From contig JAOTVV010000001.1 in assembly GCA_029863245.1 (NCBI GenBank), positions 310,001 to 374,000 on the forward strand: DNA of 64,000 nucleotides. Reading direction: 5' to 3'. Made by a program: the position numbers and the translations under genes. The notes under the pieces were generated by a model that did no database searches, had not been told where the DNA came from, and saw only the letters and a program-made list of their open reading frames with translations. Source of the DNA: Gemmatimonadota bacterium (lineage in GTDB: Bacteria > Gemmatimonadota > Gemmatimonadetes > Gemmatimonadales > GWC2-71-9). Within the stretch, counting starts at the first letter, position 1; each line of letters starts with the position of its first letter. Positions 1 to 64,000 of this stretch are shown here, in pieces.

Positions 1-2
1 GA

Positions 3-230
3 GGCTCCGAGCACCTGCTTCCCGGCATGTGGCTTGCGTTGTACGGCGCGGGGGTGACCGCAGGAGCCGAGTTCTCCATTCGCGCCATCCGCTGGATGGG
101 AGTCTCCTTCCTCTTGTTGGGCGCAGCGGCGCTGCTCGAACCGGGCGCCGGCCTCCTGCTCATGGCGGCAGGCTTTGGCGGACTGCACGTGGTGATCGGG
201 CTGGACATCGTGATGCGCCATGGTGGGTAG
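3..230 (+). CDS. C-terminal end of an integral membrane protein (5' end outside window)
   Basis: The frame is open from the first bases of the window, so this is the last 75 or so residues of a longer protein. The visible part has two hydrophobic stretches separated by short Gly/Ala-rich turns (around WLALYGAGV and FLLLGAAALL) and ends in IVMRHGG, so it is a membrane protein with a short basic tail. I do not recognise the family. It overlaps the next gene, a winged-helix regulator, by 11 bases, which suggests co-transcription and perhaps that the regulator controls this membrane protein (inference). Confidence 0.6.
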   Translation, partial: GSEHLLPGMWLALYGAGVTAGAEFSIRAIRWMGVSFLLLGAAALLEPGAGLLLMAAGFGGLHVVIGLDIVMRHGG

Positions 231-543
231 CCTGGTGTCCGAAACGCTGGATCGTCTGATCCATGAGCGGATCCGTCTGGGCATCGTCTCGGCGTTGGCG
301 GCGGGCGAGGGGATGAGCTTCGCCGACCTCAAGCAGGTGCTGAAAACGAGCGACGGGAATCTCAGCGTGCACGCGCGCAAGCTCGAGGACGCCGGCTATG
401 TCCGGGTGCTCAAGGGGTTCGAGGACCGGAAACCGAAGACCGAGTACCGGCTCACGGCCAAGGGGCGCCGGGCACTGGAGGCCTATTTGGCGCAGATGGA
501 AGCAATCCTCAACGAGGCACGGGACGCGTTGGAGCGAACATGA
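220..543 (+). CDS. Winged-helix transcriptional regulator (PF13601/MarR-like)
   Basis: This 107-residue protein is one winged-helix DNA-binding domain. Residues about 10-35 form the first helices (RLGIVSALAAGEGMSFADL), about 40-60 the recognition helix (TSDGNLSVHARKLEDAGYV) and about 65-80 the wing with its conserved basic turn (DRKPKTEYRLTAKGRRAL). This is the layout of the small stand-alone regulators of PF13601, which usually bind operators as dimers and need no large ligand domain. It overlaps the upstream membrane gene by 11 bases and the downstream uppS by 4 (ATGA), so it sits in an operon. Its target is unknown; autoregulation is the simplest guess. Confidence 0.85.
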   Translation: MVGSLVSETLDRLIHERIRLGIVSALAAGEGMSFADLKQVLKTSDGNLSVHARKLEDAGYVRVLKGFEDRKPKTEYRLTAKGRRALEAYLAQMEAILNEARDALERT

Positions 544-1271
544 GTGGTTTACACGTCGGCATCATCATGGACGGCAACGGCCGGTGGGCACGAGCCCAGG
601 GACGACCCCGGTGGCGCGGCCACCTGGCAGGCGTGGACAGCGTTCGGGACGTCGTGCGAGGCGCGCCCGAAATAGGCATCACGACGCTGACCCTCTACGC
701 GTTCTCCTCGGACAATTGGAAGCGGCCTCCCGGCGAGGTCGGACGCCTGTTTTGGCTGCTTCGCGAATACTGTCAGCGGGAGCGGAACGAACTCGTGGAG
801 AGCGGCGTGCGGGTCACACATGTCGGACGGCGAGACCGGATCCCTCAATCCGCGCTCGCCGAGCTGGATCGCACGCTGAAGGCCACGGCGCGCGGCCACC
901 GGCTCCATCTGCAGTTGGCGATCGACTACGGCTCGCGGTGGGCGCTCACCGAGGCGGCTCGGGCGATCTCTCGCCATGTGGCAAGCGGTGACCTCCGTCC
1001 CGAGGAGATCTCACTGGACTTGCTCGACCGAGCGGTAGCCGGGGAAGTCCCGAACCCCGACCTGATCGTGCGCACGGCGGGCGAGCAGCGCCTCTCGGAC
1101 TTCCTGCTGTGGGAGTCGGCGTATGCGGAGCTTTACTTCACCGACGCCCTCTGGCCCGACTTCCGGCGGGAGGACTTGGCCCTGGCCGTCTCGGAGTTCC
1201 AACGCCGGGAGCGTCGATTCGGCGCGGTGACCGCTCCGGCCGAAGCCCCCCAGCCCACCGTCGTTGGCTAG
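540..1271 (+). CDS. uppS: Isoprenyl transferase (undecaprenyl diphosphate synthase family)
   Basis: This is a cis-prenyltransferase that condenses isopentenyl diphosphate onto farnesyl diphosphate to make the C55 lipid carrier for cell-wall synthesis. The family signatures are intact: MDGNGRWA with catalytic Asp at residue 11, RGHLAG shortly after, TLYAFSSDNWKRP in the middle, and the C-terminal block PDLIVRTAGEQRLSDF followed by LLWESAYAELYF. The length (243 residues) is normal. The ATG overlaps the regulator stop (ATGA), indicating translational coupling. A secreted LytM-type peptidase follows 22 bases later, so the neighbourhood is cell-envelope related. Confidence 0.95.
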   Translation: MSGLHVGIIMDGNGRWARAQGRPRWRGHLAGVDSVRDVVRGAPEIGITTLTLYAFSSDNWKRPPGEVGRLFWLLREYCQRERNELVESGVRVTHVGRRDRIPQSALAELDRTLKATARGHRLHLQLAIDYGSRWALTEAARAISRHVASGDLRPEEISLDLLDRAVAGEVPNPDLIVRTAGEQRLSDFLLWESAYAELYFTDALWPDFRREDLALAVSEFQRRERRFGAVTAPAEAPQPTVVG

Positions 1272-1293
1272 CGGCATTCGGCGGGCCCAACCC

Positions 1294-2220
1294 ATGGAAC
1301 ACCGCGTCTGGTTTCCCACGCTCGTCGTGGCCGGCCTCCTCGTGACGCTGGCCTCGAGTGCCGGCACCCAGGATTCGATCTCGCTGTCCGTAACCTGGTA
1401 CCCCGGACAGCCGGTGCAAGGATCAATCATGCATCTGGTCGTCGACCGCCCAGGGCCGGTGACGGATCGAGACGGAAACACCCTACCGGTCCGGGGAACA
1501 CTCGCCGGCCAGCCGCTTCATTTCGAGTGGGACGGTGTCCGGTCGTATCGGGCACTCGGCGCCGTTCCCGTGAACACTCGCGAGAGCATTCCGTTGCTGC
1601 TCACGGTCGCGGACGGTGCGGGTGGCACAGCAGATCGCACCATCCGCATTCCGGTATCGCCGGGCAACTTCACCGTGGAGAAGCTGCGCGTGGCGCCGCG
1701 ATTCGCGGAGCCGCCCGACTCGGCGCTCGCGGCACGCATCGCGGCGGAGCGGGCTCAGGCCGGTGCGGTGGCGCGCCGGTCACATCGGACGCCGCGACTG
1801 TGGTCCGGCGAGTTCACCCTTCCCGTTGCCGGCCGCGTGACGAGTCGTTTTGGAGAGGGGCGCGAATTCAACGACGTCATCCAGAGTCGCCACATGGGCA
1901 CCGATCTGAACGGAGTGATCGGCACGCCGGTGAAGGCCGCCAACCGCGGGGTGGTGGCGCTCACAGGGGATTTCTACTACGCCGGCAACGTCGTCTATCT
2001 GGACCACGGACGCGGTCTCATGACCGTGTACATGCATCTGAGCCAGATCCACGTCCAACGGGGAGATACCGTGGCGGCTGGCCAAGTGATCGGCGACGTG
2101 GGTGCCACGGGCCGCGTCACGGGCCCCCACCTCCACTGGGTCGCCCGCTACGGACCGATCTCCGTGGATCCGCTCAGCCTCGCCAGGGCGGCGCTCGCCG
2201 CGTTCGGCCCAGCCAACTGA
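1294..2220 (+). CDS. Secreted M23 (LytM-type) metallopeptidase
   Basis: This 308-residue exported protein has a C-terminal LytM/peptidase M23 domain. The zinc motifs are present: H200-x3-D204 in RHMGTDLNG, and H279/H281 in GPHLHW, as expected for a catalytically competent peptidoglycan endopeptidase. The N-terminal 25 residues (MEHRVWFP then a hydrophobic run ending ASSAG) form a signal peptide. I chose ATG 1294 because the in-frame start at 1264 lies inside uppS and adds residues that spoil the signal. The region between residues 30 and 170 looks like a beta-rich domain of unknown role. It is the last gene of the uppS run and probably acts in the periplasm on the cell wall. Confidence 0.88.
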   Translation: MEHRVWFPTLVVAGLLVTLASSAGTQDSISLSVTWYPGQPVQGSIMHLVVDRPGPVTDRDGNTLPVRGTLAGQPLHFEWDGVRSYRALGAVPVNTRESIPLLLTVADGAGGTADRTIRIPVSPGNFTVEKLRVAPRFAEPPDSALAARIAAERAQAGAVARRSHRTPRLWSGEFTLPVAGRVTSRFGEGREFNDVIQSRHMGTDLNGVIGTPVKAANRGVVALTGDFYYAGNVVYLDHGRGLMTVYMHLSQIHVQRGDTVAAGQVIGDVGATGRVTGPHLHWVARYGPISVDPLSLARAALAAFGPAN

Positions 2221-2318
2221 GGGACCGGAACCGCCGCACCGGCGCAAGAATCGGGTTGCCCCTAGCCAACGAGTCTCCCAGCTTCCGCCCAGTCACACAC
2301 ACGCGGGAGCGGTGAGCG

Positions 2319-3167
2319 ATGTCGGCAGCAGACGCACAGCGGATCGAGCGTGCCATTCTGTTCCTAGAGGAGCACTGGCGCCGTCAGCCTTCCCTCGATG
2401 AAGCCGCTCGGGCGATCGGCCTGAGTTCCTATCACTTCCAGCGATTGTTTCGCCGCTGGGCCGGTGTCTCGCCCAAGCGGTTCGTGCAGTACCTGACCCT
2501 CGACCATGCCCGCACGGCCCTGGCGGAGGGACGGAGCGTGCTCGAGACGGCGTATGACTCCGGTCTCTCAAGTGCGAGCCGACTGCACGACTTGTTCGTC
2601 ACGTTCGAGGCGGTCACACCGGGCCAGTTCAAGGAGCGCGGAGGACACGTTGCGATCGAATACGGCTACGCTGCGACCCCGTTCGGAGAGGGGTTCTTCG
2701 CCCTGACGACCCGTGGACTCTGCGGGCTGATGTTTGTCGCTCACGGAACACGGGGTGCGGTGACCGAGGACTTCAGGCGGCGCTGGCCCCGAGCGTCGAT
2801 GCGGCGGAACGACGAGGCAGCTCGGGCGGTGGCCCGACGCGTATTCGCCACTCGGGAGGCCGACACCCCACTCTCGCTCGATCTTCGAGGCACCAACTTC
2901 CAAATCAAGGTCTGGGAGGCACTGCTCAGGATCCCCCCCGCGGCGCTGGCATCTTACGCCGATATCGCCTCGGCCATCGGGCAGCCAACCGCACAGCGGG
3001 CGGTGGCCTCGGCGGTGGCGCGGAACCCTGTCGCGTACCTCATTCCGTGCCATCGGGTCATCCGGAGTTCCGGCGCCTTTGGTGCGTACCGATGGGGAGC
3101 GGCCAAGAAGAAAGCCCTTGTCGGATGGGAGGCCGCCCAGCGCGATGCGGTGTCCGTGGTCGGCTAG
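2319..3167 (+). CDS. AraC-type HTH fused to methylated-DNA-cysteine methyltransferase (Ada-like)
   Basis: Residues about 8-105 are an AraC-type double helix-turn-helix ([20 protein letters not shown], then [17 protein letters not shown]). Residues about 115-275 are an O6-alkylguanine-DNA alkyltransferase with the acceptor motif PCHRV (Cys244) and the domain end GAYRWG. The protein resembles E. coli Ada without its N-terminal zinc/phosphotriester domain. It should therefore repair O6-alkylguanine by suicidal alkyl transfer and may act as a regulator, but not through the Cys38 switch of Ada. A GGGAG/GGTGAG ribosome site precedes the ATG. It converges on the FAH-family gene with a 4-base overlap of the stop ends. 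Confidence 0.93.
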
Positions 3168-3802
3168 GACCCCCGCTCCACCGGATTGCGCAGTACCCCG
3201 ACCCCCGGAATCTCCACCTCCACGACGTCACCCGGCTCGAGCGGCCCCACCCCGGCCGGGGAACCCGTCGCCACAAGATCACCGGGCTCCAGCGTCATGA
3301 TGTGGGAGATGTACGAGAGGATGTGCGGGATAGGAAACACCATGTCGCTCGCACGACCCTGCTGACGCACGGTGCCGTTGACCCGGCAGACGACCTCCAA
3401 CTCGGCTAGCGGCGGCAGCGCATCCAGTGGCACGATCCGTGGACCCACCGGACAGAACGTGTCGAACCCCTTGGCACGCGTCCACTGGGAGTCGGACCTC
3501 TGGAGATCCCGCGCCGTGACATCGTTGAGGCAGACGATACCGCGCACCGCGCTCAGCGTGGCATCGGCGTCGACACGACGGAGCCGCCGGCCAATGACGA
3601 CCCCGATCTCTCCCTCGTGCTCCACCCGCTGGGACATCGAGGGAAGCACGATCGGGTCACCGTCGGCGATCACCGAGGACGGCGGCTTGAGAAACAGGAG
3701 TGGGTGTTCGGGGACGACGTTGCCCAGCTCCTTGGCATGCTCGGCATAGTTTCGGCCCACACAGACGATCTTGGTCGGGGTGACGGTGGTTCCGGTGGAC
3801 AC
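3164..3802 (-). CDS. Fumarylacetoacetate hydrolase (FAH) family protein, acylpyruvase-like
   Basis: This 212-residue single-domain FAH fold protein begins with the typical [14 protein letters not shown] block. It keeps the metal ligands: the E-x-E of [12 protein letters not shown] and the Asp of [23 protein letters not shown] and [14 protein letters not shown] complete the family pattern. Members of this length cleave C-C bonds of acylpyruvates or fumarylpyruvate, or decarboxylate oxaloacetate, using Mg2+ or Mn2+. The exact substrate cannot be read from the sequence. It is transcribed alone on the minus strand, ending against the Ada-like gene. Confidence 0.9.
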
Positions 3803-3941
3803 GCATGCATCCTCGGTTCGGGACGATCCACTCCTGCGCGCCGGACCGTCCGCCCGGCGGCCGATGCAAACCTATCACCGGACACTACCGTCGGCGACGC
3901 AGACCGGTCATCTTCGCCGGCACGATGACAGCGACCTGTAG

Positions 3942-4907
3942 ATGAGCGCTCTCACCGCGGGGCTGGTGACGGCCGGCGGCATTGCCCTACTGGTGGTCGG
4001 AGGTGAGCTGCTGGTCCGCGGTGCGGTTTCCATCGCACGGCTCGCCCGAGTCAGTACGGCCGTCATTGGGCTGACAATCGTCGCCATCGGGACGTCGGCC
4101 CCCGAGTTGGCGGTCAGCCTCACGGCGGCGGTGTCCGGACAGCCTGACATTGCCGTCGGAAACGTCGTCGGCTCGAACATCTTCAACGTCACGGTGATTC
4201 TGGGTGTGGCGTCGCTCCTCCTGCCACTCACCGTTCACATGACAGCGGTGAGGCTCGAATGGCCATTCATGGTGGCCGCGGCGGGCCTTTTCCTGATACT
4301 CGCACGCGACGGTCGCATCGATCGTCTCGAGGGAGGATTTTTCCTCTTTTCGCTCGTGGCGTTCCTGGCGTACGTGGTCCGGGCATCGCGCCTCGAGATC
4401 AATGCCACCGCGCAGCGGGAGTTCGCGGACTCGGTCGACGCGCTCACCCTTCGGACCACCGGGCGACGGGCCATTATCGACTTCGTCTCGGTGCTCGCGG
4501 GCCTCGGGATCCTCGTCCTTGGTGCGAAGATGCTGGTAGGTGGTGGCACCGGACTGGCCCGTCTTGCTGGAATCTCCGACCGGGTGATCGGCCTGACCAT
4601 CGCGGCTGCGGGAACGAGCCTTCCCGAGTTGGCCACGTCGATCGTCGCGGCCCGACGCGGCCAGCCCGATATCGCTCTCGCCAACGTGCTCGGGTCGAAC
4701 ATCTTCAACGTGCTCGGCATTCTCGGGATCGTGGCCCTCGTGACGCCGCAGACGGTTCACCCGGCCATCGTGAGCAGCGACAACTGGTGGATGGTCGGAA
4801 CCGCGCTCCTTCTCTTTCCACTGATGCTGTCAGGGCGCCGGATCGCGAGATGGGAGGGTGCGGTCCTGCTCGTGGCGTACGCCGTCTACTTACGCACGCT
4901 CTGGTGA
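3942..4907 (+). CDS. Calcium/sodium antiporter (CaCA family, YrbG-like)
   Basis: This 321-residue inner-membrane exchanger has about ten hydrophobic segments arranged as two inverted repeats. Each repeat carries the alpha motif: GTSAPELAVS with GNVVGSNIFN in the first, and GTSLPELATS with ANVLGSNIFN in the second. The acidic residues of the PEL motifs are the cation ligands in this family. The protein exchanges Na+ or H+ for Ca2+ across the membrane. No good Shine-Dalgarno precedes the ATG. The 3' end overlaps the convergent esterase gene by 18 bases. Confidence 0.94.
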   Translation: MSALTAGLVTAGGIALLVVGGELLVRGAVSIARLARVSTAVIGLTIVAIGTSAPELAVSLTAAVSGQPDIAVGNVVGSNIFNVTVILGVASLLLPLTVHMTAVRLEWPFMVAAAGLFLILARDGRIDRLEGGFFLFSLVAFLAYVVRASRLEINATAQREFADSVDALTLRTTGRRAIIDFVSVLAGLGILVLGAKMLVGGGTGLARLAGISDRVIGLTIAAAGTSLPELATSIVAARRGQPDIALANVLGSNIFNVLGILGIVALVTPQTVHPAIVSSDNWWMVGTALLLFPLMLSGRRIARWEGAVLLVAYAVYLRTLW

Positions 4908-5612
4908 TGGGGGGAAGAGCGCCCCGATCAAGACCGGATCTCGCAGGAGCGGCTCCAGCACCTGCCACACGGTGGCGGCGATCCGGCGATGCCCTTCTGC
5001 CGTGGGATGGATCCCGTCCAGCTGATTCAACTCCGGCCGGCCTGCCACGCCATCCAGAAGAAACGGGATGAGCGCGGCGTCATTGGCCGCAGCCAGATCG
5101 GGAAACACCCGCCGGAATGCCGAGGTGTACCGGCTGCCCATGTTGGGCGGCGATTCCATGCCGGCGATCACGATTCGGGCGTGCGGATACCGCGCTCGGG
5201 TCCGATCGACGATTTCCTGGAGGTTTCTCCGCATTTCGTCCACGTCGAGGCCACGGAGACCGTCGTTCGCGCCGAGCTCGAGGACCAGAACGTCCACGGG
5301 CTCGCTGAGCAGCCAATCGATCCGCCGAAGCCCACCCGCGGAGGTCTCTCCGCTCACGCCGGCATTCACGACGCGATATGGGAGACCCGCACTATCGATC
5401 ACCTCGGCCACGACGCTCGGGAACGCCTGCTCGATCGCCAGTCCGTAACCTGCCGTGAGGCTCGTGCCGAGGAACAGCACAACTCGCCGCGCGTCGGGAG
5501 TCTGGCGCGCCACCGGATCCGGGCGGTCGGCGGCATCGGCCGGTGGGCGCTGGTCCCCCGCGCACGCCCCGCTCAGCGCGAGCGCAGCGATCACGACTAT
5601 TTTCCGAACCAT
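4890..5612 (-). CDS. TesA-like GDSL/SGNH esterase lipoprotein
   Basis: This SGNH-hydrolase is of the arylesterase/thioesterase I type. Block I is LFLGTSLTAGYG with nucleophile Ser51, block III is LGANDGLRG, and the Asp-His pair lies in LDGIHPTAEGH. It begins with RKIVVIAALALSGAC, a lipoprotein signal with Cys17 as the lipid anchor, so it should sit in a membrane facing the periplasm. Two in-frame starts exist, at 5621 and 5612; I took 5612 because GAG lies eight bases upstream. It is divergent from a YbbA/YbbP-like ABC transporter, the same arrangement as tesA-ybbAP in E. coli. The start codons of the two genes overlap. Confidence 0.9.
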   Translation of the reverse strand: MVRKIVVIAALALSGACAGDQRPPADAADRPDPVARQTPDARRVVLFLGTSLTAGYGLAIEQAFPSVVAEVIDSAGLPYRVVNAGVSGETSAGGLRRIDWLLSEPVDVLVLELGANDGLRGLDVDEMRRNLQEIVDRTRARYPHARIVIAGMESPPNMGSRYTSAFRRVFPDLAAANDAALIPFLLDGVAGRPELNQLDGIHPTAEGHRRIAATVWQVLEPLLRDPVLIGALFPPSPERA

Positions 5613-6306
5613 GATGATCATCGCTCAGGATCTCGAACAAACATACATCAGCGGCGGACGTCGGCTCACCGTCCTCCGCGATGTGAACTTCACCGTCGAG
5701 GAGCGCGGGCTCGTCGCGGTGGTCGGACCGTCGGGGAGCGGCAAGACCACGCTGCTCGGCCTGTTGGCTGGGCTCGATCGACCTTCGCAGGGAACCGTCA
5801 TCCTCGATGGCCAGAACCTCGGCCCGATGTCGGAAGACGACCGGGCCCGGCTCCGGGCCGAGAAGATCGGGTTCGTGTTTCAGACCTTCCAGCTCATCCC
5901 GACGCTCACGGCGCTCGAGAATGTGTTGGTGCCGGTTGAATTGCAGCCGTCACGAAGGTGGCCGGCCGCAGAGGCCGCTGCGCACGCGCGAGACCTGCTC
6001 GCCCGCGTCGGCCTGGTCGATCGATGGCACCACTACCCAGCCCAGCTCTCGGGCGGCGAACAGCAACGCGTCGCCCTGGCACGAGCGTTCGCGAACCGTC
6101 CAAAGATCCTGTTTGCCGACGAGCCGACGGGGAACCTCGACGCCGAAACCGGCCACGCGGTCATCGACCTGCTGGTGGCGCTCAACCGGGAGGCCGAGAC
6201 GACGCTGGTGCTGGTCACCCACGATCCAGAACTGGCCGGGCGTGCGCATCGCGTGATCGGGCTCGCCGGTGGCCGCATCGTGTCCGATTCGGCCGGCACT
6301 GCATGA
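5611..6306 (+). CDS. ABC transporter ATP-binding protein (YbbA/LolD-like)
   Basis: This 231-residue ATPase has Walker A GPSGSGKTT, Q-loop FVFQTFQLIPTLTALEN, signature LSGGEQQRVALARAF, Walker B ILFADEPTGNLD and a switch His in LVLVTHDPELA. The LIPTLTALEN and TGNLD forms are typical of the MacB/LolD/YbbA group, which drives FtsX-type permeases. The ATG at 5611 is preferred: an earlier in-frame start lies inside the divergent esterase. No Shine-Dalgarno is present, but TATTTT lies 7 bases upstream, so the message may be leaderless. It overlaps the permease by 4 bases (ATGA). The partner esterase suggests a role in lipid or lipophile handling at the envelope. Confidence 0.93.
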   Translation: MMIIAQDLEQTYISGGRRLTVLRDVNFTVEERGLVAVVGPSGSGKTTLLGLLAGLDRPSQGTVILDGQNLGPMSEDDRARLRAEKIGFVFQTFQLIPTLTALENVLVPVELQPSRRWPAAEAAAHARDLLARVGLVDRWHHYPAQLSGGEQQRVALARAFANRPKILFADEPTGNLDAETGHAVIDLLVALNREAETTLVLVTHDPELAGRAHRVIGLAGGRIVSDSAGTA

Positions 6307-8849
6307 CCGGTGCCCTGTTTGTCCTCCGGCTCGCGCTGCGGGAAGGCCGAGCCGCGCGACGCCAAATCGGGCTTTATGCCGGGGCGATCTCCCTCGGGGT
6401 GGCGGCGTTGGTGGCGATCGGCTCCTTTCGGGCCGACGTAACGGAGGCGATCCACGCCGAGTCGCGGAGTCTAATGGGCGCCGACGTGGAACTCCGCAGC
6501 ACCAGTGAGTTCTCCGGTGGGGCCCGCGGGCTGCTCGACTCCTTGCGACAGGACGGGGTTCCGGTCTCGCGGGTGACCAGTTTCACGTCCATGGCATTGG
6601 CCACCGCAACCGGCAAGACCCGGCTGGTGGACGTGCGGGCCGTGGAGGGCGATTTCCCCTACTACGGTCGTATCGAGACGGCGCCGGCGAACCGGTGGTC
6701 GCGGTTGCGGGACGGGCACCACGCCTTGGTCGACCCCGCGCTCCTCGTCTACCTCGGGGCGGAGGTCGGCGACACGCTTCGCCTTGGGGATGCGGCCTTC
6801 GTCGTCGATGCGGAGCTGAGACGCATCCCCGGTGAGATCGGCATTCAGACGGCAATCGGCCCGCGGGTCTATATCGCGGCCGACTACGTAGAGGAGACGA
6901 ACCTCCTGCAGTTCGGCAGCCGTGCTCGCTACCACGCTCTGCTGAAACTGCCCGGCGCGGCGGCCGCGACGGAATTCGTGGCGACACACAGGCCCATGCT
7001 CGACCGAGAACGCGTACGGGCCGCGACGGCTGCCAGCCGCGAGGAGGATTTCCGCGAGTGGTTCGCCGCTTTCACTCGGTTCTTGGCACTGCTCGGACTC
7101 ACGGCCCTGCTGCTCGGAGGGATCGCGACCGGGAGTGCCGTGCACGTGTTTGTGCGTCGGAAGCTCGACACGGTGGCGGTACTCCGGTGCTTGGGTGGAA
7201 CCCAGCGAACGGTGTTCGCGGCCTATCTCCTCCAGGCAGCACTCATGGGGTTGGTGGGCGCCATGGTCGGCGTGGTACTCGGGCTCGTCGTCCAGCGCAG
7301 CCTTCCCTCGCTGCTGGCGGATTTCCTCCCGCTGGCAGTGCACCCGAGCATCCGTGTCGGACCGGTCGCCGCAGGTCTGGGGATCGGACTCTGGGTCGCG
7401 CTCGCCTTCGGTCTGCTCCCGTTGCTCACCGTGCGCAACATCGCACCGCTCCGCGCCCTGCGTCGCTCCGTCGAAGAGCCCGCTCGGCGATGGGACCTCG
7501 CTCGCGTCGCAGCCTACGCCGCTGTGCTCGGGACCATACTGGTGCTCAGCGTGACGCAGGCGCCGCTGCCGGCGGTCGGACTTGCCTTCGCCCTCGGTAT
7601 CACGCTGACCACGGCCGTGCTCTGGGCGACCGCGCGGGCCCTCGTTGCCGCAACGCGGAAGCTCTTTCCGGCCAATGCCCCGTATGTCGTGCGCCAAGGC
7701 ATCGCCAATTTGTTTCGGCCGCACAATCAGACCGTGTCCGTCGTGTTGACCGTCGGATTCGGCGTGTTCTTGCTCGGTACGCTCCACGTGGTCCAGCGCA
7801 ACCTCCTCGACCAATTCGCTTTCGAGACGTCGGGATCGCGTCCGAACCTCGTGGTCTTCGATATCCAGCCGGATCAAGTAGATGACGTACGGGCCCGACT
7901 GGCGGCAGCGGGGGCGGGGGAGACCGCGGCGGTACCGATCGTCCCGGCACGCATTGCCGCGATCGGCGGCGTGTCGATCGACGAGTTGCTGACCGACACG
8001 AGCAGCCTTCGCCGCAGCCGCTGGGCGCTCCGGCGCGAGTACCGCAATACCTACCGCGATACGCTCGTCGCATCCGAGCGGCTCATCCAAGGCAGTTGGT
8101 GGACGGGCGCACGCCCCGACACGCTCCCGGCCCGGATCTCCGTCGAGGAGGATCTGGCCGACGAACTCCACGTGCGACTCGGTGACCGCCTCACGTGGGA
8201 CTTCCAAGGCGTGACTGTCGAAACCGTGATCGCGAGCGTGCGTCAGGTGGACTGGGCACGATTCGAAACGAATTTCTTCGTCGTCTTCGAGCCGGACGTA
8301 CTGGAGAGCGCGCCGCAAACGCTGGTCACCCTGGCGCACATCGACGACGCTCGGCGGCGCGCCGAAGTCCAGCGGGACCTGGTCCTTCAGCATTCCAACC
8401 TCTCGCTCCTCGACATTTCCGTCGTGCAAGAGGTGCTCGAGCGCCTCCTTGGGAGCGTGGCGTTGGCCATCCGCATCATGGCCGCCTTCTCCATCGCCTG
8501 CGGGGCAGTGGTTGTGGTGGGTGCGGCGGCCACATCGCGGTTCCAACGGCTCCGGGAGAGCGTGCTACTCCGCACGCTCGGCGCGCGAACGTCGCAAGTC
8601 GTGCGGGTGCTCGCGGTCGAATACGCCGTGCTCGGGAGTCTCGCCTCAGTGCTGGGTGTAGTGCTCGCGGCCCTCGCCGGCTGGGTGTTGGTGAAATTCT
8701 TCTTCGAGCTCCGGTTCACCCTCCCGTCGATCCCCCTCCTTGCGCTCGCCTTGGGCACCACGGTCGTCACCACCGCGATCGGGATCTTTGCCAGTTGGGA
8801 CCTCGTCCGTCGTTCGCCGCTTGCTGTGTTGCGTGACCTCGCGGACTGA
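6303..8849 (+). CDS. FtsX-family ABC transporter permease (YbbP-like)
   Basis: This 848-residue permease has an N-terminal membrane segment (IGLYAGAISLGVAALVAIGSF), a large extracytoplasmic domain, a first FtsX core near residues 260-400 (FTRFLALLGLTALLLGG and on), a middle part, and a second FtsX core at the C-terminus (LAIRIMAAFSIACGAVVVVG to the end). Two FtsX repeats and this length are characteristic of YbbP. ATG 6303 is chosen because it overlaps the ATPase stop and begins at the cytoplasmic tail of the first helix. Such permeases act mechanically on lipids, lipoproteins or toxic lipophiles rather than moving small solutes. The exact substrate is unknown. Confidence 0.92.
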   Translation: MTGALFVLRLALREGRAARRQIGLYAGAISLGVAALVAIGSFRADVTEAIHAESRSLMGADVELRSTSEFSGGARGLLDSLRQDGVPVSRVTSFTSMALATATGKTRLVDVRAVEGDFPYYGRIETAPANRWSRLRDGHHALVDPALLVYLGAEVGDTLRLGDAAFVVDAELRRIPGEIGIQTAIGPRVYIAADYVEETNLLQFGSRARYHALLKLPGAAAATEFVATHRPMLDRERVRAATAASREEDFREWFAAFTRFLALLGLTALLLGGIATGSAVHVFVRRKLDTVAVLRCLGGTQRTVFAAYLLQAALMGLVGAMVGVVLGLVVQRSLPSLLADFLPLAVHPSIRVGPVAAGLGIGLWVALAFGLLPLLTVRNIAPLRALRRSVEEPARRWDLARVAAYAAVLGTILVLSVTQAPLPAVGLAFALGITLTTAVLWATARALVAATRKLFPANAPYVVRQGIANLFRPHNQTVSVVLTVGFGVFLLGTLHVVQRNLLDQFAFETSGSRPNLVVFDIQPDQVDDVRARLAAAGAGETAAVPIVPARIAAIGGVSIDELLTDTSSLRRSRWALRREYRNTYRDTLVASERLIQGSWWTGARPDTLPARISVEEDLADELHVRLGDRLTWDFQGVTVETVIASVRQVDWARFETNFFVVFEPDVLESAPQTLVTLAHIDDARRRAEVQRDLVLQHSNLSLLDISVVQEVLERLLGSVALAIRIMAAFSIACGAVVVVGAAATSRFQRLRESVLLRTLGARTSQVVRVLAVEYAVLGSLASVLGVVLAALAGWVLVKFFFELRFTLPSIPLLALALGTTVVTTAIGIFASWDLVRRSPLAVLRDLAD

Positions 8850-8903
8850 TCCACCTCCGCGCGACCCTGGCGGGCATTCCGAAGGCCGGTTTGATTTCAG
8901 GGC

Positions 8904-9296
8904 ATGACGGATCCCCTCAAGAAGCTCATCGTGGTGGGAGACCGGGTCTTGGTCGTTCCGCAGGAAGGTGAGGAACGCACCAACGTGGGTCTGTACCTGC
9001 CGCCGACCGCGGTGGACCGGCAGGCTGTGCAAAGTGGCCGCATCGTGGCCACCGGTCCGGGGACGCCGCTGTCTCCGCCCGCGGAGCTCGACGCCGAGCC
9101 ATGGAAGATTCCGGGTGGCGAGGGACGGTTTCTCCCTATTCAGGCGCGCATCGGTGACTTCGCGCTCTTCTTCCGGAAGGCCGCCGTAGAGATCACGTTC
9201 GAGGGGAAACGCTACCTCGTCGTGCCGCAGGCGGCCATCCTCATTCTCGTCCGGTCCAAGGACATCCTCGACGAGCTCGGCTCCTCCGACCTCTGA
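8904..9296 (+). CDS. GroES-like (Cpn10 fold) co-chaperone family protein
   Basis: Residues 8-60 (KLIVVGDRVLVVPQEGEERTN, then GRIVATGPGTP) and 85-120 (ARIGDFALFFRKAAVEITFEGK, then YLVVPQAAIL) follow the Cpn10 beta-barrel. The segment where GroES carries its mobile loop is short, and about 25 extra residues lie in the middle. At 130 residues it is longer than GroES (about 97). It has no groEL beside it. I infer a divergent GroES-fold protein that may not cap a chaperonin. It precedes a small membrane protein by 11 bases and is probably co-transcribed with it. TTTGAT lies 8 bases before the ATG, a weak -10-like element. Confidence 0.8.
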   Translation: MTDPLKKLIVVGDRVLVVPQEGEERTNVGLYLPPTAVDRQAVQSGRIVATGPGTPLSPPAELDAEPWKIPGGEGRFLPIQARIGDFALFFRKAAVEITFEGKRYLVVPQAAILILVRSKDILDELGSSDL

Positions 9297-9307
9297 GGCT
9301 CTCCGGG

Positions 9308-9535
9308 ATGCCGTCCGTCCCCCTCGCGGTCGTGTTCCTCCTCTTGCTCGTCGTGTTCCTGTGGTTCATGCGAAAGCCGGGCGGCTTTCGGCCGTCGCGG
9401 CCCGAGTCGGCGGCCCAGGATCCGGAGGTGCTCGAGGACGCCGAAGAGGAAGTTCGCGATCTGGATGCCTTTGCCACCCCGGAGGATGCAGAGGACGACC
9501 TGCCGGACTGGGGGCCCGGCGCACCCCGGAGTTAA
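9308..9535 (+). CDS. Small single-pass membrane protein with acidic tail
   Basis: This 75-residue protein has one hydrophobic helix at residues 4-20 (VPLAVVFLLLLVVFLWFM), a short basic patch (RKPGGFRPSRP) and a very acidic C-terminal half (EVLEDAEEEVRDLD and on). The charge pattern predicts an N-out, C-in topology. I know no family. It lies 11 bases after the GroES-like gene. The minus-strand broken gene runs up to its stop codon. Confidence 0.65.
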   Translation: MPSVPLAVVFLLLLVVFLWFMRKPGGFRPSRPESAAQDPEVLEDAEEEVRDLDAFATPEDAEDDLPDWGPGAPRS

Positions 9536-9536
9536 C

Positions 9537-10918
9537 GCGGAGGCGGCACTCGGATCGGGGAGCTCGAAGTCACGTCGATGCACCCGTTCGGCGCCGATCA
9601 CGAGTGAATCGGAGACGGGTGCCGTCCCGGAGGCGCTCATCTGAAGCGTGAGTGTGGCGTCCAGCGGCATGCCGCAAAGGTAGTAGTAGCCGCTCTCATC
9701 GGTCTCGCTCTCGGCGCCGAATCGTTCTTCCCGCAACACGCCCCCGGACCGATACCACCGACTCCACCGTGCCGCGACTGCCGCGCCAGACACCGAGGCC
9801 CCCGTTTCGCGGATGCGAACGAGGCCCGCAACGACGCCCGAATCGGCGGGCAGCTCGGGACACAGCGCTCCGATGATCGACTCGACCGCGCGCAAGCGCA
9901 CTTCGACTCGAACCGTATCGCCCCGACCGAGCGTCGCGATGAATGGTGGCTGGACGTGGCGCGCGACATCGATGGCGGGATGACCCACGGCGAGGCGGTA
10001 TCGACCCGGCGCGAGACTGTCCACGGCGAACGCGCCGCGCCCATCGGTCGTCACCGCCCAGTCCGTTCCCAACAGATGCACGGTGGCAGCGCCCACCGTG
10101 GTGGCTGACGCCTCATCCACCACCACACCTTCCAATCGAGCGGTCGGAGCGTTCCAGATGGTCGAACCCGCCAACGTCTGCACCTCGTCCACCCACCCAC
10201 CTTGCTCGAGGATGCCAATCACGATCCATTCGCTGCCTCGTAGGCCATTGGGGAGAACCTGCCGCTCGCGATACCCGAGTTGCGGCATCCGAATCCACCA
10301 CTTCTCCACCATCCAGGGACCGTCCGGCAGCCGCCTGAATTGGACCGACCCACCAATGTTGGTGGCGTCGATCTCCCACGGGAGGCCACTGTACCGGAAC
10401 TCCTACTGCCGGAGCTCGGCGGTTTCGGCATCGAGCCACATCACACCGCTGATGTCGGTGACGTCCCGTCCGCGTACCGGCTCGAAGGTGAGCCCCACGA
10501 GCCCTGGACGTTGGCGATGCGGCCGCTCCACGGCGAGGCAGTGCAAGTCGGCAAACGCCTCCGAGAGCAGGACTCGGGCGTCCGGGGCCTCATAGACCCA
10601 TTCGGCGTCGAGGGTCTCCCGCACGTAGTTACGGTCGGCGAGCAGCTGCGGTGCCGCCGTCACGAAGGAGCTCCCCCGGTACACCCCCTCGCGGGTGGAC
10701 TCCCGGTGACGACGCTCGTCGAGCGATCGCGGATCGAGCTCCCGCTCGTACCGCACGATCCGATGGCGCAGTGTCCCTTCCCGCTCCGTCCAGACGACCG
10801 CCTCGAGGGCCTTGCGGGCCTCGTTCCAGAACTCGCCCGCCGCCACACCGACGCCGGGACGCACGCGGCACCGACGGTCGGCCTGGCCGTGCACAGGGCA
10901 AGGCCGACGCGCTGGCAC
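9537..10918 (-). pseudogene. Broken carboxypeptidase-regulatory-like domain protein (in-frame TAG at 10403-10405, both ends truncated)
   Basis: One reading frame carries the whole feature but is interrupted by TAG at 10405-10403. Upstream, 171 residues from GTG 10918 end in AETAELRQ; downstream the same frame resumes as EFRYSGLPWEID and continues through MVEKWWIRMP. A change from TTG or a similar Leu codon would produce this amber codon. Residues after the stop include a CarboxypepD_reg-like beta sandwich (ARLEGVVVDEASATTVGAATV, then FAVDSLAPGRYRL). The usual N-terminus of this type (signal peptide and a first regulatory domain) is absent: an upstream TGA in frame lies at 10927-10925, just inside the nucleoside phosphorylase gene. 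No native stop is visible at the C-terminus, where the frame runs into the antisense of the small membrane gene. I call it a decayed remnant. Confidence 0.75.
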
Positions 10919-10919
10919 G

Positions 10920-12251
10920 TCACGTCAAGGATTCCACGCCGCCCGCGGTGACCCGGTGTGAGACCAGAGGGAGGGGACTGTCGGGTCGCTCCGAGCCGAT
11001 CCGCACGGCGTCGTCGAGCGCGGCCATCGCCGTGCGGCATCCGGATTCGTCGCGGGCGTGCACGATCGCGATCACATCGTCGCGTTCCACCAGATCGCCG
11101 GGCTTGGCCGGCACGACGATGCCCACGGCTGGATCGATCTCGTCGTCGATCGTCTGGCGCCCACCGCCCAGAGCCACGACCGCTCGTCCGATCTCCCGGG
11201 CCAGGGTGGCGTGGACGTATCCTGGTGCCCGCGCACGATACTCGCGGACCAGCGGCGCTCGCGGGAGCAGTTCCGGTCGGTCGATAACCGCGGGATCACC
11301 ACCCTGCGCTTGGACGATCTCCGCAAACTTCTCGGCGGCCCGACCGCTGGCGAGCGCGTCGCGCAGTCGGGTACTGGCCGCAGCGCGGTCGGCATCGATG
11401 CCGGCGAGGAGCAGCATCTCCGCGCCCAGCGCGAGCACCACGTCGTAGAGGTCGGTGGGTCCGTTCCCGCGCAGCATCTTGACCGATTCGGCAATCTCGA
11501 GCGCGTTGCCGCACGCGTGACCCAACGGGCGATCCATCGCGGTCAGGAGCGCCACCGTCGGGCAGCCGCGCTCCTCGCCCAGTCGGATCATGGTGGATGC
11601 CAGGGCGAGCCCGCGGTCAAGCTCAGGCAGGAACGCGCCGTTGCCGCGTTTGATGTCGAGCACCAGACCGTTCAAGCCCTCGGCGAGCTTCTTCGACATG
11701 ATGCTCGCCGCCATGAGCGGGATGGCATCCACCGTGGCCGTGACGTCGCGGAGCGCATAGAGCTTCTGGTCGGCCGGCGCAATTTCCGCTGTCTGCCCGA
11801 CCATCGCGGCACCGATCTGCTCGACCTGGCGACACGTGGCCGCCAGCGAGAGGTCGACCCGGAACCCGGGGATGGCTTGAAGCTTGTCGAGCGTCCCGCC
11901 GGTGTGGGACAGGCCCCGGCCCGAAATCATCGGCACCGCCACCCCCACCGACGCGACGAGCGGCGTCAGCACAATGGACACTTTGTCGCCCACGCCACCC
12001 GTCGAGTGCTTGTCGACGCGTGGCGGCACGTGGTCGCCGAACTCCATTCGCTTGCCCGATGCACGCATCGCATCGGTCAGCGTCCCCAGCTCGACGTCAT
12101 CGAGCCCCCGCAGCACCACCGCCATGAGCAGCGCGGCCATCTGGTAATCCGGCATGTCACCAGCCGTGTAGGCGCGCACCACGAACCGCCACTCGTCTTC
12201 GGTCAACGACTGGCCGTGCCGCTTGCGCTCGATGAGGGTGGGCACAATCAT
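10920..12251 (-). CDS. Thymidine/pyrimidine-nucleoside phosphorylase
   Basis: This enzyme phosphorolyses thymidine, deoxyuridine or uridine to free base and (deoxy)ribose 1-phosphate. The family signature SGRGLSHTGGTLDKLQAIPG is complete, the phosphate loop is DKHSTGGVGDKVS, and the substrate-contact block SIMSKKLAEGLNGLVLDIK is present. The C-terminal alpha/beta domain is present (443 residues, normal length). Two starts are possible: GTG 12266 and ATG 12251. I chose ATG because AAAGGTGAG, a good Shine-Dalgarno, lies ten bases upstream of it and overlaps the GTG. It faces a divergent TPR-protein gene 38 bases away and ends one base before the broken gene. Whether it is DeoA-type or Pdp-type cannot be settled by eye. 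Confidence 0.92.
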   Translation of the reverse strand: MIVPTLIERKRHGQSLTEDEWRFVVRAYTAGDMPDYQMAALLMAVVLRGLDDVELGTLTDAMRASGKRMEFGDHVPPRVDKHSTGGVGDKVSIVLTPLVASVGVAVPMISGRGLSHTGGTLDKLQAIPGFRVDLSLAATCRQVEQIGAAMVGQTAEIAPADQKLYALRDVTATVDAIPLMAASIMSKKLAEGLNGLVLDIKRGNGAFLPELDRGLALASTMIRLGEERGCPTVALLTAMDRPLGHACGNALEIAESVKMLRGNGPTDLYDVVLALGAEMLLLAGIDADRAAASTRLRDALASGRAAEKFAEIVQAQGGDPAVIDRPELLPRAPLVREYRARAPGYVHATLAREIGRAVVALGGGRQTIDDEIDPAVGIVVPAKPGDLVERDDVIAIVHARDESGCRTAMAALDDAVRIGSERPDSPLPLVSHRVTAGGVESLT

Positions 12252-12289
12252 TACTCGGTCACTCACCTTTCGGCGTCACTGGAGTCGTC

Positions 12290-13072
12290 ATGCGTGCTGC
12301 GTTCTCGGTCACCCTCATGCTCCTGTTGGGAGCGCCTGCCGTCGCCGCCCAGTCGTCGTACGACGAGCTGGTACGACGTGGTGACAGTCTTTCCCACGCC
12401 CTGGAACCCGCCAAGGCGCTGGAGGCCTACCGTGCCGCCTACATGGCCAATCAAACCTACGAGGCGATGTGGAAGTTCGCCGAAGCGCAGATCGATGTGG
12501 CGAAGCGGCTCGAGGACACGAAGCAGGCCAAGCTACGGGACAGCTTGTACAGCGTCGCCGAGATCTACTCCCGAGCGGCGATTCGCACCGACTCGCTCGA
12601 CGCCGAGGGGCATTTCATGCTCGCCAACGCGTTGGGTCGCCTGTCTCGAACCCGCGGTGGCAAAGAGCGCGTGCGCTTTGCCAAAGAGATCTACGAATCC
12701 GCGGCGCGCGCCGTTGCGCTCAACTCGGCTCACGACGGGGCCTATCACGTGCTCGGCGCTTGGCATGCCGAGGTGAAGCGCCTCTCGGGCATCGCGAAGT
12801 TCTTCGCGAAGACGTTCTTCGGCGCGGGATTTCTCGACCGTGCCAGCTGGGATTCTGCGGCGGTCAATGTCGAGCGGGCCGTGGAGCTGCGGCCGGAGTA
12901 TCTGTACCACCGGCTGGAACTGGCCGAGATCTACATCGACGTGGAGCGGTACGCCGATGCGCGGCGCGAGCTCGAAGCGCTCCTGGCGCTGCCGCCGACG
13001 AGTGACGTGTCGGATCCGCAGTACCAGTTGGAGGCCCGGGAGCTCCTCTCGGAGATTCGCGACCGGCCCTGA
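12290..13072 (+). CDS. Exported TPR-repeat protein
   Basis: This 260-residue protein has a signal peptide (MRAAFSVTLMLLLGAPAVAAQ) followed by TPR-like helical pairs: YDELVRRGDSLSHALEPAKAL, EAMWKFAEAQIDVAKRL, and near the end YLYHRLELAEIYIDVERYAD. The repeat FAKEIYESAARAVALNSAHDGAYHVLGAWHAEV resembles the TPR block of eukaryotic RMD1/FAM82 proteins, a similarity I recognise only loosely. GGAG lies a few bases before the ATG. It probably acts as a periplasmic scaffold; no enzymatic motif is visible. Confidence 0.78.
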   Translation: MRAAFSVTLMLLLGAPAVAAQSSYDELVRRGDSLSHALEPAKALEAYRAAYMANQTYEAMWKFAEAQIDVAKRLEDTKQAKLRDSLYSVAEIYSRAAIRTDSLDAEGHFMLANALGRLSRTRGGKERVRFAKEIYESAARAVALNSAHDGAYHVLGAWHAEVKRLSGIAKFFAKTFFGAGFLDRASWDSAAVNVERAVELRPEYLYHRLELAEIYIDVERYADARRELEALLALPPTSDVSDPQYQLEARELLSEIRDRP

Positions 13073-13077
13073 CGGCG

Positions 13078-13102
13078 CGGGACGACGACGTCAGTCGTCC
13101 CG
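13078..13102. terminator. Hairpin at a convergent gene junction
   Basis: The arms 13078-13086 (CGGGACGAC) and 13094-13102 (GTCGTCCCG) pair perfectly over 9 bases with a 7-base loop. The hairpin lies just after the TPR-gene stop on the plus strand and covers the last codons and stop of the YtxH gene on the minus strand. There is no run of T, so it would be a Rho-type or U-less end, or a 3'-end stabiliser. Confidence 0.45.
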
Positions 13103-13420
13103 ATGGAGACGCCGGCGCAGCTGCCGCTGCCGGCGCCGGAGTTCCCGCTCTGCCCCGTCGCGCCAGTCATCGAACTGCTCGCGCGCGTCGCCCGACACGT
13201 CGCGGATTCTGGCCTTCAACCGCCGTCTCGTCACATCCCCGCGCTCGGGTGCGAAGAGAAAAGCCACCCCCACGCCGATGAGCGCCCCAACCAGCAGTCC
13301 GCCGATGAATCCCACGATGCCGCCCGCGCCATTGTGTTCGGCAAGGGCCTCGAGTTCCTCCTGCTCCTCGTCCAATCCTTCCTCGTCATCGACGAGGTCC
13401 AGCTCTTTTTCGCGTGCCAT
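13091..13420 (-). CDS. YtxH-like membrane protein
   Basis: This protein has an acidic N-terminus (DLVDDEEGLDEEQEELEAL), one Gly-rich transmembrane helix (GGIVGFIGGLLVGALIGVGVAF), the YtxH hallmark FLFAPERGDVTRRRLKARI right after it, and a long basic amphipathic tail. I start it at ATG 13420, 109 residues, because GGGAG lies six bases upstream; longer in-frame starts at 13486 and 13519 add unrelated residues. YtxH proteins are small envelope-stress-associated proteins of unknown mechanism. It converges on the TPR-protein gene. Confidence 0.78.
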   Translation of the reverse strand: MAREKELDLVDDEEGLDEEQEELEALAEHNGAGGIVGFIGGLLVGALIGVGVAFLFAPERGDVTRRRLKARIRDVSGDAREQFDDWRDGAERELRRRQRQLRRRLHRDD

Positions 13421-13749
13421 GGTCGCTCCCAGGTATCCCGTCGTTGTCGTCCCGAGCGCAATGGTGCGCTCGTCTTCTTCGTCCATCACATGGCCCGGGA
13501 CAGGCTTCCTCCCGCTCACCCCTCACGAAGCGTCTCCGTTCCCCCCCCGCCGGTGTCGGTCGAGCCCGTGGGCCGGGTTCGGTTGGCGCAGCGGGTCCTC
13601 TCGCCCTGCCTCCTGGGATACTACTGAGTCAACGCTGCGACGTCGAGGGCGCTCCGACTCGTGCGAGCGACCGAGAGCGACGCCTCATCGCTCTTGCGTC
13701 ACTCCGGCAATCTCCCCTATGTTGCCACGTCTGCTACCGGGTCTTGATC
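13421..13749. other. Intergenic region between divergent YtxH and V4R genes
   Basis: The 329 bases carry no convincing gene. For the V4R gene, TTGCGT (13694-13699) and TATGTT (13718-13723) are separated by 18 bases and form a plausible promoter. A perfect 8-base hairpin, CGAGCGCA/TGCGCTCG with loop ATGG, lies at 13453-13472, upstream of the chosen YtxH start on the minus strand. It could be a regulatory hairpin in the YtxH leader, or coding if the longer YtxH start is used. Confidence 0.4.
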
Positions 13750-14301
13750 ATGGCACATGCACCCTATCAACGGGGGGTGGTTGGCATCGGCGCGAATGCG
13801 CTTCGTGTGCTCCGCACATCCCTCCTCAACGACCTCGGCGAGAACCAAGGCGCGACCCGTCTGCAGGAGATGGGATATGCGGCCGGGAACGAGGTGTATC
13901 AGTCGTTTCGCGAGTGGCTTCCGTCGTTCACCGACATCGAGGACCCGGCAGACCTCGATGCGTCCCTGCTCCCGGAGGTGCTCTCCGAGTTCTTCGGCGC
14001 CCTCGGCTGGGGGACCCTGCAAACCGAGCGCATCGGCGCGCTCGGGCTCGCGATCACTACGAGTGATTGGGCGGAAACCACGCCGACGGTAGGCGACGGT
14101 CCGGCCTGTTTCTTTTCGACCGGTATGCTGGCGAGCTTCCTGACGGCGTTGGCGGGTGGGGGCCCAATCGCCGTGATGGAGATCGAGTGCCGGGGTCAGG
14201 GTGACGCGCACTGCCGCTTTCTGACCGGATCGCCGGAGACCTTGGGGAACGTGTACGACGCGGTCGGTCGCGGCGAGGATTATCGAGCCGTTCTGCGATG
14301 A
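13750..14301 (+). CDS. V4R-domain protein
   Basis: This 183-residue cytoplasmic protein fits the V4R (4-vinyl reductase, PF02830) fold. It has an alpha/beta N-terminus (ALRVLRTSLLNDLGENQGATRL) and the conserved C-terminal block FFSTGMLASFLTALAG and MEIECRGQGDAHCRFLTGS, with the paired cysteines of ECRGQGDAHCRF. V4R domains bind small hydrophobic or tetrapyrrole ligands and are found in regulators and in bacteriochlorophyll biosynthesis (BchJ). Nothing nearby is photosynthetic, so the ligand is unknown. ATG 13750 is chosen because upstream in-frame starts lie in a region with no family similarity. Confidence 0.83.
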   Translation: MAHAPYQRGVVGIGANALRVLRTSLLNDLGENQGATRLQEMGYAAGNEVYQSFREWLPSFTDIEDPADLDASLLPEVLSEFFGALGWGTLQTERIGALGLAITTSDWAETTPTVGDGPACFFSTGMLASFLTALAGGGPIAVMEIECRGQGDAHCRFLTGSPETLGNVYDAVGRGEDYRAVLR

Positions 14302-14307
14302 CCGAGG

Positions 14308-14326
14308 GCGGGGGACGTCGCCCCGC
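14308..14326. terminator. Hairpin at a convergent gene junction
   Basis: GCGGGG (14308-14313) pairs with CCCCGC (14321-14326) around a 7-base loop in the 27-base gap between the V4R gene and the minus-strand phosphoribosyltransferase. There is no T run on either side. It is probably a shared 3'-end hairpin. Confidence 0.35.
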
Positions 14327-14328
14327 AC

Positions 14329-14868
14329 TCAATCCTTCTCCAGTTCCTCCAGCTTTGCTGCATACTCGGGACGGATGGTGAGGTGGCCGTCCACCACGAC
14401 CTCTCGGTCCCACGGAAGAATGATGAAGCTTTGGGTCTGCAGCGCGTGGTAGTCCGGCTCGTAGCCACCCGTCTTGATCGAGACCGCCGTACGGACCTCT
14501 GCCGGTGCGAGTTTGCGCACGGCGACCAGCGCGACCTTCAGCGTGTCCCCGCTGTCACATGTTTCGTCAACGATGAGCACTCGGTGACCACGGACGGTGG
14601 GCGGCGGGCCGGAGACGAGCGTCGGTCGACCGGCTGCCGTGCGCCGGGTGATCGACATGCCGGCGAACTCGCACCCCAGCATGGAGGCCACCACGGCCGC
14701 TGGAACCACCCCCGCCTTGGCGATGCCGAGCACGAGCTCGGGCTCGTAGTCCCGGGCAATCCGGAGCGCCAACGCCCGGCACAACTCGCCGAACAGCGGC
14801 CAGTCGACCTCCAGAACGTCCCGGGGACCCGACACAGCGAGAAAGTCACGCATCTCCATACCCATCAT
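14329..14868 (-). CDS. Phosphoribosyltransferase (type I PRTase fold)
   Basis: This protein has the PRPP-binding loop HRVLIVDETCDSGDTLKVAL (the usual V-D-D-x-x-x-T-G-x-T pattern with Glu and Ser variants), an upstream pyrophosphate loop region GIAKAGVVPAA, and the flexible-loop stretch SITRRTAAGRPTLVSG. Related proteins are annotated as xanthine/hypoxanthine-type phosphoribosyltransferases, but the base specificity cannot be assigned. Several ATGs lie at 14868, 14865, 14859 and 14853, all before RDFLAVSG; the first is used. It is divergent from a TPR gene about 100 bases away. Confidence 0.8.
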   Translation of the reverse strand: MMGMEMRDFLAVSGPRDVLEVDWPLFGELCRALALRIARDYEPELVLGIAKAGVVPAAVVASMLGCEFAGMSITRRTAAGRPTLVSGPPPTVRGHRVLIVDETCDSGDTLKVALVAVRKLAPAEVRTAVSIKTGGYEPDYHALQTQSFIILPWDREVVVDGHLTIRPEYAAKLEELEKD

Positions 14869-14969
14869 ACCCTCGCCACACGACCGAAACAACCTGAATC
14901 GGACACTGCCCCTACCGGTGGCCGGCCCCGCTAGGCGTCGGGCTGGCTGCACGTTATCTTCCCGCTCGA

Positions 14970-15404
14970 ATGGACTTCTGGAAACGCCTCTTCGGTCGCC
15001 GCCGGCATGTGAGCGTCCAGCCGCAACGACTGGACTACCTCAACGAGGCCCTCGCGCTGGAGCGACAGGGCGACTACGACGCCGCGCTGACCTCGTATCG
15101 CTTGGCGCTGCGGGATCATCCTGCCGACCTGCGGGTCCTCCAGAACATCGCCATCGCGTTCACGAAGACCAATCGTCACGACGAAGCCATCCGGCACTAT
15201 CGTCGAGCGCTCGAGATCGACCCGGACCTCGCGGGTGCCCACTACGGGCTGGGGTTCCTACTGCTCCGTCGTGGGGAGACGGAGCACGCGGTCGAGCACC
15301 TCCGGACGTTTCTCCAGCGTCCGCCGCGCGGACCCGACGCAGACAAATGGGTCGAGCACGCACAGCGGGCACTGCAACAGCTGGCCGAGGAGGGGCTTTC
15401 CTGA
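14970..15404 (+). CDS. TPR-repeat protein
   Basis: This 144-residue protein begins with MDFWKRLFGRRR, an amphipathic basic head that could touch the membrane. It then has three TPR units: LNEALALERQGDYDAALTSY, VLQNIAIAFTKTNRHDEAIR and AHYGLGFLLLRRGETEHAVE. The canonical TPR residues Gly8, Ala20 and Pro32 are present. No Shine-Dalgarno is seen; TATCTT ends 9 bases before the ATG, so the message may be leaderless. Its stop overlaps the CTG start of the next gene, so the two are probably translated together. Confidence 0.85.
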   Translation: MDFWKRLFGRRRHVSVQPQRLDYLNEALALERQGDYDAALTSYRLALRDHPADLRVLQNIAIAFTKTNRHDEAIRHYRRALEIDPDLAGAHYGLGFLLLRRGETEHAVEHLRTFLQRPPRGPDADKWVEHAQRALQQLAEEGLS

Positions 15405-16144
15405 AGCGCTGGCTTGCCATCGCGGCGTGCACGGCCGCGTGTTCCCAGATCGTCGGGGATTTCGATCGCATCGTTGCCATCGAGATCCTGGGTGCCACCA
15501 CGCGGACGGTCGAAGAGGGCGACACGGTGCGCCTCGCAGCCCGGGCCGTGAGCGCCGCCGGCGCCATCGTGCCCGAGGCAGCGATCGTGTGGGGCCTTTT
15601 GGACGTCGACTCGGGCCAGGTGGGGTTCACGATCGAGAGCGAAACGGGGTTGGTGACGGCCATCGCGCCTGGCTCCGGACGCGTTCGGGCCCGCGTCGAC
15701 GAGCTCACCTCCGGGACTGTGGTCGTGACCGTCAGTGCGGCCCCTGACTCGGTGGGTCCTCAAGGGGCGACCCAAGTCACGGTGGACTCCACAGCCACAA
15801 TCTCGCCCGCACTGGTTGTGGGGGTGGTGGACCTCACGACGAACCCCGGAGCGCCACTCGCGCTGGCCGGGAAGCTGGTGCATTTTGTCACGATCGATCC
15901 GGTTCCGGGATCGGCCGCTGCCGACGGCTTCTTCCTGAGCGTGTCCGGCGCAGGCCCCGGCACCGATCCGCATCGGGTGGTGGTTACAACCGGCACCGAT
16001 GGACTGGCGAGCGTGGTCGTTGCGCGCCAAACCGGGGTGCCGCAACCCGACACCGCGTCGATCGACGCCGTGGCCCTCACCGCCCGTGGCGATACGATCG
16101 CAGGATCGCCGGTCAGATTTTTGGTGGTGTTCGAGAACAATTGA
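15401..16144 (+). CDS. Ig-like (BIG_2-type) lipoprotein, apparently with a CTG start
   Basis: This 247-residue secreted protein has the lipoprotein signal KRWLAIAACTAAC, then a bacterial Ig-like group-2 domain (ATTRTVEEGDTVRLAARAVS, then ETGLVTAIAPGSGRVRARVD) and a second beta domain. No ATG, GTG or TTG fits: the only earlier in-frame starts lie deep inside the TPR gene, in a stretch unrelated to the product. The codon that places the signal peptide correctly is CTG 15401. It is preceded by GGAGGGG at proper spacing and overlaps the TPR stop as CTGA, mirroring the ATGA and GTGA overlaps seen elsewhere in this window. The protein is probably a surface or periplasmic adhesion-type domain. Certainty is good for the frame, moderate for the start. 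Confidence 0.78.
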   Translation: MKRWLAIAACTAACSQIVGDFDRIVAIEILGATTRTVEEGDTVRLAARAVSAAGAIVPEAAIVWGLLDVDSGQVGFTIESETGLVTAIAPGSGRVRARVDELTSGTVVVTVSAAPDSVGPQGATQVTVDSTATISPALVVGVVDLTTNPGAPLALAGKLVHFVTIDPVPGSAAADGFFLSVSGAGPGTDPHRVVVTTGTDGLASVVVARQTGVPQPDTASIDAVALTARGDTIAGSPVRFLVVFENN

Positions 16145-16202
16145 CGCCGGAGCTGCAGGGTCCGAAGAGAGCCCGGTCCCGACGGGCTCGAGGAGGTTTG
16201 CC

Positions 16203-18002
16203 GTGAGCGCCCCACGCACCCTCAACGAACTGTTCTTCACCGCCGTCGAGCGTTTTGGCACGAAGCAAGCCGCGCTGCGTTACAAGGATGGCGACGTCTG
16301 GAAGGACGTCACACACCAGGAGGTCGCGCGTCGGGTCAAACATGCCGCGCTGGGACTGAAGGAGCTGGGGATCCGGCCCGGAGAGCGAGTGGCGATCCTC
16401 TCGGAAAACCGACCCGAATGGGCAATGGCCGATTTCGCGACCCTGACAGCCAGGTGTGCGGACGTGCCGGTGTACCCCACCCTTCCCGCGGCACAGGTCT
16501 CCTACATCCTGAACGACTCCGACGCCCGGGCGGTGTTCGTCGAAGGCACCCTGCAGTTCGAGAAGATCGTCGCCATCCGCGAGGCTACCCCGAAGCTCGA
16601 GTTCGTGATCGTGTTCGCCGTGGCCGAGGGCATGGCCGGGCCAGGCGTCCTCAGCTTCCAGGAGCTGACGCAGCGTGGGGCCGCCGCAGACGGGAAGTAC
16701 CCCAAGTACCGTGAGGAGGCACTGGCCGTGGACCCGGATTCGCTGGCCACACTGATCTACACTTCCGGGACCACGGGACCGCCGAAGGGCGTAATGCTCA
16801 CCCATCGGAATTTCTGCTCCAACGTGCACGCCGGCCTCCAAGTGCTGTCCGTGGGCCCGGACGATTCGTGCCTGTCGTTACTCCCCCTGTCGCACAGCTT
16901 CGAGCGGATGGCCGGACACTACGTGATGTTCCACGCCGGGACCACGATCAGTTATGCGGAGAGCATCGAGAAAGTCCCGGTCAACCTGGGCGAGGTGAAG
17001 CCCACGGTCGTGCTGTCCGTGCCCCGGCTCTTCGAGAAGATCTATGCTCGGGTGTTGGAGAATGCGATGGCCGGTGGCGCCGTCAAACGGCGGATCTTCT
17101 TCTGGGCTCGGCGCAATGCCGAACGCTGGGCGGACCTCAAGCTGGCCGGAGAGCCCATTCCCGCGGTCCTCGGCGTCAAGAAGGCGATTGCCGACCGCCT
17201 CGTGTTCTCGAAGCTGCGAGCCCGTACGGGCGGGCGCGTACGGTTCTTCGTTTCGGGAGGCGCCCCGCTGAATCGCGAGATCGCCAAGTTCTTCTTCGCC
17301 GCTGGTCTCCCGATCTTGGAAGGCTATGGGCTGACCGAATCGTCGCCGGTCATCACCGTGAACCCGTACGAGGCGCTCAGGATCGGGACCGTGGGAGCGC
17401 CGATCCCCGGCGTCGAAGTGAAGATCGCCCCCGACGGGGAAGTCCTGGCGCGAGGCCCGAACATCATGAAGGGGTACCATAAGAAGCCCGAGGCAACCGC
17501 TGAGGCCATCGACGCGGATGGCTGGCTCCATACCGGTGATATCGGTGAGTTGGACTCTGCCGGATACTTGAAGATCACCGACCGAAAGAAGGATCTCATC
17601 GTCACGGCGAGCGGCAAGAATATCGCCCCGCAGCCCATCGAGAACATGATCAAGACGAACCGCTTCGTGCTGAACGCCGTCATGATCGGCGACAAGCGGA
17701 AGTTCCCCGCCCTGCTCGTGGTCCCGGACTTCGACGCGATCGCGGCCTGGGCGAACGAGCGCGGGCTCACCTACGCCGACATCCCGTCTATGCTCGCGCT
17801 ACCCGACGTGACCGCGAAAGTTGAGCGGGAAGTGATGGGAAGCCTGCGCGACCTCGCGAGCTTTGAGATGCCAAAGAAGTTGTTGCTCTTGGAGGAGGAC
17901 TTCACCATCGAGAGCGGGGAACTCACGCCGACGCTCAAGGTGAAGCGCCGAGTCGTCGAGCAGCGATACCGCGCGCGAATCGACGCGCTCTACACGGAGT
18001 AA
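16203..18002 (+). CDS. Long-chain acyl-CoA synthetase / AMP-dependent ligase
   Basis: This 599-residue ANL-family enzyme activates a fatty acid to acyl-AMP and then acyl-CoA. The P-loop motif is TLIYTSGTTGPPKGVMLTH, motif A5 is EGYGLTESSPVI, the A7 Asp is in GWLHTGDIGELD, and A8 is TDRKKDLIVTASGKNI. The length and the N-terminal TLNELFFTAVERFG fit the FadD15/long-chain group. The GTG at 16203 is preceded by GAGGAGG eight bases away. A strong hairpin follows the stop at 18018-18046. Confidence 0.93.
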   Translation: MSAPRTLNELFFTAVERFGTKQAALRYKDGDVWKDVTHQEVARRVKHAALGLKELGIRPGERVAILSENRPEWAMADFATLTARCADVPVYPTLPAAQVSYILNDSDARAVFVEGTLQFEKIVAIREATPKLEFVIVFAVAEGMAGPGVLSFQELTQRGAAADGKYPKYREEALAVDPDSLATLIYTSGTTGPPKGVMLTHRNFCSNVHAGLQVLSVGPDDSCLSLLPLSHSFERMAGHYVMFHAGTTISYAESIEKVPVNLGEVKPTVVLSVPRLFEKIYARVLENAMAGGAVKRRIFFWARRNAERWADLKLAGEPIPAVLGVKKAIADRLVFSKLRARTGGRVRFFVSGGAPLNREIAKFFFAAGLPILEGYGLTESSPVITVNPYEALRIGTVGAPIPGVEVKIAPDGEVLARGPNIMKGYHKKPEATAEAIDADGWLHTGDIGELDSAGYLKITDRKKDLIVTASGKNIAPQPIENMIKTNRFVLNAVMIGDKRKFPALLVVPDFDAIAAWANERGLTYADIPSMLALPDVTAKVEREVMGSLRDLASFEMPKKLLLLEEDFTIESGELTPTLKVKRRVVEQRYRARIDALYTE

Positions 18003-18017
18003 CAGCCGTGACCCACC

Positions 18018-18046
18018 GGGGCGGCCGCCTGTCCAGGCCGCCCCGT
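18018..18046. terminator. GC-rich hairpin at a convergent gene junction
   Basis: The 10-base arms CGGGGCGGCC (18018-18027) and GGCCGCCCCG (18037-18046) pair perfectly around a 9-base loop. It lies between the acyl-CoA ligase stop and the end of the minus-strand Trm112-like gene. There is no U tract. Confidence 0.5.
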
Positions 18047-18062
18047 CAGGTGGCAGCAGCCG

Positions 18063-18668
18063 TCAACTCCGTTCCCCAACCCACATCCCTTGTCCCGAAG
18101 CCAGGTGTTTCACGCCGTGGATGTCCTCCGGCTCGCCCAAGACAACGACCCGGAGCCCCCTGAGCAATACCCTCGCCGACTCGCCGAGCCACGGGCGTTG
18201 AACGTGGTCGCGTCCGATCAGGACACCTCGCGCCATGGACGGCGCGAGGGGGATTTGCCCGCGGCTGAGCACGCTGCTCGCGGGACTGGAGGACGCGACG
18301 TCGGTCGGCGGATTCACCAGCACAAAATGCACTCCGGGCAGCAACTTGCTCAGGGCCGCCACTAGTCGGCACGCTGAACCGAGCACCACGACATATCCAC
18401 CAGGACCCACCACGCCAAGCAGTGCACGCACATCGTCTGCCGCGGGAAGGGCTGTCGCATCCGGGACCGAGGCGCCGCCACCATGATCCTCGGCACCACG
18501 AAAGTCGACGACACCGTCGACGATGGGGTAGGTCGCCTGGCACGTCGGGCAGGCGATGAGTCCGGCGCGCACGTTGCGCTCAACGATGGTCTCGGGCATC
18601 AGCACGCAGTAGTCGCGCGGCCCGTGCCCCTCTGGGCACCGCAGGAACTCCGTCAGCTCGATGTGCAT
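18063..18668 (-). CDS. Trm112-like zinc protein with degenerate C-terminal Rossmann-type domain
   Basis: The start at 18668 gives MHIELTEFLRCPEGHG, and the first 60 residues form a Trm112-like zinc ribbon with Cys pairs in FLRCPEGH and IACPTCQATYPIVDGVVDF. Residues about 85-200 look like a degenerate methyltransferase or NAD-binding fold: LGVVGPGGYVVVLGSACRL occupies the place of the glycine loop. No catalytic motif is evident. In other genomes Trm112-type domains partner or are fused with methyltransferases. It lies downstream of an SDR gene and folE and may be co-transcribed with them. Confidence 0.65.
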   Translation of the reverse strand: MHIELTEFLRCPEGHGPRDYCVLMPETIVERNVRAGLIACPTCQATYPIVDGVVDFRGAEDHGGGASVPDATALPAADDVRALLGVVGPGGYVVVLGSACRLVAALSKLLPGVHFVLVNPPTDVASSSPASSVLSRGQIPLAPSMARGVLIGRDHVQRPWLGESARVLLRGLRVVVLGEPEDIHGVKHLASGQGMWVGERS

Positions 18669-18711
18669 GGATGGCGACCGAAACGGCGTGCGGATAGTCC
18701 CGGCTGGATGG

Positions 18712-19419
18712 TCAGGACGCCGGCATGATGCGAATCCACTCCACGGCGACACGCTCGGGCTGCGTGATTGCATAAACGACCGCTGCCGCGACGTCGCTCG
18801 GCGCCAACATGTCGCTGCGCGCCGGCGTGTCGTAGGACCCCTGTGCTTCGATCGGATCCCATAAGCGGGTGTCGGTGGGTCCGGGGGAGATCAGCGTCGC
18901 CCGGACACCGGTCTTCCGCAGTTCCTCGACCAGGACCTCGTGAAGGCCTCGCACACCATACTTACTGGCCCCGTATGCCGCGTTGCCGGCATACGGCTGG
19001 TGGTCGCCAACACTGCCGATCGTGATCAAATGACCACGTCGGGCTCGCACGAGATGGGGCAGCACCTCCCGTACCACGAGGAATGGACCGCAGGTGTTGA
19101 CCGTCAGTTGCTGGAGGAATTCCTCCGCGCTCGTTTCGACGAGTGGTTTGAGGAGAAAGGCGCCGGCGTTGTTGACTACGATGTCCGGAACGCCGAATTC
19201 CTCGATGGCGCGCGCCAGTGCGCGTCGAACATCATCCGGAACCGTGACGTCGCACGGAATCTCGAGATGGCTCGCATCGTGCGCACCTTCGAAACTGCGA
19301 GCGAGGCAGGCCACGCGCGCACCATCCTGCTGCAGTCGATCCGCAACGGCTCGCCCGATTCCTCTGCTAGCTCCGGTGACCACCGCGATACGGCCGCTCA
19401 AGGCGCTCACTGAAGCCAC
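18712..19419 (-). CDS. Short-chain dehydrogenase/reductase
   Basis: This 235-residue classical SDR has the cofactor loop [11 protein letters not shown], the NNAG motif (IVVNNAGAF), catalytic Ser in TIGSVGDH and the Y-x3-K pair in [10 protein letters not shown]. The acidic or basic residue after beta-2 (ACLARSFEG) suggests NADP(H) preference, an inference only. It overlaps folE by 13 bases at its start. The substrate is unknown; in some bacteria an SDR beside folE acts in pterin reduction, which is a possibility but not shown here. Confidence 0.9.
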
Positions 19420-20015
19420 GAACCTCCATGGGCCAGTCGGAGGAATTCATCACGCGTCGTGCCATCGAGAAAGGCGCCGCGCAGCGCGCTGGTTACGGTC
19501 TTCGAATGCTGCTTCTCCACGCCGCGCATCATCATGCACAGATGATAAGCCTCCACCACCACCCCGACCCCACACGGTTCGAGGACTGCCATGAGCGCGT
19601 CGGCCACCTGATCGGTGAGCCGCTCCTGCACCTGGAGGCGTCGCGCGAACACGTCGACGACCCGGGGGATCTTCGAGAGGCCGATGATCTTGCCCTGCGG
19701 GAGATAGGCCACGTGCGCTTTTCCGAAGAACGGCAGCATGTGATGCTCGCACAGAGAGTAGATCTCGATATCCCGCACGAGGATCATGCTCTCGTGGGGC
19801 TCCTCGAACACGGCGTCACGGACCACGTCCTCTACCGATTGCTGATAGCCCCGTGTGAGCCACTTGAGTGACGCTTCCACGCGCTCGGGGGTTCGGCGGA
19901 GGCCCTCGCGCTCGGCTTCCTCGCCCAGGAGCAGCAAGGTACGCCGCACCATCGCCTGGAACTCCATATCGCCGAGGCCTCGATCGATGGCCACGATCTT
20001 GTCGTCAGGTCTCAC
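19407..20015 (-). CDS. folE: GTP cyclohydrolase I
   Basis: This enzyme converts GTP to 7,8-dihydroneopterin triphosphate, the first step of folate/pterin synthesis. The zinc ligands are in [13 protein letters not shown] (Cys89 and His92) and the later Cys of [30 protein letters not shown] and the C-terminal SALRGAF block are typical. At 202 residues it is a standard type IA enzyme. GGGAG lies five bases before the ATG. A small perfect hairpin (CCGGCA/TGCCGG, 20055-20071) lies in the leader region. Confidence 0.96.
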
Positions 20016-20372
20016 ATCGAACTCCCAACATCACAATTCCGCGCGTCCAACTCGCCGGCAGCGTTTGCCGGACTGGCAATGTAGCAGGTGAGCAGCGTAT
20101 GGGATACGCGACGCCTATGTCCCTCGGGCGCGCGGGACCTCGGTGAGAAAGAGAATGCGGGAACGAAGAGCGCTTATTGAAGCCCGAATCCGAAGGAACC
20201 GTGCCAGCCGAGCCATGTCTGACGTCCCCCTACGGGGCATGCCATCCAAAGTCCAAAGCAGGCACGTGGTCGAGCCTGTTGGCTCAATAGTCCAACTCTT
20301 CGCTCCCGCTCAGGCTATAATAGAGGCAGTACACGAACGCGTCAAGCAAGAATCGTCGCAATCGAGGTCGCA
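20016..20372. other. Intergenic region, promoter of a small membrane-protein gene
   Basis: The 357 bases are visibly less GC-rich than the surroundings and contain no convincing ORF; an 86-codon frame at 20143-20403 has no family character and a poor composition. A consensus TATAAT lies at 20316-20321 with no clear -35, about 50 bases before the small gene at 20373. On the minus strand the first 60 bases serve as the folE leader, with a 6-base-stem hairpin at 20055-20071. I see no tRNA or riboswitch in it. Confidence 0.45.
20316..20321 (+). promoter_or_regulatory. -10 element TATAAT of the small gene at 20373
   Basis: This is a perfect -10 hexamer in an otherwise GC-rich sequence. The matching -35 position is poor, so an activator or extended contacts may be needed. 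A start near 20328 would leave a leader of about 45 bases. Confidence 0.5.
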
Positions 20373-20525
20373 ATGCATCCGGCAACTCTGCTCGCGATCC
20401 TGAGTCTCGTCGTCTGGGTCATCTTGGCGTTCGTCGTCGCGATTCCCAGTGGGTGGGTCCACGTGCCCTTGGGGTTTGGATGCGTCCTCTTGGTGCGCGG
20501 CCTGGTCGGACAGCGGACCGACTGA
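20373..20525 (+). CDS. Small membrane protein, 50 residues
   Basis: This short frame begins MHPATLLAILSLVVWVILAF and ends GLVGQRTD. It has two hydrophobic segments with a Pro-Ser-Gly turn between them (AIPSGWVHVPLG), so a helical hairpin is likely. Support comes from GAGG about six bases before the ATG, an upstream TATAAT, a composition unlike the shadow frames, and a stop codon one base from the end of the convergent acetyltransferase gene. I think similar 50-residue proteins occur in Gemmatimonadota but cannot verify it. The function is unknown. Confidence 0.7.
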   Translation: MHPATLLAILSLVVWVILAFVVAIPSGWVHVPLGFGCVLLVRGLVGQRTD

Positions 20526-20526
20526 C

Positions 20527-21495
20527 TCAGATTTCCCAGTTCGAGAACAGGATCTCGCCACGTGGAACGGCGCCCTCCGACCGACCACGCAGCGTCATAC
20601 GCAGGTCCGTCCAGCGCACTCGGTATCCACGCTCGACCAGACTCGCGTAGGCGGCTCCATACCCGGTCTGGCAACGGATGGCCACGCGCCGCAGGCGGCC
20701 GGCGTGCGCGCATGCCTCGAGGGCCGTGATCACACGCAGGAAGCTCGAGGTCGAGTCGGAGAACAGTTTGAGCACGCGTAGCTCTTCGGCGGGCCGCCCC
20801 GCCGGGAGTGCCGCCGAGTGGAAGACGGCAAATCCGGCAATTCCGTGTGGACCGGTGACGACGACGGTGTCCCCCAAACCGATTTCGGCGGTCAGCTCCA
20901 TCTCTCGACTGTAGTCGTACCCGGGCACCGATTGCTGCAGCCGTTCCCGACAGCGACCGATCGTCGCCGCGCGGTCGGCGGGGGCGAGATCGCCCACACG
21001 GATCGCCTCGTCCTCCAGCTTCCCGCCGGCGGTGTCGCCCGTCACGGTTACCGTCAAGTGCTGTGGAGCGAACCCGAGCCGGCTGTAGAACCCAATGTTG
21101 TCGACCGTCCGCGGCATGGTCTCGAGCCCGACCGTCGTCGCCCCCTGCGCAACGAGCCAGTCGACGGCGGACTGGACGATGGTGCGCCCTATACCCTGCT
21201 CCTGTCGATCGGGTCGAACCGCCAACGGACCCATCCACCCCTCGGCACCTGACCGGTGCGCCATGTTGAACGCCAAGAGCTGATCGTCCCGATCGAACCA
21301 TAGCATGGCACCGTCGCCGGCATCTCGAAGGGCGTACCGCCACACTTCAGCATTGAGCTCCGGAACGCGCACCCCAATCAATCCATCCCGATGGTACCGC
21401 TCGGTGAACGCCTTGGCGAAGACGCGGTTCAGCGCGGTGATGTCCTCCGCCGTGGCGACACGCCGACGGACCGCCGTGCTATCAGGCGGCGACAT
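20527..21495 (-). CDS. GNAT-family N-acetyltransferase (tandem GNAT fold)
   Basis: This 322-residue protein has an N-terminal GNAT domain with the acetyl-CoA loop GPLAVRPDRQEQGIGRTIVQ and the following YSRLGFAP motif. The C-terminal half (HGIAGFAVFHSA to SLVERGYRVRW) looks like a second, degenerate GNAT domain. The start 21495 (MSPPDSTAVRRR) is supported by GGAGG eight bases upstream; the longer frame runs into the Rad50-like gene. The gene overlaps that gene's end by 14 bases and is the last of the minus-strand DNA-end-processing run. The substrate is unknown. Confidence 0.85.
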   Translation of the reverse strand: MSPPDSTAVRRRVATAEDITALNRVFAKAFTERYHRDGLIGVRVPELNAEVWRYALRDAGDGAMLWFDRDDQLLAFNMAHRSGAEGWMGPLAVRPDRQEQGIGRTIVQSAVDWLVAQGATTVGLETMPRTVDNIGFYSRLGFAPQHLTVTVTGDTAGGKLEDEAIRVGDLAPADRAATIGRCRERLQQSVPGYDYSREMELTAEIGLGDTVVVTGPHGIAGFAVFHSAALPAGRPAEELRVLKLFSDSTSSFLRVITALEACAHAGRLRRVAIRCQTGYGAAYASLVERGYRVRWTDLRMTLRGRSEGAVPRGEILFSNWEI

Positions 21496-23911
21496 CGGCT
21501 CCCTCCAGCGTCGTCGGGTCCTCGCGAACCAGTGAGGCCCCCGTCTCCGAGTCCAGGTCGACGCGGAGCGCGCGATCGACCCCTTCACGCACCGACTCGA
21601 TGTGCGTAATGAGCACGACCTGTGGGAAGCGGTCCGCCAGCCCGCGAAGCAGCGACACTACATTCTGGCGTCGGTGCTCGTCGAGGCTACCGAAGATCTC
21701 GTCCAACACCAGCAGCGACAGCGGCTGTCCGGCCCGCTCGGCGACCATCTGGCTGATCGCGAGCCGTAGCACGAGGTGCAGCAGATCCTCTTCCCCCCCC
21801 GAGATGACCGGTTTGACCTGGCCGTCCTCGACCAGGAGGAGCCGGTAGCTCTCATCGAGCTCGACCTCGTTGTAGCGACTGTCAGTGAGGTCGCCTAGGA
21901 GATCGGATGCGCGTTCGGCCAGCTCCGGTCGCATCCGGGCGTTGAGCTCGAGCCGGAGGTCGTGAAGCGCCCGGTCCAGCTCGTCGTGCAACGTGAAGTC
22001 GGTGCGAACGACGTCGATGCGGCGAACCCGCTCCTCCCGTTCGCGGAGACGTCGCTCGGCACTGGTGAGCGCTGCCTCGGCAGCGCGGACGTCACCTTGG
22101 ACCGAGGCCAGCCGAAGCTCGGTCTCTCGTAGCGTCGCCTCCGCTGCCTGGTACCGCTCTCGCGCCGCGGTGAACGCCTCTTCGCTGAACCCAAGGTCGG
22201 CGATCGCCGTCTCCAGCCCCTTGACCTTTGCCTCGCACTCCGAGGCAGTCCGTTCAGCGGCTTCCGCCCTGCCAACGAGATCTTCGGCCTTGCTCGCCGC
22301 GGACCGAAGCTCGGCAGCTCGGGTGATCGTGGGCTCGAGGGCCCGAAGTGACTCGCGCACCTGATCGTGGCGATCGGAGTCGTAGGTTTCCGGGAGCGTG
22401 GTCATCTCTTCGTGCAGCTCGCGTTGTCGCGAGGCGAGTCGCTCGAGGTCTGACTCGACGTCGTGACGCTGGCGACGACGATCCTCACAACGCGCCACCA
22501 GCTGGGCCGCCTCCTCGACGGCCGTCCGCGCCGCTTTCACGGCGGCCTGCGTCGCTCCGAGCTCGTCGGGAGGCTGCTTGAGTTGTTCCGTCCTCCGCTT
22601 GAAGAACTTACCCTTGACCTCGATCTCCTCCATCTGCCGATGGAGCGTCTCGAGCACCTCCTGATAGACGGCTCCAAGCGGCCGCTTGCAGATCGGGCAC
22701 TCATCTTCCGCGCCGGCCGCCACCACGCTTTCGCGATGTTTCTGAACATCGACATACTGATCGCGGAGGTTTTGGCGTTTGGTCTCCGCGTCCTGCCGAT
22801 CCCGAACCCATGCCGTGCTGGCTGCTTCCTCCTCGACTTCCGCCCGTCCGAGTGCCACGCGAGCGACGTCGAGTGCCGATCGAGCCGAGGTGAGGGCTGC
22901 GTCCACGTCGCCAAACCGCTCGGCGCGTTCACGCTCGCGCTGGAGCTGGCCTTCCACTTCCCGCAACCGACCCGCCAGGGAGCGGCGTTGTCCAGCCGCT
23001 CGGGCCTGCCGCTCCAACGTCTCGAGCTCCTCTCGAAGCGGCGCCACCGTGGAAAGATCACTCTCGAGCCCCGCAAATTCCGTTCGGGCGGCGAGCGCCT
23101 CCGCGAGTTCCTTGTCCAAACGCTCAAACTCGCGACGCGCCTCCCCCACATCCCGCTCGGCGATCCGCAACTCCCCTTCGAACTCCAGAACCGATTCGCG
23201 GAGCTCCGCCATGCGGGTCCATACCGGGCCCTCGAGCTCCAACGCGGTGGTCGCTTCCTCGCGCGTCCGCGTCGCCGTGTCCAATAGCCCTTGCACCTCG
23301 GCGAGTTGCGCTTTGGCCTCGGCGTGTTCGCTCGCCAGCACCTCGGCGTCTGCCAGGCCGCGCTCGAGCCCGGTTAGCTCGCCGCGAAGCCCGGACCTGG
23401 TCTCGCGGACCTGGTCCTGCGCGAGCCGGAGCTTCTCGTAGCCGAGTACACGCGAGAGAAAGCGGGCGCGGTCGGTCGGACCGAGTGCCGCCATCACTGC
23501 GAGTTCCTTCTGTCCGGTGAAATACGTGTTGAAGAACTCGTCGCGCGTCATCCCGAGTAGGCGCTCGAGGCGTCCCGAGACTTCCTGATGACCCACAACC
23601 GTCGGCGCGTCGAGGCGATCCTGAAACAGCTCCGCACTGTAGAGCCCGCGACCGACGCGAAACTCGTGTGCGCCGAGCGAGAACTCCACTTCCACTCGAA
23701 CCGAAGCGCGGGCCGGCGCCCGGTTCCAGCGGATCGAGTCACGGCTGCCGCGTGCTGCGGGGTTTCCGTAGAAGGCCCAGGCAATCGCCTCGAGCAGCGT
23801 CGTCTTCCCCGACCCGTTGGGGCCGATAATCGCCGTGATCCCCGTCCCAAAGACGATCTCGGTGGAAGCGTGCTGCCGGAAGTTGAGCAGCTTCAGCCGA
23901 TGGAGCCGCAT
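21482..23911 (-). CDS. Rad50/SbcC-like SMC-type ATPase
   Basis: This is the ATPase subunit of the Mre11-Rad50 (SbcD-SbcC) DNA-end nuclease. Walker A is GPNGSGKTT (residues 30-38). A long coiled coil, rich in Glu/Arg/Ala heptads, runs from about 170 to 680 and is broken by the zinc hook CPIC (405-408). The ABC signature SGGEEDLLHLVLRLA lies near 705 and Walker B with D-loop is LLVLDEIFGSLDEHR. At 809 residues it is shorter than E. coli SbcC (1048) and close to archaeal Rad50. The start ATG abuts the stop of the Mre11 gene with no gap. Neighbours HerA and NurA point to double-strand-break resection. Confidence 0.95.
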   Translation of the reverse strand: MRLHRLKLLNFRQHASTEIVFGTGITAIIGPNGSGKTTLLEAIAWAFYGNPAARGSRDSIRWNRAPARASVRVEVEFSLGAHEFRVGRGLYSAELFQDRLDAPTVVGHQEVSGRLERLLGMTRDEFFNTYFTGQKELAVMAALGPTDRARFLSRVLGYEKLRLAQDQVRETRSGLRGELTGLERGLADAEVLASEHAEAKAQLAEVQGLLDTATRTREEATTALELEGPVWTRMAELRESVLEFEGELRIAERDVGEARREFERLDKELAEALAARTEFAGLESDLSTVAPLREELETLERQARAAGQRRSLAGRLREVEGQLQRERERAERFGDVDAALTSARSALDVARVALGRAEVEEEAASTAWVRDRQDAETKRQNLRDQYVDVQKHRESVVAAGAEDECPICKRPLGAVYQEVLETLHRQMEEIEVKGKFFKRRTEQLKQPPDELGATQAAVKAARTAVEEAAQLVARCEDRRRQRHDVESDLERLASRQRELHEEMTTLPETYDSDRHDQVRESLRALEPTITRAAELRSAASKAEDLVGRAEAAERTASECEAKVKGLETAIADLGFSEEAFTAARERYQAAEATLRETELRLASVQGDVRAAEAALTSAERRLREREERVRRIDVVRTDFTLHDELDRALHDLRLELNARMRPELAERASDLLGDLTDSRYNEVELDESYRLLLVEDGQVKPVISGGEEDLLHLVLRLAISQMVAERAGQPLSLLVLDEIFGSLDEHRRQNVVSLLRGLADRFPQVVLITHIESVREGVDRALRVDLDSETGASLVREDPTTLEGADVAA

Positions 23912-25099
23912 CTACTCCTCGCGGAGCCCCTGCTCGACCGCCTGCATGTACCGTACGCCCAGGTCGACGAGACTCGGGCGATCGACGTCGGCGTCGAGCG
24001 GCCGGCGGCCCAGGTATTCGGTGAGCACGTCCGTCAACGTCTGCCGTACGCCCGGCGCCCCGACCCCGATCTCGCGGTGCGGAACCGGTCGGCGAAGATC
24101 CAGGTGGAAGTGCAGCGCCCCCGCCTTGAACGCCCGGATGCGCTCGTGATCCAGATCGCGCGCGATCGGCCGCGGAATGTCGAACACGACCTGACGAACG
24201 ATCTGGTCGTCGAGGCCGGGCGCGCACGCTTCGACGTGGGCCACGATCTCGGCATCCACTTCTGCGGGAGCCAGGCTGGCGGCATGAATGGGCGGGAGAT
24301 CCACGATGTGGCGAGCCAGGGCAACCGATTGGAACTGGACCTCGAGCCGGTCCGTCAGATCGACGAGCAGCCAGCCCTTCTGTCCCGGGCGGCCCTCTCG
24401 CTCTTCGTCCTGCAGCTCGCCCCACGGATTGGAGCTCACGTATTCCAGCGATCCGCTGTACCACGCGTTGTCGGCAACCTGATGCGCTACGTGGTAATGA
24501 CCCAGCGCGATGTAGTCCCACCGGTCGGCATGCAGCTCTCCCGGATCCACCAACGCCCCGCCGTGCTCGAGTGCCGTCGCGTCGCGTCGGAGCACCCCCG
24601 CCACTTCGCCGTGCGTAACGAGCACGTGCCGCCCGGAGCTGTCAGGTGGCGTGAGCGTCGGACGAGCGCCGGACAGCCATGCCGTGTGCGGCACGCACGT
24701 GACCGTGACATCGAGGTCGTCGAACACCAGATCTTTCGGTCTCTCGGCCACGACTGACACTCCCTCCACGGCCTCGAACAGGCGGAGGATCGTGCCCGTC
24801 TCGACGGACCGCGGCGTGTCGTGATTCCCGGCGATGACCACGATGGGGGCCCGGGGAAGAGCGGCGCGCAGCGTACTGAGGAGATTGAACGAGTGCAGAA
24901 TGGCGGGGTTGCTCGGCCGGACCGAGTTGAAGAGATCGCCGGCGATGATGACCATGTCGGGAGCCGCACGCACCACGCCGTCGATCGCCCGCCGGAATGC
25001 AGCAGCGACATCGGCTTCGCGCTGATTGATCCCGTTCGGCGTAAGCCGGTGGTATTGCCGGAAGCCGAGGTGAATGTCGGCGAGGTGCGCGAGCTTCAC
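23912..25099 (-). CDS. Mre11/SbcD-like nuclease
   Basis: This 395-residue phosphoesterase has the five metal motifs: ADIHLG, IIAGDLFNS, VIAGNHDTPRS, LVTHGEV and ALGHYHVAHQ. They mark a Mn-dependent 3'-5' exonuclease/endonuclease. The C-terminal 130 residues form the capping/Rad50-contact region. The start codon is GTG at 25099, three bases after the preceding secreted-protein gene. The motif and length pattern is nearer the Mre11/SbcD family in general than any one lineage. It acts with the adjacent Rad50-like ATPase. Confidence 0.95.
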   Translation of the reverse strand: MKLAHLADIHLGFRQYHRLTPNGINQREADVAAAFRRAIDGVVRAAPDMVIIAGDLFNSVRPSNPAILHSFNLLSTLRAALPRAPIVVIAGNHDTPRSVETGTILRLFEAVEGVSVVAERPKDLVFDDLDVTVTCVPHTAWLSGARPTLTPPDSSGRHVLVTHGEVAGVLRRDATALEHGGALVDPGELHADRWDYIALGHYHVAHQVADNAWYSGSLEYVSSNPWGELQDEEREGRPGQKGWLLVDLTDRLEVQFQSVALARHIVDLPPIHAASLAPAEVDAEIVAHVEACAPGLDDQIVRQVVFDIPRPIARDLDHERIRAFKAGALHFHLDLRRPVPHREIGVGAPGVRQTLTDVLTEYLGRRPLDADVDRPSLVDLGVRYMQAVEQGLREE

Positions 25100-25102
25100 G
25101 AC

Positions 25103-25948
25103 CTAGGGGAGCACGGCGTGACGAACCGTGGTCTCGATCTGGAGCCGTCGCGATGGGCGACCGCTCGTGCCACCCTCATCGGCGACGACCTCGTACCGGA
25201 CAGCACCCGAGACCACCCCACCCCACCCGGAGGACCAAACCAACGTGCCGTTCACGCGTCCCCCATACACGACGAGGACACCGTCGGCCGCGGTCGCGGA
25301 CTCGGGTTCGATTCGACCTTCGATGGAAAGAAAGGCGAGCGTATCCCGCGCCCGGCCAACCAGGCTATCCACTATCACGGCGCCGCGCGCGAGGAGCACG
25401 GGCCGCTCGGACGCGAGTTCCAGGTCTTCCCCTGGGGTGCCTCCGGGGAGCGTCAGCGACACCGTCCACCGGTCGCCCGTCCGGATCGGTCGATCGGGGA
25501 CCGTGAAGCCTGGGATGCCCACGAGGATCTGGTCGAGGACTCCGCGCTCCACGAGGGACGCGGGACGGATGACCCGACGGACGCGAAGCCGGCGGTCCAG
25601 GGTGAGCTGCACCCACTGACTGTCTCGCGCCGTCACGGCGAACTCCTGCCACGGGGCCGCCGCGTCGCGCCGACGAACACGCACTGAATCCAGAGCGAGA
25701 TGAACGGAGAATTCCTCGTCCGTCGCCGACAGCCCGTATTGACTCACTCCGCCCAGGCGCGCGATCTCACTGGTCGCGGTCGTTCCCCGGACGCGGTCCT
25801 CCAGCGTCACGCGGGTGAAGATCTGGAACAGGCGACGGACGAGTGTCCCCTCGTCCGCTCGGGCCCGCAGATCCAGGGTCTGCTGCGCAGCCACCGCCGC
25901 TGGCCACACGAGCAACACAGCCAGAAGAAGCACCCATCGTCGCGACAT
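25103..25948 (-). CDS. Secreted protein of unknown function (paralogue of the upstream gene)
   Basis: This 281-residue protein has a clear Sec signal (MSRRWVLLLAVLLVWPAAVAAQ) and an all-beta composition. It shares a line of matching positions with its upstream neighbour: an L-D-S motif with a following V-x-x-R, then LDRRLRVRRV, then F-x-x-P near a G-D-R-W block, then VDSLVGRARDTLAFLSIEG, then LVWSSGWGGVVSGAV. The two are therefore tandem paralogues. No enzymatic motif is seen. It starts on the last base of the upstream stop (TGATG) and ends three bases before the Mre11 gene. Its place inside a DNA-repair run is unexplained. Confidence 0.8.
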   Translation of the reverse strand: MSRRWVLLLAVLLVWPAAVAAQQTLDLRARADEGTLVRRLFQIFTRVTLEDRVRGTTATSEIARLGGVSQYGLSATDEEFSVHLALDSVRVRRRDAAAPWQEFAVTARDSQWVQLTLDRRLRVRRVIRPASLVERGVLDQILVGIPGFTVPDRPIRTGDRWTVSLTLPGGTPGEDLELASERPVLLARGAVIVDSLVGRARDTLAFLSIEGRIEPESATAADGVLVVYGGRVNGTLVWSSGWGGVVSGAVRYEVVADEGGTSGRPSRRLQIETTVRHAVLP

Positions 25949-26838
25949 CACTGCACCCGAAACCTCCCCGCGATTTCCGCGGTCGTCGTGAGTACCTCTC
26001 GCTCGTCCTCCGGCGTACCCACGTAGATCCGGAGCCGCACGCGGCGATGCACCGTCCCCGAAACGAACGTGTGCCACGCCGTAGACCAGATGAGCCTCGC
26101 CCCGAACCCGCCATCGATCCTTGCATGACCCTGGGCCATCTCGATGGGAGCCGTGAGGGTCGTGGGGAGAAAGCTGCCCGACACCCGGAGATACGCAAGC
26201 GTATCCACCTCTCGATCGACGATGCTGTCCACCGTGAACGTGGAGCGGGCGATCATCGCGCCTGCCTTCGCGAGCCACCCCGCCGCGGCGGGCTCCGTAT
26301 CGACCCCCACCAGCGCCACCAACGGGTCGATCACGTCCCCAACCCAGCTCTCGCCAACCGCGACCGGCCCCTCCGGGAGCGGGAACTCGAAGCCCGAGGC
26401 GAACGCCCGGAGCCGCCCGAGCACCTGGCCGCCTGCGGTCGTGCCGCCGCTCACGGACTCCAAGCGGAGGCGGTCGTCCACAACGAGGCGCGCCGTCGTT
26501 CTCCCCTCGGGTGCGCGCACCGTTTCCCACGTTCCGCTCCCCGAGCGCACTTGCACCAGGGTGGAGTCGATCGTCACGTCGACCACGGTCCTCCCGTTCT
26601 CGCGTCCGACGGATCGCTGCGTGACGCTCGTGACTTCAATCGCCTCAACCACGCGAACCGTCATGCCCCGAGGGGGCGTCGTCACCGTGCTGGTGGCGCT
26701 GTGACGCCAGAGCGCCTGCACCATGGCACCCGTCGGCGGATCGTACCGCAACTGGATGGCACGTTGCCCATGCGCGTCACGCGCACCGAGCAGCAGCACG
26801 GCGAACACGATCCCCGCTGCCAGAACGCTACGGCGCAT
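25948..26838 (-). CDS. Secreted protein of unknown function (paralogue of the downstream gene)
   Basis: This 296-residue exported protein begins MRRSVLAAGIVFAVLLLGAR with cleavage likely after AHGQ. The beta-rich body carries VDVTIDSTLVQVRSGSGTWE, VVDDRLRLESVSGG, FEFPLPEGPVAVGESWVG, FTVDSIVDREVDTLAYLRVS and LIWSTAWHTFVSGTV, each of which lines up with the downstream protein. The start 26838 is chosen because it gives a proper signal peptide and an 11-base overlap with HerA; the upstream in-frame codons add a basic stretch that would spoil it. It may belong to a large family of lipoprotein-like beta proteins, but I cannot name it. Confidence 0.8.
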   Translation of the reverse strand: MRRSVLAAGIVFAVLLLGARDAHGQRAIQLRYDPPTGAMVQALWRHSATSTVTTPPRGMTVRVVEAIEVTSVTQRSVGRENGRTVVDVTIDSTLVQVRSGSGTWETVRAPEGRTTARLVVDDRLRLESVSGGTTAGGQVLGRLRAFASGFEFPLPEGPVAVGESWVGDVIDPLVALVGVDTEPAAAGWLAKAGAMIARSTFTVDSIVDREVDTLAYLRVSGSFLPTTLTAPIEMAQGHARIDGGFGARLIWSTAWHTFVSGTVHRRVRLRIYVGTPEDEREVLTTTAEIAGRFRVQ

Positions 26839-28768
26839 ACGGATCCTCCACCGACCGGAGCGGCACCCCCTCACGACGGGCCGCGACCCGCTCGCGGGCT
26901 ACCGCCGGCCCGAGGGCCGCCCGAAAATACTCAAAGGGGTCGTCTGGTCTGGCGCGTTTGGTGGCCAGCAGTGTACGCCGCACATCGGCGTCCCGGCGAC
27001 CGGCGATCAAGTCACGGACCCGGCCCGCCGGGATCCGCCGATCCATCGCCGTGAGCTGCCGCACCACGGCCTCCTCGAACGACACATCAGATGAAGGCGG
27101 GAATCGCTTGGTGCCCGTGGGACCGCTCATCACCGCCGGACGCGGAAAACGCACGAATACGGGTTGCGTGAAGTGCGGATGCCGCACCATCAGCTCGCCC
27201 TTCGGTAGCGTCGCCAGCTTGATCTTCGTGGCCGGCGACAGGACCTGATACCCGGGTGTGGCCAGCTCGTCCATGTCCATGCGGCCGAAGAGTACGGTGC
27301 CCGCATTGCCGACGACCCGCCGGTGGACCTGCGATCGGAACTGCTGCGCGGCAAACAACACGAGTCCCAGGTAGCGTCCCCGTTCCGAGATGTCGAGCAG
27401 CATCTTCCGTACGTACGTGTCCTGACCATCTCCCGGAGCGTACTTGTTGAGCTCGTCGACGAACACGATGACGTGGTCCACGCCAAGCGCCCGGCGCTCG
27501 AGATGCTCGCGGAGGGTGGAGACCACACGCGTAAAGACCAGATCCTGCGCCACTTGGTCCATTCCGGCGACGTCGAGCACATAGACCGTCCGATCCTCGA
27601 ACTCGCCGAACGGCAAATCGCTCACCGAACCGTCGTCGGTCACGAGTCCCTTGCATCGGGTGGAGATGTTGAGGAGACGATTGCGAACCTTGCGAATAGT
27701 GGCGATGTGATGGGTCCGCCAGATATCGGAGCGCCCCGCTTGCTCCAGACCGTCGAAGATGGCGCGAAACAGCCGATCCAGATCGGCGAAGCTCTGGACG
27801 CGGTGGGTTGTGCCCCACTCGTCGCGAAATTCCTTCTCGACCACCCGGTCGACGAGGAAGTCCAGGAACCCGTCGGCCTTGGCATCGATGTCGTCGCGGT
27901 TGAGCAGCACCTCGTGAAAGCCCAGGACTTCCCGGAGTCCCCAAACCAGCGGCTGCACGTCGGCCACGAGGTCCGGATGCGAGCGCAGGGTGTTGAGGTT
28001 GACCCCGTCGGCCCTAAACGGCGCCAAATACCGCACCCGGTCGAACGGACGCGGATCGATGCCCAAGACCGCATACAGCTCGCGGTCAGCATCGGTCAGC
28101 TCTCCCGGCTGATCGAGGAAGCAGAGATCGGGGCCCTTGACGTTGAAGCACACTGCCGCCACCGATCCCTTGTGTGCCGGTAGCCGCTGGAAGATGCTCG
28201 CCAGCAGGAACTCGACCGCGCTCGTCTTCGTGGCGAGTCCCGAGACGCCCGAGATGTTGAGGTGCGCCGACTCGGGCCCGAGCAGGAAATCGGCATCCAT
28301 GCACACCGGCGCCGACAGGCCGCCGGCCCGGTACACGCCGATCGGAATGCCCGTGGGCCGTTCACCCCTCACGTAGGCGTCCATACGGAGTGCGACCTCG
28401 ACGTCCTCCTTGGTTGCCAGTCGGACGTCTGCCAGTGGAACCGGCTGGACGGGCTCCTCCGGATCCTGGCGGAGCACGGCCGCCGTCCACAACCGGACTT
28501 CCGTACGACGCGTAGGGGCGCGGTCGCCGGCCGGATCGCCTTGGGCCACGACCACCTCGTGCAGCGGCGAGGCCAAGTCGGAATAGCCCTTCCCATCGAC
28601 GACGACGGCATAGACGGAGCGGCCCGCCCCGTCGTCCACGCGTACGATGGCCCCGATGCCGATCGGGGTGTCGATCGCGCTCCAGAAGAAGAACTGGTGG
28701 GTGCCGGCCGGGAGCGTCTCCGTCGCCACGACCCGACCGACTGGCGCGTTTCCACTCGTCTGACTCAC
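26828..28768 (-). CDS. HerA-like DNA-translocating ATPase
   Basis: This 646-residue FtsK/HerA-superfamily ATPase has an N-terminal HAS-type barrel (IGIGAIVRVDDGAGRSVYAVV). Walker A is GVSGLATKTS (174-183) with the unusual ATKT in place of GxGKT, and Walker B is VIVFVDELNKYAP (433-445). A C-terminal helical part contains the arginine-finger-type stretch (FRSQVHRRVVGNAGTVLFGR). HerA hexamers translocate on DNA with NurA to resect ends. GTG 28768 is used: GCAGGAGG lies six bases upstream and the codon overlaps the NurA stop as GTGA. The same overlap links it to NurA translationally. Confidence 0.92.
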   Translation of the reverse strand: MSQTSGNAPVGRVVATETLPAGTHQFFFWSAIDTPIGIGAIVRVDDGAGRSVYAVVVDGKGYSDLASPLHEVVVAQGDPAGDRAPTRRTEVRLWTAAVLRQDPEEPVQPVPLADVRLATKEDVEVALRMDAYVRGERPTGIPIGVYRAGGLSAPVCMDADFLLGPESAHLNISGVSGLATKTSAVEFLLASIFQRLPAHKGSVAAVCFNVKGPDLCFLDQPGELTDADRELYAVLGIDPRPFDRVRYLAPFRADGVNLNTLRSHPDLVADVQPLVWGLREVLGFHEVLLNRDDIDAKADGFLDFLVDRVVEKEFRDEWGTTHRVQSFADLDRLFRAIFDGLEQAGRSDIWRTHHIATIRKVRNRLLNISTRCKGLVTDDGSVSDLPFGEFEDRTVYVLDVAGMDQVAQDLVFTRVVSTLREHLERRALGVDHVIVFVDELNKYAPGDGQDTYVRKMLLDISERGRYLGLVLFAAQQFRSQVHRRVVGNAGTVLFGRMDMDELATPGYQVLSPATKIKLATLPKGELMVRHPHFTQPVFVRFPRPAVMSGPTGTKRFPPSSDVSFEEAVVRQLTAMDRRIPAGRVRDLIAGRRDADVRRTLLATKRARPDDPFEYFRAALGPAVARERVAARREGVPLRSVEDPYAP

Positions 28769-29649
28769 CACCAGCCTCCTGCGAGGGCGCGCAAATACGT
28801 CTCCACCTGCTGAATCGGATACACGAGTCGATCCCATCGGCTGTCAGGCGCCGACAGCGGGGCCCGCTCGGACAGCAACCACCGGCTCACGCTCGTCGCC
28901 TCATCCACGCCGTCTGGAGTCGGCGGTCGCTCGATGCGGACGAGGCCGTGAAGCAACTCGTGGTCCTCCCACGGCCAGAGTCGAAGATACCACGTGTAGA
29001 CCGTGGCCCGCTGCCCGGCCGTTCGCGCAAACACGCTCGTCCGGTGGCCCGCCGGCAGGGTGAGGGCCACCTCGAGATCCGGACCGTCGAGGAACTGGGT
29101 CTCGTGACTCTTCACAAGGCCGAGGATCCGCGTCGCGCCATCGCCGCTCAGATCGTCGATCCCCGCGAGGGATCCGTCCACCACCAGCCAGGTCTCCGGG
29201 TCGGCGACGAGGGTACGCCGTGTGACGTCGATCTCGATGCGCTCTCGCCGATGTTCGACCACCTTGGCTGCGAGTTGCACGTCGAGAATGGGGTGCGATC
29301 GCTCGGCGCCCATGCAGTCGAGCAGTCGAAGACCGGATCGTTCGAGGGCCGTTCGCTGGTCTGCCGTGAGCCGACGCAGGGGCGCCACGATGAATTCCTG
29401 GGCCCCGGAATCGATGACCCGGAGTTCCCCCCGCTCCCGGCGCAGCGCCGCCGCCGCGACATAGCCCCGAACGATCGGCACCAGCCCAATCCGGCCTTCG
29501 ACCGCGTAGCGCTGAATGCCGTCGATGAAGGCCATGGGCTCCGGGGCTGGCATCGCGCCGCCGACATCGATCGCCCTCACCGGTCGGCCCTCGACATAGT
29601 CGGCGCTGCCGAACGGCGCGCCCAACGGTGGCGGGGCGTGCGTGAGCAT
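28765..29649 (-). CDS. nurA: NurA-like nuclease
   Basis: This 294-residue protein matches NurA. The first acidic motif is AFIDGIQR (Asp43), the second is TWLVVDGSLAG (Asp158), and ILGLVKSHETQFL (about 175-187) is the block seen after it in NurA. The C-terminal VYPIQQVETYLRA is also typical. NurA is an Mn-dependent 5' nuclease that works with HerA, here encoded immediately downstream with a 4-base overlap. The frame is open upstream of ATG 29649 for 26 codons (ending LTDSPRRRLIAALQQAGG in reading order). A CTG at 29721 is preceded by AAGGTGAG, so a longer protein is possible. Confidence is high for family, moderate for the start. Confidence 0.87.
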   Translation of the reverse strand: MLTHAPPPLGAPFGSADYVEGRPVRAIDVGGAMPAPEPMAFIDGIQRYAVEGRIGLVPIVRGYVAAAALRRERGELRVIDSGAQEFIVAPLRRLTADQRTALERSGLRLLDCMGAERSHPILDVQLAAKVVEHRRERIEIDVTRRTLVADPETWLVVDGSLAGIDDLSGDGATRILGLVKSHETQFLDGPDLEVALTLPAGHRTSVFARTAGQRATVYTWYLRLWPWEDHELLHGLVRIERPPTPDGVDEATSVSRWLLSERAPLSAPDSRWDRLVYPIQQVETYLRALAGGWW

Positions 29650-29823
29650 TGCCCCCGCACCGACCGTCCCACCGGCCTGCTGCAGCGCTGCGATCAGTCG
29701 ACGGCGTGGCGAGTCCGTCAGACGCTCACCTTATCGACGGACGGAGAACAAGTCACGGATCGGTGCCGTCGCCCCCCTCGGTACACCCATCGCCCCGCCA
29801 GCAGAAAGATCGAGGGACAGGCA

Positions 29824-30339
29824 TCACACCTCTCTCTCTTGGGGAAACGGTGGAACGGACAGCAGCCAGAACCCGGCGGGCTCCCCGCGCTCGTCCACAT
29901 CGAGGAGGAGCTTGTCGGCGAGCGCCACGCCACGTGTGGGTCGCCGACCCCCGATCCCCACGTGGATGGTAGACTCGTCGGATGTCGCTTCCGCCCACAA
30001 CACCGCATCGACCTCCAGAACGGCGATCCCTGGCTGCGACGGGCGCGCTGGGACGACGAAGCGCCCCCGCTCGTCGGTAGCAGGCGGGCTGAGGTCTACC
30101 CGGGTCATCTCAGGCCAGACGACCACTTCCAGACCCTGCATCACCCCACTCACGAAATCGAGCGTCACAATGGCACCTTGGGCGTCCTCCAGCTCGATCG
30201 AGCCGGTCAGTCCTCTGGTGCTCTTGACGTCGAGATGGCAAGACAGGATCTCGGTCTCGGCGTCCCACGCATACGTGAGCGCCGGAAGATCACCGTCGAG
30301 CGGCTCGACTCTGCCGCTGAAAAGACTCGCCTCGGTCAT
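29824..30339 (-). CDS. Hypothetical beta-rich protein, 171 residues
   Basis: From ATG 30339 the protein runs MTEASLFSGRVEPLDGDLPA to LLSVPPFPQEREV. It contains the pattern YAWDAETEILSCHLDV followed by GAIVTLDFVSGVMQGLEVVVWP, reminiscent of the small DUF2283-type beta proteins but not decisive. No signal peptide and no catalytic motif are seen. It overlaps the end of the aminotransferase-like gene by 4 bases (ATGA), so it is co-translated with it. Whether it belongs with that gene or with NurA downstream is unclear. Confidence 0.7.
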   Translation of the reverse strand: MTEASLFSGRVEPLDGDLPALTYAWDAETEILSCHLDVKSTRGLTGSIELEDAQGAIVTLDFVSGVMQGLEVVVWPEMTRVDLSPPATDERGRFVVPARPSQPGIAVLEVDAVLWAEATSDESTIHVGIGGRRPTRGVALADKLLLDVDERGEPAGFWLLSVPPFPQEREV

Positions 30340-31565
30340 GACACGTCGCCTCCCGTAAGAGACCGCACGAAGGTGGCCAGGCCTTCCAGCCCCCGTTCGA
30401 TATCGCGACGGCTGGCGGCATAGTTGAGCCGCACCCATCGCTCGTCGCCAAACGTGCCGCCATGGGCGAGCGCGACACCGTGTTCTTCCACCAGCCGTTC
30501 GCAAAAGGACCGGGCCGATGTAATCGACCCACTGAAGAAGCCGTCCACGCGGAAGAAGAAGTAGTACGCTCCGAGCGGCTCGATGAACTCGACACCGGGG
30601 AGCTCGCGGCGAAAGTACGCCACCACGGCATCACGGTGCTCGCGCAGCGTGTCGAGCCACTGGGCCAGATCGTGGTCGGCGCGGTCGCTCGAGAGCGCCG
30701 CCGCCGCGCCACGCTGTGCCGGCCAGGGCACCGCCCCCATCGCGTGCTCCTGCACCCGGCCCATCGCGCGGCTGACCTCCGGCGGTGCCAAGGCCACCGC
30801 GATCTGCCAGCCCGCCAGCCCGTGGGAGGCGTCCAGTCCCGTGACCACGACCGCCCGCTGCAGCAACTCATCGGGCAGATCGAGGGCCGATGGGGCGGGA
30901 CCGGATCCGTAGTGCACACGGCGGTACGTCTCATCGCACACGATCCAGAGATTGCGCTCCAGTGCCCATTCAAACAGCGTCTTCAGCTCCGAGCGGGTAT
31001 ACACGGCGCCAGTCGGATTCACTGGCGTCGAGAGCACGAGTCCCGCGGTTCGGGCGTCACTCCGCGCGCCGAGATCCTGCGCACTCACCTTGAGGCTCCA
31101 CTCGAGGTCGCCCTGAATCGCAACCGGCGAGGCTCGCGCGAGCCGGACGAGACCTTCGAACGCAGGCCACCCAGGCTTGGGAAGCAGAACGTGATCACCG
31201 TGTTCGAACAGGGAGAAGAACGCGGTGAAGCATGCGTGTCGCGCGCCGGCCGACACCACGACGTGGTCGGCGTTCACGGGCCGACCTCCGGACAGCAGCG
31301 ACAGGTACCGCGCCGCGGCAGCCCGTAACTCCAGCCCGCCGGCGGCCGACGTCGACCCATGCCCGTCGCGAAGCGTCTTCAGCGCCGCCTCGAGCGAGCC
31401 GCGCGGAGGGTCAATCGCCGGCTCCTCCCGAGCGAGGTCCGCAACGAGAGCGCCAGCAACGCGTCGACGCTCCACCTCGCGATCGAGAGACCCGTGTGCG
31501 TCAGACGCGAGGTGCGCGAGGTTCCGCGACAAGCGGACGCTCGGGGAATCGGACTCGGGTGTCAT
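30336..31565 (-). CDS. Class I/II aminotransferase-fold protein lacking the catalytic lysine
   Basis: The fold is clear: GLELRAAAARYLS near residue 80, KPGWPAFEGLV at 130, TPVNPTGAVYT at 180, CDETYRRVHYG at 210 with the pyridine-N Asp211 and Tyr214, and WVRLNYAAS near 379 with the carboxylate Arg. Where functional members have S-[KR]-x-x-G-x-x-G-x-R, this protein reads LDASHGLAGWQIAV. The Schiff-base Lys position is Ala246 and the phosphate Arg is Gln254. I checked the codons on the minus strand and no frameshift is needed. It is 409 residues with a normal start overlapped by 4 bases with the DmpA-type gene. I infer a PLP-independent pseudoenzyme or regulator. Confidence 0.85.
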   Translation of the reverse strand: MTPESDSPSVRLSRNLAHLASDAHGSLDREVERRRVAGALVADLAREEPAIDPPRGSLEAALKTLRDGHGSTSAAGGLELRAAAARYLSLLSGGRPVNADHVVVSAGARHACFTAFFSLFEHGDHVLLPKPGWPAFEGLVRLARASPVAIQGDLEWSLKVSAQDLGARSDARTAGLVLSTPVNPTGAVYTRSELKTLFEWALERNLWIVCDETYRRVHYGSGPAPSALDLPDELLQRAVVVTGLDASHGLAGWQIAVALAPPEVSRAMGRVQEHAMGAVPWPAQRGAAAALSSDRADHDLAQWLDTLREHRDAVVAYFRRELPGVEFIEPLGAYYFFFRVDGFFSGSITSARSFCERLVEEHGVALAHGGTFGDERWVRLNYAASRRDIERGLEGLATFVRSLTGGDVS

Positions 31566-32740
31566 CGTTCCACGATACCGTGACGCTTGAGAATCTCCAG
31601 CGTGGCATCGATGGGCAGCGCCTCGCCGACGCCGCGATGGCCGCGGACGGTGGTGGCGTAGAGCAAGGAGTTGTAGATCGCCTCCTCGGTGGCCTCCAGT
31701 GCGGCCAGGAACAGCGGACTCATCTGGTCATTCGGCACCTCCGTCGCCTCGCGCGCCGCCGCCACCCGCACCGTGCTGAACGCAATGACGTAGTCGCCGG
31801 ACCCGTTCGTCATCGCGCTCCCGGTCCGGGCCAGCCCTGCCAGCGCTCGCCGCGCCAACCGCTCCAAGTTGCGGTGCGAGAGGGGCGCGTCGGTCGCCAG
31901 CACGATCATGATGGACCCGTCCGCTCGATCCTCGGTGGAGGGGTCGACGCCGCTGTCGCCCCGTATACCGTCGGGTGCGGCTTCGAGCCTGTCCCGGAGA
32001 TAGTACCGTCCCATCTCCCGCCCGACCGGCGCGCCGGCGATGCTGAGCATCCCGCCGAAATTGCTCTGCACCAGCGCGCCAACCGTCCACCCACCCATCG
32101 CGGGTGAGAGCATCCGACTCGCGGTACCGATCCCACCCTTCCAGCCGAACGCCATCGTGCCCCGTCCGGCCCCAACGCTCCCCTGCGCCACGGGACCCCC
32201 ACGGGCACCACGGATCGCCTCGAGCACGTGATGCTCCTCGATCGGTCGGCGCCGGATGTCGTTGAGGAACCCGTCGTTCGTTTCGCCCACTACGGGGTTT
32301 GCCGACCGCACCGATTCGTTGCCTGGAAGCTCGAGCAAGTAGGTGAGGACGGCATCCGCTGCCCGCGGCACGCAGAGGGTGCAGGTGAGCACCACAGGAG
32401 ACTCCAGCTCCCCGAGCTCCTGCACCTGGGTGAACCCGGCCAACTTGCCGAAGCCGTTGCCGACCACCACCGCTGCCGGAACCTTGTCACGGAAGACGTT
32501 GCCCCCGTGCGGCAGCACTGCCGTCACCCCGGTGTTGATGGAATCACCCAGCGCGAGCGTCACGTGGCCCACGCGGACCCCTGCCACGTCGGTGATCGCA
32601 TTGAGGGCGCCCGTGGGGAGGATCCCCGGTTGAACACCGAGCGAGCGAATCCCAACCCGCTCCTGCGCGTCAGCCGGCATCGCGAGCGCCAACCCAGCAG
32701 CCAGCCAACCGACAATGAACCTCGAACCAGATCGTGTCAC
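31562..32740 (-). CDS. P1-family (DmpA/S58) aminopeptidase, secreted
   Basis: This 392-residue protein has a Sec signal (FIVGWLAAGLALAMPADA) and the DmpA fold. NAITDVAGVRVGHVT is the N-terminal family block, GSVGAGRGTMAFGWKGGIG follows in the middle, and TVGALVQSNFGG contains the expected nucleophile Ser226 at the autoproteolytic site. The C-terminal NSLLYATTVRGH closes the fold. The family cleaves N-terminal amino acids from peptides or beta-peptides after self-cleavage into two chains. It lies 23 bases after the selenoprotein gene and overlaps the aminotransferase-like gene by 4 bases, so they form an operon. Confidence 0.9.
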   Translation of the reverse strand: MTRSGSRFIVGWLAAGLALAMPADAQERVGIRSLGVQPGILPTGALNAITDVAGVRVGHVTLALGDSINTGVTAVLPHGGNVFRDKVPAAVVVGNGFGKLAGFTQVQELGELESPVVLTCTLCVPRAADAVLTYLLELPGNESVRSANPVVGETNDGFLNDIRRRPIEEHHVLEAIRGARGGPVAQGSVGAGRGTMAFGWKGGIGTASRMLSPAMGGWTVGALVQSNFGGMLSIAGAPVGREMGRYYLRDRLEAAPDGIRGDSGVDPSTEDRADGSIMIVLATDAPLSHRNLERLARRALAGLARTGSAMTNGSGDYVIAFSTVRVAAAREATEVPNDQMSPLFLAALEATEEAIYNSLLYATTVRGHRGVGEALPIDATLEILKRHGIVER

Positions 32741-32763
32741 CGTTCCACTCCTCGGGCGTCACG

Positions 32764-33600
32764 CTAGGCATCAACGGGGGACGGTGGTTGCGTCGCCATC
32801 CCGACCGGCGCCGGATAGGTCCCCCGCTTCCAGCGAAAAGGGAGCTCGAGCAGTCCGCCCGGCTCCGCGATACGGGTCACCGCACCCAACGTGGCTCGCA
32901 GCACCGCCTGCTGCTGTGCCGCGTTCCCGGGCTCACCCACCACCTGACCCAACCGAAACGGCACGAACACGTTCCGCGGCGCCGGCGTGCCCTCGATCAT
33001 GCTGCGCACCACTCCCAGCGACACCGTGGGCATCCCACGCGCTTCCAGGATCCGCGCAACCAGTCCGACCGACCGGTGGCACGTCGTTCACCCCGGCACC
33101 GTCAGCACCAGGCCCACACCATCCATCGCAAACACCTTCCCAATCTCAGCGGCACTCCGATCGAGTAGCCGTTCGAGCTGAGGTCCCGACACGTGGCCCA
33201 TGAGGCCCACGTGCCGTGGCGCGACGGAACCGATCTCCCGCGCGGCGACGAGTTCCCGAAGACGGTCGATCGGAAACACACAGTTCACGTCCTCGTCGGC
33301 GGCCCGGTGATCGTAGTAGTCGTGCGTGATGCGGAGCGCCCCGGCCGCGGCGTCCCCGGGGATGATCCGAAACGACCCGTCGCCCTCCGGGTCCTGCATG
33401 TCGAACGGAGGATCGTGTGCCAAGTGCACGCCGCCCGCCGTGACGATGCCGACCCGCGAGGCCGACAGCAACGTGGCGAGCCGCGCCAGCGGCGGGAGTG
33501 GCACCTCCCCGACAGTGCCCGATCGGCGGCCATAGCGTTCGGACAGGCTTGGAACCCGGGCATAGACGCGGGACATCAGCTGATTCCACCAGCGCGTCAT
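32764..33600 (-). CDS. Selenoprotein of the glycine/betaine/D-proline reductase selenoprotein-B-like family (in-frame TGA as Sec)
   Basis: Two frames that look like separate ORFs (33600-33088 and 33033-32764) are one gene: the intervening TGA at 33090-33088 is in frame and both sides match one family. Reading through gives VLTVPG, then Sec171, then TTCHRSVGLVARILEARGMP, that is U-x-x-C-H-x-S-V-G. In relatives I recall, the same place holds C-x-x-C-H-x-(S/T)-V-G. The C-terminal NVFVPFRLGQVVGEPGNAAQ is also a family block. A SECIS-like hairpin begins 10 bases after the TGA. Total length is 278 residues with Sec. The family contains thiol/selenol oxidoreductase-type proteins; the substrate here is unknown. 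It heads the minus-strand run with DmpA-type peptidase 23 bases downstream. No selenocysteine genes are in this window. Confidence 0.85.
33054..33082 (-). promoter_or_regulatory. SECIS-like hairpin after the in-frame TGA
   Basis: Downstream of TGA (33090-33088), ACCGGTC (33077-33071) pairs with GACTGGT (33065-33059), including one G-U pair, and leaves the 5-base loop GGTCG. After one mismatch, GTGC (33082-33079) pairs with GCGC (33057-33054). The loop GGU begins 17 bases after TGA; in E. coli fdhF the loop GGUCU begins at a comparable distance. This is the structure bacterial SelB recognises to recode UGA. The same bases encode TTCHRSVGLVA, so the structure overlaps conserved protein sequence. 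Confidence 0.75.
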
Positions 33601-33706
33601 CGAGAACCTCGGGAAATGGCGACCGTCCGTTGCGTCGGAACCGAGTGCAAACTACCATGCTTCCGGGAACCGTACCACCAGCACCTCTTTGACAATCGAG
33701 GGTGTC

Positions 33707-35032
33707 GTGTCCTGGACGTTTGCGCCGAAATTCGATGCCGCGCACCGCGCAGCTGTTGAGACGGGGAATCCCCTCATCTACGAGGGACCACCGGCGGGCT
33801 GGGGAGTGCGCCCACTCTTCGAGCAGATCCCTGCCTGCGCATCGCCGGGGCTGGCGACCCTCGTGCTCGCCCCCGACCTCCCCACCGCCGACGACCTCGT
33901 CGTCGAGGCTCGTGCGTGCCGTGATCTCGAGCCCGTGCATCAGGCCAGCGGACTCGCGCGGACCCGTCAACGACTTGGGGCGCAACGGGTCGGGACCCTG
34001 GTCGCATCTCCATCAGAGATCATGCAACTCCTGGAGCAGGGCGGGCTCGGCCTGGACCGCATCCAGCGCGTTGTCGTGTGTTGGCCAGAGCATCACGCGC
34101 GGCTGGGAGCTACCGGGCACCTGGACACGATCCTCGGCGAATGCGGCCAGGCACAGCGGTTCGTGGTGACCGCAGACGCCGGCGGCGTGTCCGAGTTCAT
34201 GACTCGCCACGCGCGCCGTGCTCCGACGCTCGCGACCACCACCCTGCCGGTCACGCCCACCACCCCGGCTCGGTACGCCGTCGTGGGCCGGCCCCATCTC
34301 GTCGCCACTGTGCGCGCCGCCCTCGACACCCTCTGCCCCACGTCGGTGCTGATCTGGGATCCGACGGCCGCGACGGCGCGATGGAGCGACTATCGTGCGG
34401 AGGACGGGATCAGCATCGGGCACGACGTCGGCACCCAGCAGGTGGACCTCGTGATTGGCACGGAGGTTCCGACAGTCGAGGCGCTGCGCGCGATGCACGA
34501 GATCGCCGGACGCGTGATCCTGTTCGTCCGTCCGTGGCAGCAAGCGTATCTGCGGCGCATTGCCGCACCCCTGACGGCGATCCATGTCGATGCGGAGGTA
34601 GACCGGGCCCGCGACGCGCGGGCACGCCTGCGGGCGGCAGTGCGGGAGCGCATCGAGGGTGGAGGGACCGAGGACAGTTTGCTCGCCCTCGCGCCGCTCC
34701 TCGACGAGCACGATCCGGCGTTGGTCGCCGCGGCGTTGCTCGCGATGCGGGACACCGCGGACACCTCCGGTCCATCCCTCCCCGAGGGCGTGCCGCTGTG
34801 GGTGCACGTGCGCCTCAGCATCGGGCGCCGCGAGGGTCTTCGGCCCGGCGACGTCGTCGGTGCCCTGCTCAATGCCGCCGGCCTCGCAAAGGACGACGTC
34901 GGGCGGGTGGACCTGCGGGAAAACTTCACGGTGGTCGAAGTACGCGCAGAGGCCGCCGATGCCGCCCGCAGGGGGCTCGACGGCCTCTCGCTGAAGGGCC
35001 GGTCCGTGTCGGCCCGCTTCGACCGGAAGTAA
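33707..35032 (+). CDS. Degenerate DEAD-box helicase with C-terminal DbpA-type RNA-binding domain
   Basis: This 441-residue protein ends in a clear DbpA RRM (about 366-441: WVHVRLSIGRREGLRPGDVV, then GLSLKGRSVSARFD). The first 350 residues follow two RecA-like halves but lack helicase motifs: motif I is GPPAGWGV (27-34) instead of A-x-T-G-x-G-K-T, and motif II is CWPEHHA (125-131) instead of D-E-A-D. It therefore cannot bind ATP in the normal way. A TTG start at 33689 is also possible; GTG 33707 is preferred because CGAGGGT precedes it at good spacing. I infer an RNA-binding scaffold in ribosome-assembly biology, as DbpA domains contact 23S rRNA. Confidence 0.8.
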   Translation: MSWTFAPKFDAAHRAAVETGNPLIYEGPPAGWGVRPLFEQIPACASPGLATLVLAPDLPTADDLVVEARACRDLEPVHQASGLARTRQRLGAQRVGTLVASPSEIMQLLEQGGLGLDRIQRVVVCWPEHHARLGATGHLDTILGECGQAQRFVVTADAGGVSEFMTRHARRAPTLATTTLPVTPTTPARYAVVGRPHLVATVRAALDTLCPTSVLIWDPTAATARWSDYRAEDGISIGHDVGTQQVDLVIGTEVPTVEALRAMHEIAGRVILFVRPWQQAYLRRIAAPLTAIHVDAEVDRARDARARLRAAVRERIEGGGTEDSLLALAPLLDEHDPALVAAALLAMRDTADTSGPSLPEGVPLWVHVRLSIGRREGLRPGDVVGALLNAAGLAKDDVGRVDLRENFTVVEVRAEAADAARRGLDGLSLKGRSVSARFDRK

Positions 35033-35039
35033 AGCCCGC

Positions 35040-35321
35040 TTAGTTCAGCGCGTCCTTGAGTGCCTGGCCGGCCTTGAACGCCGGAAGGGTCGCGGCCTGG
35101 ATCTGGATAGCGTTACCGGTGCGCGGGTCACGACCGGTTCGGGCCTTGCGCTGGCGGGCGACGAACGTCCCGAACCCCGTGATCTGCACCTTCTTGCCCT
35201 TCTTCAACGCACCGGCGATGAGCCCGGCGTCACCGAAGATCGCCTCGATGGCGCGTCCCGCATCCGCCTTTGACAGGCCAGCCTGCGAGGCCAGCGCCTC
35301 GGTCAGTTCCGTCTTGTTCAC
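35040..35321 (-). CDS. HU-family DNA-binding protein
   Basis: This 93-residue HU/IHF protein starts at GTG 35321, with AAGGGGG eight bases upstream. Features are NKTELTEALASQAGLSKADA, the signature FGTFVARQRKARTGRDPRTG (DNA-contact beta arms with the conserved P in RDPRTG) and AFKAGQALKDALN. It bends and compacts DNA as a dimer. It converges on the pseudo-helicase gene (7 bases apart) and is divergent from thymidine kinase. A small hairpin (CGGTCG/CGACCG, 35354-35370) and a palindrome (35424-35435) lie in its upstream region. Confidence 0.95.
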   Translation of the reverse strand: MNKTELTEALASQAGLSKADAGRAIEAIFGDAGLIAGALKKGKKVQITGFGTFVARQRKARTGRDPRTGNAIQIQAATLPAFKAGQALKDALN

Positions 35322-35423
35322 CGCGTACCCCCTTTGAAATAGGATTGACCTTCCGGTCGAGTTCCGACCGCCCTCCGCCGCGGCCGTGCTGGAATCAAAG
35401 AAAGGGGGAAGGGATCGGATTTG

Positions 35424-35435
35424 GCAAGCGCTTGC
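35424..35435. promoter_or_regulatory. Perfect 12-base palindrome between HU and thymidine kinase
   Basis: The sequence is GCAAGCGCTTGC, symmetric with a central CG, as in operators of LacI-family regulators. It lies about 100 bases upstream of the HU start and 50 bases upstream of the thymidine kinase start, so it could regulate either. No regulator gene is nearby. Confidence 0.35.
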
Positions 35436-35486
35436 ACCGGCCCGCCGCGGGCGGTAGCCTCCTGCTCGGATACGGAGGATGCACGG

Positions 35487-36089
35487 ATGGTACACAGCAC
35501 ACGTCCCGGATGGATCGAGGTCATCGCCGGCGTGATGTTTGCGGGGAAGAGCGAGGAGCTTATTCGACGGGTCCGACGCGCCATCATCGCCAAGTGCCGT
35601 GTCCAGGTCTTCAAATCCCATCTGGACGACCGCTATGGGGTCTACCAGGTCACCACCCACGACGGCCTGTCCGTCGAGGCCCAGCCCGCCGACTCGTCGG
35701 CCGAGATCATGCGGGAAGTGCGGCCCGAGACCGCGGTGGTCGCGATCGACGAGGCGCAGTTCCTCGATACTGGCGTGGTGGAAGTCTGCACCGCGTTGGC
35801 CAGGCGCGGTCTCCGGGTCATCGTGGCTGGGACAGACACCGATTTTCGTGGGGAGCCGTTTGGCCCCATGCCCCACCTGCTGGCGGTGGCCGAAGTCGTG
35901 GACAAGCTCCACGCCATCTGCGTGTGCTGCGGCGACCCCGCCTGCCGCAACCAGCGCCTGATCGATGGCCGCCCGGCCCGGTACGATTCCCCGACGATTA
36001 TGGTCGGGGGAAGCGAGAGCTACGAGGCACGGTGCCGACACTGTCACGAGGTCCCGCGCAAGGACGAGGACCAAACCCGACTCCTGTGA
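35487..36089 (+). CDS. tdk: Thymidine kinase (type II)
   Basis: This 200-residue enzyme phosphorylates thymidine in the salvage pathway. The P-loop is [11 protein letters not shown] (15-25), the base-binding/Walker-B-like region is [16 protein letters not shown], and the lasso with zinc cysteines is [14 protein letters not shown], with a later CRHCHE pair. The start at 35487 is preceded by GGAGG eight bases upstream; the longer frame reaches into the regulatory region. It sits next to a pyrimidine-salvage-independent gene, the CoaE fusion, 29 bases later. Confidence 0.93.
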
Positions 36090-36118
36090 TCGTTTTCACT
36101 CACCGCACCTGCTGATTC

Positions 36119-37282
36119 ATGCTCAACGTGGGTCTCACCGGCAACGTGGCGAGTGGCAAGTCGACCGTCGTGACACATTTCGCTGCCTGGGGCGCTACCG
36201 TGTTGGATGCCGACCGCCTGGTGCGAGAGGAACAGGCGCCGGGAACGCCGACCCACGACGCTATCATCCGCGCATTCGGGAGAGAGGTGCTGCTGGCCGA
36301 CGGCACGCTCGATCGGGTTTGGCTTCGTCGTCGCATCCTGCAGGACGACACGGCCCGGGCTCGACTCAACGGAATCGTCCATCCCGCCGTCCGGAAGCGG
36401 CGTGCACGGCTCGCGGCCGCAGCGGGCGCGCGTGGCGATGCGGTCCTAGTCAACGACATTCCGCTGCTGTTCGAGGTCCTGGATCCGGACCAGTTCGATC
36501 TCGTGGTGCTCGTCGACGCACCGGCCGACGTGCGGCGCCAGCGCCTGGTGAAACACCGCGGCCTCGCGACAGAGGACGCGGACCGGCTCATCGAGATGCA
36601 ACTGCCGTCTGTCGAGAAGCGCGAGCGCAGCCACATTGTCATCGACAACACCGGAAGCCTCGCGGCTCTCGAGCGATCGGCGTGGGACGCCTGGCGCGAG
36701 CTCCGCCAGGCGGCGGCTCGCACGACCGACGGTGGTCGCGGGCCGTTGCTGATCGCCATCGCCCACGGTCAAGACCTCATCGCCACAATGCGCGGCACGG
36801 TGGCGCGGTATCGAGATGCCGACGTCGAGATCCACGTGGTGAGCGCAACGACCACACCTTCAGTCCCGGGGTTTTCCAGAATCGTGGCCCTCGGACGGTC
36901 ACCGGGCACCCTCGATCCCGATGACGCCACTGCAACGAGCGCCCTGGCGAAGGCGGCTACCGATGGCCGGCCAACAACGGTCGTCACCTTCGGGCCCGAC
37001 GGACTGAACGGCGATGCCGATCACCGCGCCGTGCACGCCTGGACCCGCCAGGCCCTCTCGCACCTCGCTGCGCCCCCGCGCCTCATCTACCTGGCAAACG
37101 CTCCCCGCCTCGAGGCCGACCTGAAGGACCCCGTCCTGTTCGGCATCGATGTCCGTCCCTGGGCGGAGCAGGGAGTTCCAGATGAACGGCCCACCACGAT
37201 CCCCTGCGGGGTGTCGATGAGATCCACGCAGGCACAGGCCAAGATGCCAGGTCGCGAGTGGTACCGAGTGGCCGCGTCATAG
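36119..37282 (+). CDS. coaE: Dephospho-CoA kinase fused to a degenerate PIG-L/LmbE-type domain
   Basis: Residues 1-200 are CoaE: P-loop GLTGNVASGKST (6-17), LDADRLVREEQAPGTP, the lid-type residues in FDLVVLVDAPADVRRQRL, and the C-terminal ERSHIVIDNTGSL. This part makes CoA from dephospho-CoA. Residues about 208-387 are an extra domain that matches the PIG-L/LmbE family: LLIAIAHGQDL with HVVSATTT, then VVTFGPDGLNGDADHRAVHAWTR. Its metal site is damaged: AHPDDE has become AHGQDL, and the second GHxDH reads GDADH. I infer a catalytically dead partner domain. Fusion of CoaE with such a domain is unusual. The ATG has no clear Shine-Dalgarno. Confidence 0.88.
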   Translation: MLNVGLTGNVASGKSTVVTHFAAWGATVLDADRLVREEQAPGTPTHDAIIRAFGREVLLADGTLDRVWLRRRILQDDTARARLNGIVHPAVRKRRARLAAAAGARGDAVLVNDIPLLFEVLDPDQFDLVVLVDAPADVRRQRLVKHRGLATEDADRLIEMQLPSVEKRERSHIVIDNTGSLAALERSAWDAWRELRQAAARTTDGGRGPLLIAIAHGQDLIATMRGTVARYRDADVEIHVVSATTTPSVPGFSRIVALGRSPGTLDPDDATATSALAKAATDGRPTTVVTFGPDGLNGDADHRAVHAWTRQALSHLAAPPRLIYLANAPRLEADLKDPVLFGIDVRPWAEQGVPDERPTTIPCGVSMRSTQAQAKMPGREWYRVAAS

Positions 37283-37324
37283 GGGACTGTCCCGAGGCAT
37301 CTTCTCGACCATCGGGGAGGCCGG

Positions 37325-37353
37325 TTGACAGGCCGACGGAGGGCGCATAACCT
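37325..37353 (+). promoter_or_regulatory. Promoter of the gcvH-gcvP operon
   Basis: TTGACA (37325-37330) matches the -35 consensus. TAACCT (37348-37353) follows at a 17-base spacing. The start of transcription would fall near 37360, leaving a leader of about 29 bases before gcvH. No glycine-riboswitch aptamer is seen in the 106 bases between the genes. Confidence 0.5.
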
Positions 37354-37388
37354 ACCCTCGCCGTTGAACGCCTAACCACGGAAACACC

Positions 37389-37778
37389 ATGTCCGAGATC
37401 CCTGACAATCTGCACTACACGGAAGAGCACGAGTACGTGCGGCCGGCGGACGATGCCGGCATCGTCGTGGTTGGCATCACTGACTATGCGCAAGGCGAGC
37501 TCGGCGACGTGGTGTACGTCGATTTGCCCGAAGTCGGTGCCAAGTTCAACGAAATGGAAGAATTTGGCTCCATCGAAGCCGTGAAAGCGGTCTCACAACT
37601 GTTCTGCCCGCTGGCTGGGGAGGTCGTGGAGATCAACCAGGCGCTCGAGGCAGATCCGGCGCTGATCAATCGCGATCCGTATGGTGAAGGGTGGATGATC
37701 AAGCTCGAGATTCGCAGCCGAGCGGACCTGGATCAGCTGCTGACCGCGGCCGACTACGCCCAGCACGTCGGGGAGTGA
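37389..37778 (+). CDS. gcvH: Glycine cleavage system H protein
   Basis: This 129-residue lipoyl carrier has the lipoyl-lysine motif EFGSIEAVKAVSQLF (Lys66) and the usual hammerhead frame from YTEEHEYV to the C-terminal helix LLTAADYAQHVG. It shuttles the aminomethyl group between P, T and L proteins. A promoter (TTGACA 37325, TAACCT 37348) lies upstream. It is followed 93 bases later by gcvP; a strong hairpin lies between them. No gcvT is in the window. Confidence 0.97.
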   Translation: MSEIPDNLHYTEEHEYVRPADDAGIVVVGITDYAQGELGDVVYVDLPEVGAKFNEMEEFGSIEAVKAVSQLFCPLAGEVVEINQALEADPALINRDPYGEGWMIKLEIRSRADLDQLLTAADYAQHVGE

Positions 37779-37821
37779 GCAGGCGGCCGGTTTCGGGGGA
37801 CGACACAACCGCTCCGCCGTG

Positions 37822-37849
37822 AAACGCCCTGGGACCCCCCGGGGCGTTT
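37822..37849 (+). promoter_or_regulatory. Strong hairpin between gcvH and gcvP
   Basis: AAACGCCC (37822-37829) pairs with GGGCGTTT (37842-37849). Inside it a T-G pair and GGG/CCC extend the helix to about 12 bases with a 4-base loop. It is not followed by a run of T. It sits in a 93-base gap within an otherwise tight operon and could be an RNA-processing or partial-termination point that sets the H to P ratio. Confidence 0.5.
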
Positions 37850-37871
37850 GCACGCATAGAGGTAGAGAATC

Positions 37872-40772
37872 ATGACACACCACGCTGCGGCCCCACGCCA
37901 CGGTGATCCCTTTGTCCGGCGTCATATCGGTCCTCGGCCACGTGACATCGCGGATATGCTGGCCACGCTGGGCTACGATTCGCTGACGGAGCTCATCGAG
38001 ACCGCCGTTCCCAGTGAGATTCGGCTCGAGCGCCCGCTGGACCTTCCCCTGGCACTCACGGAGTACGAAGCGCTCCGCACGCTCAGGACCATCGCGGCCA
38101 AGAACCACGTGTTCCGTTCGTACATCGGCATGGGGTATGCGGACTGCATCGTCCCCCCCGTGACGCAGCGGAACATCCTCGAAAACCCCGGCTGGTATAC
38201 GGCGTACACCCCCTATCAGGCGGAGATCTCCCAGGGACGGCTCGAGGCGCTGCTCGGGTTCCAGACGATGGTGTCGGACCTCACCGCTTTGCCTGTGGCG
38301 AACGCCTCGCTGCTCGACGAGGCAACAGCAGCCGCGGAGGCGATGACGTTCACAATGGCGGTGGCCAAGGCCAAGGATGCCGACCATCCGGTCTATCTGG
38401 TGGACACCGGCTGCCATCCCCAGACGATCGCGGTGGTGCAGACGCGCGCCGAGGCGAGGGGCATCTCGGTGGTGGTGGCCGACCCACAGGATTTCGAGTT
38501 CACGGGGCACGTGGCCGGAGCGCTCGTGCAGTACCCGTCCACCGAAGGTCGGATTGACGACTTCCACGGTCTGTGCGAGCGAGCCCATGCTGCCGGCGCC
38601 ATCGTCACGGCCGCGGCGGACCTGCTGAGCCTGGCGCTCCTGGTCCCGCCGGGAGAGTGGGGTGCCGACGTGGCGGTGGGCAACACGCAGCGTTTCGGTG
38701 TTCCCATGGGGTACGGCGGTCCCCATGCTGCGTACTTCGCAACCAAGGAGGAGTTCAAACGCCACGTGCCCGGCCGGCTCATCGGCGTCACCCGCGATCC
38801 TGAGGGACGACCGACCTTACGGATGGCGCTTCAGACGCGAGAGCAACACATCCGTCGCGAGAAGGCCACCAGTAACGTCTGCACCGCGCAGGTACTGCTC
38901 GCCGTGATGGCCGGCATGTATGCCGTCTATCACGGTCCGGAAGGCATTCGACGAATCGCGGAACGGGTCCACATGCTCACCGTGACCCTGGCTGATGCGC
39001 TGCGTCGGCTCGGGTACCGTGTGGCCCATGAAGCGTTCTTCGACACGCTGGCGGTCGAAGCCGATGCGGGCCGTGTGACCCGGGTGAACGAGCGCGCGCG
39101 TGCCAGCCGAGTCAACTTCCGGTCGATCGCGCCGACCCGAATTGGGGTGACGCTCGACGAGACCACGTCGGAGAGTGACCTCGCCGACCTGATCTCAATT
39201 TTCGCTCTCGGGACCACGCACGATCTGGACGTGCCGGCCCTCGTGGGGGGCGCGGCGTCGGCGATCCCTGCGACCCTCAGGCGGGCGTCGCCGTATCTCG
39301 TACACGAGTGCTTCAATCGGTATCACTCCGAGACCGAGATGCTGCGCTACCTCAAACGGCTCGAGGACCGCGATCTCTCGCTCACGTCGGCCATGATCCC
39401 GCTGGGATCCTGTACGATGAAGCTCAATGCCGCGGCGGAGATGCTGCCTGTGAGCTGGCCCGAATTCGGGGGCCTCCATCCGTTCGCGCCCCGCGAACAG
39501 GCGGCAGGGTACACGCAACTCTTCGATGAGCTGTCGTCGTACCTCTCCGAGATTACCGGATTCCCGGGCGTCTCGCTCCAGCCCAACGCCGGCTCACAGG
39601 GTGAGTTCACGGGGCTGCTCGTGATTCGCGCGTATCTACGCGCCGAAGGCGAGGGTCACCGCACCGTCTGCCTGATCCCGCAGTCGGCCCACGGGACCAA
39701 TCCGGCCAGTGCCGTCATGGCGGGGTTGAAGGTGGTCGTGGTCAAGACCGACGAGGACGGCAACGTCGAGATGGACGATTTGCGCGCCAAAGCCGGGCAG
39801 TACCGGAACGATCTGGCCGCTCTGATGATCACGTATCCCTCGACCCACGGCGTGTTCGAGGCCACGATCCGCGAAATGTGCGACGTGATCCACACCAACG
39901 GCGGCCAGGTCTATCTGGATGGCGCGAACCTGAATGCCATGGTCGGCATCGCCCGGCCCGGAGACATCGGTGCCGACGTCTGTCACCTCAATCTCCACAA
40001 GACGTTCGCCATTCCGCACGGCGGGGGCGGACCGGGCATGGGCCCCATCGGGGTCGCCGAGCATCTGGTGCCATTCCTGCCGGACCACCCCGTTGTCCCA
40101 CTCGGGATCGAGCAGTCCTGCGGGACGGTGTCTGCCGCCCCGTGGGGGAGCCCGTCCGTGCTTCCGATTTCGTGGGCGTACATTCGCATGATGGGCCGCA
40201 ACGGCCTCACTGAGGCGACGCAGGTGGCGATCCTCAATGCCAACTACATCGCCCGCCGACTCCACGGACACTTCGACCTGCTCTACGCCGGCCAGAACGG
40301 TCTGATCGCCCACGAGTGCATCCTCGACACGCGTCCTGTCAAGCACTCGGCAGGCGTGGACGTGAGCGACATCGCCACACGCCTCATGGATTACGGGTTT
40401 CACGCGCCCACCGTGTCGTTCCCGGTGGCTGGCACGTTGATGGTCGAGCCCACGGAAAGCGAGTCCAAGGAAGAGTTGGATCGCTTCTGCCGGGCGATGA
40501 TCGCAATCCGCGACGAGATCCGGGAGATCGAAGAGGGCCGGGCCGACCCGGAACGCAACCTGCTCAAGAACGCCCCGCACACGCTCGCCGATCTGTTGGT
40601 GGACGACTGGGATCGGCCGTACTCCCGAGAGCGTGCCGCCTTCCCCACCCCGGAAACGCGGGAGCACAAGGTGTGGCCCCCAGCGGGGCGCGCCGACGCG
40701 GCGTATGGTGACCGGAATCTCGTCTGTACGTGCCCGCCGCTGGAGGCGTACGAGCCGGCCGGAGCGGCGTGA
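37872..40772 (+). CDS. gcvP: Glycine dehydrogenase (aminomethyl-transferring), P protein
   Basis: This is the 966-residue single-chain P protein, which decarboxylates glycine and transfers the methylamine to GcvH. The PLP Lys710 is in [25 protein letters not shown]-type N-terminal motifs ([10 protein letters not shown]), [19 protein letters not shown] and [18 protein letters not shown] are in place, and the C-terminal [21 protein letters not shown] is complete. The two-domain full-length form (rather than split gcvPA/PB) is present. It overlaps the next gene by 4 bases (GTGA). Confidence 0.98.
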
Positions 40773-41611
40773 CGAGTCACGGGACCGCCGGACCCCACGC
40801 GCGAGGCCGCGGGCCCGCCGTTGCGCGATCGGTCGATCCTCCTGACAGCCGAGCCACGGTGCCGTGGCGGCTCGCGGTCGACCCCGTCGGACGATCCGGC
40901 CCCGAAAACATGGCGATCGATTGGGCACTCCTCCGCCTCGCCCAGAAGGGCTCCGCTGCCCTGAGACTCTACCGCTGGCAACCACCCTGTCTTTCGTTTG
41001 GCCGCAACGAGCCCGCGAGCGCGCGGTACGACCGCAGCGAAATCGCTCGTCTCGGCCTGGGCACAGTGCGCCGTCCGACCGGCGGGCGCGCCGTGTGGCA
41101 CGAGCACGAGGTGACCTATGCGCTCGCTGCACCTCCGCATGTGTTCGGGTCCCTCGAGAATGCGTACATTTCAATTCACGAGATGCTCGCGGGTGCCCTC
41201 AAGCGGATTGGTGCCCCCGCGGTCCTCGCCGCCCCTCCGGCCACGCGCCTCGGTTTTCCCGCGGGACCATGCTTCGCATCGTCCGTCGGCGGAGAGATCA
41301 TGGTTCGTGGACGGAAGCTTGTGGGTAGCGCGCAAGTTCGAGAGCGCGGTGCGCTGTTGCAGCACGGATCGCTGCTGCTTGAGGACGGTCAGGACCTCGT
41401 GGCGCGGGTGACCCGTCGAGCCGCCGGCCCATCCGGCGCGACGGCTCTCCGGGAGGTGCTTGGGCGCGCCGTGCACTTCGAAGAAGTCGCCGACGCGATC
41501 GTCGCGGAGGCACGGGCGGCGTGGGGCGGGACGTGGAGCACCGGCACGATCGTGCCGACTGCCGACGACCTGGCCCGCTTCGCCGACGCCTCGTGGACGT
41601 GGCGTCGGTGA
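40769..41611 (+). CDS. LipM/LplA-type lipoate or octanoate transferase
   Basis: This is a BPL/LplA/LipB-fold protein. [11 protein letters not shown] and [10 protein letters not shown] (residues 31-55) form the start of the fold, [21 protein letters not shown] the substrate loop, and [26 protein letters not shown] (Cys168, Lys183) is the signature of LipM-type octanoyltransferases, with LQHGSLLL after it. The GTG at 40769 overlaps the gcvP stop; GTG 40859 is the alternative and would give a shorter, more family-like N-terminus. LipM moves octanoate from ACP to GcvH. Its place directly after gcvP supports that role; lipoate ligase is the other possibility. Confidence 0.85.
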
Positions 41612-41652
41612 CACCGGCCCTCGACTCGATGGACCGACACCGGAGGCCACCG

Positions 41653-43308
41653 ATGCCTCGGATCTGTGCCGCCCTGATCGCAGGAGTGCTGGCCACCGCA
41701 TGCGTCGCCGAGCGAATCGCACCTTGCCCCGACGATTGGTGTGGCACGGCCGTGATTGCGACACCTGCTGAGGCCGACGTGCTGTTCCCCCCGAGCACAC
41801 AGGGAGATATCGGGCGATCGATCATCGACCTCGTCTTCACGAGACTGGCCGACCTGGGCCCGGACTTGAACACCGTCGACCCGACGAGCTTCGAGCCGAG
41901 GCTCGCGAGCTCCTGGACACGCGAGGACTCCCTGACGATCGTGTTCTCGTTGAACCCCAGTGCGCGCTGGCATGACGGCGCGCCCGTGACCGCTGAGGAC
42001 GTCGCCTTCACCTACGAGGTCTATCGCGATTCACTGGTGGGTTCGCCCGCGCGACCTCGGGTGCTCCAGATCGCCGGCGTGGACGTGCGCGACCCTCACA
42101 CGGTCGCGTTCCGCTTTCCGCGTGCCTACCTGGAGCAGCTGTTTGACGCGGTGTACCACATGTGGATCCTGCCGAAACACCTGCTGGGCGCGGTGCCGCG
42201 CGGGGAGCTCGTCTCCCATCCGTTCGGCCGCAACCCGATTGGGGCCGGACCCTATCGCTTCGTGCGATGGCGGGCCGGAGAATCAGTGGAACTGGTGGCG
42301 GATTCCGCGTACTTTCTCGCCCGCCCGGGGCTGCGACGCGTGATCTGGCGGTCCACCGGCGGCGACATGTCGGCCGCCATCACACAGTTGTTCTCGGGAA
42401 GTGTGGACGTTCTCACCTATCTGCCTCCCGAGGCCGTGCAACGAACCGAGACCTCGGACGAGATCCGGGCCATCGCCTACCAGCCGTCCACTTTCTATAG
42501 CTATCTCCTTTTCAACTTCCGGGACCCGGCCGACCCGACTCGGCCGCACCCCCTGTTCGCCGACCGCGCGCTGCGGCGGGCCCTCGCCGTCGCCGTCGAC
42601 CGCGCGGCAGCCGTGCGCGCGGTTGACGGCGCGGACGGCATCGTGGCGGACGGGCCGGTGAGCCCCGCCATGTGGATCTACGGCGCCGAGTATGAGCGGC
42701 TCCCGTACGATGCGGCACGTGGCCGGCGCGAGCTCACCCAGTTGGGGTGGCGCGACTCCGATGGAGACGGTGTGCTGGATCGCTACGGTCGGCGGCTCAG
42801 CTTTTCGATCATCGTTCCCGAGACCAGCGCGCAGCGTCGCCGCTTCGCACAGATCATCCAGGAGCAGTTCAAGAGCCTCGGGGTGGAGATGCGGATCACC
42901 GAGCTGGACTTCAACACGTTTCTCCAGCGAGCGGAGACCGGCAGGTTCGACGTGTTCTACGGGTCCTATGGCGGAGATCCGAGCCCCGCCTCCATCAGCG
43001 AGGTCTGGACACGGGACGCCATCGGCGGCTTCAACTTTGGCTCGTACGTCAACCCCGACGTGGATCACGCCGTTCGCACCGCGCTGGATGCCCGGGACAT
43101 CGAGACCGCTCGCGGACGTTGGACCGATGCGGTGTCCTTGATCAATGGCGACGCTCCCGCCATCTGGATCAGCTGCACGGTCCCGAAGGCCGGCGTCCAC
43201 CGCCGGTTCGAGAACGTGTCGATCCGTGGAGACAACCTGACGGCGACCCTCCCGCTGTGGCGCGTGCCGACCGCCCGACGCCTTCCGCGGGACCGCTACG
43301 ACAACTGA
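41653..43308 (+). CDS. Peptide/dipeptide ABC transporter substrate-binding lipoprotein
   Basis: This 551-residue SBP_bac_5 family protein has lipoprotein signal MPRICAALIAGVLATAC with the lipid Cys. The family motifs are SARWHDGAPVTAEDVAFTYE, NPIGAGPYRFVRWRAGE and the C-terminal REL/TQLGWRDSDGDGVLDRYG. It binds peptides or other oligomeric solutes and delivers them to the permeases downstream. The start 41653 has GGAGG at seven bases; an ATG at 41629 is possible. It is the first of five genes (SBP, two permeases, two ATPases). Confidence 0.93.
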   Translation: MPRICAALIAGVLATACVAERIAPCPDDWCGTAVIATPAEADVLFPPSTQGDIGRSIIDLVFTRLADLGPDLNTVDPTSFEPRLASSWTREDSLTIVFSLNPSARWHDGAPVTAEDVAFTYEVYRDSLVGSPARPRVLQIAGVDVRDPHTVAFRFPRAYLEQLFDAVYHMWILPKHLLGAVPRGELVSHPFGRNPIGAGPYRFVRWRAGESVELVADSAYFLARPGLRRVIWRSTGGDMSAAITQLFSGSVDVLTYLPPEAVQRTETSDEIRAIAYQPSTFYSYLLFNFRDPADPTRPHPLFADRALRRALAVAVDRAAAVRAVDGADGIVADGPVSPAMWIYGAEYERLPYDAARGRRELTQLGWRDSDGDGVLDRYGRRLSFSIIVPETSAQRRRFAQIIQEQFKSLGVEMRITELDFNTFLQRAETGRFDVFYGSYGGDPSPASISEVWTRDAIGGFNFGSYVNPDVDHAVRTALDARDIETARGRWTDAVSLINGDAPAIWISCTVPKAGVHRRFENVSIRGDNLTATLPLWRVPTARRLPRDRYDN

Positions 43309-43310
43309 GC

Positions 43311-44285
43311 GTGCATCGGTTCGTCGCGGCACGCCTGCTCCAAGCGGTGGCGATCGTCTTCCTGGTCGGAACACTCACGTTTCTCCTGTTACAGCTCGCG
43401 CCCGGAGATCCACTCAGCAGCACCAGTAGCTCACTGCTGGTTCCGCGGACGGTCGTCGAGCAGCAACGGCGTGCCTTCGGCCTGGATCGCCCGATCCTCG
43501 AGCAGTACGTGCGGTACCTTGGCAATCTGGCGCGAGGCGATTTCGGCTACTCGTACCGTGAGCATCGCCCGGCGTGGCACGCAATCCGGGACCGGCTCCC
43601 GAACACCCTGCTCCTCGCCGCCGCGGCCCTAGTGGTCACGTTCGGCTTGGGGATCGGCCTCGGAGTGGCCCAGGGCCTCCGAGCCGGGTCGCGGGTCGAC
43701 GACGTCCTGTCCTTGGTCTCGCTGACCGTGTATTCCACCCCCGTCTTCTGGCTCGGAATCGTCCTGCTGCTCCTCTTCGGCGAGACGCTGCGTTGGCTTC
43801 CCGTGTCCGGGGCAACGGATCCCGTCGTCTACGACCAGCTCTCCCTGCTCGCGCAGGCTTGGGATCGCATCCGACACCTCACGTTGCCGGCCGTCACCCT
43901 CGGCGCCATCGGTGCTGCCGCCACGGCCCGGTTCCAGCGGGCCGCAATGCTCGACGTCATCCGGCAGGATTTCATTCGCACCGCCCGCGCCAAAGGCTTG
44001 GCGGAGCGGACGGTGGTGTTGCGTCATGCGTTACGGAACGCGCTGCTCCCGGTCATCACGCTCTTCGGGCTCGCATTCCCTCTGCTGCTCGGTGGGACGG
44101 TACTGGTCGAGACCGTCTTCGCGTGGCCTGGAATGGGCAAGCTGACCGTCGACGCAATCCACGGACGGGACTACTTCGTCGTCACGGGAGCGGCCGTGCT
44201 CGCCGCGGTCATGGTCGTGCTCGGCAACCTGCTCGCCGACATTCTGTACCGGGTGCTCGACCCACGCACGCGGGAGGCGGCATGA
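43311..44285 (+). CDS. Peptide ABC transporter permease (DppB-like)
   Basis: This 324-residue inner-membrane protein has six predicted helices, an N-terminal helix ([22 protein letters not shown]) typical of DppB, and the EAA loop [27 protein letters not shown], which contacts the ATPase. The GTG start lies two bases after the SBP stop. It pairs with the downstream DppC-like permease. The DppB N-terminal signature APGDPLSS is followed by the periplasmic loop. Confidence 0.95.
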
Positions 44286-45118
44286 GCCGAACCCTCCGGC
44301 TCGTGTGGCAGGATCGGCGCGCGCGCGTCGGGCTCGCTCTCGTGGTGCTCTTCGCGCTGCTCGCCGCCTTCGCGTCGGTGGTGGCCTCCCACGATCCCAC
44401 CGCACAGCTCGACCTCGTCGGAAAACAATACCAGCCACCATCGCTGGCTCACCCGTTCGGCACCGACTTCTACAGCCGGGACCTCCTGAGCCGTGTGCTG
44501 CACGGTGCGAGGATATCCCTCAGCATTGCCGTGCTGTCGGTCGCGGTCTCGATCGTGTTGGGAACCGCGGTGGGTCTTGCAGCCGGTCTCGCCGGCGGGC
44601 TGGTGGACCAGGTGCTCATGCGCGGCGTCGACGGCGCCCTGGCCATGCCCCGCCTGTTCCTCGTACTCGTCGTGGTGGCCTTGTGGGAGGATATCGGCGT
44701 GGTGGGTCTCGTCCTGATTCTCGGGCTCACCAGTTGGTTCGACACGAGTCGCATCGTTCGCGCCGAGGTGTTGAGCGTGAAGAGCCGCCAGTTCATCGCG
44801 GCGGCGCGCGCCGTCGGTCTCGGCCTCCGCGGCATCGTCGGGCGGCACCTCCTGCCCAACATCGCGGGCCCGATCATCGTGATGGCCACGCTCGGCATTG
44901 GTCAGATGATCCTGCTCGAGGCTGGGCTCTCCTACCTGGGTGTCGGTGTGCGTCCTCCAACACCGTCGTGGGGACAGATCATCGCCGATGGCCAACAGGT
45001 GCTGCGCACCGCGCCCTGGGTGGCGCTCTTCCCGGGTCTGGCGATCGTCGTCACAGTGCTGGCGTTCAGTCTGCTCGGCGACGGCGTGCGCCGCGCCCTC
45101 GACCCGCGTTCCCAATGA
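44282..45118 (+). CDS. Peptide ABC transporter permease (DppC-like)
   Basis: This 278-residue permease has the DppC-type N-terminal helix ([20 protein letters not shown]), [21 protein letters not shown] and the EAA loop [23 protein letters not shown]. The C-terminal [21 protein letters not shown] is typical. It overlaps the DppB gene by 4 bases (ATGA). Confidence 0.95.
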
Positions 45119-46095
45119 AGCCGCTTCTCGAGGTTCGCGACCTCCGCACCACGTTTGCCGGCAATCCGGCGACCCGCGCGGTCGATGGGGTGAACTTCAC
45201 CCTCGACGTGGGCGAAACACTGGCCATCGTCGGGGAATCGGGGTGCGGCAAGACGGTGACCGCGCTCTCAATCCTCGGGCTCATCGACGAGCCGGGGCGT
45301 ATCGAGCCCGAAAGCGTGGTCGAATTCGGTGGCGTGAACCTCCTCACGCTCGAGGCGCGCGAGTTGCGTCGCATCCGCGGCGCGGAGATCGCCATGGTGT
45401 TTCAAGAGCCCGCGACGAGCCTGAACCCAGTTCTCACGGTCGAAACCCAGATCACGGAAACGCTGCGCGCCCACCGCACCATCTCGCGCACAGCCGCGCG
45501 GGCCCGCGCGACCGACTTGCTGGAGTTGGTGAGAATTCCGCAGGCCGCCGAGCGGCTGGGTGCCTATCCGCACGAGCTGAGTGGAGGCATGCAACAGCGC
45601 GTGATGATCGCCATCGCGCTCTCCTGTGAGCCGAAAGTCCTCATCGCCGACGAGCCTACGACGGCCCTCGATGTCACCGTGCAGGCCCAGATCCTGGAGC
45701 TGCTGGCGGAACTCCAGGGCCGTCTGGGGATGGCCATGCTGCTCATCTCCCACGATCTCGGGGTCGTCGCGGGACTCGCCGACCGTATTGCCGTGATGTA
45801 CGGCGGGCAGATCATCGAGCAGGCCTCGGCGGCCGCGATCTTCGAGCGCCCCATGCACCCATACACCGAAGCACTGCTCAAGGCGGTGCCCAGACTAGAT
45901 CGACCAGTGACCCGGCTGTCGGCCATCGCTGGCTCCGTGCCCAACGCCGCTACCTGGCCGGACGGGTGCCGCTTTCATCCCCGATGCCCCCACGCGTGGG
46001 ATCGATGCCGTACGTCTCACCCGGAACTCACACCGACGGCGGCGGGCGATGTCCGCTGCTGGCTCACGGATGAGCCGCACCGGAGGGTCCGATGA
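45115..46095 (+). CDS. Peptide ABC transporter ATP-binding protein (DppD-like)
   Basis: This 326-residue ATPase has Walker [11 protein letters not shown]-loop [16 protein letters not shown], signature [15 protein letters not shown], Walker [17 protein letters not shown] and switch ISHDLGVV. The C-terminal oligopeptide-transporter domain has the Cys pattern [15 protein letters not shown], typical of the 4Fe-4S-like region of DppD/OppD. ATG 45115 overlaps the DppC stop. It works with DppF downstream. Confidence 0.96.
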
Positions 46096-47132
46096 ACGGC
46101 CAGCCCCTGCTCGCGGTCGATCGGCTCTCGAAGACGTTCCGGTCCGGAGGGGGTCTGTTCGGTCGGGCGCGGACCATCCGGGCGGTGCACGAAGTCAGCT
46201 TCGCGATCGCTCGGGGGGAGTCACTGGGACTGGTCGGCGAGAGTGGGAGCGGCAAGACCACTCTCGGTCGGCTGATCCTGCGGTTGCTCACCGCGAACAG
46301 CGGGACCGTACACTTCGATGGCACCGACGTGCTGACGGCAGATCGGCGGACCCTCCGAGCGCTCCGCCGTCGCATGCAGATCGTGTTCCAGGATTCGGCC
46401 GGATCGCTCAATCCCAGAATGACGATCGGATCGGCCGTGCGGGAACCGATGACCGTGCACCGATTGGCACGCCGCAGCGAACTCGACACGCGAGTGCGCA
46501 CCTTGTTCGGCGAAGTAGGCCTAGATCCGATCCTCGTCGATCGGTATCCGCACGAGCTGTCGGGCGGTCAGCGGCAGCGCGTGGGCATCGCTCGCGCGCT
46601 GTCGGTCGAGCCGAAATTCGTCGTGCTCGACGAACCGGTGTCAGCGCTCGACGTGTCGGTGCAGGCGCAGGTGCTGAATCTGCTCGCCGATCTGCGAGAG
46701 CGGCGATCGCTCACGTACCTCTTTATCGCGCACGACCTGGCGGTGGTCCGCCATCTCGCCGATCGCGTCGCGGTCATGTACTTCGGCAAGTTGGTCGAGA
46801 TCGCCCCGACGCCACGGCTGTTCGCGGCTCCTACGCATCCGTACACCACAACGCTCCTTGCCGCGATCCCGGTCCCCGACCCACGGCGCGCCCGACAGCG
46901 GTCGATGGCGGGTGAGCCCGTGGGCAGGTCAGCGGGTCCCGACCCGGCTCCGGCCGAGCCGCAACCCGGCTCGCAACCTGCCGACGCCTGTCCTTTCTAC
47001 CCACGGTGCCCGCATCCGGCGAAGGACGAGCGGTGCCGGCGTGAGGTCCCGCTGCTGCGCGAGATCGGGGTCGGCCGGCTGGTGGCCTGCCACTACGCAG
47101 ACCCGTCGGCACCCGATCGGCCTCCGGCCTGA
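46092..47132 (+). CDS. Peptide ABC transporter ATP-binding protein (DppF-like)
   Basis: This 346-residue ATPase has Walker [12 protein letters not shown]-loop [16 protein letters not shown], signature [15 protein letters not shown], Walker [17 protein letters not shown] and switch IAHDLAVV. The C-terminal oligopeptide domain ([17 protein letters not shown]) is like DppF/OppF. It overlaps the DppD gene by 4 bases and ends the transporter operon. Confidence 0.96.
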
Positions 47133-47202
47133 CGTTGCCATCAGTCGGTGGGGCCTTCATTTTACCCCGCCCGTCGGCCATGCCCCAAGGTAGGAGATCC
47201 CC

Positions 47203-48696
47203 ATGAGCCTGTTCGCCGTCGTCGTCCTGGCCTACCCGTTGGCGCTCATTGGCGTCAGTCTCTGGCGCTCCCGGAGCGTCAAGAGCCACGACGACTTCAT
47301 GGTGGCCGGTCGCGCCGTCCCCGTGTACATGCTCGTTGGCACGTTGGTCTGCACCTGGATTGGATCGGGGTCGCTGTTCGGCGGCGCGGGCCTCGCCTTC
47401 CGGTCCGGCCTGTCGGAGCTGTGGTTCTCCTTCGGCGCCTGGGTCGGGCTGGTCTTCGCCTACTTCATTGCCGGTCGCGTCCGCCGCATCGCGCAATACA
47501 CCGTCCCGGACCTGCTGGAGCAGCGGTACAACGCCGCGGCACGTGTCCTCGGAACCATTGCCATCATCCTCGCGTACGTGACGATCGCGGCATACCAGTT
47601 CCGCGGTGGTGGCTGGATTCTCACCATCGTCACCGACGGTGCGATCTCGCCGACTCAGGGGATGCTCATCACCGCCGCCGCCATCGTGCTGTTCACTGCA
47701 CTTGCCGGTATGGTGTCCATCGTGACCGTCGACCTCTTCAACGGCATCATCATCACGCTCGCCGTGGTCTTCACGCTCCCCTATATGGTGTTCCAACTTG
47801 GCGGGATCGGCGCGGTGGCCGAGCGACTGCCGGCGGAGCACTTGACGGTAATGGGGGGTCACAACGTGCTCTGGGTCCTGGGCGTCTCAATGCCGACGTT
47901 TCTCCTGCTTCTTGGCGAGAGTGGGATGTACCAGAAGTTCTTCTCGGCCAAGGACGCCAACGCCGCACGGCGGGCAGTCGTCGGCATGGTGGTGGGCGTC
48001 GTGCTCATCGAGACGACGCTGGCCCTGGTCGCCATCGTCGGGCGTGCCGCGTTCCCCGACCTGACGACGCAGACGTCGATCGTGGGGCGCGCGGCGTCGG
48101 AGACCATCATCATGCATACGGCTCGCCACGGACTCCCGGTGCTCGGCGGGGCGTTCCTCCTCGCCGCTGCGGTGGCGATCGTGCTCTCAACCGGCAACAC
48201 CTTCCTGCTGGTCCCCTCCACCAACGTGAGCCGCGACATCTACCAGCGATTCATCAATCCGGACGCGAGCGAGAAGCGCCTGATCAACCTTCAGCGCGTA
48301 TTCATCGTGCTGTTTGGTGGCCTGGGGCTCGTGCTCCTCACCCAATTCCAGACCATCCTCTCGATGGCGCTGTACGCGTACTCGTTGGTGGGGGCGAGCC
48401 TCACACCCGCACTGCTCGCCGCGTTCCTCTGGAAGCGCGTCACGCCGTCGGGGGGCGTCGCCTGCCTTGCAGGTGGCTTGGGAACCATCATCGGCATCGG
48501 CATCGTGGGTCGGATTCCGGCACTGGCGGGGAAGTTCACCCTCACCCTGAGCGGGTCGGAGTTCGATTTCGCCAGCAGCGACTACATCGTGATTCCCGGC
48601 GTGCTCGTCTCGATCACGCTGCTCGTGGTCGTGAGCCTGCTCACGAAGCCGTCACCACCTGAGAAGTGGGCACCGTTCTTCGCGAAAGGCGATTAG
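47203..48696 (+). CDS. Sodium:solute symporter family protein
   Basis: This 497-residue SSS-family carrier has about thirteen hydrophobic helices. The N-terminal KSHDDFMVAGRAVPVYMLVGT, ARVLGTIAIILAYVTIAAYQ with FRGGGWI, and LSTGNTFLLVPSTNVSRDIYQRF are family blocks. It probably imports an organic solute with Na+; the substrate cannot be read. A GTAGGAG sequence precedes the ATG at proper distance. A 9-base GC hairpin follows at 48762-48792. Confidence 0.93.
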   Translation: MSLFAVVVLAYPLALIGVSLWRSRSVKSHDDFMVAGRAVPVYMLVGTLVCTWIGSGSLFGGAGLAFRSGLSELWFSFGAWVGLVFAYFIAGRVRRIAQYTVPDLLEQRYNAAARVLGTIAIILAYVTIAAYQFRGGGWILTIVTDGAISPTQGMLITAAAIVLFTALAGMVSIVTVDLFNGIIITLAVVFTLPYMVFQLGGIGAVAERLPAEHLTVMGGHNVLWVLGVSMPTFLLLLGESGMYQKFFSAKDANAARRAVVGMVVGVVLIETTLALVAIVGRAAFPDLTTQTSIVGRAASETIIMHTARHGLPVLGGAFLLAAAVAIVLSTGNTFLLVPSTNVSRDIYQRFINPDASEKRLINLQRVFIVLFGGLGLVLLTQFQTILSMALYAYSLVGASLTPALLAAFLWKRVTPSGGVACLAGGLGTIIGIGIVGRIPALAGKFTLTLSGSEFDFASSDYIVIPGVLVSITLLVVVSLLTKPSPPEKWAPFFAKGD

Positions 48697-48761
48697 GCGG
48701 TTAGGCGGCAGGGGGGAGCCGCAGCTGCACTGCACCCTCGGTCAGGCGCCTGGAAGAAGAT

Positions 48762-48792
48762 CCCCGCGCCACGACAGCAAGACGGCGCGGGG
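48762..48792. terminator. GC-rich hairpin at a convergent gene junction
   Basis: CCCCGCGCC (48762-48770) pairs with GGCGCGGGG (48784-48792), 9 perfect base pairs with a 13-base loop, between the symporter stop and the end of the minus-strand RemA-like gene. There is no T run. Confidence 0.5.
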
Positions 48793-48798
48793 CGAGAC

Positions 48799-49197
48799 TC
48801 AGTCGAACAACTCGTTCTGCTCGTCCGACGTCTCGGTCCCCTCCGGTCTCGTAAGGCTCCGCACATGGCGAATCCAGGCCGGCACGTCGAACCGCGCTTC
48901 CGTCACCAGCACGCGCCGAAGCACGTCCGGGATGTCGTCCAGGGCGTCGACGAGGTCGCCCAGCACGGCGCGTGCCTCCTGCATGCGAAACTGCTCGTCG
49001 CTGGCCACGGCCATTTCCCGGAGAATCGCGCGTTCGCTCCGCGAGGCGACGATGGGCGCGTCCAGGGTCGCCGTGAACACCTCGGTGCGGCGACCGGGAC
49101 CCCGCTCCTCTTCGATCGGCCTGAGCCCGACAATGGCGTCCGATCGCCAATACTTGCCATACCCCAGATAGACCATCCGGCCCGCTTTGATCTCCAC
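48799..49197 (-). CDS. RemA/DUF370-like small protein with C-terminal extension
   Basis: This 132-residue protein has an N-terminal 60-residue region (VYLGYGKYWRSDAIVGLRPIE, then GRRTEVFTATLDAPIVASRS) that resembles the RemA/DUF370 fold. The C-terminal half is helical and charged. RemA proteins bind DNA and regulate matrix genes in Bacillus; the similarity is by eye and not strong. It lies four bases after the PspA-like gene. Confidence 0.6.
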   Translation of the reverse strand: MEIKAGRMVYLGYGKYWRSDAIVGLRPIEEERGPGRRTEVFTATLDAPIVASRSERAILREMAVASDEQFRMQEARAVLGDLVDALDDIPDVLRRVLVTEARFDVPAWIRHVRSLTRPEGTETSDEQNELFD

Positions 49198-49201
49198 GGC
49201 C

Positions 49202-49768
49202 CTATCCTTTCCCCATCTTCTTCTTCAGCTCGCGCAATTGCTCCTCGGCCCGCGCCTCGCGCGCCGACCGGTCCAGCCGCGATCCTAGCACCTGGTTCTC
49301 GAGATCGGTGTCCGGCCGGCTGCCGCCGGCCGCCTCGAGGTCCCGCCATGCCGACTCGACGCTGCGCGCCGCATCCGCCGCGGGACGCTGCCGCTCGATC
49401 TCGATCAGCTTGGCCTTCATCTCCTCGAACTCGCGCTCGGCGAGCACCAGTTCGCCCCGCTGCGCCTCGAGCTTCCGCTCCAAGACGTCGACCCGCTCGC
49501 GGTGCTTGGCGGCAAATTGCTCGGCGACGCCCTGGGTCTCGGCATCCTGTATTTCCTGCGCCAGCCGTCCACGCCGCTCCGCGTCCGACAACTGCTGCCG
49601 CTCGTGGGCCAAACGCTGCTCGGTCTGCCCAATCCCCTGCCGCATCGCCTCGATGGACGTGCGGGCCTGGATCACGGCATCCCGCATCCCCGACACCATC
49701 TTCCCGGGTTCGCCCGCCGCTGCCGCGTCGAGCGCCGCGTTGATGGCATCGCGAAAGCGCCGAAACAC
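49202..49768 (-). CDS. PspA/IM30-like coiled-coil protein
   Basis: This 188-residue, almost wholly helical protein begins FRRFRDAINAALDAAAAGEPGK and has a long Ala/Glu/Arg-rich coiled coil (IEAMRQGIGQTEQRLAHERQ, then EQFAAKHRERVDVLERKLEA). PspA proteins are ESCRT-III-like and stabilise membranes; this one is shorter than usual (about 220) and lacks the typical amphipathic helix 0 strength. The start abuts the FmdB-type gene's stop with no gap, so the three minus-strand genes form an operon. Confidence 0.72.
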   Translation of the reverse strand: MFRRFRDAINAALDAAAAGEPGKMVSGMRDAVIQARTSIEAMRQGIGQTEQRLAHERQQLSDAERRGRLAQEIQDAETQGVAEQFAAKHRERVDVLERKLEAQRGELVLAEREFEEMKAKLIEIERQRPAADAARSVESAWRDLEAAGGSRPDTDLENQVLGSRLDRSAREARAEEQLRELKKKMGKG

Positions 49769-49933
49769 TCAGCTCTTCTTGCCCGTCTTGGCGAAGAACG
49801 CCGACAACACCTGAGAGACCTTGACCGATTTGCACTTGGGGCACTTCCGCCGGGATGCCTCATGCTTGGAAATCGACTCCACCACGGAGAAGCGCTTCCC
49901 ACAATTCGCACACCGATACTCATAGGTCGGCAT
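49769..49933 (-). CDS. FmdB-family zinc-ribbon protein
   Basis: This 54-residue protein is a zinc ribbon: MPTYEYRCANCGKRFSVVES, then RKCPKCKSVKV, with four cysteines. It has the usual FmdB length. The start 49933 is preceded by GAGGA seven bases upstream; the longer frame (to 49999) adds unrelated residues. It leads the FmdB-PspA-RemA-like operon. A promoter lies at 49985-50012. Confidence 0.88.
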   Translation of the reverse strand: MPTYEYRCANCGKRFSVVESISKHEASRRKCPKCKSVKVSQVLSAFFAKTGKKS

Positions 49934-49984
49934 AGCTGATTCCTCGAACAGAGACCACTTGATTAGAGACCGAGACTTGAGGAA

Positions 49985-50012
49985 ACGATAATCCTCCAAT
50001 CGAAGGGGTCAA
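49985..50012 (-). promoter_or_regulatory. Promoter of the FmdB-PspA-like operon
   Basis: On the minus strand, TTGACC (50012-50007) and TATCGT (49990-49985) are separated by 16 bases. Transcription would start near 49978 with a leader of about 45 bases. Three copies of GTCTC lie in the leader and could mark a regulator site. Confidence 0.45.
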
Positions 50013-50105
50013 GCGAACGCGACCCGAGCCACCAGTGGATTCCCCCAAGGCTCCATCGCGATTCCCGCGCTGGCCTGGCCTGCCGTTCACGGGTAGGTTT
50101 GGGTC

Positions 50106-50597
50106 ATGAGACCCCTCTTCTTGGTGTTCGCGGCGATTCTCGCTGTCGCCTGCGGCACACGCAGTTCCGAGAATAGCGCCTCGTGCGGCCTCACCGCCAT
50201 GGCGGGCGCCACGATGGCTCTGGAGGAGTTCCGCGGTGGGACCAAGGTGCTCGTAGACGTGCCGCCTGGCCTCGACGGCACGGTGCCGGCCAGAGTGGTG
50301 GGCTACGGCACCACGGCGGCCACCGTGGTTGCTGGGGACGAGGGACCCATGGTCATCTACGGCGGCGAGGGGTTTCCACAGCTGCCCGGCTTCGGGTTGG
50401 CGCTGGTGGAGGACTCCACAGACACCTTCAAGGGCGTGCTGATCTACCTGAGCGAACCGCCGCGCGGCTACCCAGCCCTGGGCGGTGTCTCGAGCGGGAC
50501 CTACGCCATTCCCCTCTACGGGCTCCGGGTGAATTGGCAGGCGGTATCGACGCCGCGGTGTCCGCTGTTCGCCGACATCGACAGCCTCCGAACCTGA
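50106..50597 (+). CDS. Small lipoprotein of unknown function
   Basis: This 163-residue protein has the lipoprotein signal MRPLFLVFAAILAVAC with lipid Cys16, followed by a beta-rich body. I see no known domain. No Shine-Dalgarno is present; TAGGTT ends 6 bases before the ATG, so the message may be leaderless. It is followed by a convergent minus-strand gene of unknown function. Confidence 0.72.
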   Translation: MRPLFLVFAAILAVACGTRSSENSASCGLTAMAGATMALEEFRGGTKVLVDVPPGLDGTVPARVVGYGTTAATVVAGDEGPMVIYGGEGFPQLPGFGLALVEDSTDTFKGVLIYLSEPPRGYPALGGVSSGTYAIPLYGLRVNWQAVSTPRCPLFADIDSLRT

Positions 50598-50613
50598 TGA
50601 CCTCCCGCTGGGC

Positions 50614-51336
50614 CTACGCCGGCGTGAAGCCGTCGGCGACCTGCCGCAGCAGGCGGCCCGGCGTGTGGATGGACGGGAACAGCAGGCGATCGGAGATATG
50701 GTTCAGGGCCACTCGGATGCGGTGGAACGAGTCGGCCACGGTCCGGTAGGTGCCGCTCATCTCCAGTTGTCGCGCCAATCGATGCTCTGCGGCCAACGAG
50801 AACCCCCGCGCCCCCAGCTCGTCGTAGTACCCGATCCCTGGCGCGCCGCGGCGCTCGTTCCGGGCCGTCACATGGTCTGGGAAAATGCCGGCCAGCCAGA
50901 GGCTGAAGTTTCCCAAATGCACGCTCAGAAGGAATCCCCGTCGGCCCGATTCGACTGAGAGATCGTCGACGATGTCGACCAGGTAGCGATAGGAGGCATC
51001 GTCGTGCTCGGCGATGCGGAACGCCCGTCCCCGCTTCCCGAATTCGAGAATCAGCGCGCCCAGGTAGTCACTCAGCGTCGCGTCGTCGATGTCTGCGGCC
51101 AACAGCGCGTGCCTCACCGTAACGTAGATGAACAGGTGAGCCGAGGGGCTCCCCAACTCGGGGTGCGATCGAAGGCGCTCCGGAAGGCCCTCTCGATCGA
51201 GGAGCCGATCGACGCCCTCCGTCGCGATCTCGCGTTCGATACGTCGCCGCGCCGCGTCGTCGCCATCGGCAAGCACGCGGATCACGAGATCGAGATCGGA
51301 GGCCCCGATTCGCGGCCGGAGATTGGCAAGGATCAT
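50614..51336 (-). CDS. Hypothetical protein, 240 residues
   Basis: From ATG 51336 (MILANLRPRIGASDLD) the protein is helical and probably cytoplasmic. It contains GFLLSVHLGNFSLWLAGIFPD and GIGYYDELGARGFSLAAEHRLA. GGAGGGG lies six bases before the ATG, and a longer frame reaches out of the gene. I recognise no family. Its neighbours are a lipoprotein gene (convergent) and a glycosyltransferase gene (divergent). Confidence 0.7.
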   Translation of the reverse strand: MILANLRPRIGASDLDLVIRVLADGDDAARRRIEREIATEGVDRLLDREGLPERLRSHPELGSPSAHLFIYVTVRHALLAADIDDATLSDYLGALILEFGKRGRAFRIAEHDDASYRYLVDIVDDLSVESGRRGFLLSVHLGNFSLWLAGIFPDHVTARNERRGAPGIGYYDELGARGFSLAAEHRLARQLEMSGTYRTVADSFHRIRVALNHISDRLLFPSIHTPGRLLRQVADGFTPA

Positions 51337-51550
51337 GGCGTCCCCTCCAGGTGTCACTACCAGAACCGGAAGCTGTGGTTCCCATCCCTCACCGCCCCCA
51401 CCAGTGTGCGGGTCTTCGGCACCCGCTCCCGTGAGCCCCATCACACCGGGCTCCCACCATGATGTAGATTGCCGTCCTGAACTTTCGGGCCGTCCCGCGG
51501 TATGAGCGGGTGGACGGCAGACGGCCCACTCGCACAGAGGAATTGCCGTA

Positions 51551-52306
51551 GTGATATACGTCTGCATCGCAACACACAATGATGCTCCGACCATCGGGGT
51601 CCTCCTGTGGAAGCTCCGGAAAGTCTTCGCGGAGTTCCCCAGGGAGTACCACATCCTGGTCGCTGACGACGGTTCCACCGACGGCACCGGGGATACGCTG
51701 GAGATGTACCAGCAGGCGCTGCCGATGACGCTCACGCGGTCGCCGACCCCGTGTGGCCGCGCGGCGAGCCTGGAATCCCTGTTCCGCGATGCGCTGGACC
51801 GGTCGGACCGACCCCGCCGGGACGGCGTCGCCACGCTGCCTGCCGACTTCTCGTTCTCGCCTGCTGTGGTGCTGGACCTGATCAAGCGCTTCGAATCCGG
51901 TGCGGACGTGGTGATCGGGGAGTCCGATCTGGCGGGTGAGTCACTGGGCATGCGGCTCGTGCACCGGTGGGCGCCGCGGCTCCTGCGTCCCGGCATCCAG
52001 CTGCCCGGGCTCCGGGACCCGCTCTCGGGAGTGGCGCTGATTCGCCTCGTGACGCTGAAGAACGTGCTCGCCGATCGGCACGGCGGCCTCCTCGAAACCG
52101 ACGGTGTCTCCGCCCATGCCGAGCTGGTAGCCAGAGCGGCCACTCAGGCCCGGCAGATCGCCGCCGTGCCCGTTGGCCGCCACGTGAACGGTCTCCGATC
52201 CCACTCGACTGACGCGCTCGGCACGGCCATGGCCCTATTCCGAGCGGGCCGACGACTTGAAATCCCTGCCCCCTCGGTTCCGATTCAACGCCCGGTGTCA
52301 CCATGA
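51551..52306 (+). CDS. Family-2-type glycosyltransferase-like protein
   Basis: This 251-residue protein has the nucleotide-binding N-terminus YVCIATHNDAPTIGVLLW and HILVADDGSTDGTGDTLE of GT-A fold enzymes. The usual D-x-D after the second strand is replaced by ATLPADFSFSPAVV, so the metal-binding form is altered. FESGADVVIG with LVHRWAPRLLRPG and DPLSGVALIR continue the fold. The GTG start is preceded by GAGGA nine bases upstream. It overlaps the DUF3108 gene by 4 bases (ATGA). The donor sugar is unknown. Confidence 0.8.
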   Translation: MIYVCIATHNDAPTIGVLLWKLRKVFAEFPREYHILVADDGSTDGTGDTLEMYQQALPMTLTRSPTPCGRAASLESLFRDALDRSDRPRRDGVATLPADFSFSPAVVLDLIKRFESGADVVIGESDLAGESLGMRLVHRWAPRLLRPGIQLPGLRDPLSGVALIRLVTLKNVLADRHGGLLETDGVSAHAELVARAATQARQIAAVPVGRHVNGLRSHSTDALGTAMALFRAGRRLEIPAPSVPIQRPVSP

Positions 52307-53076
52307 CGCGCTCCGGACTGCTCACGTTGGCAGTGCTGACCGGCGCCGGTCCGGCAGTCGCCCAGACCCGGCCGGATTCCAGCCTCGGTCTCACCCGGCG
52401 GTTCCCGGTGGGCGAAACCCTCGTCTACGATGCTCGGTTCGGCATCTTGACCCTAGGCGAGGGATTGATGCACGTGGCCGGGATCGACACCATCCGCGGC
52501 GCTCCGTCGCTTCACGTCGTCTTTCGGCTGCGGGGCGGCTCGTTTTTCTATCGCCTCGACGACCGCATGGACTCGTGGATCGGGATTGATGACTTCGCCT
52601 CCCGCCGGTTCATCCAGGACTTCCGCGAGGGCAACTCCGAGCGGTACACGGCGTACGAGATCTTCCCCGATTCGGGGTACTACAGCCAGAATGGGACCGA
52701 CTCGGTGTTTCCGACCTCCGCCGCACCGCTCGACGATGCCGCCTTCTTCTACTTCGTCCGTACGGTGCCCCTCGAAGTCGGCGAGCGGTACGAATTCGAA
52801 CGTTACTTCCGTCCGGACCGCAACCCGGTGGTCCTGGAGGTCCTGGGTCGGGACACCCTCGACCTCCCGGCAGGCCGATTCCCCACCATCGTGGTCCGCC
52901 CGGTGATTCAGGGACGGGGGATTTTGGAGGAAGCCAAGGAACCAAGGATGTGGCTCACCGACGACGCCCGCCGCCTCATGGTCCAACTGAAGCTGAAGTT
53001 CGCCTCCATCGCGACCATCACGCTCCGCCTGCGCGAGATCCGGGACACCCCACCCGCCGATCTCGCACGCCGCTGA
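52303..53076 (+). CDS. DUF3108 family secreted protein
   Basis: This 257-residue protein has a signal peptide (GLLTLAVLTGAGPAVAQ) and the DUF3108 pattern: FPVGETLVYDARFGILTLGEG, RGGSFFYRLDDRMDSWID-like strands, and the C-terminal WLTDDARRLMVQLKLKFA. It is a beta-rich periplasmic protein of unknown function. ATGA overlap with the glycosyltransferase gene suggests a shared envelope role. Confidence 0.85.
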   Translation: MTRSGLLTLAVLTGAGPAVAQTRPDSSLGLTRRFPVGETLVYDARFGILTLGEGLMHVAGIDTIRGAPSLHVVFRLRGGSFFYRLDDRMDSWIGIDDFASRRFIQDFREGNSERYTAYEIFPDSGYYSQNGTDSVFPTSAAPLDDAAFFYFVRTVPLEVGERYEFERYFRPDRNPVVLEVLGRDTLDLPAGRFPTIVVRPVIQGRGILEEAKEPRMWLTDDARRLMVQLKLKFASIATITLRLREIRDTPPADLARR

Positions 53077-53089
53077 CCTGGATACGGCA

Positions 53090-53129
53090 ACGGTGCCGGC
53101 TGGTCGGGAAGTCGACCTGCCGGCACCGT
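53090..53129. terminator. Long hairpin at a convergent gene junction
   Basis: ACGGTGCCGGC (53090-53100) pairs with GCCGGCACCGT (53119-53129); after one T-T mismatch GGTCG (53102-53106) pairs with CGACC (53113-53117), giving 16 pairs around a 6-base loop. It lies between the DUF3108 stop and the minus-strand small membrane gene and could end both transcripts. No T run is present. Confidence 0.6.
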
Positions 53130-53148
53130 CGATTCGGCCTACCTGGCT

Positions 53149-53361
53149 CTATTCCGCCTCGCCCTTAATCTTCTCCTTGACCCGCTTGGCGGTCGAAGGG
53201 CTGATCACCTTCAAGACGAGGTAGAAGATGAACCCGAGGAGCGCGAGCCAGAGCAACGCCCAGAAGAGCGTAAACGCGATGCTCAACAGCCCGAAAAGCA
53301 GCTTCAGGGCCAGAATACCGAGAATGGCGAGCACCGCATACCCGACGATCGTGCGCAGCAT
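53149..53361 (-). CDS. Small membrane protein, 70 residues
   Basis: This protein has a long hydrophobic region (LAILGILALKLLFGLLSIAF, then LLWLALLGFIFYLVLKVI) with a short basic tail (KRVKEKIKGEAE), predicting two helices. GGGAGGCAAGGG precedes the ATG. The family is unknown. Confidence 0.65.
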   Translation of the reverse strand: MLRTIVGYAVLAILGILALKLLFGLLSIAFTLFWALLWLALLGFIFYLVLKVISPSTAKRVKEKIKGEAE

Positions 53362-53434
53362 CCCTTGCCTCCCGACGTGAGAGGGTTCAGTCTACAGTAC
53401 GAACCTATGACTCCACCAGTTTCAGCTCAAGGGA

Positions 53435-54544
53435 ATGCTCAGTCCTGACGTCGTCGTGATCGGCGGTGGCATCATCGGCGTGGCGTGCGCCCACCGATTC
53501 GCCAGCCACGGGCTCACGACCACGGTGCTCGAATCGGGACCCGAGCCCGGCGCGGCCACCCCGGCCGCGGCCGGGATGCTGACGACGTTCGCCGAGAGCG
53601 ACCCGGCCGACCCGATGTTCGTCTTTTCCGTTCGGGCTCGGGATCTCTACGCGGAGCTGATCCCCGCGCTCCAGGAGGAGACGGGACTCGACATCGCCTA
53701 CCGCACCGACGGCATCCTGCAGTTGGCACTCGACGAGGACGACATCACCCGGTTGCGCGAAGCGGTATCCATGCAGCGCCAGAGCGGCTTCACGGTCGAT
53801 TGGCTCTCGATCGACGAGGTACGGAAGATCGCCCCGGGCGTCGGTCCAGATGTGCTGGGGGCGGCGATGGCCGCCGAAGACGGGGGCCTCGATCCGCTCG
53901 CCTTGCACCAGGCCCTGCTCGAGAGCGCCCGGCGGCGCCACGGCGTCGAGATCGTCGCAAGTCGGGGTGACCAACTCCTGTTCGACGGGGAGCGCGTAAC
54001 CGGTGTGCGCACCGCGAGTGGCACGGTCAGCGCCGGCGCCGTGATCCTCGCGGCCGGCTGCTGGTCGAGTCAGGTGCGGGGACTGCCGCGGGCGTTGCCG
54101 GTGGAGCCGATTCGCGGTCAGATGGTCGCGCTCGACTGGCCCCCGGACGAGCCCCCCGCCACGGTCTACGCCGGCCACGGCTACGTGATGGAGCGACGGG
54201 GTGAGGCCATCGGGGGCTCCACCATGGAGCATGTCGGCTACGATCCCTCCACGACCCAAGACGGGCTCGACGACGTCCTTGCGAAGATCCGGCGTATCTA
54301 CCCAGCACTGGGGAACGCGACGGTGAGGCGGACCTGGGCTGGCCTCCGGCCGGGGACCCCCGACATGCTGCCCATCATCGGCCGCGATCCCACGGTAACC
54401 AACCTGTGGTACGCGACGGGCCACGGCCGCAATGGCATCCTCCTCGCCGGGATCACGGGAGAGGTGCTCCTTCAGCTGTTCACCGGAGAAGAAGTGGAAT
54501 ACGACCTGACGCCGGTCGACCCGGCCAGGCTGTGGCCCGCGTGA
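53435..54544 (+). CDS. thiO: Glycine oxidase-like FAD-dependent oxidoreductase (ThiO)
   Basis: This 369-residue DAO-family enzyme has the FAD Rossmann motif VVVIGGGIIGVACAHRFA, the second FAD motif GPEPGAATPAAAG, AAGCWSSQVRG, and the C-terminal GLRPGTPDMLPIIGRDP and YATGHGRNGILLAG. It would oxidise glycine (or a related amino acid) to the imine used for thiazole synthesis, or act more generally. AAGGGA directly precedes the ATG. No other thiamin gene is in the window; the next gene is lipA after 101 bases. D-amino-acid oxidase-like activity is the alternative. Confidence 0.88.
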   Translation: MLSPDVVVIGGGIIGVACAHRFASHGLTTTVLESGPEPGAATPAAAGMLTTFAESDPADPMFVFSVRARDLYAELIPALQEETGLDIAYRTDGILQLALDEDDITRLREAVSMQRQSGFTVDWLSIDEVRKIAPGVGPDVLGAAMAAEDGGLDPLALHQALLESARRRHGVEIVASRGDQLLFDGERVTGVRTASGTVSAGAVILAAGCWSSQVRGLPRALPVEPIRGQMVALDWPPDEPPATVYAGHGYVMERRGEAIGGSTMEHVGYDPSTTQDGLDDVLAKIRRIYPALGNATVRRTWAGLRPGTPDMLPIIGRDPTVTNLWYATGHGRNGILLAGITGEVLLQLFTGEEVEYDLTPVDPARLWPA

Positions 54545-54645
54545 TTTCGCCGGTCGTCGTTCGTTCACCTCGATTGCCCTGACCCCACCGCACCACGGAC
54601 AGCACGCTGGTCGCATCTCATGCGGCTGGCTATGTTTCGCTGCCT

Positions 54646-55539
54646 ATGCAACTCATCCAACTCACGTCCCGCGCGCCGACGCGAAAGCCCCCCTGGCTCA
54701 AGGTGAAAGCCCCCGGGGGACAGACCTACGTCGGCGTGAAACGCATGATGCGCGATCTCGGCCTCCACACCGTCTGCGAGGAGGCCCATTGCCCCAACAT
54801 CGGAGAGTGTTGGGAGCACCGCGCGGCGACGTTCATGATTCTCGGTGACGTGTGCACGCGGAACTGTGCCTATTGCGCCGTCGCGCACGGAACGCCGGCG
54901 CCCTACGATCCGGACGAACCGGCGCGCCTCGCCGAAGCCGTTGCCCGACTGGGCCTAAAACACATCGTGATCACCAGCGTCGATCGGGACGACCTGCCGA
55001 ACGGGGGTGCCGAGGCATTCGCCGGCTGCGTGACCGAGATCAGGGCACGACTGCCCGAGGCTTCCGTCGAATTGCTGATTCCCGACTTCAAGGGATCCGA
55101 CCGGGCGCTCGCGATCGTCGTCGAGGCCAAACCCGACATTCTCAACCACAACCTCGAGACCGTCGCGCGGCTCTACCGCATCGCGCGGCCCGGCGGTCGG
55201 TATGACCGAGCCCTTCGCCTGCTGCGTCGGGCCAAGGAGATGGATTCGAGCCTGCTCACCAAGTCGGGGCTCATGGTGGGGCTCGGGGAGGAGTGGGACG
55301 AACTCGTCGTCGCCATGCAGGACCTGCGTGACGAAGCCGTCGACCTCTTGACGATTGGCCAATACCTCCGTCCCTCGGACGGCCACCTGCCCGTCGCACG
55401 CTTCTACTCACTGGAAGAGTTCGCCCAACTCCGCGAAGTGGGCCGGCGGATGGGGTACCGACACGTCGAGTCGGGCCCGCTCGTACGTTCATCGTATCAC
55501 GCGTGGGAGCAGGTGCAGCAGGCAAGCGCCAGCACCTGA
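54646..55539 (+). CDS. lipA: Lipoyl synthase
   Basis: This 297-residue radical-SAM enzyme inserts sulfur at C6 and C8 of protein-bound octanoate. The auxiliary cluster ligands are Cys44, Cys49 and Cys55 (CEEAHCPNIGEC), the SAM cluster is CTRNCAYC (Cys70, Cys74, Cys77), and the terminal auxiliary ligand is the Ser in VRSSYHAWEQ. TATGTT ends 9 bases before the ATG and no Shine-Dalgarno is visible, so the message may be leaderless. It leads into the pdh cluster, 21 bases before pdhA. Confidence 0.97.
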   Translation: MQLIQLTSRAPTRKPPWLKVKAPGGQTYVGVKRMMRDLGLHTVCEEAHCPNIGECWEHRAATFMILGDVCTRNCAYCAVAHGTPAPYDPDEPARLAEAVARLGLKHIVITSVDRDDLPNGGAEAFAGCVTEIRARLPEASVELLIPDFKGSDRALAIVVEAKPDILNHNLETVARLYRIARPGGRYDRALRLLRRAKEMDSSLLTKSGLMVGLGEEWDELVVAMQDLRDEAVDLLTIGQYLRPSDGHLPVARFYSLEEFAQLREVGRRMGYRHVESGPLVRSSYHAWEQVQQASAST

Positions 55540-55560
55540 GCCCCAAAGGAGACGTCTGCG

Positions 55561-56559
55561 GTGTCGCAACCAGCCCGCCTCCATCATGTTGAGCCCGGGC
55601 GTGCCGAGTTTTACCACCGGCTGCTTCGGCAGATGCTGCTGGTCCGTCGTTTCGAGGAGCGGGCCGGCGAAGCATACGCGCAGGGACAGATCGGGGGCTT
55701 CTGCCATCTGTACATTGGGCAGGAAGCCGTGGCCGTTGGCGCGCTCAATGCGATCCGCCCGGACGACTATGTGTTCGCGAGCTATCGGGAGCACGCCCAC
55801 GCCATCATCGCTGGGACGGCGCCCGGTGCGGTGATGGCGGAGTTGTTTGGTCGCGAGGGCGGGTGTTCCGGCGGCAAGGGCGGCTCGATGCACCTGTTCA
55901 ACGTCGAGCACAACTTCCTTGGCGGGCACGGGATCGTGGGCGCTCATTTACCTCTGGCGGCAGGTGCCGCGTTCGCCTCGCGGTACCGCGGCACCGATCA
56001 GGTGGTGCTGTGCTTCTTTGGCGAGGCCGCCGTCAACATCGGTGCCTTCCACGAGACGCTCAACATGGCCGCCCTCTGGGAGCTGCCAGTGGTGTTCCTC
56101 TGCGAGAACAACCGGTACGGGATGGGCACGGCGCTCGAGCGGGCGGCGGCGGTGTGGGACGTGTACCGGCGCGCATGCTCGTACGATATGGCAGAGGAAA
56201 CCGTCGATGGCATGGACGTGCTCGCGGTGTACGAGGCGACGCGTGGCGCCGTCACCCGCGCCCGCCAGGAGCATCTCCCCACCCTACTCGAGGCTCGCAC
56301 CTATCGCTACATGGGTCACTCGATGGCGGATCCCATTCACGGGCACTACCGGACGAAGGAGGAGTTGGAGGAGCAGAAGCTGCAGGATCCGATCCAGCGA
56401 CTGCTGCGGCAGCTCTTGGACGACGAGCTCATGACGGATGCGGCCATCGAGCGGATGCGCGGCGAGGTAGAGCAGGAGGTAGAGGAGGCTCTGCGCTTTG
56501 CCGACGAGAGTCCGGAACCGCCGCCCGAAGCGCTCTACACCGACGTCTACCGAGACTGA
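55561..56559 (+). CDS. pdhA: Pyruvate dehydrogenase E1 alpha subunit
   Basis: This 332-residue ThDP-dependent subunit has YIGQEAVAVG near residue 52, SYREHAH and GGCSGGKGGSMHL. The ThDP/Mg motif reads CFFGEAAVNIGAFHE (152-166) and CENNRYGMGT. The usual GDG of the motif has become GEA (Glu155, Ala156), so the first metal ligand is Glu rather than Asp. The GTG start has AAGGAG in front. It decarboxylates pyruvate with the beta subunit 1 base downstream. Confidence 0.93.
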   Translation: MSQPARLHHVEPGRAEFYHRLLRQMLLVRRFEERAGEAYAQGQIGGFCHLYIGQEAVAVGALNAIRPDDYVFASYREHAHAIIAGTAPGAVMAELFGREGGCSGGKGGSMHLFNVEHNFLGGHGIVGAHLPLAAGAAFASRYRGTDQVVLCFFGEAAVNIGAFHETLNMAALWELPVVFLCENNRYGMGTALERAAAVWDVYRRACSYDMAEETVDGMDVLAVYEATRGAVTRARQEHLPTLLEARTYRYMGHSMADPIHGHYRTKEELEEQKLQDPIQRLLRQLLDDELMTDAAIERMRGEVEQEVEEALRFADESPEPPPEALYTDVYRD

Positions 56560-56560
56560 C

Positions 56561-57544
56561 ATGCCAGTCGTCACGTATCGCGACGCCCTGAACCAGGCTC
56601 TCCGCGAGGAGATGGACCGTGACCCGAACGTCTTCCTCATGGGAGAGGAAGTCGGGGTCTATCAGGGGGCCTACAAGGTGAGTCGGGGCTTGCTCGAGGC
56701 GTTCAACGAGCGACGGGTCATCGACACACCCATTGCCGAGCTCGGGTTTGCCGGGATCGGCGTCGGCGCGGCCATGGTCGGACTGCGACCGGTGATCGAA
56801 TTCATGACCTGGAACTTCGCGCTCCTCGCCGTCGACCAAGTGGTGAATTCAGCGGCCAAGATGCTGTACATGTCGGGCGGCCAGATCCCGATTCCGATCG
56901 TGTTCCGTGGCCCGGGCGGGGCGGCGCTTCAGCTCGCGGCCCAGCACTCCCAGGCGCTCGAATCGTGGTACGCCCACGTGCCGGGCCTCAAGGTCGTGGC
57001 TCCGGCCACGCCGTACGACGCCAAGGGACTGCTCAAGGCGGCGATCCGTGACGACAACCCGGTCGTGTTTCTCGAGGGTGAGATGCTGTACAACGCGAAG
57101 GGGGAGGTGCCGGACGGGGACTACACCGTTCCCATCGGCGTGGCGGACGTGAAGCGGGAGGGAAGCGATGTCACGTTGATCTGTCACTCGAAGACGGTGA
57201 CGGTGGCGGAACGGGCCGCGGAGCGGCTTGCCGCCGAGCTGGACGTGTCGGCCGAGGTGGTGGACCTTCGGAGTATTCGGCCCCTCGATACCGAGACGAT
57301 CGTCACCAGCGTGCAGAAGACCAATCGGTGCGTCGTGGTCGAGGAAGGCTGGCCATTCTGTGGCGTGGGGGCACAGGTCGTGGACGAGCTGCAGCGCCGG
57401 GCTTTCGACTCTTTGGACGCACCGGTTCTTCGCGTGACCAGTGCCGACGTACCGATGCCATACAACAAGAAGCTGGAACGGGCGGCCAAGCCGAACCCCG
57501 ACAGAGTGATCGCGGCGGTCAAGCAGGTCGCCTACCTCGACTGA
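56561..57544 (+). CDS. pdhB: Pyruvate dehydrogenase E1 beta subunit
   Basis: This 327-residue subunit has VFLMGEEVGVYQGAYKVSRG, RVIDTPIAELGFAGIGVGAA and the C-terminal VDLRSIRPLDTETIV typical of E1 beta. The start at 56561 lies one base after the alpha subunit stop. It pairs with PdhA to form the E1 heterotetramer. Confidence 0.95.
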   Translation: MPVVTYRDALNQALREEMDRDPNVFLMGEEVGVYQGAYKVSRGLLEAFNERRVIDTPIAELGFAGIGVGAAMVGLRPVIEFMTWNFALLAVDQVVNSAAKMLYMSGGQIPIPIVFRGPGGAALQLAAQHSQALESWYAHVPGLKVVAPATPYDAKGLLKAAIRDDNPVVFLEGEMLYNAKGEVPDGDYTVPIGVADVKREGSDVTLICHSKTVTVAERAAERLAAELDVSAEVVDLRSIRPLDTETIVTSVQKTNRCVVVEEGWPFCGVGAQVVDELQRRAFDSLDAPVLRVTSADVPMPYNKKLERAAKPNPDRVIAAVKQVAYLD

Positions 57545-57561
57545 CCCGGATCGGACTGACC

Positions 57562-58788
57562 ATGGCGACGAAAGTGCTGATGGAGGCCCTCTCCCCGACG
57601 ATGGAGGAGGGCAAGGTCCTATCGTGGCTCAAGCGCGAAGGCGACACGGTGTCGAGCGGCGAAGTCCTCGCTGAGGTCGAGACCGACAAGGCGGTCATGG
57701 AGTTGCAGGCCCGGGGCTCCGGCGTGCTGCGGAAGATCCTCGCCGGAGACGGTGCCACGGTCGAGGTGGGGAGCATCGTCGGAATCATCGCCGCCGCGGA
57801 CGAGGACATTGGGAGCCTGCTGCAGGCGGATCCCTCGAAGCAGGCGCCCCCACAGGCCGAGGCCGCCAAGCCGGCGGCGAGCCGACCCCCACCGAAGCCC
57901 GAGAGCCCGGCGATGGCGGCGGCGGCGACCACCGCACCTCCGTCTGCGGGACGGGTGAAGGCATCGCCACTGGCTCGGCGGCTCGCCGAGGACCGGGGGC
58001 TCGAGCTCGCCGGTGTCAGCGGATCCGGCCCCGGCGGGCGCATTGTCAAGCGGGATGTGGAGCGTGCCGCCATCCGGCCGCTACCGGTGGCGGCGGGCAC
58101 GTCGTCGGGGTACGAGGACGTCGAGCTCAGCCAGATCCGCAAGACGATCGCCAAACGGCTGGTCCAATCACTCGGCCCGATCCCGCACTTCTTCCTGACG
58201 ACCGAGGTGGACATGGAGCGTGCGGCGGACGCGCGCGCTCACCTGAACGGACTCGATGACGGCCCGCGCATCTCGTTCAATGACATCATCCTCAAAGCCG
58301 TGGCGGCGGCGCTGACGCAGCATCGTGACTGCAACGCCTGGTGGCTGGACGGGAAGATCCGCTATTTCAACGAGGTCCACCTTTCCGTGGCAGTCGCCGT
58401 CCAAGACGGGCTCATCACCCCGGTGATCCGCAATGCGCACATGAAGTCGCTTAGGCAAATCGCCGCCGAATCGCGCGAGCTCGCCGACCGGGCCAGGAAC
58501 CGCAAGCTCACGCCCGAGGAGTACACCGGAGGAACCTTCTCCGTGTCGAACCTCGGGATGTTCGACATCGACCAGTTCACCGGCGTGATCAACCCTCCGG
58601 AAGCCGGTCTCATCGCGGTGGGGAGCATCGCCGAGAAGCCGGTGGTAGTGGACGCAGACGTGACCGTCCGGCGGCGCATGCGCCTCACGATGAGCTGCGA
58701 CCACCGCGTGATCGACGGAGCCACCGGTGCCCGGTTCCTCCAGACGGTGCGACGGATGCTGGAGAACCCGCTGGCGATCGTGTGGTGA
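57562..58788 (+). CDS. pdhC: Dihydrolipoamide acetyltransferase (E2) with one lipoyl domain
   Basis: This 408-residue E2 has one lipoyl domain (EVETDKAVMELQA, Lys43), a Pro/Ala linker, the peripheral subunit-binding domain (KASPLARRLAEDRGLELAGV), then the catalytic domain ending in MSCDHRVIDGATGARFLQ with the active His. It transfers the acetyl group to CoA. The start 57562 is chosen by family alignment; the longer frame lies in pdhB. It is followed by lpd after 74 bases. Confidence 0.96.
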   Translation: MATKVLMEALSPTMEEGKVLSWLKREGDTVSSGEVLAEVETDKAVMELQARGSGVLRKILAGDGATVEVGSIVGIIAAADEDIGSLLQADPSKQAPPQAEAAKPAASRPPPKPESPAMAAAATTAPPSAGRVKASPLARRLAEDRGLELAGVSGSGPGGRIVKRDVERAAIRPLPVAAGTSSGYEDVELSQIRKTIAKRLVQSLGPIPHFFLTTEVDMERAADARAHLNGLDDGPRISFNDIILKAVAAALTQHRDCNAWWLDGKIRYFNEVHLSVAVAVQDGLITPVIRNAHMKSLRQIAAESRELADRARNRKLTPEEYTGGTFSVSNLGMFDIDQFTGVINPPEAGLIAVGSIAEKPVVVDADVTVRRRMRLTMSCDHRVIDGATGARFLQTVRRMLENPLAIVW

Positions 58789-58862
58789 GCATGGCCCCGG
58801 GATGACCGACCGGCACGCGGGACGCCACGAGATTCCTCAACCCAGTCACTGGATGCTCAACC

Positions 58863-60257
58863 GTGTCTCAGACCTTTGACGCCATCATCCTCGGCGGCGG
58901 ACCCGCCGGTTACGTGTGCGCGATCCGATCGGCCCAGTTGGGGCTGAAGGTGGCCGTCGTCGAGCGCGACAAGCTTGGCGGCGTCTGCGTCAACGTCGGG
59001 TGCATTCCCAGCAAGGCCCTCCTACACAGCGCCTACGTGGCCAATCTGGTCCGTCACGACGCCAAGACCCTGGGGGTCACCGTCGGAGCAGTCACGCTCG
59101 ACTTTGGGACGGCCATCAAGCACTCGCGACAGGTGAGCGATCAGAACTCCAAGGGCGTGGGGTTCCTGATGAAAAAGCACGGCGTGACCGTGATCGCGGG
59201 AACGGGGACCCTCAGGAAAGGGAAGACCGTCACCGTGGACGGTAAGACATACACCGCATCCAAAGCCGTCGTGATCGCGACGGGGACGCGGGTCAAGGGA
59301 CTGCCGCAGATCGGGCTCGAGCTCAACAAGTCGACCGTGATCTCGACCGACGATGCGCTCTTCCTTCCGATGGTGCCGTCGTCGGTCGCCATCGTGGGCG
59401 CTGGAGCGGTAGGATGCGAGTTCGCCGACATCTTCAACGCCTTCGGCTCTGCCGTGACGCTCATCGAAGTGCTGCCGCAGATTCTGCCGCTCGAAGACCA
59501 GGAGTCGGCGGCGGCGCTCGCCAAGAGTTTTCAGAAACGGAAGATCACCATGATGACGGGGGCAAAGGTCTCGGGCGCCAACGTCGCTGATACGAGCGTC
59601 ACGCTCGACGTCGAGGCGGGCGGCTCGCGCCGGACGGTGACAGTCGACACCGTGCTGATGGCGGCCGGTCGAGCCCTCAATACCGAGGGGGTGGGGTTCG
59701 ACAGCGCCGGCGTCCAGCTCACCGACGGCGGCTTCGTCAAGGTGGATGCGAACCTGCGCACGACGGCTGACGGCGTCTACGCCATCGGCGACATCGCCGG
59801 ACCACCCATGCTCGCCCACAAAGGAAGCCGCGAGGGCGTGTTCGTGGCGGAGGTGATCGCGGGCAAAACACCACACCCGATCCGCTACGACAACATCCCG
59901 AGTGTCACCTACTGCCATCCCGAGGTCGCCAGCATCGGGCTGAGCGAGGCGCAGTGCAAGGAGCGGAAACTCGACTATGTGGTGGGGCGGTTCCCGTTCA
60001 GCGCCAACGGTCGGGCGCGAGCGACGATGGAAACCGACGGATTCGTCAAGATCCTTCGTGACTCGCGCTACGGAGAGATCCTGGGCGCGCACATCGTCGC
60101 CTCCCACGCCAGCGAGCTGATCCACGAACTGGTCGTCGCACGCGAGAACGAGTACACCGTGGAAGAAATCGACCTGGCGGTCCATGCTCACCCGACCCTG
60201 TCGGAGGCCGTCGCCGAGGCGGCGCTCGATTCGCTCGGCCGGGTCATACACACCTAG
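58863..60257 (+). CDS. lpd: Dihydrolipoamide dehydrogenase (E3)
   Basis: This 464-residue FAD enzyme has GGGPAGYVCAIRSAQLG for FAD, the redox disulfide in KLGGVCVNVGCIPSKALLH, NAD motif VGAGAVGCEFADIFNAFG, and the C-terminal AHPTLSEAVAEAAL with the active-site His. It reoxidises the lipoyl groups of E2 and GcvH, so it also serves the glycine cleavage system. The start GTG 58863 has only a weak Shine-Dalgarno. Confidence 0.97.
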   Translation: MSQTFDAIILGGGPAGYVCAIRSAQLGLKVAVVERDKLGGVCVNVGCIPSKALLHSAYVANLVRHDAKTLGVTVGAVTLDFGTAIKHSRQVSDQNSKGVGFLMKKHGVTVIAGTGTLRKGKTVTVDGKTYTASKAVVIATGTRVKGLPQIGLELNKSTVISTDDALFLPMVPSSVAIVGAGAVGCEFADIFNAFGSAVTLIEVLPQILPLEDQESAAALAKSFQKRKITMMTGAKVSGANVADTSVTLDVEAGGSRRTVTVDTVLMAAGRALNTEGVGFDSAGVQLTDGGFVKVDANLRTTADGVYAIGDIAGPPMLAHKGSREGVFVAEVIAGKTPHPIRYDNIPSVTYCHPEVASIGLSEAQCKERKLDYVVGRFPFSANGRARATMETDGFVKILRDSRYGEILGAHIVASHASELIHELVVARENEYTVEEIDLAVHAHPTLSEAVAEAALDSLGRVIHT

Positions 60258-60260
60258 GCG

Positions 60261-60665
60261 GTGCCCACCACCGATCCCGTCGGTACCGCCCTCGCGAGCA
60301 TCGGCGCCGGAGCGACCACCGGCGCGGCGGTCATGACCGGTGGGGTGTTGGCGTTACGCCTCCTGCAAGCTCGCGAGGTCTCGTCGGTGTCGACCGAGAC
60401 CGGCTCCCTCCTGCTGGCTGGATCGGCCCTGGCCGGGCTGATCGCCGCCGTGGCCACCGGATGGCTCCGCACGCGGGCAATCGACGATGTCTGGCGTAGG
60501 GGCGTCACCGGTGCCGTGTCGGCGTTCGGCACGGTGCTCCTCGCCTTGGGCACGACCGTGGCCGACATGCTTGCCGGACCGATCGGGGTGGCCGTCTATC
60601 TCGCGCTGTTGCTTGCGGCCGCAGTCGCCGCGCACCGAGCGGCGCGACGGGCAGCGTCCCGGTGA
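60261..60665 (+). CDS. Small membrane protein between lpd and lipB
   Basis: This 134-residue protein has about three or four hydrophobic helices (GAAVMTGGVLALRLLQA, LLLAGSALAGLIAAVATGWL, GAVSAFGTVLLALGTTVADM, then GVAVYLALLLAAAVAAHRA). I know no family. It starts at GTG 60261, three bases after lpd, and overlaps lipB by 4 bases (GTGA), so it belongs to this operon. It may be a transporter-like accessory or remnant. Confidence 0.65.
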   Translation: MPTTDPVGTALASIGAGATTGAAVMTGGVLALRLLQAREVSSVSTETGSLLLAGSALAGLIAAVATGWLRTRAIDDVWRRGVTGAVSAFGTVLLALGTTVADMLAGPIGVAVYLALLLAAAVAAHRAARRAASR

Positions 60666-61366
60666 GCACAACGCTCGAGGTCGTCGGCCTGGGCCGGCTG
60701 GCGTACGGAGAGGCCCTCGACCTCCAGCGGCGGGTAGCCGAAGCCCGTCTCGACCGACGCTTCGACCACGATCTCCTTCTGCTGGTGGAGCATCCCCCGG
60801 TGGTCACGCTGGGCCGGTCCTTCCGGCCGGAACACCTGTCGACGCCGCGGGCAGAGTTGGAGGCACGCGGGGTCGAGGTCTACGAGATCGAGCGCGGTGG
60901 CGACGTGACGTTCCACGGTCCCGGTCAACTCGTGGGGTATCCGATCTTCGACCTGACGGAGCACCGAAAGGACCTGCACTGGTTCTTGCGTCAGCTGGAG
61001 GCAAGCCTGATCGACGCCCTGGACGAATTCGGCATACCGGCCGAACGTCAGCCCGGCCTGACTGGGGTGTGGACGCGGGGCAGGAAGATCGCGAGCATCG
61101 GCATCCACGTGCGGCGCTGGGTCACGTGGCACGGCTTCGCCCTGAACGTGCTCACCAACCTCTCGTACTTCGACCTCATCGTTCCGTGCGGCATCGATGG
61201 CGTGACGATGACGAGCGTGAAGCGCGAGTTGGGCGAGAACACGCCGCGCGACGTCTGGGCCCGCGCCGCCGACCAGGTCGTCCTCGGATTCGCCCGGGTG
61301 TTCGGACAGCGTCCGCAGGCCGGTAATACCAATGATCTCCGGAACGGGCTCGCCGGAGCTGGCTGA
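60662..61366 (+). CDS. lipB: Lipoyl(octanoyl) transferase
   Basis: This 234-residue enzyme moves octanoate from acyl carrier protein to lipoyl domains. RGGDVTFHGPGQLVGYPI is the substrate loop, GVWTRGRKIASIGIHVRRWV carries the catalytic Lys142, and LIVPCGIDGVTMTS carries Cys176. It is the last gene of the lipA-pdh-lpd group and is followed by a 9-base-stem hairpin. It supplies E2, while the LipM-type gene near gcvP may supply GcvH. Confidence 0.97.
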   Translation: MSTTLEVVGLGRLAYGEALDLQRRVAEARLDRRFDHDLLLLVEHPPVVTLGRSFRPEHLSTPRAELEARGVEVYEIERGGDVTFHGPGQLVGYPIFDLTEHRKDLHWFLRQLEASLIDALDEFGIPAERQPGLTGVWTRGRKIASIGIHVRRWVTWHGFALNVLTNLSYFDLIVPCGIDGVTMTSVKRELGENTPRDVWARAADQVVLGFARVFGQRPQAGNTNDLRNGLAGAG

Positions 61367-61378
61367 CTCCACCTTGCT

Positions 61379-61421
61379 CCGGGACGAGGGCCCCGCCACG
61401 CCCCTCCCCGGGTCGTCCCGG
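61379..61421. terminator. GC-rich hairpin at a convergent gene junction
   Basis: CCGGGACGA (61379-61387) pairs with TCGTCCCGG (61413-61421), 9 bases with a 25-base loop, in the gap between the lipB stop and the M20 peptidase end. No T run is visible. Confidence 0.5.
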
Positions 61422-61425
61422 GCTG

Positions 61426-62787
61426 CTACCTCCCCAACGCCGTCAGAAACCGCCCGAAGACGCGCACGCCTTTGAGGAACTGGTCCACCCCGAGCTTCTC
61501 GTTGGGGGCGTGGAGTCGATCGTCGGGAAGCCCGAGACCGGCCATCATCACTGCCGCCCCCCGCTTGCCGAGTACCGGCACCACTGGAATGGACCCGCCG
61601 GACCGCGTGAAGACCACGCCGCGGCCCTCGACTTCCCTGAAGGCTTCATCGATCACGCCGAACGCCGGATGATCGATGCTCACCAAGACAGGGTCGGCGC
61701 CGTGGATGAACGTCACGGACACATCCGCGTAGGGGGGCGCCAGATCCTTGACGGCGCGCTTGAGCAGACGCTCCACCGTCTTCACCCGCTGGTTCGGAAC
61801 CAGCCGTAGGCTCACCTTGGCGGTGGCTTCCGCCGGAATCACGGTCTTGGCCCCGTGGGCGGTGAATCCCCCCACGATCCCATGAATCTCGAAGGTCGGG
61901 AGGCCCCACAGCCGCTCGAACACGGAATATCGTGAGAGACCCGTCAGGGCCTTGGCCCCCACCTCCTCCCGCATGAACCTGCGCTCGTTGAACGGGAGCT
62001 TCTTCCAGGCATCGCGCTCCACTTTGGCCGGCCGTTTGACTGCCTCGTAGAGCCCGGGGATGTTGATCCGCCCGCTTGACGACTTGAGCTTCGCCAGGAT
62101 CCGCACAAGCGTGTCGTGCGCGTTGGGGGCGACGCCTCCATACAGACCCGAGTGGAGATCGCCTTTCGCGGTGCGCACAGTGATCTCACCGTAGCAGATC
62201 CCACGGAGCCCCACTTCAATGGCCGGCCAGCCGGGCGCCCAGTATTGGGTGTCGGCCACGATGGCCACGTCGGCCTCGACCAGCTCCGGTCGTTTCTCGA
62301 GCAACCCGAACAGGATGTCGCTCCCCGACTCCTCCTGGCCCTCGATGAGGAAACGCACGTTCACCGGCGGTTTGCCGCTGCGCATCACGGCTTCGAAGGC
62401 CTTCACGACGGCGAAGAACTGCCCTTTGTCGTCGGTCGCGCCACGCGCGTAGAGGTTCCCGTTGCGGATGGTGGGCTCGTACGGCGGCGAATCCCACAAC
62501 TCGAGCGGCTCCGGGGGCTGCACGTCGTAGTGCCCGTACACCAGCACGGTGGGCTTTCCGGGAACGCGCGGTCCGTCCGCGACGACCACCGGGTGCGTCT
62601 CGCTGGCTACCAGTTCGACGCTGGGGCACCCGAGGGCTCGGAGATGATCGGCGACCCACTCGGCCGCGCGGCGGCAGTCGCCGGCATGGTCCGGCGACGT
62701 CGATACGCTCGGAATCCGAAGCAGCTGCTTCAACTCGTCGAGCATACGGTCGCCCTGTGCCGCGACAAACGAATCGAGTTTGGTCAT
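61426..62787 (-). CDS. M20 family dipeptidase
   Basis: This 453-residue metallopeptidase has the first metal motif YGHYDVQPPEPLELW, the second region ARGATDDKGQFFAVVKAFE with the bridging Asp, EGQEESGSD with the catalytic Glu, VADTQYW, and the late HAPNEKLGVDQF. It hydrolyses dipeptides or related compounds in the cytoplasm. The start at 62787 (MTKLDSFVAAQGD) removes an unrelated N-terminal frame. A dipeptide transporter lies 15 kb away, so the two could act in one peptide-use pathway, but this is speculation. Confidence 0.93.
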   Translation of the reverse strand: MTKLDSFVAAQGDRMLDELKQLLRIPSVSTSPDHAGDCRRAAEWVADHLRALGCPSVELVASETHPVVVADGPRVPGKPTVLVYGHYDVQPPEPLELWDSPPYEPTIRNGNLYARGATDDKGQFFAVVKAFEAVMRSGKPPVNVRFLIEGQEESGSDILFGLLEKRPELVEADVAIVADTQYWAPGWPAIEVGLRGICYGEITVRTAKGDLHSGLYGGVAPNAHDTLVRILAKLKSSSGRINIPGLYEAVKRPAKVERDAWKKLPFNERRFMREEVGAKALTGLSRYSVFERLWGLPTFEIHGIVGGFTAHGAKTVIPAEATAKVSLRLVPNQRVKTVERLLKRAVKDLAPPYADVSVTFIHGADPVLVSIDHPAFGVIDEAFREVEGRGVVFTRSGGSIPVVPVLGKRGAAVMMAGLGLPDDRLHAPNEKLGVDQFLKGVRVFGRFLTALGR

Positions 62788-62963
62788 TGTCTGACTCTCT
62801 GGACGTGATGGGTGGGTGATCGCGAACGGTTGTCGTGGCCCGGCGATCGCCGGAAGCGTGCCTGACGGAGGGCCCTTCCCCACCCGATCCCGAACCTGCG
62901 CTCAATATACGTGGGCGGCAGCGCGCGCACATTGCGGCCCGTCCGGGCAGTGGTCCCGACCGC

Positions 62964-64000
62964 TCAATGCGGGACCATGGTGGCCAACACCTCAAAGGGA
63001 TCACGGTCGCCGCGGGCATCGATGGCAGCACGAATGGCGCCAACCGTGGCCCGAAGATCTCCGCCATGCTCGGCGAGCAGGCGGTCGAACAGATCCACAT
63101 CGGTGAGGTAGATGCGAAAGGCAAGGAGACTGGCGTTGTTGAGCGGTCGCTCTGCGACGCTCGCCGCGTCGAACGCCTCCAGCTGTTCGGCGAGGGGTCC
63201 CATCAAGCGCTCCTGAGCTCGATCGAACAGCGCCTGGCGCTCGCGCTCGCGCGGCTCCGCGGGAAGGTGCGCAGCGTAAAGCGCCTCGAGCTCAGTCACG
63301 AGGTCGGCATAGAAGCCGCTCAAGCGTTTCTGATCGCGCCAGATGGCCCGCACGCGCTCGGCGCGTGCCGTGTCACCTTGTCCGAGGAAGAACGCCTCTG
63401 CCCCACGGTACCCGACGAACAGGGCAAAGCTCTCGTCGAACGGCGTGGCATCGGGTACGTACAACGTGTTGTGCGCGATCTCGTGGATCACCAGCTCCAC
63501 CAGCGACACCGGTCCGCGCCGGAGCGCCGTCGACGGCAGGGGATCGTTGAACCACCCGAGCGTGGAGAACGCCGCAGACGGCCGGAGATACGTATCGTAC
63601 CCCCGTCGCTCGAGCCGCGTGGCGGTCGCGCGGGCGGCTTCGAAATCGAAGAACCCCTTGTACGGGACGGCCCCAACGATCGGGTATCGCCATAGGAAGG
63701 GAGCGAGGGTGTCGCGCCGAGCACCCGTGACCACGAGCACGAGCGTATCCCGCCCCACTTCCGCAAACGTGGTGTACGTGTCACCAGCGGCGAGCCCGAG
63801 GCTGTTTGCCGCGAAGTCCCGGGCATCAAGCACCAGACGGAACATCGTCCGTCGATCCTCACCGAGTTCGGGATCATCGAGGAGCTCGGCAATGGACCGG
63901 CGAGCCAGAAGGATGCGCGCCTCCTCGTACGCCGCGCGCAACACGAACCGAACCTCTGCACTGAGGAGCACACCGAGCAGCAGCGCGACGACCAGTCCGG
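62964..64000 (-). CDS. PF10023-type aminopeptidase, 5' end beyond the window
   Basis: The frame is open to the right edge of the window, where LLLGVLLSAEVRFVL looks like a signal peptide or membrane anchor. The visible 335 residues include LVIHEIAHNTLYV, a zinc HExxH motif, and FDESFALFVGYRGAEAF, the usual Glu ligand site of this family. AYEEARILLARRSIAELLDDP is a family N-terminal block. It is a membrane-associated zinc peptidase; the substrate is unknown. The missing start must lie beyond 64000. Confidence 0.82.
   Translation of the reverse strand, partial: GLVVALLLGVLLSAEVRFVLRAAYEEARILLARRSIAELLDDPELGEDRRTMFRLVLDARDFAANSLGLAAGDTYTTFAEVGRDTLVLVVTGARRDTLAPFLWRYPIVGAVPYKGFFDFEAARATATRLERRGYDTYLRPSAAFSTLGWFNDPLPSTALRRGPVSLVELVIHEIAHNTLYVPDATPFDESFALFVGYRGAEAFFLGQGDTARAERVRAIWRDQKRLSGFYADLVTELEALYAAHLPAEPRERERQALFDRAQERLMGPLAEQLEAFDAASVAERPLNNASLLAFRIYLTDVDLFDRLLAEHGGDLRATVGAIRAAIDARGDRDPFEVLATMVPH

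Follow-up and report, generated by a model that had tools for sequence, protein, structure and literature searches.

Does the pair of adjacent minus-strand open reading frames (ORFs) lying near the middle of the window, the whole 64,000-nucleotide stretch of gemmatimonad DNA analysed here, represent two genes or one selenoprotein gene in which a TGA is read as selenocysteine (Sec), and what reaction might the product of such a gene carry out?

A single gene of probable selenoprotein type across a TGA

Translation with table 11 without recoding gives two separate ORFs at 33600-33088 (170 aa) and 33033-32764 (89 aa), the split that the sequence-only reading had expected of a standard annotation pipeline. 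Both ORFs share one minus-strand frame and the TGA at 33090-33088 is its sole interruption, as had also been claimed; read through this one codon, the frame runs from an ATG at 33600 to a TAG at 32766-32764 (feature 32764-33600) and encodes 278 aa with U171. A candidate ribosome binding site, GAGG (33607-33610, minus strand), was spotted by eye six bases before the ATG. The readthrough product contains the predicted redox motif U171-T-T-C174-H-R-S-V-G (UTTCHRSVG), in which Sec171 opens a UxxC motif and Cys174 (codon at 33079-33081, minus strand) is the partner cysteine. The proposal that the halves form one family block also held, with both matching the TIGR04483 profile in order (92.1 and 48.5 bits apart, 160.7 bits joined). 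In comparison with the homologous locus L031, conservation is 58% before the TGA and 66% after it, and at the level of aligned sequence the segment after the TGA is conserved as strongly as the segment before. This is a single selenoprotein-type gene, not two, and an example of what stop-codon-based annotation would cut in two. A composition-based scan of the window gave six TGA-joined frames, five of them besides this one, and none of those five has UxxC at the TGA.

A search with the protein across 394 genomes from the window's class gave a match in 33, the window's own genome included, and a profile search of the class, in which at most six first-look candidates were scored per genome, gave a match in 32. 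Some carriers are partial: G226 matches only over residues 225-275 (E 1.4e-4) and is absent from the profile search, G282 matches in broken pieces and G295 is cut short. From 34 match rows 30 loci were counted (G295:C395, G223:C75, G282:C404 and G226:C327 were left out), and these were joined by six further loci from named contigs of Desulfuromonadales, deltaproteobacterial assemblies and Candidatus Chloroploca to form a 36-locus set that includes the window's own copy (L030). Of these 36 loci, counting the own copy, 35 have TGA as the codon for residue 171 and one, L059, has TGC. Without the own copy the count is Sec in 34 of 35 homologues and Cys in one, in line with the suggestion that relatives be checked for either residue at this position. 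In alignment A1, which has 34 rows (L029, L030 and L048 left out, the window kept), both Sec/Cys171 and Cys174 are invariant in 34/34 rows, and Cys174 is also the same residue in all four of the PrdB comparison proteins introduced below. The Cys homologue L059 (TGC at 1906-1908) groups with Sec forms, although SelA and a tRNA-Sec match of 73.2 bits are found in its genome, G306; this suggests a change from Sec to Cys. Two further Cys forms of the family, from Roseomonas and Haematobacter (L097:7758-8666 and L098:7710-8636), adjoin a gene annotated SelO and cobalamin genes, respectively.

The window's own assembly (3.68 Mb in 75 contigs, 93.94% complete) contains the whole set of selenocysteine genes that the sequence-only reading had named as a check, each with a match over its cut-off: selA (510.8 bits), selB (349.5 bits), selD (366.4 bits, with one TGA) and selC, a tRNA-Sec match of 75.7 bits that ARAGORN calls SeC with anticodon tca. 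The selD gene (L019, G000:C46:58670-59602) is apparently a selenoprotein gene too, since its TGA lies at the active-site position (SHGAG-U-ACK, or GAGUACK); the selD genes beside some relatives of the window gene have Cys there. SelA is over cut-off in 283 of the 394 genomes of the class, and selenocysteine use is therefore very common in it. SelA matches with E 1.2e-124 or better, as read from the listings, occur in 31 of the 33 carrier genomes versus 252 of the 361 others (Fisher p 0.0012, kinship uncorrected). The two exceptions among the carriers are G284, which has a tRNA-Sec match of 73.7 bits, and G272 (86% complete), which has the TGA gene, no SelA match and a best tRNA-Sec match of 48.2 bits that is near the scores of other tRNAs and unconvincing.

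Downstream of the TGA, a hairpin of seven pairs with loop GGUCG (33070-33066) occupies 33059-33077 on the minus strand; it starts 10 nt after the TGA and its loop lies 17 nt after it, so that the geometry read from the letters was reproduced in every particular. The minimum free energy (MFE) fold adds five pairs that extend the hairpin to 33053-33083. Stability is modest: the 46 nt from the UGA have an MFE of -20.4 kcal/mol (z -1.91), and 7 of 200 shuffles were at least as stable. The hairpin fits the bSECIS model as outlined in PMC13188914 (a stem of 4-16, a loop of 3-9 with G in its first two positions, a spacing of 16-37 and an MFE <= -7.5), and so, when the model was scripted, did 34 of the 35 TGA-bearing sequences, own copy included; L035 fails, and L042, L048, L050 and L057 fit only via a hairpin at a different spacing. 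The same generic rules are passed by 641 of all 1424 TGA triplets in the window (45%), so a fit alone says little and was rejected as proof of Sec; as the rules do not discriminate, we relied on covariation and codon use.

Covariation was scored on 35 sequences, 34 of them distinct, against 500 shuffles with kinship uncorrected. Across the seven pairs, 94.1% of cells are paired, against 14.7-41.2% in slid controls; both-side changes occur in 29 cells against a shuffled mean of 7.4, and the covariation score is 0.481 against 0.212. For each of these three measures (paired-cell share, both-side changes and score) 0/500 shuffles were as high. Two weaker measures were the number of pairs with a both-side change (4 against 2.5; 33/500 shuffles as high) and the number of further pair types (13 against 10.0; 5/500). 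Base 1 of codon 177 pairs with base 3 of codon 179 as UA, UG, AU, GC or GU, depending on the sequence, and four sequences (L035, L042, L048 and L050) have the non-pairing AG there; the outermost pair of the hairpin is lost in 7 of 34. Where codon 179 encodes glycine, GGA is used in 19 of 28 cases, against 67 of 588 (11.4%) glycine codons elsewhere in these genes (p 2.9e-12, kinship uncorrected). The hairpin shows compensatory changes and is selected as RNA. Its claimed likeness to bacterial SECIS elements accordingly stands as regards model fit and covariation, and is weak as regards fit to the generic rules taken alone.

AlphaFold2, run on alignment A1 with Cys at position 171, predicted one confident chain (mean pLDDT 92.5, pTM 0.91) in which residue 171 would follow a strand (164-168) and precede a helix (172-187). 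A Foldseek search with this model found no solved structure at E 1e-3 or better (best 4.9e-3, with low TM-scores), and for this reason nothing about the active site was drawn from the fold. Searching solved structures by sequence brought up a single match, which was irrelevant (E 0.25).

Family placement and the search for a PrdA partner

The joined protein matches TIGR04483 (D-proline reductase protein PrdB) over residues 34-258 with 160.7 bits, below the cut-off of 300, and narrowly passes the gathering cut-off of PF07355 (GRDB), with 23.6 bits against 22. Three annotated PrdB proteins, encoded on plasmids of Terrisporobacter, Peptoclostridium and Ligilactobacillus, score 422.6, 310.2 and 402.5 bits against TIGR04483; relatives occur in 24 plasmid records, of which six were examined. 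In a tree of 42 proteins, midpoint-rooted, the window protein is grouped with L031, L032 and L033 (99/92), and this group adjoins four PrdB proteins (95/85), three of whose rows were flagged for odd composition. Three of the four carry the annotation PrdB; the Acetoanaerobium protein, the fourth, comes from a record with no annotation at that place. All four have a TGA at the same codon, and 11 of the 13 invariant columns of A1 are identical in all four. On profile and tree evidence the protein is placed in the PrdB/GrdB superfamily, nearest PrdB (TIGR04483), which sharpens the correct assignment to the glycine/betaine/proline reductase B-like families made in the sequence-only reading.

An unusual trait lay beyond the view of that reading: PrdA, the pyruvoyl partner of PrdB, was not found. 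The PrdA model TIGR04480 matched in none of 36 carrier genomes, comprising the 33 of the class and the genomes of L025, L026 and L028 (those of L024, L027 and L029 were left out of this search), and in both of two prdA-carrying plasmids used as controls. PF09338, which recognises PrdA proteins (79.2 and 94.2 bits in positive controls), had no match in the window's own genome (93.94% complete), a result uninformative by itself because no control matched there, and matched in one of the 394 class genomes, G223, in which TIGR04480 found nothing. At G223:C75:4719-6625 (L090, L095) this PF09338 (GrdE-type) gene has as its neighbour another PrdB/GrdB-like match, more distant and with an in-frame TGA. 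The absence of PrdA rests mainly on draft genomes. The Peptoclostridium PrdB, which is over the TIGR04483 cut-off, likewise has no prdA annotated within 6 kb, and an absent neighbour alone therefore proves little.

Selenoproteins of the PrdB type are well represented in earlier surveys. The passages of those papers that deal with PrdB give 42 in the Sargasso Sea (PMC1088965), 235 in GOS (PMC2398784) and further cases in genomes including Anaeromyxobacter and Geobacter (PMC1794560); they place the type among the commonest selenoproteins of seawater surveys, under the name proline reductase (PMC1088965, PMC2398784, PMC9402790). The term 'PrdA' is absent from the main text of PMC2398784 and PMC1794560, and a search returned no occurrence for PMC1088965. 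Searches of mainly open literature brought up no evident report of PrdB without PrdA, and none was found that joined gemmatimonads with 'D-proline reductase'. The sequence-only reading described the function of such proteins outside clostridia as little known; the kind itself is not new, because PrdB-type UxxC selenoproteins outside clostridia were described in 2005-2006 (in the passages concerned of PMC1088965 and PMC1794560).

Genomic surroundings

Immediately downstream on the minus strand lies a gene of peptidase family S58 (31562-32740; PF03576, 383.1 bits) with a start that by eye resembles a signal peptide; its GTG start codon follows the stop of the prdB-like gene by 23 nt. A class I/II aminotransferase gene (30336-31565, minus strand; PF00155, 150.6 bits) overlaps the stop of the S58 gene by 4 nt, and no NCBIfam cut-off was reached among the best 25 of its 61 matches. 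Beyond it is a conserved ORF (29824-30321, minus strand; listed with 226 aa, conservation setting in near residue 62) that matched neither Pfam nor NCBIfam at E 0.001 and for which tblastn gave matches in L061, beside the aminotransferase gene, and in L062, farther off. Upstream and divergent is a gene with a C-terminal DbpA RNA-binding domain (33689-35032, plus strand; PF03880, 68.2 bits), which served as a synteny anchor. The prdB-like gene apparently heads an operon with the S58 peptidase and aminotransferase genes.

Within the window clade, the DbpA-domain gene occupies the same upstream place and the aminotransferase gene lies downstream in all four loci. The S58 gene is beside the selenoprotein gene in two of the four, the window and G389 (L061), in the same order; the examined stretches of G223 and G292 have no S58 match, and there the aminotransferase gene follows directly. 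Outside this clade the window gene's neighbours are shared in no case except for CoaE-like matches in L069, L071 and L074. The dephospho-CoA kinase of the window (36119-37282) is extended at its C-terminus by a part with a weak match to PIG-L (34.6 bits).

A second clade (L065:2540-3747, L072:8422-10694, L078:12615-14881 and L080:2529-4952) has surroundings of its own. A conserved ORF of about 96 aa, to which no family was assigned, precedes the gene in all four loci, and selD (418-422 bits) follows in three (L072, L078 and L080), with a SelB-like piece beyond selD in L080. In L065 a nitrilase-family gene precedes the selenoprotein gene; it had no tblastn match in the other examined stretches, and no literature was found that joined nitrilase, selenoprotein, SelD and operon. 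With contexts that differ between clades, the neighbourhood was rejected as a family-wide guide to function.

Proposed function and comparison with known systems

The locus probably encodes a true selenoprotein of the PrdB/GrdB superfamily that has no PrdA, bears the Sec171/Cys174 pair and stands in an apparent, amino-acid-linked operon. The ribosome would insert Sec at the UGA of residue 171, steered by the hairpin just downstream, and would draw on SelA, SelB, SelD and tRNA-Sec, whose genes lie elsewhere in the genome. Since no PrdA or GrdE-type pyruvoyl partner was found, the protein would most likely act alone or with an unrelated partner. D-proline reductase offers an analogy: in the proposal as given in PMC3091704, the pyruvoyl group of PrdA binds D-proline, whose alpha carbon is then attacked by the Sec of PrdB, and the resulting selenoether is cleaved by a cysteine of PrdB to give a mixed selenide-sulphide. 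Because the Sec/Cys pair and most of the shared residues are kept and the pyruvoyl partner was not found, we propose a Sec171/Cys174 cycle in which the Sec171 selenol would attack an electrophilic substrate, Cys174 would resolve the selenium intermediate to form a selenide-sulphide bond, and a cellular thiol system would then reduce that bond. Such a substrate would need no pyruvoyl anchoring.

The S58 peptidase and aminotransferase genes of the apparent operon lead us to guess, tentatively, that the substrate is small and derived from an amino acid or a peptide. The S58 gene adjoins the selenoprotein gene in only two of the four window-clade loci, and contexts that differ across the family fix no single substrate, so the guess is a weak one.

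The main rival is a stand-alone selenoperoxidase, in which Sec171 would reduce peroxides and Cys174 would resolve, with no cleavage of an organic substrate. It takes this rank because PMC3091704 cites a reference whose title reports peroxidase activity of the relative GrdB, and it could also account for a UxxC pair without a pyruvoyl partner and for the one alphaproteobacterial Cys relative that adjoins a gene annotated SelO. It is nevertheless unlikely, given an operon that looks amino-acid-linked and the 11 of 13 invariant columns held in common with PrdB, which suggest that a substrate pocket has been kept. The selenoperoxidase reading agrees with the preferred one on a selenoprotein without PrdA and differs in the substrate, so the confidences placed in the two overlap.

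A true B subunit of D-proline reductase, with a PrdA that is hidden by a gap in the assembly or has diverged beyond detection, would suit the tree position next to PrdB, the shared UxxCHR motif and a genome that is 93.94% complete; it is made very improbable by a PrdA model that matched both control plasmids and none of the 36 carrier genomes, by the single match of PF09338 in 394 genomes although this family recognises PrdA, and by a TIGR04483 score of 160.7 bits that falls short of the cut-off of 300 and of the 422.6, 310.2 and 402.5 bits of annotated PrdB. That the TGA is an ordinary stop, leaving two genes or a decayed one, is scarcely credible: table 11 does yield two ORFs and 45% of the window's TGAs do satisfy the generic SECIS rules, but the TGA recurs at 35 of the 36 loci (counting the own copy), the sequence beyond it is strongly conserved, the hairpin covaries, the Sec machinery is present in the genome and AlphaFold2 gives one confident single-chain fold.

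Beyond this locus, there is an even chance, in our judgement, that a widespread branch of PrdB selenoproteins, with at least one group beside true PrdB, works without a pyruvoyl subunit on a substrate of its own. The partner that the proline reductase reaction requires was not found in the 36 carrier genomes searched. If the branch exists as proposed, much of the ocean's 'proline reductase' may be a separate enzyme, the link to the marine proteins being hypothetical. A small protein that neighbours PrdB in the tree, with UxxC and without PrdA, also offers a direct test case for the role of selenium minus the pyruvoyl subunit.

Among known systems, the 'PrdB' proteins of marine metagenomes, Anaeromyxobacter and Geobacter (PMC1088965, PMC2398784, PMC1794560) resemble the window protein in occurring outside clostridia and in having UxxC where the passages concerned give the motif; they differ in being named proline reductase there, with PrdA unmentioned in those passages, and were compared with the window protein by description only. 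FarB of Synergistota, a GrdB-like protein proposed to be a fluoroacetate reductase, is likewise a relative of GrdB that acts on another substrate with Sec as the proposed nucleophile, but as described in PMC10838667 its operon includes a GrdE-like partner, farE. With GrdB, GrdF and GrdH, the selenoprotein B of glycine, sarcosine and betaine reductase (PF07355, TIGR01918), the window protein shares a homologous C-terminal part with UxxC. It lacks their N-terminal part, matching only profile positions 221-411 of 431 in TIGR01917/TIGR01918 (full length about 431 aa) and scoring 37.3 bits against the TIGR01918 cut-off of 65.45, and its own genome has no PF09338 (GrdE-type) match. PrdB itself differs in reaching the TIGR04483 cut-off that the window protein misses, in its partner PrdA, which was not found in the window's genome, in a MGGGG motif where the window protein has MGHV, and in its neighbours, which in Ligilactobacillus are prdA, prdD and a racemase rather than an S58 peptidase and an aminotransferase. 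It is nonetheless PrdB that the protein resembles in having UxxC in the same place with an in-frame TGA (UxxCHR), in 11 of the 13 invariant residues and in a neighbouring position in the tree.
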